Assembly: GCA_009829735.1 (NCBI GenBank)
Contig: CM020618.1
Span: forward strand, 25,889,122-25,953,121
DNA length: 64,000 nt
Reading direction: 5' to 3'
Source of the DNA: Pyropia yezoensis
Taxonomy: Eukaryota; Rhodophyta; Bangiophyceae; Bangiales; Bangiaceae
Part shown: in pieces, positions 1 to 64,000 of the stretch
Numbering within the stretch: position 1 is the first letter of the stretch
How the letters are laid out: each line of letters begins with the position of its first letter
The notes under the pieces: model-generated
Database searches by the model: none
Told to the model about the DNA's origin: nothing
Seen by the model: only the letters and a program-made list of their open reading frames with translations
Program-made: the position numbers and the translations under genes

Positions 1-321
1 CTGTTGTGACGTCCTTTTCCGCCGTCTCTTTTCATCCACCGTGCGCGCCCACCCAATACCGCCCACCCCCCCCACCCCCCCCACCCCCTCCCCCCCCTGG
101 CACCGCCCCTTTCCCTCCTGGAAATCGTCTCCCGCCCACCATGCCACTGGTCGGTGCGCCTGGCGGGCGGCGGCGCCCCCCCCCCCCCCCCCCCCCCCAC
201 CCTCTCCACAAGCGGCCGGTGGGGGACCCCCCCCCGGCGGCTCCGCCGGTGGGCGGGCGCCGCCGCGGCGCGCCTGCGGGGCCGCGCCAAGGCCAAGGCG
301 CCCCCCACCCCCGCCGCCGTC
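1..321. other. 5' flank, C-rich low-complexity DNA
   Basis: This stretch precedes the first gene and consists mostly of C-runs with scattered CCACCCCCC-type units. Open frames here can only start at non-ATG codons or are proline/arginine low complexity. No TATA-like element is visible. It probably holds the promoter and leader of the downstream gene. Confidence 0.5.
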
Positions 322-1075
322 ATGGCGGCACTGTGGGCGGCGGCGGTGGTGGTGGTGGTGGTCACCCTCCTCGCCGCGCAGTCGGCGCGGCGGGTGCGGG
401 TGGCCGAGGCGGGCCTCGCGGGGGAGGTGCTGGGCGACCTCCGCGCGCTCGCGCGTGTGCGTGGCGGCGTTCGCGTCGGCAGCGGTGGCGGCGGCGACGG
501 TGCCGCCGCACACGTCGCAGCCGCTGCTGCTGCTGCGGCGGACGCTGCTGTTCACGGGGAGCAGGGGGGGAGCACCGCCGATGCAACAGACGCGGTGGCC
601 GCCACGGGGCGGCACGACGGGGGGGCGACGGCGGCGGGTGACGGGGAAGCCGCCGTGGACGCACCGGCGGCGGGTGCCGACAGTGGCGAGGGCGGAACGC
701 CAGGCGATGGTGACCCGCCAGAGGCGGCGGCGGCGGCAGAAGCGGCAGCGGCGGCGGCGGCGGCGGCGGCGGCGGCTGCGGATGGCCGGGCGCCCCCCGC
801 CCCCGCCGACGACGACGGCGACGCGGTCGGTCCCCCCCCCCCCCTCGACGAGGTGCCGACGCCGGCGAGCCTGTGCGCGTCGCTGACGCCCGCGTCCCCC
901 CCCCCCCCCCCCTGTGGCCTCGCCGCCCTCTCCCGCGCGCCCGGCCTGGCGGCGCTCCTCTACACCCACCCCGCCCGGCTGCACGCCGAGGTGCTCACCT
1001 CCCCCACCGGCGCCATCCGGCTCAACCGGGCGCACGACGGCGCTGGCGGGGGGGGGGCGGGTGGCCGCGCGGGGC

Positions 1076-1112
<37 letters not shown>

Positions 1113-1982
1113 CCCCTTCTACCTCGAGTTCCAGCACCACGGCGGCGACTTTGTGGCCGCCGGCCTCGCGACCGGCAACCTCACCCTCCTCCGCGCGGGG
1201 CTTGCCACTCTTGACTGGGCGGTGCGGGTGCTTCGGGACGTGACCGCCTTTGAGGTGGGCGGGGGCGGCGACGCGCGGCACTCGGTGACATTTTTTTTTG
1301 AAGCCGCCGCCCGGGCGGCGCTGCTGCTCCGCGACGCGGGGGTGTGTGGGGGGTACCGGCGGGAGCGGCTGGAGCCGCTCCTCCGGCGGCTGGCCGTGTG
1401 GGCCGCCGATGTGGAGGGGGACAGCTTCAAGTATCAGGTACGGACGGCCGGGTGGACGGGGGGGGGTCGGCGGGAGGTCGGGGGGCAGGGAAGTCTGGGG
1501 GAGGTCACTCGCGTTGAAGTGCTTCCTTTTGGGAGGGGCGGAGGGGGGATATGGCCCGCTGCAGGGAGGCTGACGCTGCGGGGGTGGCGTGCATGGCGTC
1601 GTGCCTTGCTCGTGGGGGGCTCCCCGTGTGGACCGGGGTGCACCGACACGGCGCGTGGCACCGTCGGCGGTGGAGGCTAACGCGCGTGCCCTGTCCCCCT
1701 CCACCTACCTCCGTCTTTCCACGCCCGCCACCTCCCCCTCTGGCGCGCCCCCCTCCCCCCCACCCTTTCCCCCTTGACTCCCTCCTCCTCCCCCCCACCA
1801 ACAGGCCCAGTTTACGCACCAAATCTGGATCCGCGCCGCCACCTATGCCTACCTCGCCGCCCTCTTCCCCCCCACCGACGCCCTCCAGCCGCTCCTCCAC
1901 ACCGCCCACGCCCGCTACACTGCCGCCGCTTTCGCAGGCCAGACGGCGCCCCCCCCCCCACCGGGGACGGCGGCGGCAGCGA

Positions 1983-2015
<33 letters not shown>

Positions 2016-2568
2016 TGTGGACGGAGCGTGGCGCCTTTGACGCCCACTACCAGGGGGTGTCCACCCTCTACGCCGCCCGCGCGGCGGCGGCGGCGCCCAC
2101 CGCCGCCGGGCGGCGGCGGGTGCTGGGCGCCCTCGCCGCGGGGCTACCCCCGCTGCTGCGCGCCATTGGCCCCGACGGGCGGATGAGCGTGGCGGGCAGC
2201 GCGCGCGTCGCGCACGAGCGCTCCCGGGACGGGCGGCCAAAGACGCTCGACGTCAAGGGCACCGCCACCGCCCTCCTCTACGCCCGCGCCCTGCTGGGCG
2301 ACGGGCCCGCCGCCGTCGCCGCCGCCGCCGCTGCCGCCGCCGCGGGCACCCCTGGGAGGGGGGGCGGCACGGGGGTGACGGCGGGGACGGTCGGGTGGCC
2401 GCCGCCCCCCGGGGGGAGCGTCCGCGCCGCGCTGGCGCCGGCGGCCATGGCGGCGGCGGCGCGAAAGTACGGGCCCGCCCACACGGCGCGCTTCCGCGCC
2501 GCCCTCCGCGCGGCGGTGCGGGGGGCCCCAGAGTGGCGGGCGTGTGGCAGCAGGGGGGGGGGGGGCGA

Positions 2569-2605
<37 letters not shown>

Positions 2606-2668
2606 CTCTCCTTGGGGGGGGAGCGCCCCCTGGCGGCGGGAGGGCTTGAGTCAACGCGGGTAGCGTAG
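322..2668 (+). CDS. signal-anchored protein of unknown function, possible alpha/alpha-barrel fold
   Basis: Two exons, 322-1437 and 1805-2668, encode about 659 residues. The intron begins GTACGG, ends CAG and is phase 0; both reading frames join cleanly across it. The ATG at 322 is chosen because it opens a hydrophobic stretch (about residues 1-20) that looks like a signal peptide or membrane anchor. Residues about 25-190 are Ala/Gly/Pro low complexity. A more normal globular part follows, with blocks such as FYLEFQHHGGDF, SVTFFFEAAARAALLLRDAG, FTHQIWIRAATYAYLAALF and GAFDAHYQGVSTLYAARA. The regular helix-like spacing and conserved-looking Gly/His/Tyr blocks resemble secreted alpha/alpha-toroid carbohydrate-active proteins, but no family is recognised and this is only a guess. 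The C-terminal end is poly-Gly from a 36-base G run at 2570-2605. The short 3' flank holds a TGTACATA motif at 2771-2778. Confidence 0.75.
2570..2605 (+). repeat. 36-base poly-G tract inside coding exon
   Basis: An uninterrupted run of G lies in exon 2 of the first gene and is read as polyglycine. Runs of this length are prone to assembly or sequencing length errors and can form G-quadruplexes. The reading frame downstream therefore depends on the exact length. Confidence 0.9.
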
Positions 2669-5600
2669 GCAGCGAGGATACAAGCAAAGCAATGAAAGAA
2701 AAAGAAAAACAGAAACCGCAGCCGCTCGTCCTCTATTTTGCAGCCAAGGGTAAATACATACTGTATGTACTGTACATATACGTAGCACGCCGCGTGACGG
2801 ATCGGGGGGGGGGCGGGGGGGGGGGGGACAGCTGCAGCCGCCCAGCTGCTGGGGGGTGGCAGGGCGGCGAGCCACCCGCCCGCCCGACGGAGCACCCCGT
2901 CCTTGTCTGGCAGGTCGGCGCCCGCCGCTATGTATCCGCACCCAAAACGACAAGGGAGCACCACCGCCTCCCCCCCCCCCCGCCCCCCCTCACCCATGGC
3001 CATTGGCCAAAGATTATGGAGGGGTCCAACGCTCTGGGGCTGCGGGTCTTCCACACCTGTTCCTCTTGGTTTTCTTTTTTGTCGCTGTAGGTGGGCCCGC
3101 CAGAGGGGACACTATATTTGGCAGGCGACCCCGTGGCAGACGGCCACCGCTGCGGGCTCGCCCGAAAACGGCGGGACCGCGCTGGTCCTTTTTGGTCGCC
3201 GTCAGCCCTCTCCTCGCGGGGGGGCGGCGGCGGGCGGGGGGCGGCCAACGACTCGCACAGGGGGGGGGGGGGGACGGGCGCGCAGCGGCGGCGGCGGCAG
3301 CTGCAGGTCAGCAACCGCAGCAGCGGCAGTGTGGGCAGGAGCGGTGGAGGTAGCAGCAACTGCACTCGGGCAGGGCGGGGGGGGAGGTTGTTGATGGACC
3401 GGAGTGTGTGTCCGCGTCGTCCTGGTTCGATCGAGGCGCCCTGGCGCCGGGCCGGCAACGGCCAGAGGGGGCGTCCATCATGGACGTTGCCCCCCGCCCG
3501 GTGGCCGTCCTCCGTCGCCCCGTCATCCCCGTGTCGACCCCGCTGTCCGCCATCTTGTCATGACCCCGTCGCCCCGCCGGCCGTCCTGACCCTGTCCTGC
3601 ACCCCGGTCGCCCCACTGTCCGTCCTCCTGTCACGATGACGGAACAGCGGCGCCCCGCTGTCCGTCATCCTGTCCTGTCGACAGCCAGGGGGGCGACGGG
3701 GTGACGGGGCGACGGAGGACGGCCACCGGGCGGGGGGCGACGGGAAACGGGCGGCTAGGGGGGGGGGGACGGGACGGGGGTGGAGGCATCGCATCGCCGC
3801 CCACGGGAGAGAGAGATCGTGCCTCCTCGTCCTCCTGCGTCGTCCCCCCCCTCCCCACCACCGCCGCGCCATGGCCATGGGGCGGGGCGTAAGGCGGCCG
3901 CCGGAGAGCCGGCTGGCAGGCAGCCCCGGGGGGAAGCATGGGGACCAGACCAACAGTACTGTACTGTATTGTACTATTTCTGTACGGACGGTCGACCGCG
4001 AGCCGGGGGCGGTAGAGGACGGGGGGGGGGAGAGGAACAAGGGGGCGGGGTGGAGGGGCGGGATGGCCACCCACGTGGAGGGGGGCAGCCGATTCTGGGG
4101 AGGTCGGGGGTGGGGGGGCCGGCGATCCAACCCCCCCAACCGCGCAGGCGGGGCGGCGTCGGGAGGGGCGCGCGTTAGGCGGGCGACTCCGCTTCAAGGT
4201 GGCCGCGCCAGTCCCGTCGACGGGGACCACGACAGCGTCGTGCCCGGGGCGTGCCTTCCCCAATGGCCGCCGGTGCCCAAAAGGGGGCGAAGCGGCGGCG
4301 GCTGCGGCGGCGACCGCGGATGACGCCCCCCCCCGCGCGCGGCCGGTGGCACCGCCGTCAAGGACCAGGCTGGGTGCACATAGGGGGGGGGGGGGCGGGG
4401 GGGTGGAGGAGCTGTTGCCGGCGCCAGCGCGTGCCCCAAACAGAGCGCGCAGCATGGCATTCCCTTGCCACCCGTCCCCCGCCCCACGACCCCCCCCACA
4501 ACCTTTTCCCGCCGCGCTCCTTGACGCCGCGACCGTTGACGTGGGCAGCGTGGCGCGCCTACCGCCTCGTCGGCAGCGGGCGGCGGTGTGTAGCGGCGGC
4601 GGCGGCGGCAGCAGCGGCGGTGGCGGCGGTGGCGGCGGCGGCGGTGGGCGAGCCACCGCCCGCCCCCCCCCTCCCGACGGCCACCGGCCGCCGGCTGGCT
4701 ACCTACCTACCAACCTGCCACCCGCCCAACCGCGGGCGCGGGGCACGGGGAAGAGGCTGCCGCCAGTGGCGGACGGGGGGTAGCCTCCACCCCACAGCCG
4801 GGGCGGGGGTGGGGTGTGGCCCGTCGGCCGGCCGCACGGCCGGCGGGGCGGCCGGCTGGGCAGCCTCGGCCGGCGGCGAGGGAAACCACAGAGAAGCGGG
4901 CGCCAAAGGGGGGGAACGGTGCGGAGGGTGGCGTCGGCCACCGCCGTCCACCACCTTCTCCCCCGACCCCCCCCCCCCCCTGCGCAGCCTGCAGCGGGTC
5001 CCCCCAACCCCCCCCCGCACGGGGATGCCGTGGCACACTCGCTCGAGGGTGGATGCGATGGAGGATACCGCCTTGACGCAGCGCGGTGGCGCGGCTGGCG
5101 GGCTCCCGTGGCCGCCGCCGCCCGCCCGAGGGGGGGAGCGGCGGGGCCGCGCCGGCAGGCCGGCGGCCCCATCCTGTTCTTCCCTGCCCGAGGGGGGTGT
5201 GGGAGGTGACGTCGGTGGAGGGGGGGGACCTACCGACCTACACTACCTACCTACAGTACCGTATCTTACTGGGACACGCCGGTGGGCGGGGGGGGGGAGG
5301 GTGGCGAAGCGACGGACGGGGGACGGGTTGGCCGGCGCGAGGGGATGGGTGCCCCCCCCGTGCCCCCCCCTTGGACACTGCCCAAACGTCTCTCCACCCC
5401 CACCCCCCCTTTGCCCCTGTGCCGCCCCCCCCCCCCCCCCCCACCCGCCGTGACAGCGTGTCTCTCCGCCCAGTGGTCACGACCACTGTGGTCCTCCACG
5501 CCACGGACGGGGGCATTCACTGGCAGCAGCAGCCACATTGCGGGAGGGACAGTGTGGCGTAGGCAGCTGCATCCGTAGGGTAGGCTCCCGCACCCCCCCC

Positions 5601-7763
5601 CCCCCCCCCTCTGTGGAAGCTCATCTTGGCAGTACACGCCACGCCGCGACAGCAGTGGCCAATCCCCTAGCGTCGCCGGTGTGGGATCAATACTGTATGT
5701 ACCAGTATCCTCCTGTTGACGGGGGATGGCGAGCACGACGCCGCCTCCCAAGGGGTTCCCCTCGGCCACGCCTCGCGGCGGCGGCGGCGGCGTCGAGTCA
5801 CGACTGCCGCCACGCCTCCCCCCCGTTGACCGCCCCGCCCGGCGTCGCCTACGTAGACGCCAACGGCGGCCTCCACCGACGGCACGACCGGCCACGCCAC
5901 CCCCCGCCCGTCGCGACAGACGGGCGGCCCCCGCGCCCCCCCCCCCCCCCCCCCCCCCCCCGCCGCGCCTCCCGTCGTCCCGCGCCCACACGGCCCCAAC
6001 CGCACCGCCCGCGGGCGTGGCCGTCACCGGGGGGGGGTCTCTCCGCCACACCCCCCCCGCGGGCAGCCCGCCCCTACCCACACGGCCGGCGGGGTGGGCC
6101 CCACGCGCAGCGCGGTCAACGTTGGCGGCGGCCGTGCCGCCGCGCGGACGGATCGGGCACGGCCTGGCAAGAGGCGGACAGACGGGCAAGGGGAGTGGTG
6201 GGGATGGGGGGGGGGGGGGGGGAGGCGGGGAACGCGGTGCTCCCCACCAGGCCGTTGCCACCGGCGGGCCGGCCGGCCGCGGCGCCGTCCCCCCGGCCGG
6301 CCGCCGCCGCCGCTCCCCGCTTCCCCCCCCCCCCGGCCGCCCCCTTCCGCCAGTGACTGACGGCCAGCCGCGTGCGCGCGCGCCCCCCCCGCCCATGCCT
6401 CGTCACGGACGCGGCCGGGGGGGGCGGGCGGGCGCAAGGGGGTGGGTGGGGGGGCGCGGGGCGGACGCCAGACGCGGTGCACCCGCCGCCGCGCGGCCAG
6501 AGCCACGACGATCTGGCCTGCCGGGGCTCCACGTGACCGCCCCCCCACCGCGGCGAGACGAGGCGGCGGCGGCGGGGGGGGGCGGGCGGCGGCGGCCGCC
6601 CCCGGCGGCGTTGGGTTGTTCTCCGCACCGTGCGCGGGGGGGGGAGGGGGGGGGGGGGGGTGCCTGTCCTATGGTATGTATCTACAGTACCTACGGCCTG
6701 CCGCCCGTCCAGTAGCTAAAAGCGGGAGCCGCGGGCGGCCGCCGTGGCGGCGGCGGTGGCGGCGACCGCCGCCACGTAGGCCGCCCCTCCTCCTTGGGAG
6801 GGGCGGGGCGTGGCCGTCCCTCCCCGCCCCTCCGTCGCTCCCTTTCTTCCCCCCCTCCCCCCTCCCCCCCCAGGCCCCCTCGCTACACATCCGCCCTGTG
6901 GCCGACGTGCGCAGCACGTTGGGGGGAGCGGCGGCCTCCCCACGAGCCCGGCCGTCCGTGTCCCCGCTGTGTGGCCCCGCGCGGGGGGTGGGGCGGGGCG
7001 GGGCGGGAGGCGGGGCGCCCCCCCCCGCGCCCGTAGGCGAGACCGCCGCCGGCCGGGCCGCGCGCGTGGCCCCGCCGCTGCCCGCCGTCGCCGCCGTGTC
7101 CCGCCGCCGTGGCCTCTTGGGCAGGGGCCGCCGCCCGGCCGGCCAGGCGGCAGGGAGGCGGCGCGCGGCGGCCCCGTGGGGACACGGCCAGCCGCCCCGC
7201 CTCCCCTGTGTTTCACCACCACCACCACCACCACCCCCATCCCCCCCCCCCCCCCTGCGCTCCCTCCCCCTGCTCCCCGTCCCGTCCCACACACACTGGC
7301 GGTGAGCACCTCGGGGCACGGGCGTGGCAGACTCCGCCGCCGCCGTTGGTCGGCGCCCCCCCCCCCCCCCCCCCTCTTCCCTCCTCCTCCTCCTCCTTCC
7401 CCCCCACCCCCCTCCCCCGTTTTTTTCTTGTTCTTGTTGCTCCCGCCCCGTCGGGTGCGCGTCGCTGCCGGTGAGCACCCGCGCGCGTCTGGCGGGCGGT
7501 CGGCCGCCCCCTCGTCTCCCTCACATCCCTTTCCCCCCCCTCCCGGCCCCCCCCCCCCCCCGCCCTCATCCTCCATTTCCACGGCCCGCCCACCGCCCCT
7601 CCCCGCTGCCGCTGCTCCCCCCCTCCTCCCCGTTGAACGCGCGCGCGCGCGCCGCGGGGACACACGCTCCCGTCCGTCCCCCCGGCCGTGCCACCCCGCT
7701 CCTCACCGCTCCACCCCCCCCCACCCACCCCCGCTCGTCCGCCCGCCCGCCCGCCCGCCCGCC
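2669..7763. other. 5-kb low-complexity intergenic region
   Basis: No supportable gene is seen. Long ORFs exist on both strands but encode only Pro/Arg/Gly/Ala strings and share no recognisable motif. The region holds the poly-A/AT-rich 3' end of the preceding gene (about 2690-2790), a 37-bp inverted repeat (3489-3738), several isolated TACTGTA-like AT islands (about 2760, 3955, 5235, 5692 and 6672), and the C-rich leader with GCCC repeats just before the next gene's ATG. Confidence 0.55.
3489..3738. repeat. inverted repeat (foldback) with perfect 37-bp arms
   Basis: The arm at 3489-3525 is the exact reverse complement of 3702-3738, with a 176-bp loop. The loop contains a second imperfect palindrome around 3634-3668 and three copies of a CTGTCCGYCNTCYTGTC-like unit near 3543, 3617 and 3658. 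It could form a nested hairpin. There is no ORF inside. It may be a small foldback/MITE-like element. Confidence 0.8.
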
Positions 7764-8431
7764 ATGACCGTCGGGGGCCCCCGCTGGCGGCCCGCCGCCG
7801 CCGCCGCCGCCGCGGCCGCCGCGGCCGCCGACGCTGCCGCCGCCGCGCCGGCCTTTTCCCGCCCCCCCTATGGCTGGCGGCCCGGCGGCGCCGCCGCCGC
7901 CGGCGCCGCCGCCGCCGCGTCGGGCGGCCTCAGCCCCGTCAGCAGCATCATTAGCAGTGGCAGCAGCAGCGGGGGGAGCGGCGGCGGCGGTGGTGGCGGC
8001 ACCGGCGGCGGCGCCGACGGTGGCGGTGGCGGTGGCAGTGGCGGCCGCGGCGGGCGGTACGCCGCGGCGGCGGCAGAGGCGGCGGCGGCGGCGGCGGCAG
8101 CCGGCGGCCCCCCCCCCGGGTGGCCGGCGCGGGGCGTCCTGCCCCCCCGGCGCCCGTCGGGGGGGGAGGGCGGCGGCGGCCCGCCGGCGTCGCCCACCTC
8201 CCCGCCGCCGCCGGCGGCGGCGGCGGGGGCCCCCCCCGGTGGCGGCGCCTGGGCGGGCGTTGCGGCCGAGCGGGCGGCGGCGCTCGCGGCCCTTGCCGCG
8301 GGGGCGGCGCTCGAGATGGGCTTTGAGCTGGGCGGCGGCGCCTGGGGCGCCGCCGCCGCCGCCGCCCACCCGCTCGCCACCCCCGTGGCGCCCGCCCCCC
8401 CCACCGCTGCCGGCAGCGGCGGCGACGGCGG

Positions 8432-8462
<31 letters not shown>

Positions 8463-10201
8463 GACGGCGGCGACGGCGGGGGGACTGGGGGAGGTCGGGG
8501 GCGGCCCCCCCCCCACCCCCCCCCCCCCCCGCGCTCGTCGTCGGGGGGCAGCGGCGGCGGCCGCCCGCCGTCATTGCCGGCGGCGCACCCCCCCCCCCCC
8601 CCCCCCCTGGCGGCGCCGCCGCACGGCACCCCCCCCACCCCCCCCCCACCCCCACCCCCACCCCCCCCCCACACGACCGCCCGGCGGCGGCTGGCGGCGC
8701 TCCTCCGCCCCGCCCCGCCGCCGCCCTACGCGGTGCTGTACAGCCGCGCCGCGGCGGCGGGCGCCGAGTGGCACCTCATTGGCCGCACCGAGACGGTGGG
8801 CACGGACGTGCGGCCGCGGTTTGTGACCAAGCTCAAGCTCCCCGCCGCCGCCCCGGGGGAGCGCGCCAAGGCGCTCCGCGTGGAGGTCTACGGCCGCCCC
8901 GGGGAGGGGGGGGAGGAGGCGACGGAGGGGGAGGGGGAGGGGGAGGGGGAGGGGGGGGGCGGGGGGGGGGGGGGGGCGGGCCACTATGTGGGGGCCGCCC
9001 ACTTTGTGGTTGCCGACCTCCTCGCGGCGCCGGCGCTGAGCTTGGCGCTGCCCCTCCGCCCGCCGCGGGCGGCGGCCGCGTCCGCCCCACCGGGGGGGTG
9101 CACGCTCTTTGTGGTGGGCGAGCCCATCCGGCGGCTGCCGTCGGCCGCCTCTGCGGCAGCCGCGGCGGCGGCGGCGGCGGCCGCGGCGGCGGCCGCGGGG
9201 GATGGCGGGGTGGTGGGGGCGGGAGCGGCGGCCGCTAACCCCCCCCCCTCGCCCACGGTGGCGGTCGTCGTTCCCCCCCCGGGCCCCCCCCCGCTGCCAC
9301 GGCACCACCCCCTCACCCTGGGGGTGACCGTCTCCCCCGCCGCCCGCTCCCGCGACGGCGGCGGCCGCCTCTTTTACGTCCTCTCCCGCTCCCTCACCGT
9401 CAGCGGCGCCTTCACCCCCGTCTACCGGTCCGAGGTGCTGGCCAGGGGGGCCACCGCCTGGGCGCCCGCCACCCGCTCCCTCGAGGTCCTCACCGCGGGG
9501 GGGCGGCACAAGCGGCTGCGGCTCGAGGTGTACCGCGTGACGCGGCCCGGGGCGGGGGGGGGGGGGGGTGGGGGTGGGCGGCGGTGGGGGTGGGGGGGAC
9601 CCCAAGGGCGGGGGGGGGGGGGGGGGGGGGGGGACGCCCTGGGCGGCGGCGGCGGCCGCCGCCGGGGGGTAGCGTCCAAGCGGGGGCGCAGCCGGGGGGA
9701 GGGGGGGGGGGGCTGGCCGCCACTGGGGGGGTGGCCGCCGACGCGTGGGGGGTGGCCCGGTCGGCCGCCGCCGCCGCCGCCCGGGCGGCGGCGCTCGGCG
9801 GCGGCGACCGCGGTCTCTGGCGGGGCCGGGAGCGGGAGCGGGAGCGGGAGCGGGAGCGGGAGCGGGAGCGGGAGTGGGAGTGGGGCGGCGCGGTCAGCGA
9901 CGGCGGCGGCGGGGAGGCGGCGGCGGCGGCGGCGGCGGCGGCGGCTGGGGGTGGGAACGGCGGCGGCGGGCGGGGGCCACCGCCGCCGCCGCCGCCGCCA
10001 CCCCCCCCGCCGCCGCCGCACGAGGCGCTCGGCTTTGTGCAGTGCACCGCCGAGCGGCTGGCGTCTGCGTCGGCGGGCGGCACAGTGCTGTGGTGGCCCA
10101 CCCCCGCGGGCGTGCGGATGCGCATCCGCAAGGCGCTGGTGACGTCCGCGTCGGTGGGGGGGGCGGCGGGGTCGGCGGTGACCCTCACCCTCACCGCCTG
10201 A
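7764..10201 (+). CDS. copine-like protein with two C2 domains (frame change in poly-G)
   Basis: The ATG at 7764 follows a GCCC repeat and opens an Ala/Gly/Pro-rich N-terminus of about 300 residues. Two C2-type domains follow. The first (about 8690-9080) has AVLYSR, WHLIGRTETVGTDVRPRF, LRVEVYGR and HYVGAAHF, the layout of the copine C2A domain (Ca2+-dependent phospholipid binding). The second (about 9310-10200) starts with LTLGVTVSP and FYVLSRS and continues RSEVLARGATAWAP and LRLEVYRV. It is then split by a Gly/Arg-rich insertion with G runs (9554-9633) and a GGGAGC hexamer tract. Its last strands, HEALGFVQCTAERLA to TLTLTA-stop at 10201, lie in another frame; one missing G (or two extra) in the runs would restore it. 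The von Willebrand A-like domain of true copines is absent. A membrane-binding regulatory protein is the likely role. Confidence 0.65.
9828..9888 (+). repeat. GGGAGC hexamer tandem repeat
   Basis: About nine to ten copies of a GGGAGC unit, the last ones changed to GGGAGT, lie inside the copine-like gene. In the frame used by the gene's C-terminus they encode alternating Arg-Glu; in another frame they encode Gly-Ser. Unit length is a multiple of three, so copy-number change would preserve the frame. Confidence 0.85.
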
Positions 10202-10951
10202 GCGTGGGGTGGGGGGAGAGCGGAGGGGGGGGAGGGGGGGGGGAGAAAAGGAAGCGGGGAGGGGGGATGGGGGGGGGGGGGCATGTGCAGGGGGCACTGG
10301 GGGGGGGGTCTAGGATGAAAGGGGCTGCATAGGAGGGGGGGGGGGGGGGGGGGGGGGAGGGGCGGGGGGGGGGGAGGGGCGGGGGGGGGGAGCGGGGCTG
10401 GGGCGTGGCGGATGCCGCGAAGGACTCCCCCTTGACGGGGAAGGCTGCTCGTATTTGCGGGGGGACTTTTTTTTTTTTTTTTTTTTGCTCTTCTTGACGT
10501 GGTGCCACGAGCGCGGCGGCGCCTCCCGCACGTGCAGTGCACGCCGCCGCCCGCCGTGCGCCCCCGTCCTCACGCAATCCGCCCCCCCATACGCGCTTAC
10601 GCACGCGCACCACACGCCAGTCGCAGGCTCCACCACGCAAAAGGGTTCCCGCCCCCAGCACCACGCACTCTGCCCCGCCACCAGCACCACGCACTCAGCC
10701 CCAGCACCGCGCCCCCCGCTACGCACATGCGCCAGCGCCGTGTCCCACCGTCGTGAACCCCCTCCCCCCCTCCCTCCCTGCCGAGCTTCTCTCGGCCTAC
10801 TCTACACTGCCCTCCCCCCCCCCTCCCACCCCACTCCCGCTGTGCTTCCCTCAACGTTTGCTTGCTTTTTCTTACCTCTCTCCCCGCCCCCACCCCCCCC
10901 CCCCCCCCCCCCCCCCGCCCCCGCTCGCCTCTTCCGCCGCTCCCTGGGCGG
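10202..10951. other. intergenic region between convergent genes, very G-rich
   Basis: The first 200 bases are nearly pure G on the plus strand, including runs of more than 20 G at about 10335-10357. A T-run follows at about 10467-10486, and then a C-rich part with CACGCA repeats. This is the shared 3' flank of the copine-like and Mpo1-like genes, which converge here. No gene is seen. Confidence 0.6.
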
Positions 10952-11754
10952 TCAGTCCCCCTTGTCCTTCCCCGCCCCGGCAGTCGCCGCGTCGGCGGCT
11001 TCCAGCTTGTGCCGCAGCGCCGGCAGCCCGCCCAGGCCGAGGACGGCCTCGAGAAACACAAACAGCGGGGCGGTGGAGATGGCGTCGACAAAGCTGTCCA
11101 CCAGCGCGGGGCGGCGACCCTCAAACACCCCGTGGCCCACAAACTGCGCCACCCACCCGGCGGCCCACACCAGCGCCGGCAGCCGCAGCGCGGGGGGCAC
11201 CCACCCGCCCAGGGCGCCCCCCCACACCGCGTCGCTGAGCACCCACACGCACGGGGTGGTGCCGCCGCCGCCGCCGCCGCAGCCGCTGCCCATCAACGCG
11301 GCGGCCAACCCACGGCAGCCGCCGCCGCCGCCGCCGCCACCCGCCGCCGCCGCGATAGCCGCGTCGGCGGCGGTGCGGTAGGCCTGGGCGGCGGCGGCCA
11401 TGGCGAGGACGTACAGCGACGCGGCGCCGCCGACGCGCGCGTCGAGGGAGACGTAGTAGACCACGTACGCGGCGGCAACGACAGACGCGGCGGTGGGCGC
11501 CGGCACCACCGCCGCCAATGACGGGGGCAGGGCGGCCGTCGCGGCGGCGGCGGCGGGGAGGAGGGAGCGCGGGGGGAGGGGCAGCCGCAGGGCGCCGAGA
11601 AAGATGAGGCTGGTGATGTAGATGGCGGGGATGCACACCGCGTGGATGGCCACGTTGACGGGGTGGCGGTGGTAGGAGCGGTAGTTTTGAAGCTGGGCGT
11701 CGAGGGAGAGGAAGCCACCGCGGGGGGGGGCGGGGGGGGGGGGGGTGTCGCCAT
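10952..11754 (-). CDS. Mpo1-like (DUF962) membrane protein, probable 2-hydroxy fatty acid dioxygenase
   Basis: The protein has the hallmarks of the DUF962/YGL010W (Mpo1) family: an N-terminal NYRSYHRHPVNVAIHAVCIP block with paired histidines, then hydrophobic segments, and a C-terminal QFVGHGVFEGRRPAL block followed by a last hydrophobic stretch. In yeast, Mpo1 is an ER Fe(II)-dependent dioxygenase that shortens 2-hydroxy fatty acids during phytosphingosine breakdown; the histidines bind iron. The length (about 268 residues) is above the yeast size because of Ala/Gly inserts (about 11290-11350 and 11530-11560). The best start is the ATG at 11752-11754. It is out of frame with the body unless one base is added to the G runs at 11721-11745; no in-frame ATG exists upstream. 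The TLC-domain gene starts divergently about 540 bp away. Confidence 0.85.
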
Positions 11755-12296
11755 GGTCACGCGGCGGGTGGGGGGGGGGTGGGGGGCGAAGGCAAAAAGG
11801 AAAAAAAAACAGGGCCGAGGCGCGCCGGGAGGGCACAGACGGGAGAGCTCAACCGGGCAGACAGAGAAAAGGAAGGGGGAAGGGGGGACGGGAGGGGGTG
11901 GACGACCCCCCTCCAGCGGCTGCTCTGCTCTGCCAAGGGGCTGCGGTGGGAGCAGCAAGTCGGCCGCTGTCGGGGAACGGGGGGGCGTCGGCAGCAGGAC
12001 AACAAAGGCGCGACCAGGACGGTCGCGGAGCGTCGTCGACACCAGCAGCCACGAGGTTGAGGGGGAGGGGGGGCGTGCGTGCAGCGGCGGCGCATGGAAC
12101 GAGCACGACGCGCCCACGTCCGAGGCGAGATAAGAGGGCGTGGACAGCGCCGAGGTGCGCAGCGACGGGGGTGTGTCTTGCCTTGACCTCGAGGCCGCTT
12201 GCACGGCCGTGAGCACCGGGAATGCGCTGGCAAAGGTGGTGGCAGGGAGACCTGACGAATGAAAAGTCGGATCACAGGCACACATCATGTGCCATT
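11755..12296. promoter_or_regulatory. divergent promoter region between Mpo1-like and TLC genes
   Basis: These 542 bases separate two head-to-head genes and must hold both promoters. An A-run at about 11793-11809 and purine-rich DNA lie on the Mpo1 side. The TLC side is mixed sequence ending in CACACATCATGTGCC, a short imperfect palindrome. No clear TATA box is visible on either strand. Confidence 0.5.
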
Positions 12297-13031
12297 ATGG
12301 CGCCCTCTGTAGTTTTTCAAGAAGAAGTTCGGTGGCAGCCTGAAGACATCGGCGCCAAGTCGCTCCTCTCCCCCCATCCCGGCGCTCTGCACCCCGCCTG
12401 GTGTTACAGTACACGTACCCGCTACGACCGGGGCATCCCCTCACTGCCGCCGCTGGGCTGGCAGCCATGGCGGCGACCCCCCCCCCCCCCCCCCCCCGCT
12501 CTTCTGCCCCTGCCCGACTCGCTCTTCCTCCTCGCCTGCCTCGTCACCCTCCTCACCGCCGCCGCCGTCCTCCGCGCCGCCTCGGCGGCCGCCTCTGCCA
12601 CCTACCGCTCCCTCCCCCCCACCCGCCAGTACGACTGGGTGCAACGGGCGCTCAACCTGCTCGTAAACGGGGCGGTGCTGGCGCCCGCCCACGCCTACAT
12701 CCTGTGGGCGGACCCGGCGGTGGCGGAGGACCCGCTGCGGGGCTACTCCCCCGCGTCGCACGCCACCTTCCTCGCCACCGCCGCGTACATGGTCGTCGAC
12801 GGGGTGCTGTACGCGGCACACCCGGCGGGGGCGGGGTGGGGGTGGGTGGCCCACCACGCGGCCACCGCGGGGGGGCTCGGCTGGCTCACCGCCGCGGGCC
12901 GCGTCGGCGCCGCCGCGGCGTCCGCGCTGCTCGCCAGCAACGCTGCGTACGTGGCGTCCGAGGGGCGCTGGTTTGGCGCCACCCTGTCTGCTGGCACCGG
13001 CGGACGGCGGGGGGGGGGCGGCGGGAGCCAG

Positions 13032-13076
<45 letters not shown>

Positions 13077-13352
13077 ACCCGCCTGTGGGTGTCCCGCTGT
13101 ACAGACGCGGCGGTGGTGGTGGCGGTGGCGGGGTGTAGTTTTGGGGTGCCCGCCGCGTACGTGGCGCGCCTGGCCGCCGCGGCGGGGGTGGGGGTGGGGG
13201 GGGTGCTCGCCACCGCGCGGCCCGTGTGCTGGGCGGGGGGGGTGGGCGTGCTGGCGCCCCACGCGGTGGTGCTGGCGGTGCAGACCCGCCGGCTGGTGCG
13301 GGGGTGGGGGGGGGGCGGGAGGGGGGGGGCGGGCGACCGCAAGCGGCAGTGA
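12297..13352 (+). CDS. TLC-domain multi-pass membrane protein
   Basis: From the ATG at 12297 the product is about 351 residues. An in-frame ATG at 12222 is possible but less likely. There are about six to seven hydrophobic segments and the central features of TRAM-LAG1-CLN8 domains: a polar YDWVQRALNLLVNG start, AAYMVVDGVLYAAHP, and a WVAHHAATAGGLGW segment with the paired histidines seen in lipid-handling TLC proteins. A Gly-rich loop encoded by a GGC repeat (about 13010-13076) interrupts the domain. The tail is basic (DRKRQ), as in ER membrane proteins. TLC proteins include ceramide synthases and lipid sensors; the Lag1 motif of true ceramide synthases is not complete here, so a TMEM56/TLCD-type protein is more likely. 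A C run near 12480-12497 leaves the N-terminal frame uncertain. Confidence 0.75.
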
Positions 13353-15316
13353 CGGCGTAGGAAAACGAGGGCGGGGAGGGGGGGGGGGGGAATCGCCGGC
13401 CCGCTCCGCCCCTCTTTTGCTCAGACGGCAAAAAGACATCCAACAACTGTGGCAGCCCCGCGTGGGTACGTGGGGGATTGGGGGGGGCGCTGCTTCCGTC
13501 GCCGTCCTTTTGTCCGTGGCTGCACAAAGCGCCACGGGCACGGAGCGCAGGGAGGGTCGCGGTGCCGTCGGCAACAGCAGCAGACGCGGTCGCGGCCGAG
13601 ATTTTGGGGGCGCCCGCTTCCTGCCCCTCACTGCAGTCCCCCCCTCAACAGATACCTCCTCCGCAGAGGCGCCGGCGGGCGTGGCCCGGTCGCGGCTGTC
13701 CCGCCCCCCGGCTGCGACGCCGGCCACCCCACGGCCACCGCCGCGCCTCCCCCAGCGGGATACGTGCCGCCGTGCTGCCGGGCGGGGGGCAGCCACCGCT
13801 GCTCGAGCGGCCGCACGCCGGCGTCATCTCGGCAGCGCTCTGGCGGGGGTCGCGGGCGGGGGCGCGGGAAGAGGAGCTACCGCAGCCGTCGGGGGCGGCG
13901 GCAGCGGCGGCAGCGGCGAAGGTGGCACCACGGTGGCCCGAGCGGCTATGTCGACCGCCGTCGCCCCGCGGGCGGTGCGCCAGCAGCAGCGGCAGCTGGG
14001 CGCTGGCGGCAGCTCCTAAACTTTAGCACCGCCGCCCCGCCGCCAACCCCGTACACTGCCTGCACACCCTTCGTCTAGGCCTATGGCGCCCGCGGCGCGG
14101 GCCGTTCCCAGTGATGTAGGGAGGCGCAAAGCTCTGCGGCGGCGACCACCGCCGTTGCCACCGTCCGCCGGGGTGAGCACGCCGCTTCTGCCACGGCGGC
14201 TGGCGACGGCGGCGGGGGAGCTCCCCCGGGCCTTCCTGTCCTCGTCCTCGCCGAACCTCCGCTCGGGAGGCGCGGGCGGAGGCTTCTCGGTGGCCGAGAC
14301 CTCAAATTACATTATCAGCTGGCACTCAGGGGCATGGAAAGTACATCAATCGGATGACCAGCACGACGCCTCTGGAGGGGTCCCCCCCCGGAATTTCGAT
14401 CGGATCGTGCTCAATCTGAATCCAGAAGAGTGCTCGTCAAGTAGAATTAGTTTTGACTAGCGGGCGTCATTCAACATGCTTACTCATGTCAATTACACAA
14501 TGAAGTACTAATTTGTGACACACACGGCTCTTTTGTGATCTCACAGAAAGTTGGTTGACCAATCACGCCGCCGCCGGCGGCGCGCGGCGACAGGCGCCCC
14601 CGAGGCCGCGTCCCCCTTGCTCGGGCTGCAGGCAGGCCTGCGGCGCCCTCGACGCGACACCCCCCCCCGCTCCAGCGACCCACCTGGGGCCCCTCCGTCA
14701 GCGACCCGCCACAGCCCCCTCCCCCCCCCCCAGCGACCCCCCAGGCTCGCCGACGGCGGGCCGTGCCGGGGCATGCCCCCGCGCGCCTGCCAGACCCGCC
14801 CCGGGAGAGGCGGTCGCGCGCGCTCGCGCGCCGGCGTGGGCGGGCCCGCCCCTCGACGGGGGCTCTCCCGGGCACCGTCGTTTGGGGCACGGGGACGCCC
14901 ATCCCCCATCCCGCGCCCGCGTCTGCCAGAGTACTGCCGCCTCCCCCACCCCCCCCCCCCCCCGCCCCTCTCACCACCCCCCCCTCCCCCCACCCTCCGC
15001 TTCCCTCCTCGCTGAACGTCGTCCGATAGTACGTCCCGCGTCCGCCCCGCCTCCCCCTCTCCCCCCTCGTCCGCCCGTGGGGCGGCGCCTATCGACGCGG
15101 CGGCAGTCAGGCAGGGTTGTGGGGCGGAGGCGGCCTTTGTGGGGCGGGACGGGACGGCCGTTAGGCCCGCCTCGCCGCTCCCGAGGCACATTCTCTACCT
15201 CTCACCCCCCGCGCCCACCCCCTCTGCTTCCCCCTGCCGTCCCGCTTTTCTTCCGCCCCGCCGCCGCCCCCCCTGGAAACCCTTGCGCCGCCGTTGCGCA
15301 GTTCCCCGGAGGACTG
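13353..15316. other. intergenic region, promoter of the Rxt3-like gene
   Basis: No gene is supported. About 13380-14080 is GC-rich with unconvincing ORFs on both strands. About 14290-14560 is notably AT-richer, with a CCAAT-type GACCAATCAC at about 14558-14567 that could be a promoter element. The last 700 bases are a C/T-rich leader before the ATG at 15317. Confidence 0.45.
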
Positions 15317-18300
15317 ATGTCGGGTGGCACCACCACTGGCGGGCTGGCGCGGCCCCCGCGGCCGCCGCCCAAAGGTGGCGGCGGTGTTGGCGGTGGGGGT
15401 GGCGGCCACCCCCCCCCGCCCACCCCCCCCCCTGCGGTGGCGGCGGCGGCGGCAGCAGCAGCAGCAGCGGCAGCGGCAGCGACGGCTGCGGCGACTTCCC
15501 CCGCCGCGGCCGCGGCGGGCGGGTGGCTCCCCCCCCCTGCCACCCCCGCCGCCGCCGCATCGGTGGCGTCGGCTGGGCGGCGGGTGTCTGCGGCTGCGAC
15601 GTCCGCGGCGCCAGCGGCGGCGGCGGCGGCAGCAACGGCGGCGGCTGTGGCAGCAGCGGCCGCGGCGGGGGGGGTGGGGGTGGCGGCCGGCCGGCCGGCT
15701 GCATGTGCGCCTGCCGCCGGGGCGGGGTGGGTGTGGCGGATCGGCGGCGTTCACGGCGCGTGTCGCACGCCGGGGGGGGGCTGGCGCGTACCGCCATTGC
15801 TCGTTGACGCCGCCGTGGCCGCGGCAGGGGGGGGGGGGTGCGCAGCTGCGGTGCTGACCGTCCGGGTGGTGGGTGAGGCGGGGGGGGTGGGCGCGGGGGG
15901 GCGGGGCGCGGGGGCTGGGGCGCCCGCTAGCGGGGGGGGCAGGGGGGACGGATTCGGCCTGTCTGGGGCGGGAGGGGGGGGCACTGGCGGGGGCGCCGAT
16001 GCCGCCGCCACCTCGCGGCCTACCAGTGGCGGCGGGGCCGTTGCGGGGGGCGCCGCTGACGCGGGCGGTAGCGGTGGCGGCGCGGCGGCGGCGGCGGCGG
16101 CGCGGCTCCCCCCCCCCCTACCCCCCGTGGGCGTTGCCCGCCGCCGTATCTGGGGCGCCGGCGCCTACACGGCGGACAGCGACCTGGTGGCCATTCTCGT
16201 CCACGGTGGCCACCTCGGGCCAACCGCCCTGGCCACCGAGGCGGGCTCCCTCGACCTGCGGCTGCGGCTGCGACGGCACACGCCCGGCGCGCACTCGTTT
16301 GCAAGCACCCCTGGTGGCGGCGGTCTCTGCTCCCGTGGCTGGGGCGCGTCGTATGCGGGCGCCGAGGTGGAGCTCCTCGGTGTTACGGTTGTGCGTGGGG
16401 GGGTGGCCAAGGCGCTGCGGCGGCCGCTGGTGGCGGCGCTCCCTCCTCTGGCGCGGCTGGGCCTCCGCCTCCCCATGACCGCCGTCGATCGGGAGGAGGC
16501 GACGGCGCGGGAGCGAGCGGCGGCGGGCGGCGGCGGCGGCGGGGGGGGGGGAGGGGGCGGCGGGAAGCTGCTCCCGCCGCCGGGGCGTGGAACCCCTGGC
16601 GGCGTCGCAATGGCGAAGGCCATGGCGTCGGGGGGTGCGGGGGTTGGGTTCGTGGGCGCCGGTGTTGGCGGCAGCGGTGGCGGTGGGCTGGGTCCGGGGC
16701 TGGGCGGGGGTGCCGCCGGCGCGGCTGGTGGGGCGAGCGGCAGCGGCGTCGGCCGCGGCTTTGTCAGCGTCGCGCGGCTGACGTGGGACCTGGCCAACGA
16801 GCCTGCGGTGGTGTACAACGTGGCTGCTGTGGCGGATGGTGGCCTGGAGGGCGGCTCCTGGGTCGCTCGCCGCCTGCTTCGGGAGGTGCTGGTGGTAGAA
16901 AACGAGTACGCGAGGTATGAGGTGTATGCGCGCCGCCGACGGGGGTGGGTAGAGGGGGGGCGCACTGCGTCTGGGGCAGCCGCGGCGGCCGCGGCCGCTG
17001 CCGCTGCCGCCGCTGCTGCTGCGGCCGCGGGAGTGTCTATGAGCACCGCCGTGGGTGGCGGGGGGGGGGTGGCTACCCGGACGACTACTTCGGCCGCGGC
17101 CGCAGCGGCCGCCGCGTCGCTGACTGGGGCGCCCGGCGGAGGTCGTCCGCCGGCGGGCAGCCCCGCCGACGGCCTGTCCCCCCGGGAACGGGACGCGGCG
17201 GCCCTGGCGGGCGTCGAGTACGTGCTCGCGCAAGTGTCCGACGCGGCCATCGCTGCCGCCCGGGCGCGTGGGAGCGTATGCTGGGCCGGCATGGCCGCGC
17301 CAGCTGCCCCCGCCTCTGCTGCCGCGCCAACAGCTGGCGGTCGCCGGGCGCCGCTTGCGGACACGGACTACACCCGCGTCTTGTGCGTGACGCCTTCGTG
17401 GCGGGCGCTGGTGTGGACGGCTGACGGGCTGTCGTTTCCGCCTGCCCGGCGGCCGCCGCCACCCGCACCGCCGGGATGGGACACGGGCGACGCGTCGGGG
17501 GCGGCCACTACCACCACTACCCCCGCGGCGGCAAATTCCGGGGGAGGGGCGGCACAGTCTGCGCCCCCCCACTCTGCACCACCGCCGCCTCTGTCACCTG
17601 CCGCGGGGGTGGGTTCCCCCCCCCCGCCGGTCCCATCGACCGTGCCGCAGCCGTCGCGTATTCGGTTGACCAAGCTTGCCTACGTCCCTCGCACGGTGGA
17701 CCTGGACGGCGCGCCGCTGCTGTCGGCGCGCCGGGGTCCAGGTGCACCGCCACGGCGCCCGCCGGTCGTGTCGGCCAACGCGGCGGGGGCGGGCACCACT
17801 GGGCCCGTGCCGGTGGGCGTCTCCCCGCCACCGCCCAAGCGGGCCAAGCGGGTCGCATCGCGGGCGCCGTCCCCGCCGCCGCGGCGGGAGCCACCAAAGC
17901 GTTTTGCGTCCGCGCCGGCCTCCCCCGCCGCTGCGGCGGCTGCGGCGGGGGGGGAGGTTGTGCCACCCCCGCCAGTACCGCCCGGCCGCAAGGACGCCGC
18001 TGCGGCTCCCGTAGACGCCAGTGCGGGCGCCGCTGTGGGGACGGGGGGCGCATCGGGGATGCACCGCGGCTCTACCACGGCAGCGGGCGCGGCGGCGGGG
18101 GCGCGCAACTCCATTGAGCGGCCGGCGAAGGCCGCCGCCTCCGATGCCCAGCGGCCGTCGTCACCATCGACGATGGTCGCGGCCACGTCCGACCGGCGGA
18201 TGCCACGCCGGGAGGCTGCGGCGGCCTCGTCATCTGGCATGGCGCCCAAGCCCACTGCCACCGGTAACGCTGAGGTGGGCGGCAAGCGGCCGGCCAAGGA

Positions 18301-19033
18301 GTCCCCCGCCGGCTCACGGGCGCCCAAGCGGGCGGCGCTCACGGCTGACGCGCCGGCTGTCGGGGGGGCGCGGGCGCTCAAGCGGCGGGCACCCAGCCCG
18401 GACACAGGCGGTGCTGACGCAGAGCGCGCACCGCGGCCGGGGGGGGGTGCTGGGGGGGGTGCTGGTCGCCCCGGTGAGGCTGCCGTCGCCGCCGCTATGG
18501 CCGCTGCCGTCAGGGCGGGGGGGGCCGGCGTCGTCGAGCCGCCCACGCCACGGGGAGTGCCTCCGCCCAAACCCCGCGTGGACGCTCCCAAGGGCGGGGC
18601 CGAGCCGCGGCCAGCGGCGGCAGCCAAGGCGGTCGAGCGCCCTGCGGGTGGCGGCCACCAGGGGGGGGGCGCTGTGCTGCCCGTTGGTGGGGGTGGCGCT
18701 GGGGGGGCACCCGCGCCGCCAACGCCGGCAGGCGCGGCGGCGGCGGCGGCGGCGACCGTGGGCAATCAGGCAAGAGGCACCAGGGCCGGCTTTCCCGCGG
18801 CAACCGCTAGCGCTGACGCGAGCGACAAGCAGCCAGACGCGCCGCAGCCGCCGCCGCTGCCACTGCCGCCGCCACCACCACCCGCTGGCGTAGCCGGGCC
18901 GGCAGCAGCCAAGATGGTGCCATCCCCAGCCAAGAGCGGCCCCGCCTTGGCCCCTGCGGCACTGCCAGCGACGGCAACGGACACCCTGCCCCCGACAGGG
19001 GGCATCCCGTCGTCACCGCCGCCGCCACCTCCG

Positions 19034-19069
<36 letters not shown>

Positions 19070-19921
19070 CCTCCAGCGGCTCGGGCGGCGGCCACAGCCG
19101 CGGCCGCTGCCGCGCCGGCATCTCGGGACGCGTCGCCGGCGCCCGCCACGCCGCAGTCTGCAGCTCCATCGCCCACTCCCGCAGGAGGCCGCGGCGCCAA
19201 GCCCGTTGCGGCCGCCGCCGCCCCGGCCCCGCGCCGCGCCGTCGACGGTGCGCGAGCGGGGGGCGACAGCGGGGTTGCGCCCGCCGCCGCCACGTCCGCT
19301 GCCGCCGCCGCCGCCGCCGCCGTCACCAGCCGGTCGCGGAGCGTGTCGGTGGCGCCGTCGACGCCTGCCACGTCGACGCCGCACACGCCCGCGGGCGGTG
19401 GCGGTGGGAGCGGCGGCGGCGGCGGCAGCAGCGCGCCGCCGTCGGCGGCCACCACCCCCGCGTCGATGTTGGTGGCTGCGTCGGCACCGTCGACGGCGGC
19501 CGCCACCCCCGTGTTGACCGGGCCGGCGCCGTCGCCGCCATCGACGGCGGCCGCCACGCCCGTGTCGACCGCGGGGGCGGCGTCGCCCGCGGCGGCGGCG
19601 GGTAGCGACAAGGGCGGCAGCGACGCGTCGCCGCAGCCGTGGCGGCGGCCGCCGCCGCCACCCCCTCCTCACTGGCGGGGATCGCCAGGGCCCGGCGCGG
19701 CGGCAGCACCGGCTGATGGTGCCAAGGGCCCCTCACCCGTTACCGCCGCCGCCGTTGCGCCCGCTTCCGGGCGGGGCGGGGGTGGCGCCACCGCACCTGC
19801 CAATGCGGCGGCGGCGCGGCCAACCGTTTCGGCCGCCGCGACGGCGGGGGCGGCGGCCGCTTCCGGTGCTGCTGCCGGCAAGGCCACGCCGCCCCCACCA
19901 GCAGCGCCGGAGAAGCGGTGA
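15317..19921 (+). CDS. Rxt3/HDC1-like histone deacetylase complex protein
   Basis: A single uninterrupted frame of 1534 residues starts at ATG 15317; the frame is open further upstream without conserved content. The conserved core lies at about residues 275-710. RRRIWGAGAYTADSDLVAIL with the following HGGH matches the Rxt3 signature (yeast Rxt3, plant HDC1: W-G-x-x-x-Y-T-x-x-S-D and a nearby H). WDLANEPAVVYNV and VVENEYARYEVY follow, as in HDC1, then a C-terminal WRALVWTADGLSFP. These proteins are structural subunits of Rpd3L/HDA-type histone deacetylase complexes and act in the nucleus. A Ser/Lys-rich segment with KRAKR- and APKRA-like basic patches (about 17840-18400) suggests nuclear targeting. 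The first 240 and last 700 residues are Ala/Pro/Gly/Ser low complexity, including a Pro-rich run near 19020-19080. The length is far above fungal Rxt3 because of these tails. Confidence 0.78.
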
Positions 19922-20824
19922 GGTGGAGTCGTTGTCCCTCTTTTGTTAGGGGGGCGGCTTGGCGGGTGGGTGGGCGGTGACGTGTGTGGGTGTTGGTGGG
20001 CGGGTGGGTGCGGCGTATGCGCTGCCAAGGGTGTTTCCGGAGCAGTTTTTTTTTCCTTGTGTGCGGGTGCTGCTGGGACTGGCGTGCCTCGCCGCGTCGG
20101 CTGTTCGTCTGTGTGCCACTTTTTGCTACGCGACTGTATTACTTGATGAGAAATTACCAAGCTCTCTCCATTGGAAGTCGAAGTGCACTTGACGATTGCG
20201 ACTTGCACACAATTTGTGTTGTGGCTCTGTCTTGATCCTGGCCGTCGCGCTCTGCAGGCAGCCGAGTGCTTCCACGGACAGGTTCCGCCGCCCCACCCCG
20301 CACCGCCGCTGGAGGCTGCGCCTGTGGTGGAGAGGGGGTGGATGGGCCTGGGGTCATTTTGCCGCCAACGGTCAAGCCATTCCCACCGTGCCGCCGCCCC
20401 CCCTCGCCGCGCAGAAGAGATGCAACGCCCCCGACGGGGGCAGCGCAGCCACAGCGGCTCGCCTCCGCGCCGGTGGTGGCGGCGTCGTGCCGCCGGCCGG
20501 CGGCATGCCGGGAGGCCAGCCGCCACCGTGGCTGGGCCGCCACCCTCCGCGGCGGCCTTGTCTCATCCGCTGGGGCGGCGCGGGTACAGAGCCGTGGTCC
20601 GCTGCCATATAAACAGAAGCTGGTTACCGCGCAGTCCCCAACCGGCCGACGACAACAATCGCATCTCCACTACCCTTCTCTCACCTACTCTTCATTTCCC
20701 CCTCCTCCGCCGCGCACGCGCCTCTGCAACCGCGCCACCTCCCTCCCTCTCCATCCCTTCCGCCTCTCCACGCTCTCTTCCTTCTCCCCCGTCACCGCTC
20801 CCCTACCCTCCTTCTCTCGCTACC
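19922..20824. promoter_or_regulatory. promoter and CT-rich leader of the one-helix protein gene
   Basis: The first 250 bases are the 3' flank of the Rxt3-like gene. A TATA-like element at 20608-20613 (CATATAAACA) is followed by 200 bases of C/T-rich leader with many CTCTCC and CCCTCC units up to the ATG. CCATTGG (inverted CCAAT) occurs at about 20169. A light-regulated promoter is expected from the product but cannot be shown from sequence. Confidence 0.55.
20608..20613 (+). promoter_or_regulatory. TATA box of the one-helix protein gene
   Basis: TATAAA, in the context CATATAAACA, lies about 210 bases before the ATG at 20825. The intervening CT-rich leader is consistent with a transcribed 5' UTR starting some 30 bases downstream. 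Confidence 0.6.
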
Positions 20825-21187
20825 ATGGCCTTCGTCAGCGGCGTCTCCCTGTCTGTCCGCGCCCCCGTCTCGGCGGCGGCCATCTCCCCCCGCACGTCGG
20901 CGTTTGCCGGCGCCCGCGTCGCTGCCGTCACCCCCGTGAGCCGTCGTGCGGCCAGCCTCGTCCAGACGCCCCGGATGGTCGGGGAGGACTTTGAGAACGT
21001 GCCGACCAAGCCCGAGGGCTTCACCCCCAACGCCGAGGTATGGAACGGCCGCTTTGCCATGATTGGGTTCGTGCTCGCGCTGGGCACGCAGGTGCTCAAC
21101 CCGGCCCACCCGACCATCGTGCAGCAGCTGTCGGCCCTCAACCCGGTGCAGCTGGCGGCCAACGCTGCTACCCTCTTTGGCCAGTAA
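20825..21187 (+). CDS. plastid one-helix (HLIP/OHP-type) LHC-like protein
   Basis: The product is 120 residues without introns. Residues 1-50 form a typical plastid transit peptide, rich in Ser, Ala, Val and Arg and lacking acidic residues, with a likely cleavage near TPRMVGEDF. The mature part has a PEGFTPNAEVWNGRFAMIGF block. E71, N74, R76 and the AMxG match the chlorophyll-binding helix of LHC-superfamily proteins. One hydrophobic helix (about 72-90) follows and then a short tail with no second helix. High-light-inducible and one-helix proteins of this type bind chlorophyll and carotenoid in thylakoids and protect photosystem assembly or dissipate excess energy. A TATA box and CT-rich leader precede the gene, and a TGTACATA motif lies 67 bases after the stop. 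Whether it belongs to the HLIP-like or OHP branch cannot be decided by eye. Confidence 0.88.
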   Translation: MAFVSGVSLSVRAPVSAAAISPRTSAFAGARVAAVTPVSRRAASLVQTPRMVGEDFENVPTKPEGFTPNAEVWNGRFAMIGFVLALGTQVLNPAHPTIVQQLSALNPVQLAANAATLFGQ

Positions 21188-21858
21188 CCAGCCGACTCGG
21201 TTGGCGTGCTAAGCAAGGTGGTGCACGCTACGACGGTGACCTCGTTTCCTCTCTGTACATAAACATATATAGACCGGTTTCACAATACAACGTGTCATGC
21301 CCACTTTCTACTTCCACGGATGCTTTGTCTTGCAGCCGTGAAGCCCATGCCCAGTATCACTGTACGACCCACGGCTTGTCGAAATAGACCAGTTAGACCC
21401 GCGCGCGTACTCTCTGAACGTCATGTCCCTTTCCGACCTTGCAAGGGCTCCTTCCTAGCAGCGCAGAGCGTCATCCGTCGGAGCTGAGGCATTTGCCCAA
21501 TAACGACCGCCGGCGCACCGACGCAAACCGACGGTACTTGTGACGGTGCCCCAACCTGAAGATGGCTTGAGCCGGCCTCCGCCCCGGCAACCCACCTCTC
21601 CGCAGTGAGCAGGGCAGTCCAGCCGTACTGCCCTGCCAATGTCCGCCTCCCATGACCGTCCCGTCGGGCGGGAGGACGACGGGTGTGGGCATTCGCTCCC
21701 CACCGTCGTCCACTCCCGTTGAACTCCCCGCCGTACAGGGATTGTTCCCTCCCCGCCGTTCCTCTATCGTGCACGTCCCCTGCCCTCTCGTACGCCTCCT
21801 TGCCCGCCACACCCTGGAACGCACCGCCTGCCGAGAAGCCGGCTGCTGCTGTCGGCAG
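21188..21858. other. 3' flank shared by two convergent genes
   Basis: This holds the 3' UTR of the one-helix gene (TGTACATA at 21254-21261, then an ACATATATAG stretch) and the 3' flank of the methyltransferase on the other strand. ORFs here have no recognisable content. No gene is supported. Confidence 0.55.
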
Positions 21859-22807
21859 CTACTGCCGCCGCACGACCGCGCAATAGTCGAGGTTGTGCGC
21901 CACATACTCAAGCGCCCCCGCCTCCACCTGCTGTCGCCGCTTGGTGAGCCACCTGAGGGGGGGGGGAAGGGGATGACAACATATTCAGTCGCCAAAACAG
22001 CAGCAGCAAAAACGGAAGAACATGTAAGAGACGGAACGCCACGACCGGTACGGAAGCGGCGACTGCCGCAAAGGCGGTGCACTCCCCGTCCGCCAGAGCG
22101 CATCCCTGCTGTTGTCGACCTCTTTTCGCACTCCACCCCCCCCGCCCAGCCCCCCCACACGCCCCCCCCGCCTGTTTCAACAACCTCCCCGCCCTCCCAC
22201 CCCCGCCCCTCCCGCAACCCCACCCTTCCCACACGTACGCGTCCACCTGGTCCCCGTCGCCAGTGCCGTCCTCTGCCAGCGTTTCGCCCATCATGGTCAG
22301 GATGCAGTGAAGAAAGTAGGCCTCATCAGCCACATAGCCGCCGCCTGAAGGAAAAGGAACAAGAGAGAGGGATAGGGGTGGGAAGGGGGAAAGTGGGAGG
22401 AAGGCGGGCGTAGTGACTCCACCGACGGCATGTCAGTGCTTCAGAGCGGCTCCAGCCTGGCCTGGCCGCCGCCGCCGCCCGCGGCGCTCACCTTCCCTCC
22501 AGACCGCCCGTCCTCCGCGCTCCCGACCACCCCTCCTCCCTCCTGTCGACCGCCCACCTTTCCACTCCCCATCGCTCTCCCCCCCCCCCCCCCCCGTCCC
22601 TCCCCTTTGTGTGCACAGCCACGTACCCGCCGCCGCTGGCAGCACCACCCACGACGATCCCCCCACGGCGGTCACCGTCACCCCCTCCACCGCCCGCAGC
22701 ACGCCTGACAGCCGCCGGCCGGTGCGGCTCTGGGCGACACCCCCCTCCGAGTCCATCCCCGCGTGGAAGCGCGCCTCGGCAGTGTCATCGTCCAGGAGCC
22801 CCACCTT

Positions 22808-22848
<41 letters not shown>

Positions 22849-23876
22849 AGCCACCGCCACCCCCCGCCGCCCCCCAACCGGTGGTCGGCGGCGCCAACGC
22901 CGTGACGCCATCAAAATTCAGCGGCGCATACAGCACCCCCCCACCCCCCGCAGCGGCGGCGGCCAGCGTCCGCACCACCCCCCCCAGGTCGGCAAAGAGG
23001 TCCAGCAGCGCCGACGCCACCACCAGGTGGTAGGTCCCCCGGTGGGCCGCCGCGTGGGCCACCGCGTCACCCACCTGGAAGAGGACGGTGAGGGGGGGCG
23101 ACCGGCCGGCGCGGCCGGGGAGGAGCAGGGGCGGGGGGGGGGGGGCAGCCGCCGCCGCCGTGTCCCCAGTGTGGGCGGTGGTGTGGGTGGCGGCGCCCGC
23201 CACGGGGGCGGCCACGGCCGTGGTGGCTTCTTTGGTGGACGTGACGGGCGGCGTGCCGGCGGTCGCGGCCAGCACCCGGCGAGCCTCTGCTAGGTTGGAC
23301 GCCTTGACGTCTACGAGGGTGTACTCGACGGGCACGTCGGTGGGGAAAAAGCCGCGCTCCAGGAACTACGCTCCCCCCCCCACCCGTCAATGCATCGCCC
23401 GACACAGGGACCATCAGCACAGCGGTGGTCCAACGGCGGTGGCGCGTGGTGGGGAGGCTCCAAGGCCACGGGTGCAGCCACCGCGTGTCACACGCACCAG
23501 GCAGACAGACTGGTTAGCGGGTCGTGCGCTGACGGGTGGGCCAAGAAGCCCGCTCCCCTCCCTTCCCCCACCTACCTCCCCGCCAACCTCAACCAACCCC
23601 CCCCCCCCCCGACCCCCCCAGCACACCCCATGCAGCCGCCTGCCCGCACCCCGCCTCAAAACAACGCACCCGCACGAGAGTCGCGCCGACCCCTGCGCCG
23701 GCATCACACACGCGCAGGACCCCCCCCCCCTCCCCCCTCGGGGGCAGGGTGGCGTCCGCGACCGCCGCGACCGCCGCGGCGGCGGACGCCCATACGCCCC
23801 CGTGGAGCGCCCGATCATCAACGGTGCGCTTGGCGGCGAGGTACCGCGTGTAGTCGAGGGGGGGGGAGGGGACCAT
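21859..23876 (-). CDS. class I SAM-dependent methyltransferase, four exons
   Basis: Exons on the minus strand are 23876-23670, 23365-22627, 22344-22239 and 21952-21859, giving 381 residues. Donors are GTGCGT, GTACGT and GTACGT; acceptors end AG; phases 0, 1 and 2 all match. Exon 1 carries YTRYLAAKRTVDDRAL and SAM-binding motif I, VCDAGAGVG (residues 56-64). Exon 2 carries VEYTLVDV (motif II region), YHLVVASALLDLF, a VLYAPLNFDG strand and RFHAGMDS. Exon 3 has DEAYFLHCIL and exon 4 ALEYVAHNLD. This order matches a family of uncharacterised prokaryotic-type methyltransferases seen in cyanobacteria, Chloroflexi and haloarchaea (from memory of the family pattern). The substrate is unknown. There is no obvious transit peptide. 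Poly-Gly and Ala inserts (22810-22850, 22940-22975, 23120-23160) are local expansions. A bacterial origin followed by intron gain is plausible. Confidence 0.8.
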
Positions 23877-25032
23877 GGTGGTGGGGGAGAGGGGGTGGAG
23901 GTTCGGAAGAGAACGGGGGCGGTGTGAAGTTGGAAGGGTTGAAAGGGGGAAGCGAGAGTGGGTGGGGTGGGCGCGGGAGGAGGTGAGGGACCGAAAAAGA
24001 CGAAGGGGACAAGCCCAGAGTGGCTGTGACGCTCCACCATGATAGTTCTACAGCACATCGGCGAGAGCCGACAGATCCGCGGGATCTGCACGGATCACCA
24101 CCCTCTCCGTCAGGATGACGGCACAGCAGGTAGGTACTGTACATACTGTACATAGCCTATGTAGGTGTCGTCCAGACCGAAAGTGGCCATCTCACCGCGG
24201 CGGGCGGGTCACCCACCCCGACCGGCCCCCCACTGCCGCGTGACCGTGGCGCCGACATCCTCGCTGCGCCCTGTGGGCACGCGGCACAGTTGCGGACCTC
24301 ACCAGCCGCCCGGGCGTGCCCGCGCGGGGTCAGCAGGCCCCTCTCCACCCCCCCCGCGCAACAAGGTGGAAAGCCGCCTCGTCCAGAGCGGCGGGGGTGG
24401 TCGAGGGATCCCCCGGCCGCAGCCGCCGCTGAGCCGCTGGGCGACGGAGGGGTGCGTGTGACCTGAGCGGGTAGGCGGTGGGGGGGGGAAGGGGGGGGCG
24501 TCACGTTCCCCGCCGACGGCTGTACACTTGGGTGACGTGTGCGAGGTCGACAGGCTGGGGAAGCAGCCTCGCCGACATGCGGGGGGGGGGGCAAATGGGC
24601 GCGGAGTGTGAGGCTGACGCGGCGGAGACGGCGACAGTGGGGATAGGGGAAGGGACGGGGGGGTGAGGGCGGCTGGGCACGGGAAGGGCGCTGCGTGGGC
24701 CGCAGGGGGGCTGCTCCCCCCCGCACGCGACGGGGTTGCCGCCGACTGGCGGTGGGGTGTTCCAGGGCCGCCAAAAAGCGGGGAACGGCAGCGCCCTCTG
24801 TCCACACGCCCTCCGCCAGAGGCTAGCGGGCCACGACGCGGAGAAAGAAAAAATAACGGTGGTGTGGTGCAGACGGTCCTAACGTCCACCCACGGATCAC
24901 TCCGTCCCATACCAACTGACGCCAATACGCCCTACCGCCAGTGGCCGGGGTGGCCAGCGTGTGAGCCCTCCCCCCACCACTCGTCGGCCCCCCCTACGCT
25001 CGCCAGCTACCTCCTCCCCTCCTCCGCCAAGC
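23877..25032. other. intergenic region
   Basis: This lies between the methyltransferase start and the 3' end of the secreted-protein gene. It contains a perfect tandem TACTGTACA 9-mer (24135-24152) in a small AT island about 260 bases upstream of the methyltransferase ATG. The rest is GC-rich with overlapping low-content ORFs on both strands. No gene is supported. Confidence 0.5.
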
Positions 25033-26235
25033 TCAGAAATTCTTGCAGCTGCAGCGAGCCTGGAACTTGACCTTGCGGATGGCCGACGGCGGTGGCTTGC
25101 CCTTCTTCCCCGCCTCCTTCCACGCCTTGGCCTGGGCCTTGGCTGGGAGGATGCGGCCCCCGCTGTCGTACGCGAGCGCTGACGTCTTGGGCGCCGTCGC
25201 CAGCTTCCACGCCGTCCACGGGCCCGTCTTGGGGTAGGCGGTTGGCGTGCTGCTCTCCGGCACCGCCATGCCAATGACGTACTCGAGGGCCGAGAAGTCT
25301 GCCACCATCTTGTTCCCCATCGCCGTGCAGAAACCATCCGTGTAGCTGTCCTTCCACCGGTTGATCGCCGTCAGGACGGTCCCGCCGCTGGCCGTGGTCT
25401 TGTTGGCGTACTTGTCCCCCGGGTCGTCCCGCACGTACCACGTGTTAGGGCCAGCGGTGGTCAGCTGTGCGATCGTCTTGCGGGTCCCGCTGCCACTCAG
25501 CGTTGGCGCGCCGTACGTCATGCAAAAGTAGAGACGCGACCCAGCGTCACGCAAGAAGACCATACTGAGCATGTCATCCTCAGTGGCCCAGCCACTCTGG
25601 GTTGCCTTCTTGTAGTTGTACGCCTCCGCCACAGAGCGCTTGCCAATCTTCATCGACGCCACGCAGCGCCATTTGTCGGCTCCAACAAACACGCCCACGT
25701 ACTTGGAACGGCACGTAGGCTCTTGCGGGGCGGGCGCCGGGCCGGCGGGTAACCAGACCGCCTTCTTGGTGCTGCCGGTGCGCGGCTTCTGCTTCTTGCC
25801 GCCGCCGCCGCCGCCGCTGCGGGGTGCGGTGCCGCCCGGTCGCGCCGACTGGGGCGTGAGGCTCACCCCCGCGGCGCCACTGCGCGCGCAGGGGCAGGTG
25901 CCCCCCGACGACGGCGCGGTGCACTGGAAGCTCGGCTCGGTGCGCGACGCGAGGCAAACGTGCGTCGCGCCCGTATCCACACAATCCCACGGCGGGGAGC
26001 AGCCCGCCCCGTCTGCACTGCGCGCACACTCGTAGGCGCCGGTGGACGGGTCAAAGCGGACGTTGAGGAGGCACCGCCCAGCCGACGACGTCTGCACACA
26101 GTTGCAGGTGTTGCCGGCGGGGACCTTGTATGCTGTGCCAGTGGAGGGCGCCACTGTCACTAGTGCCGCCGCCGATAGGAGGAGAAGCGCCAGGCCACCG
26201 GCGCGACGAGGGGAGGCACCCCCAGGGGCACCCAT
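25033..26235 (-). CDS. secreted cysteine-rich protein of unknown function
   Basis: An uninterrupted 400-residue frame. The N-terminus (basic residues, then LALLLLSAAALVTVAPSTG) is a clear signal peptide with cleavage near residue 35. The mature N-terminal half is Cys-rich (CNC, CSPPWDC, CPC and single Cys), followed by a Gly/Lys linker around residue 145. The C-terminal half (about 175-400) is better balanced: CRSKYVGVFVGADKWRC, MLSMVFLRDAGSRLYFCMTY, YVRDDPGDKYANKT with an N-glycosylation site, and GMAVPESSTPTAYP. It ends in a basic CSCKNF tail. Even Cys number and spacing suggest disulfides in the extracellular space or wall. No known domain is recognised. A TATATAA box lies 138 bases upstream. 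Codon use and composition are less repeat-ridden than neighbours, consistent with an expressed gene. Confidence 0.8.
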   Translation of the reverse strand: MGAPGGASPRRAGGLALLLLSAAALVTVAPSTGTAYKVPAGNTCNCVQTSSAGRCLLNVRFDPSTGAYECARSADGAGCSPPWDCVDTGATHVCLASRTEPSFQCTAPSSGGTCPCARSGAAGVSLTPQSARPGGTAPRSGGGGGGKKQKPRTGSTKKAVWLPAGPAPAPQEPTCRSKYVGVFVGADKWRCVASMKIGKRSVAEAYNYKKATQSGWATEDDMLSMVFLRDAGSRLYFCMTYGAPTLSGSGTRKTIAQLTTAGPNTWYVRDDPGDKYANKTTASGGTVLTAINRWKDSYTDGFCTAMGNKMVADFSALEYVIGMAVPESSTPTAYPKTGPWTAWKLATAPKTSALAYDSGGRILPAKAQAKAWKEAGKKGKPPPSAIRKVKFQARCSCKNF

Positions 26236-26372
26236 CTTGGCAGGGAGGCGGGGAAGGGGGCGGGACGCGGGGCGCAGGGGTGATGGCTGGCTGGCAACTT
26301 GGTACTGCAGGTGGTGATGTGTGGAGGGTGAGGAGACAAGTGAGAGCGAGGGATTTCAGACACACGGTACCG

Positions 26373-26379
26373 TTATATA
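26373..26379 (-). promoter_or_regulatory. TATA box of the secreted-protein gene
   Basis: TATATAA on the minus strand, inside GACTTATATAACGG, lies 138 bases upstream of the ATG at 26235. It is the clearest TATA element in the window. Confidence 0.65.
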
Positions 26380-28560
26380 AGTCGGCGCACCCGCCGGGCG
26401 ACGCGGGCACCGCCCCCGTGTGCTCATGCCAGCCCCACAGGCACCCCAGGGGCCACCTGCGCACCAGACCCACAGGCATCGCCCGCTGCCACCCCCAACC
26501 GAAGACCGGCCGCCCACGCAGCCGCACACACCGCTGCGGCAAGACCTGCCCCCACCGCCCTCACCCCCGCCCCCGGCCCCCCCACCCCACCACCTCCTGG
26601 ACGCCATATCCCCCCCAAGAGGCCGTCATGGAGGGAAACGCAAGCCGCGACGCGCCGCGCGCACCTCTCGCCGTCGAGAGGATGACGCCCACGCGCCCAT
26701 GCAACACGGCGACAAGGGGCAACGCGGAACTGCGGGTGGCCAAGATAAAAAAATGAAAGGGGGATTCTGCCGGGCCGCAGCGGGGGAACAGAGGGCAGAA
26801 CGCCGCGTCGCCCTCCCCACCAGCGGAACCGCTAGCTCGCACCTCGCCACGATGCTCACTTGGCGGGATGCCCCGCTGCGGGGGGGCGGGGAGAGGCGGC
26901 GGGAGCTGCACAGACAAGCAGGCCCGGCGCCACGTCGGCCGCCGCCTGGTCAGCCGACGCGACAGCAGCACGCCCCGTCCATTCGGCCAGGGAGGGGAAA
27001 AGGCAAGCAGCGGCGGTGCCTGCAGAGGCGGCTTGCAAGGGGGTTGCAGCTCACCACCGCCAGCGCGACAGCAACCAGCAGCTTCAAGGCCGCCGCTCCT
27101 CGCGGTGCGGGCGACCGCGTGCCCACGCCATTGGGAGCAGGCGGCAGCGCCAGTGCAATCGCCTGCACCGTCCCGATGCCGAGTCGGAGAGGGGAAGAGA
27201 GTAGCGTGGGAAGGAAAGGAAGTCAGGGCACGCGGACGCACTTCTGTAAGCCCAGGTGCCATGCACATAAGAGATTCCCAATTCAGCTGGCCAATAAAAT
27301 CTGACCGCTCTGTTATTGTGCATCCCCCAAGAAAAGGACGTGCACGGGTCGTGCAGTGTGGGTTTGATTGGTCCAGTGGCCGGTATTTGACATGATCACG
27401 ACACGTGCACGTCCACTTTTTACGGGACGCACTATATCCGCCCCCCACCGACAAGCCGCTACTGTACTCACACAAGACCCTCAGGCCCAGGCGTAAAAAA
27501 TGACATGAAATATGAATATAGTATCGACTTTCGGAAAACATGTTGGCCCCGGGTAGGTGTCGAATAGTCGCCTCCCGTCACCGTCTTGCTACATGGGCTA
27601 CGCCCGTCTCTCCACTCCCGCACCCGCACCCTCTCTCACTGTCCATTTGGTCCATTCTCGCGCTCTTCATCCACAGGCACCCCAGTCGCCCCCCCGCATC
27701 ACGCATGCGGGGAGGCCCCCGCTCTCCCGCCACCCCTCCGAGAGTCGTTGGCACGTCCGCAGCTGTGTACGTATGAGTCTAGACAGCCACCGACCAAGGC
27801 ATACCCTGGCAGCGGGTGGTAGTCCACTGACAACCATCCCTCCGAGAACTCCCTCCATCTCTTCCCCACCTTCGTCCCCTCTCACCCATCCCCCTTCACC
27901 GCTCCTCCAAGCTGTTCCCAAAAGTCATTCCTGCCCGCCCTGCGCGCCGTAGGACAGCAACTTGCGGCCGTTGAGCGGCTACGTCGCCCGCTCCGTCAGC
28001 ACCACCACCCCCGATTCGAGGAGCGCGCGGCCGAGGCGAGCCAGCTGTGCCTGGCTCGCCGTGATGACCTTCCCCGGCATAACCCAGGTGACGCTCGGAG
28101 CACGGCGGCGTCGTCAGCGTGTGCCAGGCGGCGGGACGGCCGCAATCCACACAAACACACTCCACGCCCCTGCTCCCCACAAAGCCTCACCTATTTCTAC
28201 ATTGAAAAGTACCCCCACTCCCTCCCCTCGCCTTCACTCTTCTCGCGTAGTTCTCCTTGAGTCATCTGCGAGAGCTGCCCGAGGAAGCCGCACGCCGACG
28301 CCGCCATCAAACACCGTTCAGAAGATGGCGCCCCCTCCTCACTCAGCGCTCCCTCTCCACCATTGTATGTCTCCACTAAAGTGCTCCTCTTGGAGGTCCA
28401 AAAACGTGAGTCTTACGCGCCGCTCTCTTCACCGCATGCCAGATAGATACATGGCGAGCAGGAAATATTTAAACTTTTCGGATGTCACGGAAGCTCTAAT
28501 CAAAATTCAAAAGCGTCCCTAATCAAAACACAAATCTCGTATGTGCATGGCACCCGAGCC
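26380..28560. other. intergenic region, mostly without recognisable genes
   Basis: About 26400-27250 is GC-rich with unconvincing ORFs. About 27250-27540 is AT-richer, with two CCAAT-type boxes (GCCAATAAAA, TGATTGGTCC) and a spaced inverted repeat (27336-27414), so it could be a promoter. About 27560-27960 is C/T-rich. A short protein-like minus-strand stretch at 27979-28093 is listed separately. Confidence 0.45.
27979..28093 (-). CDS. possible terminal exon of an unidentified gene
   Basis: On the minus strand a short open stretch reads about VTWVMPGKVITASQAQLARL, then GRALLESGVVVLTERAT and a TAG stop at 27979-27981. The amphipathic, balanced composition stands out from the surrounding low-complexity frames. 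A CCGAG acceptor-like site lies at its 5' edge. An upstream in-frame TGA (28114-28116) means an earlier exon would be needed; MAASACGFLGQLSQMTQGEL near 28245-28306 on the same strand is one candidate. No family is recognised. Confidence 0.3.
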
Positions 28561-29802
28561 CGTCTGTACGCCTCTGTACGAAGCATCCCTCCCTCCTGCC
28601 ACGTCGCATTCTGTCGTGGTATTTGCCTCCTTAGTAAGTATCCAGCTGCACCCACCTGGAGATTATCTGAAACCACTCGCAACTTGAAACGATACCATGT
28701 ATGTACCTATCGAAAGTATTCTCCACGACTGCTGTCACGTCTTCCTGGCCTTGCTGCTGGGCACTTCCTCGTGCCGCGCTCGGTTGTTCCCTACGCCTCC
28801 ATGCACGTACAGGATGTAAGTTCTGGTCAATTCGATGCGTGACAAGCGGCGCCGGCCGCCTTCCTCGAGGGTGACGGGATCTGTGACGTGCCGCGGCTGC
28901 TGGCCATCGGTACGTTGTTACGCGCAGAGTGGCCGCTGTAGCACCTCCTGCGAGCACCGAGAGAGGGGTGGGGGGCGGTACATAGGTGCCAGGTGGCTCG
29001 GGCGCCCCCCCCACCTGGCGAGCCCCCTCCGCCGTTTTCTCCGGCGGCACTGCCCCAGGCCCTCGCAGACGAACTCTGTCACGTGGGCCTCTCCCCCAAC
29101 ACGACCGAGAAGGCTGCCTCATCAGCCATCCGACTGTATCCACTATTCGACGAGAGGCCCTCTCTGTGCCTGTCGCCCCCGGGCCTCCGGGCCCCCCCCC
29201 CCTCCCCACCCCCCCCTCCACGAGCCCCTCCGCTGCAGTGGAGCGACGCCCTCGTTGGCCAAGCAGGAGGGCGTGCACACACGCGCGCACAACGGCGCGC
29301 GCGCGGCCGACCGGGCGGTGCGTCCTGTCGCGGTTGTCTGTCGGCCGCCTGGAGTGGGGGGGGCGAGGACGGCTCGCCCCCGCTCCGACCGCGCACGTGG
29401 GCCACTCGTCTGCCGCTGCTCCTGCCGCTGCAGCCGCTGGCACGCCACCGCGCGCCTCCCCCCCTCGACTGCCCTCCCTCGACTCCCCCCGCGAGTCCCC
29501 CAAAAGTCCACCTAGGCGGCTCGTCACGACGTTGACGGGTGCCCAGTCGGTTGCGTCGGTGGGGTGCGCGTCGACGAGCGGCGCCGTCCATTCCGGTGAG
29601 CGCAGTTGGGGCGGGGGGAGCCTGGTCGCCCACGGGCGGGGCCCCCAGGGGCCCCCTCCTCACGCCGCCAGGCGGTACCAGAGAGCCAGTGGCAGTGACG
29701 ACGCCGACGACGGGCCGTCTACCACCACCCCCACCCCCCCTCCACCACCAGAGGCGTGTGACGGCGGTGACAGTGGCGGTCGCGGCGGCGGCAGCGGCGG
29801 CA

Positions 29803-29864
<62 letters not shown>

Positions 29865-30734
29865 AGCGGTGGTGACAGTGACGGCGGTGCCCATTGGTGG
29901 GTGGCCCTCCCAACGCACCCAACGCATGCTGCCTACTCTCCCCCCACACCCCTTCCCGTCGCGCAGGTGCCCATCCCGCCCCCCCCCCCCCCCCCCTTGC
30001 CGCCCACGCGCCGCCCTGCCTGTGCCCACCCACACGCCGCGGCTGCTGTGGCCGCGCGGTCTAGCCTCTAGTGGCAGCCACCCCCTCCTCTGGCTGCCAC
30101 CTCCCCCCGCGCCCTTGGCGACGACGCCGTTGACGCCGCCGCCGCCGCGCGGGTCGGCGGGGGTGGTGCGAGTGTGCCCGGGCCCCCCCCCTCCCCCGCA
30201 CGCCCCGCCTTCTAGCCCTACCCCCCTCCCTCCCCCCCCCCCCCCCCCCCCCTTCGTTCCCGCCCGTCGCCTCCGCGGTGGTGGTGGTGACGTGGCCCGC
30301 CGCGGCGGTCGGTAGGCTGCCCCTGCCGCGGGGGCGGCAGGCACGGGCGGCCGCCGCGCGGCTAGCGGCTGGGTGGCCGGGCCCCCTCCTGTCGGTCGAG
30401 GGGCACCCCGCAGCGGTGGCCACCCCCTCCCACCCACGGGAGCGGAGCGGTGGCCGTGCCCCCATCCCCGGCGGGACGGCACCCCCGTGTGCCACGGTGG
30501 GGCGCACCCGCGTCTGCTCTCCTACACCCCGTCACGCCCGCAGCGGCCATCCCCCCCCCCGCCGCCGCGCCCCTCTGCTCCGGCAACGGCCAACCCCCGC
30601 GGCCCCTCCATTGCCTCCGCACTTGTCCCGTTCCCCTCTCCCCCCCCCGCTGGCCGCGCCCCGCCCCTCCCCTCACCCCGTTCCATAGTGCCCCCCCCCC
30701 GTTCCCCCTTCCCGCTTTTGCCGTGCCCGCACGC
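28561..30734. other. intergenic region with GGC microsatellite
   Basis: No supportable gene. About 28560-28840 is moderate GC. From 28980 on it is GC-rich with long ORFs on both strands whose content is Pro/Gly/Ala/Arg only. A GGC tract lies at about 29803-29871. The last 200 bases are C-rich and precede the Ala-rich ORF. Confidence 0.45.
29803..29871 (+). repeat. GGC trinucleotide microsatellite
   Basis: A nearly perfect run of GGC units; depending on frame it would be polyglycine, polyalanine (antisense) or polyarginine. It gives rise to long spurious ORFs on both strands here. Confidence 0.85.
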
Positions 30735-31515
30735 ATGTGGTTCCCGTGGTGGCCGCCCCCTGGCGGTGGCGACCGTGCCACTGCTGACCGCGTTCCCGCC
30801 GCCGACCGCGCCGCCGCCGCCGTCGCCGTCGCCGCCACCGCCGCCGCCACCGACCACGCCGACGGTGGTGACGGCAGCGGCGGCAGCGGCGGCAGCAGTC
30901 GCAGCGGCAGCAGCGACGGTGGCGGCGGCGACGGCGGCGACGGCGGCGACGGCGACGGCGGTGGCGCCGCCGCCGCCGCTGCCGCCACTGCTGCCGATGG
31001 CACGTCGGCGTCACCGCCATGGGCGGCTGCCCGCGGCCGTAACGGAGGCGGCGGCGGGGGGCGGGTAAAGGCGGCACGGCCACGCACGCCGCCCCCCCCG
31101 CCGGCCGACGGGGTGACGGCGGTGGCGGCGGCGGCAGAGAGGACGGCGGCGGCACAAACGGCAGCGTCGGCAGCAGCGTCAACGGCGGGGGCAGCGGCTC
31201 TGGCGGCGGTGGAGGCGGCGACGGTAACGGCAGCCTGCGCGTCGCGCGGCGGGCCGCTCCCGCCGGGGCGCGCCGCAGCCAGTGCCGCCCCGCGGTCGCC
31301 AGGGGGGGCGGCGTCGCCCCCTCCACGTGAACGTGGAGGGGGCCCCTGCCGCCCGCTGCTGCCGCCGCCACTCTCTGACGCGGTGGCGGCTCCTCCCGCT
31401 TCCCCCTCCTCCCCTGCGTCGTCGCCCCCCGCGAGCCCCTCCTCGCATGGCCCGCCGCCGTGCCGGCCCGCCGACGATGCGGCCGGCCTCGGTGGGGGGG
31501 TCGACGACGGCGGCG

Positions 31516-31591
<76 letters not shown>

Positions 31592-32091
31592 CGGCTGCGG
31601 TGTTGGCAGCGACAGCCGCGCCGTCAACGCGGGCACCGCCGATGGTGGTATTGTCGCCGCCGTCGCTGACCTGCGGACCAGCAACGGCAGTGGTGCCGCC
31701 GCGGCCGAGGAGGGAACTGGCGGTAGTGGTACCGTCGCTGCCGACGAGGGGACTGGCGGCAGTGGTAGCGCCGCCACCGCTGCCGACGAGGGGACTGGCG
31801 GCAGTGGTGCCGCCGCCACCGCCGCCGACGCGGGCACTGGCGACGACGGTGACGACGGGGGCGGCAGCGGCGCCGCCGACGGCGGGTGGGTGCCACCCAC
31901 GGAGCTGGAAACGGCTCTCCTCGACACCACCGAAGCGCTGATGGTGGAGAGCGTCGCCCTACAGGCCGCCCTTACCGCCGCCCGAGCCGAGGCAGCCGCC
32001 GCCACCGCCGTCGCGGCAGCCGCAACAGCGGCGCCCGCTGCCGCGTGTGGCGCCTGTGGCGCATGTGAGGGGCGCCTCTACGGCCCGCACC

Positions 32092-32128
<37 letters not shown>

Positions 32129-33755
32129 GGCCGTCACGGGCCGCGACGACGAGGACGGCGCGTCGGTTGTTGCCGCCGCCGGGCCGTCTGACGGGGAGCC
32201 CGCCGCCGACGGGTACGCGACGCCCCCGGCGGGGAGTGTCCATGGCGTGCCGCTGTCTGGCCGCCGTGGTGGTGGGGGCGGCGGTGGCAGCGGTGAGGAT
32301 GGGAGTGATGGTGGGTGTAAGAGCGACAGCGTCGGCGGCGGCGGCGGCGGGGGGGGGGGGAGGGGCCGCTGGGGGCCCTCCCCCACCACGATCACCGCCG
32401 CGGCCGCCAGCGGCTCGTCGAGTGGTGGCACGTCGGCAGGCGGCGGCTCGCCGCTGCTGTCCCCACCGCCGCTGCTGTCGTCACCGCCGCCACTGCCGCC
32501 GCCGTCGCCCTTGACGGTGGAGGGGTGGCCACATGCAGCGGCGGCGGCGGCGGCGGCGGGGCTCCCCGCGCCCCGGACCCGTGGGGGGGCGCCCGCGCCA
32601 TTCGACGCGCACGCATCCTCTTCTGCTCCTGCCGCCGCCACAGCTGCCGCTGCGGCCGCCGCCGCCACGGCCGCCGCCGACGCGCGCGTCGCCGCCCTCA
32701 CCGTCGAGCGGGATGACGCGGCGGCGGCGGCGGCGGCGGCGCACGTCCTCGCCGCCGCGACGGCCACCGAACTGGCGGCGACGCGGCTGGCGCTGGACGC
32801 TGCCGCCGCCGTTGCCGACGCGGCCGCCGCGTCGGCGTGGCCCCCGTCCCTGTCGCCGCCGTCGTCAGCGACGACAGGGGCGATGGCGGGGAGGGGCGCC
32901 TCTGCCTCTGCCGCCTCGGCGGCGTCGTCTGCCTCTGCCGCTGCCGCCGCGTCGGCGGCCGCCGCCGACGAGGCCGACGCGGACGCGGCCGCGTCGGCGG
33001 CGGTGGCGGCCGCCGCGACCGCCGCCGCCGCCACCCTTCGCCGCCGCCTGACCGCCGCGAATGGGGTGGCGGCGGCGGCGGTGGGGGCGGCGGCCGCCGC
33101 CGACGCGGCCGCGACCGCGTCGGCCGCCGCCGCGACCGCCGCTGCCGCGTCGGCCGCCGCTGCCGACGGCCGCGCGGGCGTCCTGTGGGCGGCGGTGGTG
33201 GCGGGCGGGCGCGCCCGCCGGGCAGCGGCGGCGGCGGCGGCGGCGGCGGCGGCTACCGCCGCCCCCGTCGCCGCCGCCCCCGTCGCCGCCGCCGCCGGCG
33301 GGGTGGCCTCAACGTCGGCGGCGCTCGTGGCGGCGGCGGCGGCAGAAGGGCGGAGGAGGCCGGCGGTGCGGCGGTGCGGCGCCCCCGTGCCGACCGCGAC
33401 GGCGACAGGCGGAGCGTCGCCGCGGGGCCTCCAGGGCTGCCGCGGCGGCTCCGCGCCGGCCTTTGGGGTCGTCGGCTCGGCCATCCCGCTCGCGGCCGCC
33501 CCCGGGGGCGGGGGGCGCCGGTGGGTGCCCCCGCCCCGCGCAACGACGCTGCCGCTGCCGAGCCATGGCGCCGTCGGCGGCGGCGGCGGTGGCGGCCGCC
33601 GCTTCCGCCCGTCGCTGGGCCTGGTGGGGGGGGGGCGGGGGCGGGGGGTGGCGGCGGCGGCGGCGGCGACGACGGGGTCGCCGCGGCCGGTGCGGCCGCC
33701 GCCGCCGTCGCCGCAGGTGGGGGATGGTCGCCGGCCGGGGGCGCGGGGGGAATGA
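30735..33755 (+). CDS. hypothetical giant Ala-rich coiled-coil-like protein
   Basis: A 1006-residue open frame starts at ATG 30735 with MWFPWWPPPGGGD. About half the residues are Ala, with Gly, Asp, Thr and Ser blocks and a polyglycine run from the GGC tract at 31511-31585. Heptad-like segments suggest coiled coil: ELETALLDTTEALMVESVAL (near 31900) and RVAALTVERDDAAAAAAAAH (near 32690). A CGACGACEG cluster lies near 32050. No domain is recognised. The antisense strand is also open for long stretches but reads mostly poly-Ala/Pro without such patterned segments, so the plus strand is preferred. It may be a real intrinsically repetitive protein or a chance ORF in GC-repeat DNA. Confidence 0.42.
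31509..31585 (+). repeat. CGG/GGC trinucleotide microsatellite
   Basis: An almost uninterrupted tract of about 25 CGG units lies within the Ala-rich ORF and is read there as polyglycine. Its length is a multiple of three in the displayed frame. Confidence 0.85.
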
Positions 33756-34064
33756 GCGCCGAGGGGGGGGAAGGAGGAGCGGCGGGCAAGAGCAAGCGGG
33801 AGTGGACAGGGGGAGAGAAAGAGGTGCCGGGGGCACCCCTTTTTTTTTTTTTTGCATCACGCGCCCGGTATAGAGGGCAGACAGAACGGGGGCAGGGGAG
33901 AAAACAGTCACTTTGGGAAACGGGGCACGGGCCGCAAGGAAAAAAAAGTGGAAAGAAGGGGTGGGGGGGGGGGGGCAGTCGGCAGGGAAGAAAGAAACGC
34001 AGAACGGGAACAAAAAAGGATGGTCCCAACGCAACCCAACCCCCCACGCGCGCAATCCTCCACT
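33756..34064. other. short convergent intergenic region
   Basis: Purine-rich on the plus strand with a T-run (about 33839-33853) and A-runs. It forms the 3' flank of both the Ala-rich ORF and NOP58. No gene is seen. Confidence 0.55.
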
Positions 34065-35783
34065 CTAGGCGCTCTTCTTGCTCTTCTTCTTCTTGTGTGA
34101 CGCCTCGCCGTTTGTTGCTCCTGGGGTGCCCGCATCCGCAGCGGCATCGTCGCTCTTCCGCTTCTTATCCTTCTTGCTGCTGCTCTTGTCCTTCTTGTCC
34201 TTCTTCTCCTTCTTGGACGCGGACTTGGCGTCGGGCGTCGCGTCCGCCGCCACTGCCTTCTTGTCCTTTTTGCTGCTGCTCTTGTCCTTCTTTTCCTTCT
34301 TATCCTTCTTCTCCTTCTTGGGCTTGTCCGCGGGCGTCACCGCACCAGCGTCACCATTGACCGCGTCGGCGCCCGCATCGGCAGCCGCGGGCGTCACTGC
34401 CGCCGCCGGCGATGCCAATAGCATGTCCGCCCCTGCCGCGTACGCGCCGGTTGCGGACTTGCCCGCCCCCGGCACCCGCGGCTGCTTGGCGCCCGTATCC
34501 CGCGCCCGGCCCTGCCGGCTGATGCTAAACGTGCCCTTGTCCTCAAGCGATCGCAGGCGAGCCTCCACCTTGGCCCGCCCATCAAGACCCACCTCAGGAA
34601 TCCCCGAGCCCCCATCCTCGGCCAGCGCGTCGACGCGGACGGCAAGGCTGCACTTGGCGGCAAGGACACGGGAGACCTTGCCCTTGAGCTTGGGCGCCGC
34701 CTGCCCCACAAGAGACGCGTGATAGATGAGCCCATACTTGGGCGTCGCGTGCTTGGTCTTGAGTGCCCGGAAGAGGGCCTTTTCCGCACCCAGGATCTGC
34801 ACCGTCGACGCGGGGTACTTTGCGAGCGTCAGAACCGACCCAGCGTGCGCAATGAGGCGGGCACCAACCAGCTCGCCGACGAGGGCAGTGAGGTTGGGTG
34901 CCAGTGCCGCCATCCGCGACCGCAGGTAGTCATAGAGGGTAGTGCGGTACTCGGAGAGGGTCACCACCTGGGAGCATAGGCTGGCCATGTTGGTCACGTC
35001 CTCGTCCGAGATCTCCGTGCCCATCGACACAACCGCCGCTGCCTTGAGCTCCGCCTCGGTGGCGGCGTCAAGAATGGACGAGAAGTCCATCCCCGCCGCC
35101 GCAGTGCGCACCCGCATGGCCGCAACGGCACGCGCGTATGCCACGTTCTCCGTGACAATCTTGGACATTTCTGGGAAATGCCAGCCAAACCACTCTCGCA
35201 GCCGCATGCCGTACGTGTTCACCTGCTTATCCAGCTCGTCCAGCAATCCAATCGCCTGCACCACCATCACATCCACCTTATCAGGCGAGAACTTGAGCTT
35301 GTAGCGGGACAGGCTGTGGGCGAGGCCCAGCGCCATGGCGCGACCATCGTCCGTATCACCCCCCCCTCCACCCCCATCGGGGGCGTCGGCGCCGCCCAGG
35401 AGGTCCCCCAGGTTGGCCCGAATGGCACGCATCAGCGTCAGCGACGACGCGTCGGCCACGCACGTGACGCCAAGCTTCTCCCGGATGGATGCGCCGAGCT
35501 TGGCATCCCCCACCGCAAGTTTGTCCGCCTCCCCCGCTGCGTGCTTCTTGAGAAACTTACGGAGGTCCTTGGACGCTTTCCCCTCCACCAGCGCCGTCGC
35601 AGACGCGAGCGCGGCTGTGGTGTCGGTGAAACGGGAAAAGGCCGCCAGCTTCAGAACTGACGACAGAGCGCCGGGGGAAGACTCGAGGGCACCATTCCCG
35701 GCTTCCGCGGCGGCAGCAACAGCAGCCTCGTCCACAACTTTGAACAACGCGTGGCCCGAGGGCGTCTCAAAGAGGACCAACAT
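34065..35783 (-). CDS. NOP58: NOP58, box C/D snoRNP core protein
   Basis: A single-exon 572-residue protein. The MLVLFETPSGHALFKVVDE start is the classic NOP5 N-terminal domain, so the ATG at 35783 is used although the frame is open upstream. The central Nop domain (about residues 180-400) includes GTEISDEDVTNMASLCSQV, SVLTLAKYPASTVQILGAEK and TPKYGLIYHASLVGQ, all near-invariant in NOP58 and NOP56. The last 100 residues are KKEKKDKK-type repeats, the Lys/Asp/Glu tail typical of NOP58. NOP58 binds box C/D snoRNA with fibrillarin, NOP56 and SNU13 and directs rRNA 2'-O-methylation in the nucleolus. NOP58 is preferred over NOP56 because of the N-terminal start and the KKE/D tail. It is much less affected by homopolymers than its neighbours. 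Confidence 0.96.
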   Translation of the reverse strand: MLVLFETPSGHALFKVVDEAAVAAAAEAGNGALESSPGALSSVLKLAAFSRFTDTTAALASATALVEGKASKDLRKFLKKHAAGEADKLAVGDAKLGASIREKLGVTCVADASSLTLMRAIRANLGDLLGGADAPDGGGGGGDTDDGRAMALGLAHSLSRYKLKFSPDKVDVMVVQAIGLLDELDKQVNTYGMRLREWFGWHFPEMSKIVTENVAYARAVAAMRVRTAAAGMDFSSILDAATEAELKAAAVVSMGTEISDEDVTNMASLCSQVVTLSEYRTTLYDYLRSRMAALAPNLTALVGELVGARLIAHAGSVLTLAKYPASTVQILGAEKALFRALKTKHATPKYGLIYHASLVGQAAPKLKGKVSRVLAAKCSLAVRVDALAEDGGSGIPEVGLDGRAKVEARLRSLEDKGTFSISRQGRARDTGAKQPRVPGAGKSATGAYAAGADMLLASPAAAVTPAAADAGADAVNGDAGAVTPADKPKKEKKDKKEKKDKSSSKKDKKAVAADATPDAKSASKKEKKDKKDKSSSKKDKKRKSDDAAADAGTPGATNGEASHKKKKSKKSA

Positions 35784-36492
35784 CGTAGGGAACCACCGGG
35801 GTCGTGCGGGGGGGGGACCGGCCGCTGTCGCGGGGAGGACAGGGATGAAGGAGGGGAAGGGCGCGGACAAACAGAGGGGTGGTGAAATAGACGGCGAGAT
35901 AACGGCGACAGCGGCCGCGGCGGCAGCGGCGACGACGGTAGCGGTAGCGTTAGGGGGGGGGGATGGCAAAAATAGCCGGAGGCCGATGGTGACAACGGCG
36001 GCAGTCGCGGCAGAGTCACGGTGCCGACGAAAAGACCAGGCCGGCCGGGCGAGACGTAAAAAACGGCAAGTCCAAAGTGAGGGCGACGGGGACACTGGCA
36101 GGGGCCTGTACACAAGACGTTGGCCGCACACAGAGAGCGACGCCACGGGATGCGGCGGCGCGGCGCGACGAGCACCGCGGGTCACCCGCAACGCAATGCG
36201 GGGCGTCGTGAGAGGGATCAACGCCGCGGCCGTCGCGGCAGCGTGCGGGCGACGGCCGCCCAGCCGTCGGCGGCGGCCTGGACGCGTCCACGGGGCGAGG
36301 TGATGCGACGCTCGGATGGGTCGCCCACACAATAATTAATTTCATCGAACCGATGTTATTTAACTCCTGTATTTGGCTACATCTGAGAGCCTAGACTTGT
36401 TCCCTCCAGAGAGCGCCAACACTGATGCAATTTGCAACGGCCGACGCACAACACGTGAAGGGGTGTGAAGCCGAACTTGTTCCACTCAGAAT

Positions 36493-36513
36493 CTATCTCC
36501 CTGGGAGATAGAC
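36493..36513. repeat. short palindrome, 10-bp arms
   Basis: TCTATCTCCC and GGGAGATAGA flank a single T, so the site could form a tight hairpin or be a symmetric protein-binding site in the ABCD promoter region. Confidence 0.8.
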
Positions 36514-36580
36514 ACCTGATTGGCCGAGGTCTCCGGGTCGTCGTGCGAGTGGAGGATGCGATTCGGGAAGCGAATGGAAC

Positions 36581-36599
36581 CGGGCCCTGCCAGGGCCCG
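36581..36599. repeat. short palindrome, 9-bp arms
   Basis: CGGGCCCTG and CAGGGCCCG flank a single C. It lies 68 bases from the preceding palindrome and has the same arm-plus-one-base design. Confidence 0.8.
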
Positions 36600-37013
36600 T
36601 TGCCGGCTGGCAGCAGCAACACCGAGGGCGGCACCCGTTGCGTCGTGCGCCCGTAGGAGGGGGAGGGAGAGCGGGAGGGAACTGCCTACCGTGCACCTGC
36701 AGCGAAGCGAGGTCCATGGCGACCCCCTGTGTCTTCGCGGGCACTCACCGGCTCGCTCAGCTCGTGTGACGACGCGCCGTGGCCCTCGTTTAGACACACC
36801 ACGCCGAGCCCAGCTACGTTCGGCGTTTAGCGGTTGGCGGCACTGCTCTTTGGGACGGGGGAGCCCTCCTTCCCGGTCGTGGCGTCCCGAGGTTTGTGCG
36901 ACGGGGGCCTCTCTGGCTGCCCTTTTTGCCTTCCCCTGCCTCTTCTCCCTTCCCCCCTTCCAGCTTTCCCCCCCTAGTGTTTTCCCCCCCTCTTTCCCCA
37001 GCGGCGGCCGTTC

Positions 37014-39867
37014 ATGTCGGTTGTCAACATGGCAACCGGGGCCAACGGCGGCCTCGCCCGCACCTCCCGCCCCGCCATGTACGCCATCACCGCCGTCGCA
37101 GCGGCCGGCTGCGTGGCGGCGCACCGGTGGAACCAGGCGGTGACTACCAAGCGGCTTGCCGATGGGATTGTGCGGAGCAGACAAGGGCGGCGGCGTCGGC
37201 GAGACGGGTCAGACCCAGGAGACCCTGCCCGCCGTGGGCCGGGCGGCGTGTTTGGGACCGCCATGGCGGCGCTGGGGGGGGTGGGGGGGGTGGACGGCAG
37301 CGTCGACGGCGATTCGGCGTCAGAGGGGGACGGCGGCGCCGCCGTTGGCAACCAGCTGGGCCGACCACCCGGGGTGGGGCCTGGTGGCGCCGAGGCGTGC
37401 CTCGACGGCGGTGGTGGCGGCAGTGGCAGCGGCGGCGGTAGCCTTCTTCCGCCAGGCGGCGGGGCTGGGGTGGGCGAAGGGCCCAGCCTACGGAGAAAGC
37501 AGAGCGGGTCTCGCGGGGCGGGCGCCGGCGGCGGGGGAGGAGTGGACCGGGTGTTTGCGGCGCAGCTGTGGAAGTTCCTCAAGATTGTCATCCCAGGGGT
37601 GCACAGCCGGGAGTTCGCGCTGCTGGTGGTCATTGCTGGGCTTCTCGGCGCACGCTCGTACTGCGACATTTGGGCCAGTGACAATGGGGGGCGGGTGGTC
37701 AAGGCGATTGTTAGTCGGGAACGGAGGGCGTTTTACCGGCGAGCCATCCGGGACATCTTCATTATGGCCTTCCCCATGAGCGCCGTCAACACGGGCCTTC
37801 GCTTCACGCTTGCTCACCTCAAGGTGATGTTCCGCCTTCGGCTGTCCCAGCATTTCCACGACAAGTACCTCAACGCGGCCAACACATTCTATGCAGTCAG
37901 CAACCTTGACAACCGCATCCAAAACGTGGACCAGCTGCTCACAACGGACATTGATCGCTTTTGCACTTCTCTTGCAGACATCTACTCGAATCTGTCCAAG
38001 CCTGCCCTCGATGTCGTTCTTTTCTCCCGACGGCTATCACGGTCACTCGGCCCACGCGCTGCGCCTTTGCTCATCAGCTACTTTGTGGCCTGTTCCGTGG
38101 CCCTGCGGGCGGTGCAGCCACCGTTTGGGCGGCTGGTCGCGGAGGAGCAGCGCCTGGAAGGTGAGTACCGCCTTCACCACAGCCGCCTCATCACGCACGG
38201 GGAGGAGGTGGCGTTTTACCGGGGCTACCGCTTCGAAAAGGTGTACATCACTGATGCGCTTGGCCGGGTGGCTGCACACATGGCACGTGTCTTCCGCGCC
38301 CGAGCTCGCATCGGCTTCTGCGACCAGCTTTTGATTAAGTATGTGGCGACCATCGTCGGCTACAGCATCGTCTCCATCCCTGTATTCTTCCCACACCTGG
38401 TCAAGGCACCTCATCGGGCGGCGGCGGCGAGCGCGGCGCGTCTGCGGGTGTCGTCGCGCGCTCTGACGGCGGCTGTGGGGCTGCTGCCTGCAAAACTCGC
38501 CATCCCACCCGAGGCAGCCTGCTTGTCGGCTGAGAAGGCGCCCTCTGACGACGCAATCCGGGACGGGGCGGACAGTTCGGCTTCGGACATTGCTGGTTTG
38601 TATACGCGCAACTCCCGGCTTTTGATCGCCTTGGCGGGGGCTATTGGCCGGCTTGTTCTTGCTGGGAAGAGCATCACTGCTCTGACCGGCTACTGTGCGC
38701 GGGTGGCGCGGCTGGACGACGTTCTGAGCGACCTTGCTGTGAGCACCGTGCCGCGGGCGCCGCTCGAGTCGAGCACCGACCTGCACACAGAGGCCCGGCT
38801 GGCTGCGCTGATGACGCCTGGCTCGCTGGTGGAGGGCCGCGGGGGGGGGGTGAAGTTCGAGGGTGTCAATGTCATCGCACCGGACCGGTCTGTGCTCCTG
38901 ACAGACGTCAATGTGGAGATTCCTCGGGGGACGCACGTCATTGTGGCGGGACCAAACGGAAGTGGCAAGTACGTTGTGTTTTTCTGCTACGAGGGGCCCT
39001 TCCTGCGCTGTGAGCGGTCCCGCCTGATGTCGCTTCCTGTCCTCCCTGATGTGGTGCGGCACTCTGGGGCACCTGCAGTTGTTGAGTGCGTTCGTGCTGA
39101 CTTCAGGCGTCCATTGGCAACGGGTACTGACATTGACTATCTGATGATTGCTCTACATGATGTCGCTCCTGTGCATGGCCCATAGGTCGTCACTCTTCCG
39201 AGTCTTGGCCGGCTTATGGCCTCTCTACGGTGGCACCCTTTTCCGACCAGCGGGTTCGCGCGTCTTTTACGTGCCGCAGCGGCCTTATCTAACCCTTGGC
39301 ACGCTGCGCGCGCAGGTGGTCTACCCCCTGACGTGGGGTGAAGCTGTCGCCGAGATGGGTGCCTCCGACCAGCTCATTATGGGCTTCTTGTCTGATGCAC
39401 GGCTGCTGCACGTCGCTGCCCGCAAGGGCGGCCTCGACGCCGTCCGCGACTGGGCTGATGTGCTATCGGGCGGGGAGAAGCAGCGCCTGGGCTTTGCCCG
39501 CATGCTGTTCCATCGTCCCGATTATGCGGTACTGGACGAGGCGTCGGCGGCCATTTCCCTCGAGGCGGAGGGCTACCTCTACGAGCGTGCCCAGGAGCTG
39601 GGGGTCACGCTCGTGACTGTGAGCCACCGCCCGTCGCTTTTCCGGTTCCACACCAAGATCCTTGCGCTCGATGGCCAAGGTGGCTATGCGTACAGGGACC
39701 TTGTGGAGGGCGACGTGCCGGCCTTGACTTTTTCGGCTGGCGATGGCTCTGCCGCCTCGGCTGTCATGTCGGCGGCGCCCGACGCGACGGAAAGCGAAGG
39801 GGAGGGAGGGCCTGACGACGGGGAGGATGCCCCGGAAGAGCTGGCATCTGGGAGTGCGAGTGCCTGA
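37014..39867 (+). CDS. peroxisomal ABCD-type half ABC transporter
   Basis: Exons 37014-38968 and 39186-39867 encode 878 residues. The intron (GTACGT...ATAG, phase 2) splits the Walker A lysine codon: GPNGSG-K-SSLF reads through exactly. The membrane domain (about residues 180-500) shows ABCD features: ARSYCDIWASDNGG, NRIQNVDQLLTTDI (with the HFHDKYL block before it) and EEVAFYRGYR, the EAA-like loop of this family. The nucleotide-binding domain has FYVPQRPYLTLGTL, LSGGEKQRLGFAR (about 745-757), YAVLDEAS Walker B (about 765-772) and VTVSHRP. ABCD proteins dimerise in the peroxisomal membrane and import acyl-CoAs or fatty acids for beta-oxidation. Residues 50-170 are a Gly-rich insert. A TGTAAATA motif follows the stop by 71 bases. 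Confidence 0.93.
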
Positions 39868-40329
39868 GCTGTCAGGGCCTCCTGGGTCCCACAGGATGCG
39901 TGAGGGCGGCAGGCCACCGCGAGGCCCCCGTCTCGGATGTAAATACGTGTACCACTATGAAAGTAGAGTACGGTAGAGGCGCTGCCTGTATTTCTCCGCT
40001 GAGCAGCGCACTTCCAGCACCCCGGCTTCACGCGGCGCCCATTGACCACACGCGCGCTCGTAAGCAGTAGCTAGTGGTTCGTCGCGAGTGCGCGTTCCTG
40101 GAGCGAGCAGAGGACCATATACGACCGGAGGCGCTGCATCGCCGTCTCTGCGACCGACGCGGCGAGCAGCCCGTCTGCCATCGCCCACACCCCCGCAACG
40201 GTGTATGTATACACCGCAGGACCACTTAACAGGCACAAAAGCACACTGTACATTGCGCTATGGAAGGGAAAAGGGATGACACATACGCTACACAGAAAAA
40301 CACGCGCACACCCCGGGCCCGACGACTAC
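39868..40329. other. 3' flank between convergent genes
   Basis: It holds the ABCD 3' UTR (TGTAAATA at 39938-39945) and, on the other strand, the 3' UTR of the thioredoxin-like gene with TGTATACATACACC near 40205. No gene is seen. Confidence 0.55.
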
Positions 40330-41669
40330 TCAGTCAAATTTGAACACCCCCGGCGTGGTGAGTACGGCCAGACCTAGTACGATAACAAAGGTCAGGGCCA
40401 TGCCGCTACCAACCACCACTCCCCCCAGCTGGACGGTAGAGAGGTCCCGCCCCGCGGCGGCAATGTCCCCACCTACAGCTGACAGGTAGGTGGCCAGCCG
40501 CCAGTGGGGCGCCATGGGCCCAAATGGCCTGTCCACCCGCTCTCCATTCACAACCACATCCTCCTGGGCGGCCACGGCGGTATACTGTCCGGTGGTTGTG
40601 CCCCCGTCGCCATCGCTGTTACTGTCGCTTCCGTCGTCGGCGGCGGCGGCGTTGCCACCCCCGTCCCTCTGAGCCGCTGCCGCCGCCGCCAGGTCAAGCA
40701 CCCGTAATGGGGGAGGCAATGCAAACTTGAGCAGCCCGTTGGGCGTCCACCTGCCAGTGTGCTCGTACACGTAGCCGCCCTGGAGGACGACAAAGGAGGG
40801 GAAGGCGTTCACACGAAAGCGCCGGGACAGCACGCTGTACGTCCAGCCGTCCACGCGCGCTACGCGGACGTTCCCGCCCGTGGGTGATGCTGCAATAGCA
40901 CGCGCGACGGCATCGTAGGTAGGGGCAAAAGATCGACACGAAGAGCACCAGGGTGCGTAGACTGCAGCGGCGGGCAAAGGTGTACGTGGAAAGGGGAAAT
41001 AGTAAATGAAGAGCGGGAGAAGACCAGGGATACGTACCGCAAAGCAAAAGAAATGGGCGTGCCCTGGACAGGCAACAACGAAAAGGTCAGGAACGTGAGC
41101 ACATACAATCGTGGCAGCCGCACACATTCTGCAGCCGAGACGCAAGTATGAGGTCAAAACGGACTGCTCTCCCCCTATGCGAGACGTGCCAGCCCAGACG
41201 ACGAGCTCGTCCCCCCCCAAGAGCAACGTACACTCAACAAGCCACCGGCCAGAGGAAACAGTCGAGTCAAAATTACGAGCATTGAGCTCATGGACGACCC
41301 TGCAGGCCACACACACGCGCAAAGTAAGCCGAAGAAGCAGGCGCAGAAAAACAAAAGACAAGAAGGGTGGCACAGTGTCAGTTTGGTGAAATAGGCAAGG
41401 CATTGCAGCCGCGTCAGCATGGCAAACGCCAGCCCTCGCCCTCGAGAGGGACGTCGCCTCCCCACGTCCATGCCCAGGGCGCCCCGCGAGTCCCACAGAC
41501 GATACCCACTAACAAGGCGCACAACGCCCACTAGCCTCACACCCCCGCCACCAACCTACCCCGGTTCTCGTTGAACCTTGGTGGCAGCCGCCGCCGCCGC
41601 GCCAGTGCACCCCGCCACCGCCGCCAGTAGCAGTGTCACCGCCATGCCCACCTCCCACACCCGCCGCAT
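40330..41669 (-). CDS. membrane-anchored thioredoxin/PDI-like protein (TMX type)
   Basis: Exons on the minus strand are 41669-41560, 41299-41232 and 40961-40330, giving 269 residues. Donors are GTAGGT and GTACGT, acceptors CAG, phases 2 and 1. Joining yields NARNFDSTVSSGRWLVEFYA followed by PWCSSC, a textbook thioredoxin-fold sequence that no single frame shows. Residues 1-30 form a signal peptide (MAVTLLLAAVAGC core). The active site is W64-C-S-S-C68. The cis-proline segment is VNAFPSFVVL. An acidic/Ser linker (about 170-195) precedes a C-terminal membrane helix (VVVGSGMALTFVIVLGLAVL) and a short tail. This layout (signal, one thioredoxin domain, TM) matches TMX-family ER oxidoreductases, which shuffle disulfides of membrane cargo. 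CSSC rather than CGHC/CPAC is unusual. Confidence 0.88.
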
Positions 41670-43787
41670 CGTGGCCGCACGTGCCGCCGTGCGCCCCCAC
41701 TCCCCCAGGAGCCCCGCGCCCTGCGCCCCGCGCCCCGCGCCCCGCGTACTTGGCCGGGCGGTGCAAGCAAGCCGCGTCGGCGCGAGCCCCGTCAGCCCGA
41801 CGCACGCAGCATTCGCTGCCAGCACCGAAAACAGCAAAAGGTGTCTGCCACCGCCGCCGCCGTCCCTGCTCTCTCCTCCCACCACAAGAGCTACGGGGAG
41901 AGCGGGGAAGAACAAGAGCCCCAACCGCGGCAGCGACAAAGAGGGAAATGGGGCGGAGGAGGAGATGGTGGAGGTGGGGAGGAGAGGGGGCGGACAAGCA
42001 ACGAGAGCGCCCAGGGAGGTGGGGTTGGTGGTGAGGACACGCAGGCACCAGACGATTGCCCGTCGAGGGGGCGACGGAAGCGCGTCGGTGGGACGGGATG
42101 CAGGGGGACAGGACTCGTCCGACAGCGAACCGCCAGGCCGGGGACGGCTACGCAAAGGAACTACAGGCGGCGGCGGCGGGGTCGTCGGGGCCGTTGTCCC
42201 GCAGCCGAGCCGCCCCACGCACACCCGTCGTGGTGGCCGCTCTCGCGGAACGCGACAGCGACTGGCAGCGCAGAGTGCAGCAAGCAGAGGGGAGAGGCGT
42301 GACCACCCCCACCCAATGGCTTCGGGGGGAGACTCCCGCAGCGAGTCCTTGAGACCCGCATAGGAAGAGATTGGGACCCGATGAAAAAAAAAAAGAGAAA
42401 ACAGTGAGGTTTGTGGTCAATCAAAATCAAATGGCCACGACCCATTGGTCCGCGTCTGATAGAGGCGTGTTGCTCGAACCATGCTGTGCCGGGCTGAAAA
42501 CAGCTCGGAGGGCAGTAGGAGCCACAGCATTGACCTCGCCGCTCAGGTCACGGTCTGGAGGCGTACCATCGCCCCACAGTTACCCAGCATGCGCGGCGCT
42601 GCTGCCCGAGTCGCTGGTGAATGCGACACCGACGGAAGGGCTTCGCCGTCCCCTCTATCGCTGATGAGCGGCTGCGGATGCTGCCGCCGTTCCCACCCGG
42701 AATTCGAGGAGGAGAATGTGCTGTATGCACCTAATGGTGGAGGGCACTGGCTGAGAAGAGCCGAAAACGTCGTCGTCTACTCATGCTGTGGAGAAGGCGG
42801 CAAGCCCGGGAGGCGTCTTAGACCTGGAGGTGGAAGGGAACATGGCGCGGCATCTGCTGCAGGGGAGAGCGGTTGGAGTGTGCCGCCCAGACTACGCTAG
42901 GACAAGAAATTCCTCCCTTGCACGATGTTCGCTATCTTCTCTACCCCGCTGCGCACCATCTTCTCCTCCACTCCAGCCCTCTGACCCCCCATCCAACCGC
43001 AAGAGCTGCTGCTGCTTGTCGGTCACCGTTCTCCGCTGGGCGGAGCTTACAGAAATGGGCGTTGGTGTGATACACATCCGCATGCATCGTTTGTGCGCGC
43101 GTGTGTTTCTACACCGCTGGTGGATCTCCGCACACACCGTCGTTCAGTGCAGCACGAGTGGCCGTTTTGCGAGGCGGGTCGGTGGTTGCTCCGCCCGCGG
43201 CATTGGAGAATGAGTGCCCTAGCCCCAAACACGTCGCCGCCATGCCTAAATTCGCCGACTTCTTGAGCCGCTGGCCCATCACGTCGAGCATATGTAGCTG
43301 GCACGTCATCATATTGGACCTACCGCCCTTCCACGTCCGATACTGCTCACTTGTTGTGGCGGGCATACGAGCCAGGGGAGCAGCGCCGAAAACGCGTATG
43401 AGTGGCACGTAGTATTTTCCACGTGTCAAATATATACGTATCAATCGTTTTCAAATGTCAAAGGTTTCCAGAGCTCGAAAACTGTCATGGTCCGAGCAAC
43501 CGCGCCACCAACGACAGCTGCCTTCGTGCTTCGCCAGCCCCCGCGTCTTCATCGGCGAGACCGCGACACCCCCTCTGGACTACGCTGCCCTCTTTCGTAC
43601 CGGTGACACCACTTCCAGGAGGTCCCGCCTCGGCACTGCGCCGCGCCGTCGGCGCGCTCCCCTTGTGACGGGCAGCAGCCAGTCCTGGTCTCGCGGTCGC
43701 GCGGCCGCCGCCCCACTCTTTTTTCGACGCCCCCTTCCCCAACCCTCCCCCCGTCCCCCTCCCCCTCCCCCCCCGCCCGCACCAACC
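41670..43787. other. intergenic region upstream of two divergent genes
   Basis: It lies between the start of the thioredoxin-like gene and the AP-3 sigma gene. Long ORFs on both strands lack recognisable motifs and cross obvious low-complexity sequence. About 42370-43480 has near-average composition and contains an A-run at about 42384. The 300 bases before 43788 are a C/T-rich leader. No gene is supported. Confidence 0.45.
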
Positions 43788-45107
43788 ATGGTCGTCCACG
43801 CGCTGGTGGTGATGAACACCACCGGCGCGGCGCGGCTCACCAAGTTCTACACCCCCGTCCCGCCGGCCGCGCAGCAGGCGTTTGTGCGCGCCGCGCACGC
43901 GCTCATTGCGCGGCGGCCCGACGGCGTGTGCAATATCATCCCATCGGTAGCAGGGGGGGGGGGGGGGGGGGACCCAACGGGGCGGGGGGCGGGGGGGGTG
44001 TGGACTGGGCAAGCTGCTTGAGAACCGCCGACGCCGCTGCTGGGACCAACGGCAGCAGCGGCGGCAGTGGCGGCTTTGGCGGCGCCGACCGCGGCGGGGC
44101 CGCCAGTCCCCAAAGTACAGCGGGGTCCTTGGCGGGGGCGGCGGCGTCGGTGGCGGGAGGACCTCCCCTCGCCGGCGCCGACGAGGGCCTCCGCCTCATC
44201 TACCGGCAGTACGCGACGCTCTTCTTTGTCGCGGCGGTGGACGAGACTGAGTCCCCCCTGGGCATCCTGGACCTGCTGCAGGTGCTCGTTGAGACTCTGG
44301 ACAAGTGCTTTGAGAATGTGTGCGAGCTGGACTTGATCTTCCACATGGACAAGGTACGTTCGGGCGCGGGAATGGGGGGGGCGGGGCGTGTGGGGGGAGA
44401 GGTAGAGGGGCCTACCCATAGTAGCGGGTAGGGGGTGCCTACGCTGCCACGGAGGGGAATTGAAGGGGGGGGCGCAGCCACCCGTGTGGAGGAGACGGGG
44501 GGGGCGTGGGGTGACACACCACACGGGGGGGGTGGGGGACCCTCACCGCGCCACCCCTCCTGGCCGAGTGACCGTAGCGGCGCACACTACTGACCCGCAC
44601 GCCGCCTCCCCGCGTCCCTGCCCCCCGTGGCGGTGGACGACCCCGCCACCGCCACCTCACTTGGTACGCCGCCGACGTGGTGATGCTGCTGCCCGCGCCG
44701 CGCCCCCTTCTCGCTGCCACCTCGCTGCTGCTTGCTGTGAGCGGCGGGTTATCGCCCCTGTTTTCCCTCTCCTCGCGGCTCGCGCCCTGTGGGCATCTAC
44801 ATCACACCCCCGCACCCCATCCTCGCCGCGCATCACCCCCATTCCCCCCCTCACCCCCCACCGCCGCCCTCCTCCCCCGTCCCTTACACCTCTATTCCCT
44901 CGACCTCCGTGCCTACTTTCCCTACCAAAGGTGCACTACGTGGTCGATGAGATTATTGTCGGCGGCCTAGTGATGGAGACCAACATGGCCGACATCCTGT
45001 CGGCGCTGCAGGCGTCCAAGCGGGAAATGCTGGCGAGCGCGGGGGGCGGCAGCGGCCTCGCCGCGGGCGTGGCCTCCACCTTTGGGGGAAACTACATCAA
45101 CAAATGA
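43788..45107 (+). CDS. AP-3 adaptor complex sigma subunit
   Basis: Exons 43788-44353 and 44931-45107. The intron begins GTACGT, ends AAAG and is phase 0. The start MVVHALVVMNTTGAARLTKF, then ARRPDGVCNI, LRLIYRQYATLFFVAAVDE, LGILDLLQVLVETLDKCFEN, ELDLIFHMDK and, after the intron, VHYVVDEIIVGGLVMETN are the complete sigma-adaptin core. Sequence fits sigma-3 better than sigma-1/2 (RLIYRxYATLxFV, METN). AP-3 sorts cargo from endosomes or trans-Golgi to vacuole/lysosome-type organelles. Between CNI and the RLIY block a Gly/Ser/Ala insert replaces the usual short loop. A 19-base G run at 43953-43971 inside it shifts the frame; one missing G would restore it. With that correction the protein is about 247 residues against the usual 160-195. 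Confidence 0.93.
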
Positions 45108-45468
45108 GGGCCGCCACCGGCTTTCGTGCCGCCGTCGTGGGAAGGGGGGGGGGGAGGGGCGGGAGGGGGATGGAGGGAAGCGCGGCTGAGAACAAAGCAC
45201 AGGGGGGCTGGCGGCGGTGGAGGACGGGGGCGAAACGCAATAGAACAAGAGCACAGAAGAAAAGCAGCCAGCGAACACGCATCACCGGGGACGCGGGCCG
45301 AGTCGGCGTTCCTGTTGCCGTCGCGGCGGCCAGCCCCCCGCCCAGCGGGCGGGTGTCGGTCGTGCCGGTCAGCCCGCGCCTGCGGCGGGTCATAGGCGGC
45401 CGCTGCGACGGCCGCCGACAAGGCCGCGCCTCCCTCCTCCTTCCCCCCCTTACGCTGTCTTCCTCCCT
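45108..45468. other. 3' flank between convergent genes
   Basis: The 361 bases between the AP-3 sigma stop and the CSK-like stop contain G-rich sequence, an AACAAGAGCACAGAAGAAAAG stretch split by Gs, and no gene-like content. Confidence 0.55.
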
Positions 45469-47876
45469 CTAGTCCCCTGCTGTCCCCCGCAGGTGGCGGC
45501 GCATCTTGGCACGCGGCAGCCACAGACAGACGGCCGTCCCCCCCGCCGGCGGGGACTCGACACGCACGCACCCGCCCGCTGCGGCGAGCACCTCGGCGAC
45601 AATGGCCAGGCCGAGGCCGCTGCCCGCCACGGTCGCATCCGCCGCCGCGTCGGCGGCAGCCACCGCGTCGGCGGCAGCCACCGCGACGGCGTCGGCGTCT
45701 GCCGCGGCAGCCGCTGCCACCGCCGCTGCCCGGCCCGGGCGCCCCCGAAAGCCGCGCTCCAGCACCCGCGGCAGGTCGGCCGCCGCAATCCCCCGCCCGG
45801 TATCCCGCACCCACACCTCCACCCCTGCGGGGCGGCCGCGGCACCCCCCCCCCCCCCCCCCTCGCTGCCGCCACCCCCGTCGTCGTCATCGGTCGCCGGG
45901 GTGGCGGCGACGCTCACCGACACGGCCCCCCCACGGGGCGTGTACTTGACCGCATTGTCCAGCACGTTGGCCGCCGCCTCGGCCAGGTCGCCCGCAACGG
46001 CCAGCACAGGGGGGGCGTCCTCGTCAACCGCGGCGGTCAGGCTGATGCCCCGCACGGCGGCCGCGGCGGCCGCCGACTCGACGACGGGGCCGATGACCTC
46101 CGACACCCACACCAGCTCCGTTAGGCCGCCCGTGCCAAACGTGGAGGCGGGGGGTGGGGACGCCGCCGCGGCCGTTGCCGGTGGTGCCCCCGCCGTCGCC
46201 GTTGCAGGCCCGCCCATGCCAGCGCCCCCCACCTCACATGTATCCACCGCTGGGGCCATAGGGTCGGCAGGCGGGGAGGTGGTGCCCACCGCCCCCCCTC
46301 CGCTCCCGGCGGCGTTGGCGGTGCCGTCGGCCCCCCCCACTCTTCCCCCCGCCGCGGGCGGGAGCGCCGCAAACACCCCCCCCGCGGCGGGCCCCGACGG
46401 GTCGAGCGGCCCGAGCAGCCGCCCCAGCCGCGCCACCTCCCGCAACACCGCCCGTGCGGTGCGGCGGGCCGGGTCGCCCACCGGCAGGCGGCGGAGGAGG
46501 CCGGTGCCAAACAGCGTCAGCGACGCGAGCGGGGAGCCCACCTGGTGGAGCGTCGCCTCGAGCGCCGACCGCACCCGCAGCAGTAGCGCCGACGACGCGG
46601 CGGCGGCGGCGGCTTCCGACGACCAGCGGCCTTCAAGGCTCGCCGCCAGTGCCACCGTCCGCGCCACCGCCACAACCGCCGCACGGTCGGTGGGGGACCA
46701 ATGGGTGGGCGGGGCGGTCAGACGGGGGGGCGCATCCCTTCGCTGCGACCGGCCGCCGCGCCGTCGGGACCGGCCACCATCGCCACCGCCCCCACTGCTG
46801 CTGCCGCCGCGGTCGCTGCCATCGCTGCCACCGCCCGTGGCCGGCTCTCCGTTGGGGACGGCGGCGTCGCCGCCGGCCCGCCGCCGCTCCTCCTCCCCCC
46901 CCCGCCATACGGTGAGCACAGCGGCGACCCCCCCCGCACGTCCCTGCAGCGGCACGTACAGCCCGCCGTCGGCCATTACGCCCGCGGTGCCCTCCGAGAG
47001 CTGGATAAAGGGGTAGTCTGGGAGGAGGCGCGCGGCAGGGATACCACCGGGCAGCGCCCCAAACGGCGGCCGAAACGGCGGTGGCGACGGCGAAGGCAAC
47101 GGCGACGATGGCGTCGGCGGCGCATCGTCTGCACCAGCTGTAGGGGCGGTCGCAGCCGCGGCCGCCTCGGCGGCGGCAGCAGAGGCGGCCGCCTCCCCCG
47201 CTGCCGCCGCGGCAGCCACCACCGACGCTGGGGTGGGCGCCCCCCCCCCCCCGCCCGCCCAGACGGGCACCACTGGCGGCGACCGGGGCGACGGCGGCGG
47301 CGGATGGACGGCGAGGGGCACAAACTCCAGGTCTCCGCTGCCACCGTGCTCGCGGCGGACAAAGAGGGCCCCCCGACTGATGCCCACCGCCGCGGCAAGG
47401 AGGCCCAGCTGCGCGTACACGAGGCCCACAAAGTCGGCCGACCAGGGGGGGGCGTCCGTGTCATCATCGGCGGGCTCGCCAGGCGCGGCCCCAGCAGCCG
47501 CTGTCGCACCTGCCGCTGCTCCTGCTGCCGCCGCCGCCGCCGCCGCCTCACCAGCTGCTGCTGCTGCCGAGGAGGAAGACACAAACGGGGTGTGCGGGGG
47601 GGTGGGGGGGTCCGCCGCGGGGGAGGAAGGTGAGGGTGGGGGGACGCCCGCGTCGGACGCCCGCCGCCGCCTCGGGGTCGGCCGGCGGGCTGCCGCCCGT
47701 GGGGGGGCGGGAGGGGGTGGGGGGAGGGGGGGGCGACGGCGCGGCCGCCGAGGAGGTCCCCCCCACCCCCCCCCCGGTGCCCATAGCGGCGGAGTGGCAG
47801 CGCCAACGGCGCTGCCGCCGCTGCCGCCCGGAGTGGCGGGCAGCAGCAGAGCGGTAGGGAGGAAGGCGCCGTCCAT
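45469..47876 (-). CDS. CSK-like plastid sensor histidine kinase (frame change in poly-C)
   Basis: The product is about 802 residues. The start is ATG 47876 (MDGAFLPTALLLPATPGG), giving a Ser/Ala/Arg-rich N-terminus that could be a plastid transit peptide. A GAF-like region (about residues 160-320) contains DFVGLVYAQLGLLAAAVGIS, FVRREHGG and GVMADGGLYVPL. The phospho-acceptor helix follows with LEATLHQVGSPLASLTLFG, where the His (about residue 444) is in the H-x-x-x-x-P position of HisKA domains. The ATPase domain has N box NVLDNAVKYTP, G1 VRDTGRGIAAADL and G2 GSGLGLAIV. GAF plus kinase, with plastid targeting, is the layout of chloroplast sensor kinase (cyanobacterial Hik2 relatives), which links photosynthetic redox state to plastid transcription. 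The final about 120 residues are in another frame after a C run at 45841-45860; one missing base would repair it. Ala/Gly/Ser inserts lengthen the protein. Confidence 0.75.
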
Positions 47877-50287
47877 GGCAGACTCGCCGCGGTACAAGGG
47901 GAAGGGACTGGGGCGGAAAAGCAGAGGGATTGAGCACGCAGATGGGGCGGGGCCAAGAGGGAGGGTAGGGAAGGAGCCGCGGGGTGGGGAGAGGGCCGGG
48001 GGGGGCGGGCACGCCGCCGCGCGGTAGCCACGGCGTCACAACCGTGGAGGTCGAGGCGGGGACGGCAGCGCAGTGGTGTCAAACCCCAAGACGTCGGGGG
48101 ACCGAATTTTGGCCCACACAGCGCGTGCGAACCGTGCAGACCTCGAAAAACCAAAAACCCGGCTCAGAGGGTGCGTACAGAGCGTTTCTTTTGCACTGGA
48201 GTGCACAGCTCGTGCAAGCGCACATTGCACTGTGGCTCCGGAGTGTTCTTTCACCTTCATTGTCTAAGCCGTCGATGTCCTCACCAACGACGAAGAGAGG
48301 GAGCTACGGAGACCGGGCTACCACTCTGGCGAAGGAGGGGGACGGGGGAGAGTTGGGGGTAGAGCCCGTCACTGGGCGCCTCCACCTCTGGGAGCGACCC
48401 CCGCGGCCGCCAGTCGTGTGTGTCATGGGGGGACTCCTCGCTGTTTTTTTCGGGGCGAGCGCCGCCCGCCCCATTACCACAAACGGAGGACACGGAAGAC
48501 AAACTCACCTCCGCCAATGACCGGAATGACGGTGCCGTGGCCCTCGTCTGGGAGAGTGGATGAGTGGGGGCTCGTGGGAAGGGCGGACGCTCACCAGGAG
48601 GCCGCGCTTTCCCCTTGCACGACCAACGCGCTGATGCCCTCGGCGGAGACACGGTCGCCAAGAATAGGAAAAGGCGCACGCGGGTGTTCTCGCTGCGCAA
48701 GGACAAACTGGGTGGGCGGGTCTGGTGGGGTGGGGTGCAAGAGAGACGTATGGAGAACAAGAGCCCTGGAACTGGCAGCCTCGCCAGCGTACTGTGCGGT
48801 GCATTCGTGCATGTACGCATCCCATAGCGGGAGGTATAGAAAGTCGGCCACGCGACCCGTCGCGGTTGCCGGCCGACGCCAGACCTCCCGCCCCCCTCGG
48901 CCCTGTGCAACGCACCGTCGAGCCCTCATTGGCGTCGCCGCCGCGCATGCGCGCCGACACAATGGCGCGCATGCGTGGCGCGCCTTGCAACAGCCGGGTT
49001 CCGAGCATGGCACGTTTTGCCAGGCGCGCGTGGCGTCTCGTCCAAGCTCGCACTGTCGCTGCATACGCGCCGCGGCGAGCGGGGGGATGCCACGGCGGCG
49101 GCGGTCAGAAAAGAATAGGAGCACGGCGGCGGCCAGGAAACGATATGGTCGCGGCGGCGGCAAACGATGGAAAGAGGGCTGCAGCGGCCATCGATGGACA
49201 GGAAGCGGCGGCGGAGGCGGAGACGTTTTTGGTTGATAGCCCTAGGTCGCCCGAGTGCGAATGGGTGGGTGGAGAGGATCTAAACTTCCGAACGTTTTTC
49301 AATCGTTAAATAAATTGTTCTAAAATCCTGTGGCAGGGGGGGGGCGCCGGGGACAAGGCCGCAACCGCCAGGCGGAGGGGGCGGATAAGCAGAGGCGGAA
49401 AGAGTGGGGGTGGTCAGTACAGAGGCCCAACATCACGGTGATCGTATGGGAAGCAGCCCATGCGGTGGGCAAGCCACCCTCTGCTTAGGGCAGGGAAAGT
49501 GTGCACAGCCGCGGCCCGGCAAGAAGCCCCGGTCGTGTCAGCTCCCCAGCTCTCCCCCCAGGCGAGGCGAGCACCCCGGCAGCGGGCCACGCCCAGGACC
49601 AACGCCGTCTCCTTGAAGAGCGCGCCATCCCCTCCAAAGGGGCACAGAATCGGTGGCAGCGGCGGCGTCGTTGGCGGAAGCACCGCCGGACGCGGTGGCC
49701 GCGGCGGCGACGACGTGGACCCCCCCGCGCGGGGAGGACTGGCCGTCCCTCACGGCTAGCCGATATAGATTTGAGATGTTGCAGCTGGACACAGACCTAC
49801 CGTCTCTGCGGCCGCCTACGCCGCCGTCATCTATGGCGTACCCGCCCCCGACGCCGCCGTTCCCTGCCGCGGCGGCCACCGCTGCCGTCCAGCAACCACC
49901 GTCCAGCCGCCACCGTCCAAACGCCGCCGACCAGGATCAGGGGGAGGAGTCTCCATACAGCTGCAGCCTGTGAGCCCTGGGGGTGCGCCCGGCGCCCCGC
50001 GTGGCGGCGGCCGCCGCCGCGCCGTCGACGCCGCGCGAGGTGGCGCCTGCTACTGCCTGATCCACTTGAAAGAATGAGTCCCTCTTTTCGTAGAATTGTC
50101 CGCAACCAGTCTAGCCACACTTTGAACACGTGGCATGGATCTGCGTCGGTCGCACCCTGGCGCCCGCCCGCGCACTCTCCGCTCTCCGCGTGCTCCTCCT
50201 CCATCCCTCGACCTTCCCCCCCACACTTCTCCCTCCCCCCAATCTTTCCGGCCAACAACCCACTTACAAGCCACAGGGCGCTGCATC
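47877..50287. other. intergenic region with one weak gene candidate
   Basis: It separates the CSK-like and CCB4-like genes, which diverge. Most of it lacks recognisable content. A protein-like minus-strand frame at about 48591-49014 is listed separately. About 49290-49320 is AT-rich (TTCAATCGTTAAATAAATTG). 49400-50100 shows only low-content ORFs. Confidence 0.45.
48591..49014 (-). CDS. possible unidentified small protein gene
   Basis: On the minus strand, frames with balanced composition cluster here. MLGTRLLQGAPRMRAIVSAR followed by MRGGDANEGST (about 49012-48920) ends at a GTGCGT donor. GRVADFLYLPLWDAYMHECT and, further on, FVLAQREHPRAPFPILGDRV then SAEGISALVVQGESAASW with a TGA stop near 48591 follow in another frame. 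An acceptor (GGGAG) could join the first two in phase. The exact exons are uncertain and no family is recognised, so this is only a candidate. Confidence 0.28.
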
Positions 50288-51452
50288 ATGGGGGTGTGCA
50301 TCCCCGCGGCCACCAGCGCCCGGCGGCGGGCGCTGGCGTTTGCCGCGCCAGCCGCCGTCGGCCGCCGGCCGGCACCCGCCAGCGACCACCGCGCCCGCGG
50401 CGGCATTGACGGCGGCGTTTCCCCCCGCCTGGCGGGCCCCTTGCGGCGGCAGCGGCGGCGGCGGGCGCTCTTCGTCGCGTCATCGTCGGCGCCCCCTCCC
50501 CCCCCCTCCACCCCACCGCAGTCTGCGGGCGCCGCCGCCCCCTCGGCCATCCCCCTCACCTCCCGGCGGGGCCTCCCCGCCTGTGGCGGCGGGCGCGGCG
50601 CTCCTCCTCGCCCTCGGCATCAACCGGGTGGCCTTCACCCCGCCCCCCCCCATCGCGGCCAACCCGCGTGGCCCTACGGCGCCGTCACCGGAAGCGCGGT
50701 CTGACCTGCTGGGCGTGGCCGCGGCCGCAACGTCCATCCTCCACGGCCTTGCGTCGGCAGACGTGGTTGCCCGCGAGACGGCGGTGGAGCTAGGGGGGGT
50801 GGCCCTGCCGGCACAGAGCGTCGGGCCCGCCTTTGGACCGCCCGCCGCCGCTGTCGGGGGCAGCGGTGGTCTGGGCCTGGCCACCTGGGCCGCCACGGCC
50901 ATCACCACCGCCATCCCGTCGGTGGTGTCGGTGGCGGCGGTGGTGGGCGGGCGCCTCGTCTTTTGGGCGGGGCTCTTCCCGCCTGCCGCTGCTTCCGAGG
51001 CGGCTGCGGGATCAGCAGCAGGATGCGACGCGAGGGCCAACGGCGGCGGCGACGACGGTGGCGGCAGTTGCGGCAGAGGCGGTGGCGGGGTCCTCGGCTC
51101 GCCGGTGGGGAGTGACATTGTCGCGCGGGCGGTCGCGTCGCGGACGCGTGCCTACCTGGCCGACACCAAGAGCGTGCCGCGGGCGGACGCGGAGTTTGGG
51201 TGGCTCCCCCGTGGCACCCCTGCTGTGGTGGTGGTACCCTTTGGCGGCGGCTACGGCGGCGGCGGCGGCGGCGGCGCGGCGGGCGGCGCTGCCGCGGGGG
51301 GGGGTGCCGCGGCGGGCGCGCTGGTACTCGCCGCGTCGCGCACGCGGCCGCTGACGGGGGTGGACTTCGGGTGGCTCCAGGCGCTCGCGGACCGGCTGGG
51401 GGAGGCCGTGGAGTCGGCGGGGGAGGGCGGGGGGGGCGGGGTGAGTGGGTAA
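50288..51452 (+). CDS. CCB4-like cytochrome b6f haem-attachment factor (probable frame change)
   Basis: The C-terminal body is in one frame from about 50560 to the TAA-ended GVSG at 51452. ALLLALGINRVAF (membrane helix), ARSDLLGVAAAATSILHGLA, VARETAVELGGVALPAQSVG, RTRAYLADTKSVPRADAEFG and WLPRGTPAVVVVPFGG follow, ending VDFGWLQALADRLGEAVESA. This layout (S/R-D-x-L-G helix pair, then a soluble domain ending with a 'D-x-x-W-x-x-x-L-A-x-x-L' helix) matches CCB4/CCB2 (DUF2930), which attach haem ci to cytochrome b6 in thylakoids. The best start is ATG 50288, whose frame gives a plastid-transit-like MGVCIPAATSARRRALAFAA and then runs out of frame before the body. C runs at about 50490-50515 are the likely cause. 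CCB2 is the main alternative. Confidence 0.6.
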
Positions 51453-52596
51453 GGAGGGGGACTTTCGTGTCGGGGTGGGTCACGGAGGGAGGGCGGGTAC
51501 TGCGGAAGATGGACGCAACGCACGGGATGCGTCTGCGGGCTCTTTTTTTTTTCCTGTTCCTTCCTCGTGCGGACCGGCCACGGCCAGGGATGGGGGCGGG
51601 GGCGGGGTGTGCCATCCCCCTCTCCCATGGTGAGGTACGCGGTATGATGCATCGGCACACCCTCTGACGTTGGGCACTCCCTCAAAGACGGTGCCCAACA
51701 GGTGCCAGCGGCCGCCCGCACCGGTGGGGACGCGGCAGGGAGGCGGTTGGGCCTCCCCAGCGGGCCGTCGACGCGCACCCCCACGAGGCGCCCCGCGTCG
51801 TCCCGCACCACGACGCACCAAACCGCACCCCCATCCTTGCACCCCACGAAGGGACCTCCTCCGAAGTGAGTGGTTCCACGTCTGCAGCGAGGCCGTGCCT
51901 CGCTGCTTACCGCCCGTACGCCCCCGCCATACTCTTCGTGGGTGCACGTAGGGCAAAGGCCTGTAAGGCGGACGCGTGCAATGACGGCACGAAGATGTAG
52001 AAATAGCGGCGAGGTCCACGAACATACATAACGTTTTTCTCGACCGCCTCCTTACGAGCGCGCAGCGGAAGAGAGAGGACACAATACGGGACAAATCGCA
52101 GAGGACACAATAATGGGAACCAAACCGCGCGCGGGCGTGCGGCCCGCGAGACCAGCACCACATCAACTGTACACACGCCCGTGGGATGAGCCACCGCAGC
52201 ACCGCAAGAGGGCCCCCAACCCCCCCCCTTTTCGACTGCCTTGGCCCACAACGCAGCCGTCCCCATCGCGCGCCACCCATCAGCCCCCGCCCCCCGTGTG
52301 GCGAGGGGCACGCCCGGGTGCCACCGCCTCCCCCGTGCGGGCCTCATGGCAAAAGATCGTCCGCCACCAGTCACCCCTGTCAGGAGAGATTGTGCCGCTG
52401 GCCACCTGCACACGCCGCCTAGGGGGGGGAAGGGGGGCGCCACAGCGCCATCAGCGTGAACAGGGTGCATGACATGCCGTGAGGCGCGGCGGTTCCGTAG
52501 GTCTTCCCGTCGTACCCACATCATAAGCTCGCAGCACAAGCTCGCACAGGCCACCAATCCAAAACGTTGACTGCGTCATCTGAGGTGTACTTTCGT
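51453..52596. other. intergenic region between convergent genes
   Basis: This is the shared 3' flank of the CCB4-like and CDK genes. It is GC-rich with low-content ORFs on both strands and a T-run at about 51542-51551. No gene is supported. Confidence 0.5.
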
Positions 52597-53802
52597 TCAA
52601 CGACGTGCCGGTGCCGCGGTCCGCGCCGGCATGTTGTCCGCATTCGTCCCCGCTGGGGACGCGAGGTACGACTCGCGGATGTCGTCAAAGTAGGGGTGCC
52701 GCAGAGCCGCGACCGCCGACAGGCGCTTGGACGGGTCGAGCTGGAGGAGGCCCTGCAGGAGGTCGAGCCCGCCCTCCGCCTCGGCAACGGCCAGCCCCGG
52801 GTTGGCCGTCACGAGCGGCACCGGCTTCCACTGGGGGAACTCGTGGAAGTCGCGCAGCTGCCCAACCCCCGCCCATGTCGCCTCGGTGGGGGTGCCGAGC
52901 ACCCTGAAGACGCTCATCAGCTGCTCAATTTCCGACTCGCCCTGGAAGAGCGCCTTGCCCGTCAGCATCTCGGCAAATACGCACCCGACAGACCAGGTGT
53001 CGACGCCCGTCGAGTAGCAGCGGGAACCGAGCAGGATCTCGGGCGCGCGATACCACAGCGTCACCACCTCGTGGGTGTACTTCTCGACAGGCAGTGAAAA
53101 GACGCGGCCGAGGCCAAAGTCGGCCAACTTGATGATGGCCGCCTCCTTGTCCACCAGCAAGTTCTGCGGCTTGATGTCCCGGTGCATCACCGCCGAAGCG
53201 TGGCAGTACTTGAGGCCGAGCAGGATCTGGTAGCAAAAGTTCTGTGGCGGCAACACGGAGAGCAGACAAGGAGAGCGCAGTCGAACGGATGTGGGTCCAA
53301 CAGACATGAGAGGCAGGTTAGTAAGTCGCATCCTCACCAGGTAGTCACAGCGCTCATTCTTCATGCAGCCAGATGGACAAAAGCAAAGTCATGCCTAGGA
53401 ATAAATCCCAACACTAGTCCAAAAGCGGCTCGTCCTCGCCCACGTGCAAACCACCCTCCACCGTACCTTCGCCAGCTTGTAGTTCAGGGGCCGATGCTTG
53501 CCCACTGTGGCGGCCTGGAACTGCTTGAGATCGTGGTCAAGATACTCAAACACCAGGTACAGCAGCGGCTTGCCGTCAACCTCCTCCGTGTGGACCACCT
53601 CCTCCAGCTTGACAACGTACGGGCTCGCGAGGGAGCGGAGGATCGACACCTCACGCAACGTCGTCGGCGGCACGCCCTCCTCTTCATTCGTCAGCAGCGT
53701 CTTCTTCAACGCCACCACCTGGCCCGTCTCAGTGTTGGTGGCCTTGTACACCTTGCCATACGTCCCCTGGCCGAGCACCCCCGTGCGCTCGTAGCCCTCC
53801 AT
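52597..53802 (-). CDS. B-type cyclin-dependent kinase
   Basis: Exons on the minus strand are 53802-53467 and 53241-52597, giving 326 residues. The intron is GTACGG...CAG, phase 0, and joining gives NYKLAK-NFCYQILLGLKYCH. All kinase elements are present: GQGTYGKV glycine loop (11-18), VALKK with K33, the cyclin-binding helix PPTTLRE (45-51), HRDIKPQN (132-139), DFGLGR (153-158), activation-loop threonine in KYTHEVVTLWYRAPE (T168), and GVDTWSVGCVFAEML. PPTTLRE is the plant CDKB2-type version of PSTAIRE, which marks kinases active in S-G2-M. The C-terminal HPYF motif and a short tail follow. A basic length of just over 300 residues is normal for CDKs. The kinase is expected to drive mitotic entry with cyclins A/B. 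Confidence 0.95.
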
Positions 53803-55289
53803 CGCAGCAGGGCCGTGGGTACAAGGAAGGGGGGGAGCGGAGGGGAAGAGGGAGGAGAGGGGTGGGTGGGAACGCGGGTAACACGGCCGAGCAGGTCGCC
53901 GAGGTGAGTGGACAAGGGGATGAAGGCGGAGTGAGGAGAAAGGTACGGCAGGGACACCGTGAGGGGGCGCGTGTGGCAGAACGACGAACGACGTTGGCGG
54001 GACAGGAGGATGGGGGTTGTTTGGCGTTCGACTGCGCTGATGACTAGCGAGCGGGTGGTAGGGAGAAAAAGCGCTCAATCGGCGTTGGAGGTGGTGTAGG
54101 GCAGGCGGCGTGCCAGATGTGCTGTGGGCATGCAATGCAGCGCACAGAATACCCTGCCGGTGGAGCTGGTCGCACGCGTGAGGGCACCGCGGTGGCGCGA
54201 ACGCGCCGTCGGCGCACGGCCCCCGGCAGACGTGGACCACTGGGCTGACGGCTGCGCCACGGCGCGACGGCGGGCCGCGCCACCGCCCCGCCTTGGCGCC
54301 AATCGCCACAGCAGCGGCAGCGCCCAGCCGGCTGCACGCCACACCACCTCCGCCCCCCACCCCAAACAGAAACCCAGCGGACCCACTGCGTGACCCCCCT
54401 CGCACCCTCCGACGCCCCCGTCCCGTCGGGGCAGCGTTCGCAAACCCAGCAGCACGTGCGCGACGGCCGAGAAAACAGGGAAAAAAGAAAAAACGGACAA
54501 GAGGGCGGGCGCGAGCCGTCTCTCCTTGAGGAGGGCGAGACCCCCCACGACGACGCAACGGCCCACTCCCTCCCCCACCGTCTAGGTACTGCTGTGGCGG
54601 GGGGGGTCCCCTCTTGACGTCGCGGTCCGAGGGCACAGAAATCTGCCAGGCGGTGGGCGGTGGAGAAGGGTGGGCCCTGCACGGCGCCGGGAGGGGTGCC
54701 GCTGCACACGACGCAAACGCTCGCATTTTCAAAAACACAACTGATCGCGGGGACCCGCACCCACGCGCCTGTAGGGGGGGGTGGGGCCCGGAGGGGTGCG
54801 TGGATTGGGCGACTGGACTGGCGGGACGGCGCCATGCCAGTGGCGGCGACACATCGAGGCGTGGCAGCAAAGGGCCGGCAGGCGGTGGGACACCCCACAT
54901 GGCCGCGTGTCCCACACCACCCCACCCGGGACACGGCCCTCCATTGGTCGGCGACGTCTATTGGGCTGTCACTTCGGGTGTCACTGGACGCGCTGCTGCT
55001 TCGCGGACAATGCTTACAGCTGTTGTTTTTTTGGGCCGGCGGGTGAATTGGGGGGGCCTCCCTAGTGTCAATTCTACTGCACATTCGCCTCAAATGAGGC
55101 GGCCTCGAGCCTCATATGAGGCTCCCCCCGGATCACCGGAAGTCGCCGATTGTGACATGCCTGACAAGGAAGAGGCTGTCGGTAACCTCCCCAGTCAGCT
55201 TCCGCTCCGCCTGCAGCCTCCCCTGGCCACCTCCCTCCGCTTCTCACCCACTCGACACCTTCCCCACCCCTTCCCCTTCCCTTTGTGCG
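53803..55289. other. upstream region of the CDK gene
   Basis: It holds the CDK promoter/leader (purine-rich next to the ATG on the plus strand, that is pyrimidine-rich on the transcribed strand). No ORF has recognisable content. Two adjacent 14-base palindromes lie at 55087-55122 near the mobile-element remnant. A GGC/GGA tract (about 55291-55335) follows. Confidence 0.5.
55087..55122. repeat. two adjacent 14-base palindromes
   Basis: GCCTCAAATGAGGC (55087-55100, near-perfect) and GCCTCATATGAGGC (55109-55122, perfect) share the GCCTCA/TGAGGC arms with 8 bases between them. They lie about 170 bases beyond the truncated end of the piggyBac-like remnant. Confidence 0.8.
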
Positions 55290-55860
55290 GCGGGGGCGGG
55301 CGGGGGCGGAGGCGGCGGCGGCGGCGGAGGCGGCTGGCACATCGACTCATCGACACGAATGTACTCACTGGGAGACACGTGGGCACTTCTATGATCGTTG
55401 ATGGAGTCCACAAAGTCTAAAATTAATTCCCGCCGGCGTTGCTCCGAGTTGACACCTCCGCTGCTTTTCTGCTCACTGAACGTCACGCAGGACCACAGCG
55501 CATCAAAGCGCGAAAGGGGGAGGCCGGTGCGCTCCCCAAAGCCAAGTGCCACGAGGCACAAATTGTGCGCGCCTTGGTTGCCCACAGATCCTCCCGCGCA
55601 CTAAACTCGTACCGAGTAGCCAGGATGATCACGCCAATAAACATGAGCAGCCTCCCCCTGGTAGTCGACCGCAAGCCTTGCGCCTCCAGTCTGGACGAGG
55701 TCAGGCGGGCCATGCACGTGAGCTGCGGCATGGGGAGCATTGCCAGGAAGTAATCGTAGGCAGGGCGCGTCCTTCCATCGCCCACCGTGTCACTGTCCTT
55801 GACGATGACCTCGCCAGACAAGGTCCGCACGGCCGAAGAGCGACGCGCCTCGGGACCACA
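55290..55860 (-). pseudogene. piggyBac-like transposase remnant (broken, truncated)
   Basis: On the minus strand, one frame (about 55830-55590) reads PAYDYFLAMLPMPQLTCMA, then TTRGRLLMFIGVIILATRYE and FSAREDLWATK. Another (about 55580-55300) reads GFGERTGLPLSRFDALWSCV, FSEQ, RRRELILDFVDSINDHRSAH and PSEYIRVDES. In order these match the N-terminal part of the piggyBac (DDE_Tnp_1_7/PGBD) transposase domain, whose first catalytic Asp lies in the VDES block. A frameshift near 55575-55590 separates the halves. The frame collapses into a Pro-coding repeat directly after VDESM, so the rest of the catalytic domain is missing. The stretch before 55830 (TWKAESVLEHISVVPR in a third frame) may be more of the N-terminus. 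It is a decayed copy, not functional. Confidence 0.75.
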
Positions 55861-58800
55861 CTGATGTGCTCCAACACTGACTCCGCCTTCCAGGTCATCT
55901 CATGAACAGTTGTCGTTGCAGGGGCGGCCGCCAGCACCGCGAAGACCGCCGCGGACCCACTCGACGGAGCCACAGAGAGAGAGCGGAGAGGGGCGGGTGG
56001 GGGCCCGTGGTACTCGAGGGCGGGACAAGGGGGAGGTCGGTGGCCCCACTCGGCAAAGAGACGTTCGACTGAGACTGCTGAGTCGCGGGTGGGCCCCCCC
56101 TTACGACGGAGGCGGGTGGGGGAACAAGGTAGGGCTCAGATGGGAATAAGAAGGTGGCGTTGAGTGGTGCGCACAGGAGTTGAGTCGCATTGCAATCGGG
56201 ACTGAGTCACAAGTGCTTACGTCTTGTACAATGCGTTGGGGTTCAGTTTATTTCGTGTAGGGTTCAGTTGCAGCGGTCGGGTTCAGTTGCCGGCTGTTAT
56301 CACAACTCTGGAGCCCTGAGAGGCCGGCCGCCAGACGGGGCGAGGAACCAGCAGCCTGGCTGCGGCGCGCAACCTCAGGTGGTGCCTGTAGCATCCCTGG
56401 TCGCGACTTGGCGCCGACCCGGAACTGCGACCAGAGGGCACCAGGTGCCAGAACACGCCCGCCGTGTGGTGACGGTTGGCGGCCGTGGCCCGTGCCCGGC
56501 ACTGGGATGCGGTGGACTACGCTACCTACACGTGAGAGAGGGATTTCTGATGGGTTTTTGCATATTTGTGAGGGACTTGATTTGAGAGAATTTGAGTGTG
56601 AGATTAGTGAGTGGGAATAGAATTAGTAGTGATAGTGGCCCCCAACCTGACGAGGTTAGACTCGGGTCGGGGCCACTCGGGGGTATGGGGGGGCTACCTG
56701 GCAAACGTGCCGAGGCTCCCCCAGATGCACTTTAAGAGGGACAGCGAGGCGCCCTTGGCCCGCGCCCTCAGGAAAAAGACAACTGCGCGTTTGCTTTCCT
56801 CTTCCCCGTGTGCACTACCGTGTGTATGTGTTTGCTCTGCGAGCAGGCACGTGAGGCAACAGGCATACCACTCTCGTAGTTCCCCTTTCTGTGTTACCTG
56901 TCCCTTTCCTCCGAGGGATATTGACACGTGTCTGAGAGGATCGAGTTTTATACCACAGTGCCAAAAGCAGTGCGCCCATGTCGCATCCTCACTCGGACCT
57001 CATCCGCCAGCACGTTGCTCTCGCCTGCTGGGGCTCGCCTTCGTGCTCTCTTTCTTTCCAACCCTTCTTCAAGAGTTCCCGCTTGTTCCGGACCCCTGCT
57101 GCCTGTCGCGCCTCCTCTGGTTCCCCTGCCCCCTCTTTTTCATGTACCTCCGCAGCTTCCTGAGCCCTCGCTGTTGCCTGTGGTCTTGATCCAACTTTTT
57201 CTCCACCATGCCTCCACAACTCCAGGAACCATGGCTCCACATTTCCTTGTCGTGCACCGTGTCTGGGCTACTTCCTTCGTTCCTGCACCCCCGTCAATCT
57301 CGACGGAAAGCTACGATGGCGGCGGTGGTGACGGTGCGGGATCGCTCCTCAGGCCCCTCTCGTACGACTGTCGCGGCGGCAGCAGCGCTGGCGGTGAGGC
57401 GCCCGTGGCGGCGGTTGCCAGGGAGGTCGTGCGACTGCCAACCCCATTACATTCGCGTGCGGGGGGAGCGGGGATCGCCCACGGCCGCAACCTCGGCGCT
57501 CGATGCTGCACAGTGCTCGGCCACAGCGCAAAGGAGCTCCGGCGGTGGAGTATCTCTGTTTTGAGTGCACGGGGGGGGGGGGGGGAGGACCGCTCGTCCT
57601 GTCCTGCCCCACGCGATTTTGGCGACACCACGCATGCACGTTGTCGCATTGGCGGCTGCCGCTCGCAGCAGATGCAGGCCATGCTCGGATTGCACCGCGC
57701 GCAGCGCACCACCTGTGCAACCATCCCCCCCCCCCATTTATCCTATATAGGGGTCGGGGACGCAAGGGAGTGGAGGTGGGAAAGCAAGTCGGGAGGAGCA
57801 TGGCAGGACTGTGGCGGTTAAAAAAAAAAAACGGTCTGCCCACCCCGCCCCATCCCCCCTGCTCGCGTCGCACAGTTGGTCCTCTAGCCCAACCCTCCAC
57901 CCCCCCTCCACCCTGCCATCCCCTCAAAAAATGGGGGGCAAAGAGCAAAACGATTGCCAATCCCGCCCTCTCCCCCCTCCCCCTCACCTCCTTCCCGCGA
58001 CGCGAAAAGGGGCGGCGGCGGTCGGTGGAGCAGCGGTGGTCGCCGTGGGACGGGGTAGCGACCGGGGTTGATGGCGGCAGGAGGAGGCGGGTGGGCGTTG
58101 CAAACAGTAGCCGGGTGTGGGGGAGAGCGTTGAGTGGGAAGCGCCTGTGGCGTTGACGCGACACTCCGGCTCAGGCTGCGAACACGTGGTTGATCCAGGT
58201 TCAAACTGGAAGGGTTGCGCGCTCGAAAAGTTCCCAGAAGGTACTAGAGAGTGGTGCTTAACTCTTGACGCAAAAGTGCCACAAAATGTGGCGCCACATG
58301 GCTTTGGCCGATGGCATCGTCGGCAGCCGCGCCCACCTGTATCTTGATGACATCTGATTGTACTCGTCACATCTCCACGTTCAGCACACCATTAGGACTG
58401 CTGTAGGGATTGTTGAAAACGTACCCAACTGCATCTCGGCTGCATCTTTTGGACTCTACATGTCATTTCCATGCTCAGGCGTCGTTGCCTACGACCGTTC
58501 TGTTTCAAGTCTGGGAGCCTGAGGACTTTGCCAAAGAGATTGTCTTAAAGCTGTCCAGAATGACAGTCAACGCAGGCAAATGCGGGCGACCATCCGGCCA
58601 TCCGTATCAATGCTCCGTGGGGTAGTTCTCGATCTGGTTAGGACAGCATTTCAACTTCATCTCAAGCGTGAGGGTGGGGCCTCAGTCCACCTCAGTGCCC
58701 CCAGTGGCCCAAATATGCCCTGCCTTGCCTGGTAAGAAGCGACAGGGACGCTTATTGACTCCGTGCTGGGGGGCTACAGAGAGAAACTGAAGCCTGTGAA

Positions 58801-59286
58801 GGGCTGATAGCAGATGGTTTCTTGGATTCTGTGCTCTATCATGAGCACTAGGTAGGTGCTGCGCCTGGGAGCAACGAGAGAGAGCCACATGCCTGCACTA
58901 AAATCTACGAAGCGCATGAAGCGACGGCGATTCTCGTTCGGCGTGCTCTCACGGCCAAGGCACAGCCCGAAATGACTTGGCCTGTGCGCCTGTGTCATGG
59001 GACAGGCCACAGAGGCCTCTCAGACCACGTTTGTCAAAACAACGACAATGATTATAGTACTGATTTTTTCTACGAAGCGTCAAAATCAAGGCGGACGTGG
59101 TGTCTCGCACTCCTGTATCGCTCTTATTTCTCCCCTCTCTCCCTCTCTTCTCTCTCGGTCCAGACGGTCAAACGGCGTTCAATGGCTTGCCATGCGTGAC
59201 ACGTCATTCAATGGCAGCACAATAAGTCAGATGCAACAAGATACTTGTGTGCACACCATCATGCAGCCGCGTGGCTCTCTCGTGCC
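55861..59286. other. lower-GC intergenic region without recognised genes
   Basis: No ORF here has recognisable content on either strand. Points of note are three spaced GGGTTCAGTT repeats (56239-56288), an AT-rich zone at about 56540-56640, a CT-rich zone with an ATG cluster (56980-57330), an A-run at 57821-57830, and ordinary-composition sequence from 58190 on. Composition differs from the GC-repeat-rich gene region to the left, which fits a region built from old mobile DNA. Confidence 0.45.
56239..56288 (+). repeat. three spaced GGGTTCAGTT repeats
   Basis: Exact copies of GGGTTCAGTT start at 56239, 56260 and 56279, spaced 21 and 19 bases, about two helical turns apart. No gene is adjacent. 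They could be protein-binding sites or part of a mobile-element end. Confidence 0.7.
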
Positions 59287-62200
59287 TCACACAAAGTTAT
59301 TGGTAAAGAAGCGGTGGTCGCGCCAGTCACATGCATCAGAAGCAAAGCTCTTTGGGAAGCGACACACCCCAACACGATCCACCCACTCCTCCCAGTCGTG
59401 CTCCACGCAGAGAGCGTCAATGATCTCGTGCGAAGAAATGGCCGCAAGGGTGGGGCGTATCTTACCCTCCCGAACCAGGTGGCACCACTGAAGCCTCTCG
59501 CACCCGTATGCCGTGAAAGGACACTCAGGCACGGAGCTTGCGGTCTCAGCACAGTGCACCACGACCGTCCGACTGAGCGTGCCGTTGTGGGCCGCAATAA
59601 TCGCGCGTGCCTGCCCCACTCCGACCGTCCCGTCTTCTGCTCGGTAGCGAACCCAGTCATACCAAGGGCGTCCCTTCAGGTCCGGGGTGGCCCAGACCAT
59701 GGTGCGATCGCCGCGCGCCCGACGGATATCAGCGTCTGGCAACAACGTCCCGGACTGCGTCGTGATGAAGTCAGACGAAGCGCACTGCAGGGCCTCGTCC
59801 AATGTCACCAAGCCAGACGCAGCTGCGAAGTCGGAGACGGAGCTGGGCGCCCCACGGGCACGCATACGACTCAATTTGGACGCCTTCTTGGAAGTCGCTT
59901 TTGATGTCTGCCGCTGTCGTGAGAGTCGTACGACGCTCTGGATCTGCTCCGTGAGCACCATCTGCAATGCCGCGTTATCACGACTCTTGTTCGTGAGTGT
60001 AAAAGCCAGCTTGACAAATTTGTGCAGGGCCTCGTTCACGCCCGTGTTGCCGTCTTGGAGGTTGCCTCGAAGGAAGAACTCGTCCAGTAGATGCGACACT
60101 GCGCGATGCAGCTTGGTTGTGTGCGAGGGCCCAAAGAGGGGCTGGTAGTCGTTCTCAATCCAACGACTCATACGACGACATACCGACTTGGCTTCCGCCC
60201 AGGTCTTCGGCCGCACATCAAAGGCGCTCTTCAATATCGCGGCGAGCTCGCAGAGCCCCCACGTCAGGAGACGATGATGCTGCCCTCCTGCTCCAGACCG
60301 CCCGAACAAGCCCGCAGCTGCGAAAGGCAAGAAGTGAACCGCCTCACGGTGCTCCTTACCCTTCAAGGTAGCCTGTTTCTCTCCACTCTTGATGAAGTAC
60401 CTGAGGTGCATTTGTAGAGAATCAAGTGCAAGAACCAGCCAGGGCGGTGACTAGAGATCAAATGAAACAGTCAGATATAGTGCATGCATCTCCAATGGAA
60501 TGTAGCAACATCAAGATACAATCAGATCTCACGCAGCAGCGTCACAAGGATGAAGCTCTCACGACAAGCAACTCTTACCCCGGGAAGATGGATGGGACAC
60601 GGTGCGTGCGACTCGCGAACAAGAACCGCTTGTTAGCGATACGCACAGTCTCACCCGCTGTGCCGTGCAAAAGCTTCTTCGAACCGGCCAGCTCATGGGC
60701 AAAGGAATGTACACCTGTTGTCAGCGTTCTACAGATGCCGAGGTCCATGACCTGCCAATGGCAAAGGAAGGAGAAAGTGGGGGACAGAGCATAAACGAAC
60801 GCAAGCAGAGGATTGTGCGAGTCAGTACGTGTTACGGAGAAAGAGTGACGTGCCACCAGCCCTCTTGCAGGAGAGAAATGTAGAGATGATACAATACAGA
60901 TGCGTGACAATGACATGTACGGCAGCGTCATGCAAGCAGCATCTGGCAATCACCAAGGAAACACAGGAGTATGGAGCGTACGTGTAGTCGGTCAAACCCG
61001 AAGATCTGGTACAGCAGCAGCGGACCAGAGCCGAGTCCAGCCCAGGCGGCCAGTGCAGGTACAACGCAGTGGATGCTGTTGGCGGTCTCAATCGCATTGA
61101 TAATGACACCATTGCCCCTTATTCCCCGCATGAGCGCTCCCTTGAGCTGCAGCTTGACAATCTTGAGCACGTTCCGCTTCTTTGGAGAATTCTTCCTGGA
61201 AGGCCGCACCCCGCTCGACGTGGAGCGTGCCATACATGGCGTGCAGTCGTACGCGCTGCCGTGACGCTTGAGGCACAAGACGTCCCGCTCTTCTGGCTGG
61301 TCCGACACGTAGAGTATGAGTCTCGGAATGATCTTCACCACGGCACCGTCCGGCAATGTCATCTCGGCACCGAAATGACTGGCGAGGATGGTATCTCGAA
61401 AGACCAGCGCGATGGTGCGTTGGAGGATCTCCGCCCGAGCCTCTGCAGCCTTTGACAAAGACATTGCCTCGTACCGCGACCGTACTTGGGGCATGTATGC
61501 CACGACGACCCATTCTGGTTCCTTGGTCACGATGTTCATCACTCTCATACGCAGCGGATACGCAGACACACCTGCAAGAAGTGCAATGGGCCGACACAGC
61601 GATGGCCAAATCAACAGTTCGCACGCTCCGTCAGTACAAGTTACGACGAGACGTATGGAGAAGCACAAGCTGTGCTGATGACAGCAAATGAGGTCATGAT
61701 GCGGTCAGTAGTGACACGCAGTGTGGTAGTACGAAAATCAATCCCAGTGAGAAAACGTACCACCAGAAGAGGTTACAACCGTCCCATCTGAGTACAGCGC
61801 CAGTGCAAGCATCTGTGCGCACAGCCCAAACACGCGCTTGACGTCCGCCCGCTGAGCTCCGTAGGCATGGCCGTCAAAGAAGTCACGCAGTACGTCTCCG
61901 TCTTGCATCACCGGGGAGGCTGGAACAATGTCTCCAGTGGCAACAGATGGCGTGCAATGCGCACATGCGGACGTGGGCGTCGTAGTCCCGGGATCGACGT
62001 CTTGCGAGCTTCTTCCGACTGCATCTGGTCCGTTCTGGGATCCGTCTTGACTGTAATGGACGCCAGCCGCACAAGCACAATCCTCCGAGCCCCGCTCCCA
62101 CCTGACGGTTGCGGCCGCCGTAAGACATTCTTGCACGACCTTCAGACCCTTGCGAAGGAGGATACGATGGGAACCCACCTTCGTCGTCACGACGGCCTCC

Positions 62201-63015
62201 ATCCACCCCAGCTTCCGCAGCATGCGCCTCTTCTCGTTCCGCACTGCATTCTTGAGCGACGATGGCGTGGGGAACGCGACCTTGAACGGCAATGTCGTTG
62301 AGCCAGTCGCCCGCTCCACCGACAAGCACATCTGATGAGCTGCGGCAATGCGCGTCTCAGACATGGTACAAGCGTTGGCAAACACGTCGCGCAGCGATGG
62401 GGTGACGAAAGCAAATGTGTCCGTCGGAGCGTTGTCCTCGTACACAGCACGACAGCGCTCCTCATCACCAACCTCATCGAGGTAGTCCAACACCTTCGCG
62501 CAGAGCGTTTCACCGAGGTCCCCCTCACAGACGACGGGAGAGGCGTGATCCGCAAAAGCAGCACCGTGCAAATCATTAGCGGCACGCATCTCTGCTGATC
62601 TGACCACATCTGGATGTTCCCCGCTCACACAATCATCAGAGCTGGAGTCACTCGGCGCCGACGCGTCACTGTCGTATGCCGAGGAGCTTTCTCCTTGCGA
62701 GTCCCAGTCGTTCTCTCCCGCACCATCTCCACCGTCACCCCTCTCCTCAGCATCCCCGAAATCCTCCTCCTCTTCGGAATCATCTCCCCCGCCCCCACCC
62801 ACCAAATCATGATCGATATCCTCCTCCTCGCCAGTCCCATCTCCACCACCGGCCACCCCATCATCCTCTTCTGAGCTCCCCATGGCCAAGCTCCTCGCAG
62901 TCCCAGCTTCTGCAGCATCATCTGCAAGCCTGTGCCGCTTGCGCAGGTGACGGCCAAGGTGGCAGGGACTAAGAAGACGACCGTCATCACAACCGTCTAC
63001 GGTACACCGCTTCAT
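59287..63015 (-). mobile_element. intact DDE transposase gene, Plavaka-like, four exons
   Basis: Exons on the minus strand are 63015-61761, 61571-60982, 60751-60579 and 60400-59287, giving 1043 residues. Donors are GTACGT, GTACGC and GTAAGA; phases 1, 0 and 2 all match, and no stop or frameshift interrupts the joined protein. The N-terminus has a C2H2-type zinc finger (CTVDGC with the following HLGRHLRKRH, residues about 4-28), then a Glu/Asp/Gly/Ser-rich linker (about 45-130). The catalytic core starts with ALYSDGTVVTSSGG (Asp about 410), then SAYPLRMRVMNI and PEWVVVAYMPQV. VMDLGICRTLTTGVHSFAHE (Asp about 618) and GNTGVNEALHK (Glu about 796) supply the other candidate catalytic acids. SDxT followed by a 'price-list' of YPL..NI and a D-x-G-x-x...H block is typical of Plavaka/KDZ-type transposases. 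Assignment to that family is from pattern only. Tandem repeats lie just upstream (63093-63271). Confidence 0.72.
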
Positions 63016-63092
63016 ACCAGGAACGCGATCAGCCCCCCCCCCCCCCCGTCCCCCCCCTCTTCCCCATGTGGCGTCGGGCTCACGCCAGTAAA

Positions 63093-63271
63093 GCGGGGAA
63101 GACGAGGATGCGTCGCGTCACACGCCTGGAATGCGGGGAAGACGAGGCTGCGTCGCCCATGGGGTAGAGATGCCGGTAGGTGCGTCGCCCATGCGGCAGA
63201 CGTGGAAGAGCCCAGGCGAAGTCACGCGCGTCGCCCGTCAGGCAGACGTGGATGAGCGCCGGCGAAGTCAC
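63093..63271 (+). repeat. two pairs of tandem repeats upstream of the transposase
   Basis: A 24-base unit GCGGGGAAGACGAGG-TGCGTCGC (one variable base) occurs at 63093-63116 and 63133-63156. A 31-base unit starting GGCAGACGTGGA and ending GGCGAAGTCAC occurs at 63195-63225 and 63241-63271. The first two share the TGCGTCGCCCAT flank seen again at 63181. Repeats within about 260 bases upstream of a transposase start are typical binding sites for the element's own transposase or its promoter. Confidence 0.75.
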
Positions 63272-63718
63272 CATCGCAAGGGACTCTCGGGATTGATAAT
63301 GCGCGCCCCACCGACACCACCCACTCAGTACATATATTCGATTTCCAGCATACAGGGCTTAACAAATAAATGGATTCACTCGTCCACCTGCACTGCGGAA
63401 CGCTTCAGCGCATTGGCAGTGCTCCAGAGTTTTCGGGCAAACGCGATCACCCAAATGTTCATGGGCTGTCTTGAAAACTAGCGTGTGTGCCATGCGATTG
63501 GGCTGTGGCGTGGACCACAGAGCATAAACCACGAATCTGTGCGTGAAGGTGCGATTTAGAGATGTTTTTCAGAAGTACGGCGTACAACTGTCGGAACGAA
63601 AAACAAAAATGCAATGTGGCATGATGACGGAATTTTGTAGTTCTGAAAATTGTCTCACAAGTTTCTGTCTTAAACTACAGTACGGCTGGTGTATGTTGGA
63701 TAAGATATGAGGGAAGGT

Positions 63719-63719
<1 letters not shown>

Positions 63720-63749
<30 letters not shown>
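63720..63749 (+). repeat. 30-base poly-G tract
   Basis: An uninterrupted run of 30 G lies in non-coding DNA near the window end. Its exact length is unlikely to be reliable. Confidence 0.9.
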
Positions 63750-63750
<1 letters not shown>

Positions 63751-64000
63751 GGGAGGAGGAGGAGGGAGGAAGGCCGGGTCGGGTGGTGGAGTTCGCCACG
63801 AGGAGCAGGTGGGTGGGATGGATGCGGGGACGGTGAGCCCGGCCGGCGCAGGTCCCGGCTGTGGTGGCACGGCGGGGACGGTTGTGGCGGCGGCGGTCAT
63901 CACGGCCAGCTTGGCATGCTGGCGCCCCGGCATCCACTGTTGTCTTTGTCGCCGTCAACAATTGGGCTCGTGTACGGTGCTTTCAATTGGTGCTGGCGTC

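Follow-up and report, generated by a model that had tools for sequence, protein, structure and literature searches.

A probable young Plavaka-like DNA transposon of the nori alga Pyropia yezoensis, represented by an internally deleted copy that encodes a transposase

An apparently intact, intron-containing transposase frame on the minus strand of the Pyropia yezoensis genome raises two questions, namely whether it belongs to a recently mobile element or to a gene domesticated by its host, and to which family the encoded protein should be assigned. We analyzed the locus within a window of 64,000 nucleotides (C1:25889122-25953121) and, for copies, in the genome of 107,475,971 bases on 11 contigs. 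Our preferred answer, which we consider probable, is that a young Plavaka-like cut-and-paste DNA transposon of the CMCT clade has multiplied in this nori alga, and that the copy in the window still encodes the transposase but has suffered an internal deletion.

The sequence-only reading of the locus had joined four minus-strand frames into 1043 residues without a stop, which was confirmed here: from the ATG at 63015 to the stop codon ending at 59287, four predicted exons on the minus strand (exon 1, 61761..63015; exon 2, 60982..61571; exon 3, 60579..60751; exon 4, 59287..60400) join to 3132 coding bases specifying 1043 residues plus stop, with no internal stop and with GT..AG boundaries in all three introns. 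The latter, likewise on the minus strand, read GTACGT..GCAG (intron 1, 61572..61760, 189 bp), GTACGC..GCAG (intron 2, 60752..60981, 230 bp) and GTAAGA..TCAG (intron 3, 60401..60578, 178 bp), and the GT and AG of each were kept in 17/17 genomic copies. Seventy-two combinations of alternative GT/AG joins also left the frame open, one of them again with 1043 residues, in a search range that left out the acceptor at 60400; since so many other joins are open, the splice sites are to be taken as a model and the four-exon structure as a prediction. For intron 3, the donor at 60598 combined with the acceptor at 60450 gave an open frame but a weak donor, and we prefer GTAAGA at 60578, paired with the acceptor that precedes 60400. 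That the frame goes beyond chance is indicated by its retention in 11/17 genomic copies and by a Pfam match that crosses the exon 1/2 join. On the 5’ leader side of the gene (63016..64000, minus strand), still inside the element, copy-to-copy homology runs through; C and G homopolymer tracts were seen here in oriented copies (window positions 63720-63749 and 63033-63047), with a C-tract length varying among copies. Imperfect inverted repeats of 20 and 14 nt (58869-58897 and 59262-59288) flank the non-coding stretch past the transposase stop.

The DDE transposase call of the sequence-only reading was borne out by the Pfam profile Plavaka (PF18759), to which the whole 1043-residue protein matched with an E value of 1.3e-11 and 44.8 bits (cut-off 26.3), and which was its sole Pfam match at E <= 1. 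The match comprises residues 399-546 and profile positions 108-257 of 325, with E796 lying outside. When five pieces were tested individually, exon 2 alone exceeded the cut-off (E 2e-9), and exons 1 and 4 gave no Plavaka match. NCBIfam returned nothing over cut-off for three proteins; among solved RAG1 or Transib chains, the transposase had no match at E <= 10, and solved structures overall yielded weak matches only, the best at E 0.31 (transposase) and E 0.37 (exon 1 of the second protein described below). A search of viral contigs with exon 2 gave 12 pattern places and 0 confirmed ones. PF18759 matched 114 times in the P. yezoensis genome versus 0 times in 14 control genomes; by our count, 18 of the 114 fall at places of the window element's family, so that most of them represent other Plavaka-like sequences. 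Hence, the earlier ‘Plavaka/KDZ-like’ label survives in its Plavaka half, as the nearest family over cut-off, but not in its KDZ half, for which no match was obtained at E <= 1.

At the N-terminus, exon 1 encodes a C-x4-C-x13-H-x4-H motif starting at residue 4 (the search pattern permitted 12 or 13 residues between C and H), an acidic linker and D410. Classical C2H2 fingers have 12 residues between C and H. The C2H2-type finger claimed previously is zinc-finger-like by spacing alone; Pfam reported no zinc finger at E <= 1 anywhere in the protein. Candidate catalytic and zinc-binding residues are D410 (YSDGT), D509 (VSDQPE) and E796 (VNEALH), plus C528-x2-C531, H615 and H771-x4-H776; exon 2 carries D509, C528 and C531 and ends with codon 615 (H615), exon 3 begins with codon 616 and contains D618, and exon 4 contributes H771, H776, E796, the C-terminal part and the stop. 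Around D410, D509-C531 and H771-E796, these residues were unchanged in the three copies compared. The arrangement D, D, E with C(2)C and H(3-4)H between the second D and E is the layout of Plavaka and the CMCT clade, for which Kojima 2025 (PMC12730594) also gives 2-5 bp target duplications and mostly CA..TG termini. The catalytic set is therefore likely D410, D509 and E796, with the catalytic and zinc roles of the named residues predicted from the sequence. Of the earlier triad at 410, 618 and 796, all three residues exist and the outer two stand, but D509 fits the clade spacing and is likelier as the second aspartate than D618, which sits in DRLHVMD next to H615. Two spaced patterns each occur once in the protein. 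Of 20000 shuffles, 1091 contained the one and 1152 the other, and 26 contained both in the right order, a number that is only a guide, as the comparison with the RAG1 motif was made after the sequence had been seen. For mouse RAG1, PMC4914335 lists D600, D708, C727, C730, H937, H942 and E962. The D2-C, C-C, H-H and H-E distances (19, 3, 5 and 20) are thereby equal in the two proteins, whereas D1-D2 measures 108 in RAG1 versus 99 here and the C-H insert 207 versus 240.

The sequence-only reading had left open a recently active or a domesticated element and had suggested looking for near-identical copies with matching termini and duplications; copies, shared ends and a flanking AT were all found. 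Among the 46 matches listed, the 3729-base locus is represented by at least 17 near-full-length copies (window copy counted) and by fragments. In 11 of the 17, the frame is open, in ten of them including the stop and in the eleventh (L025) up to the end of the alignment; of the remaining six, one is interrupted by a stop at codon 925 and the other five by indels with stops. The ten intact copies differ at 84 exon columns, 83 of which are private to one copy. Their dN/dS averaged 0.76 over 45 pairs (0.61-0.78 versus L025). Exons were less variable than introns among the ten copies (84/3132 versus 24/597), without reaching significance (p 0.08), and a comparison over all 17 copies (193 versus 46 variable) gave p 0.17; variation was even over the codon positions (49/52/56). 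We take the intact frames as a sign of the youth of the family, not of selection within it, and the almost exclusively private differences as the mark of a recent burst rather than of a domesticated gene. The element may still be active at present.

The part of the element inside the window extends over 58316..64000 (minus strand) and continues to C1:25955605, which corresponds to 66484 in window numbering, giving 8,169 bp in all. Its 3’ terminal inverted repeat ATCGTCGGCAGCCGCGCCCACC lies at 58316..58337 (plus strand), the first two bases (58316-58317) being an AT that we read as target duplication. The 3’ terminus pattern matched at this one place in the window, with 0 matches expected by shuffles. 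At <=3 mismatches, the 3’ end (58316) is common to 19 genome places and the 5’ end (C1:25955605) to 21; the terminus patterns read backwards as a control gave 0 places. The inverted repeat ATCGTCGGC..GCCGACGAT is imperfect, with 22 bp paired and 3 mismatches, and a long terminal inverted repeat was dismissed, as the 26-bp ends differ outside this pairing.

AT flanks both ends in 10/10 copies of which both flanks were examined, with no longer duplication common to them; a C before and a G after the AT are frequent, not fixed. Searches for empty sites, in which the two flanks of a copy are joined by a single AT, gave 999 places at <=3 mismatches for copy L020 (none exact, with the AT intact among the rows listed), 7 places for copy L027 and 2 for the window copy (3 mismatches each in both cases), and backwards controls for these patterns gave 0. 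AT on both sides of the element and a single AT in the empty sites identify AT as the target, which is duplicated upon insertion; formally, the element could instead carry one AT of its own and duplicate nothing. According to our reading of the frames, the L020 and L027 targets are Gypsy-type retroelements. One 32-base pattern, retroelement integrase-like, is shared by about 999 genome places, and retroelements of this type serve as insertion sites for the Plavaka-like element. The 3’ flank of copy L011 equals that of L020, which may reflect one insertion copied along with its surroundings or two insertions into one and the same site of the retroelement.

Over its first 2,011 bases, the window copy aligns at 99% with the 5’ end of the copy at C3:27269070, and the alignment then jumps to the transposase half. 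The window copy lost a second gene when about 6 kb were deleted internally. We put the length of the complete element at about 14 kb, an estimate from copies L029, L030 and L032, each of which is interrupted by 500-base N gaps. After the N gap in L030 (C3:27271100-27281090), the preceding 5.5 kb recur in nearly the same form, probably an assembly artefact, as though two overlapping contig ends had been set side by side. The second gene, absent from the window copy, is read in the direction opposite to the transposase (divergent); in L029, it starts at about 993, with exon 1 running to about 2003 and a second exon to 2558, and several in-frame splice choices exist. Neither exon had a Pfam match over cut-off, and a TET/JBP domain was not reported in them by Pfam.

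A genome search with exon 1 of the second gene returned 61 rows, among them 29 distant ones (36-50% identity), of which many have an open frame. We asked how often such a distant row accompanies the transposase, considering the best 30 exon-4 rows outside the element's own family from a total of 133 (111/309 candidates scored), with own-family and weaker rows left out. A distant second-gene row was present within 30 kb (<=30 kb) for 20/30 transposase rows, upstream in 20/20 and divergent in 17. These 17 pairs correspond to 16 distinct second-gene rows, since two rows serve two transposase rows each, and one is weak (E 7e-4). When positions were shuffled in 2000 rounds, divergent upstream pairs numbered 0.14 on average and 3 at maximum. 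The retention of the pair in 17/30 cases against this shuffle mean marks the second gene as a lasting part of these elements. Two older copies on C2 (4607059-4610644 and 24840265-24843851) carry the second gene at 84% and the 5’ end ATCCTCCGCC, with no transposase row nearby among the matches listed; they are possibly non-autonomous forms.

The most likely mechanism would be as follows. The spliced 1043-residue protein would recognize the inverted termini, probably via its N-terminal part, and excise the element by an RNase H-like core (D410, D509, E796), whose parts would be kept in place by a zinc site formed by C528, C531, H771 and H776. Joining at an AT dinucleotide with a presumed two-base stagger would then leave AT on both sides. 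In the complete element, the product of the second gene probably assists transposition, for example by binding DNA.

How far do alternative explanations account for the same observations? Within the CMCT clade, the element might belong to another branch (EnSpm/CACTA, ESTA, Lanisha or an unnamed one) and be Plavaka-like in its Pfam profile only, with the same mechanism. We consider this the unlikelier assignment, yet one to be taken seriously, as the Pfam match is partial and the termini CGTCGGC..GCCGACG together with AT fit neither of the Plavaka sublineages, for which Kojima 2025 (PMC12730594) gives TGT..ACA (PlavakaA) or CATCA..TGATG (PlavakaB); fungal families with Plavaka-like proteins were moreover classed there as EnSpm. 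On the other hand, Plavaka is the only profile that the whole protein matched at E <= 1, and the 2-bp duplication falls within the 2 or 3 bp stated for Plavaka in the same text. Owing to its termini, we have not filed the element as PlavakaA or PlavakaB; some resemblance to PlavakaB lies in ATCG..CGAT with the frequent C before and G after, and the CA..TG termini described in that text for most of the clade are lacking. The element also departs from Plavaka in its second gene, which is divergently oriented and belongs to no known family, and in residing in a red alga instead of fungi. Plant En/Spm elements have a two-gene layout, too. With EnSpm/CACTA, the window element has in common the clade motifs and a large size with transposase plus second protein, but it has neither CAC..GTG termini nor a 3-bp duplication, and its second gene runs in the opposite direction and is without match. 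Transib elements make 5-bp target duplications, in contrast to the AT found here.

The two remaining explanations fare far worse. That the locus is a host gene domesticated from a transposon would agree with a long intact frame with introns, but is very improbable in view of the abundance of near-full-length copies with nearly all differences private, sharp inverted termini, an AT target and empty sites, and of a dN/dS of 0.76 among ten copies; single or few copies, missing termini and purifying selection, as used to recognize domesticated transposases, were not what we found. Recent activity is thus the part of the earlier alternative that holds. Still harder to credit is a KDZ (Kyakuja-Dileera-Zisupton) transposase, for which nothing but the motif impression of the sequence-only reading speaks: besides the missing KDZ profile match, C(2)C and H(4)H are as in CMCT, and the duplication is AT only, versus the 8 bp given for Zisupton in PMC12730594. 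We therefore retain the Plavaka-like transposon as the preferred reading.

More tentatively, and with odds slightly below even, these elements could form a distinct red-algal CMCT branch, with divergent two-gene elements of about 14 kb, AT-specific insertion, CGTCGG termini and a protein of no known family as lasting, perhaps obligatory transposase partner, across families that share about half of their transposase residues. A new red-algal lineage, as suggested before, would be compatible with the termini. The Plavaka literature found, with PMC12730594, PMC11244446 and PMC9674265 among it, is mostly on fungi; an Amoebidium paper names red algae in connection with tyrosine recombinases located in repeats with a flanking Plavaka transposase. 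In the literature covered, which lay mostly outside subscription journals, no description of a red-algal Plavaka element was seen, and a search on CACTA transposable elements in red algae and Porphyra found no paper. With its defined termini, target and partner gene, a young family in a red alga broadens the clade to which the ancestor of RAG1 belongs and, for nori genetics, is a candidate source of insertion polymorphism markers.

Two further features of sequence composition may be added. The 5’ half of the element contains a GC-rich minisatellite with steps of about 39 bp (e.g., L013, oriented 1050-1570), the copy number of which differs among copies. The GC content of the window amounts to 55-62% at positions 56001-64000, comprising the element and its surroundings, versus 74-86% over its first 20 kb.
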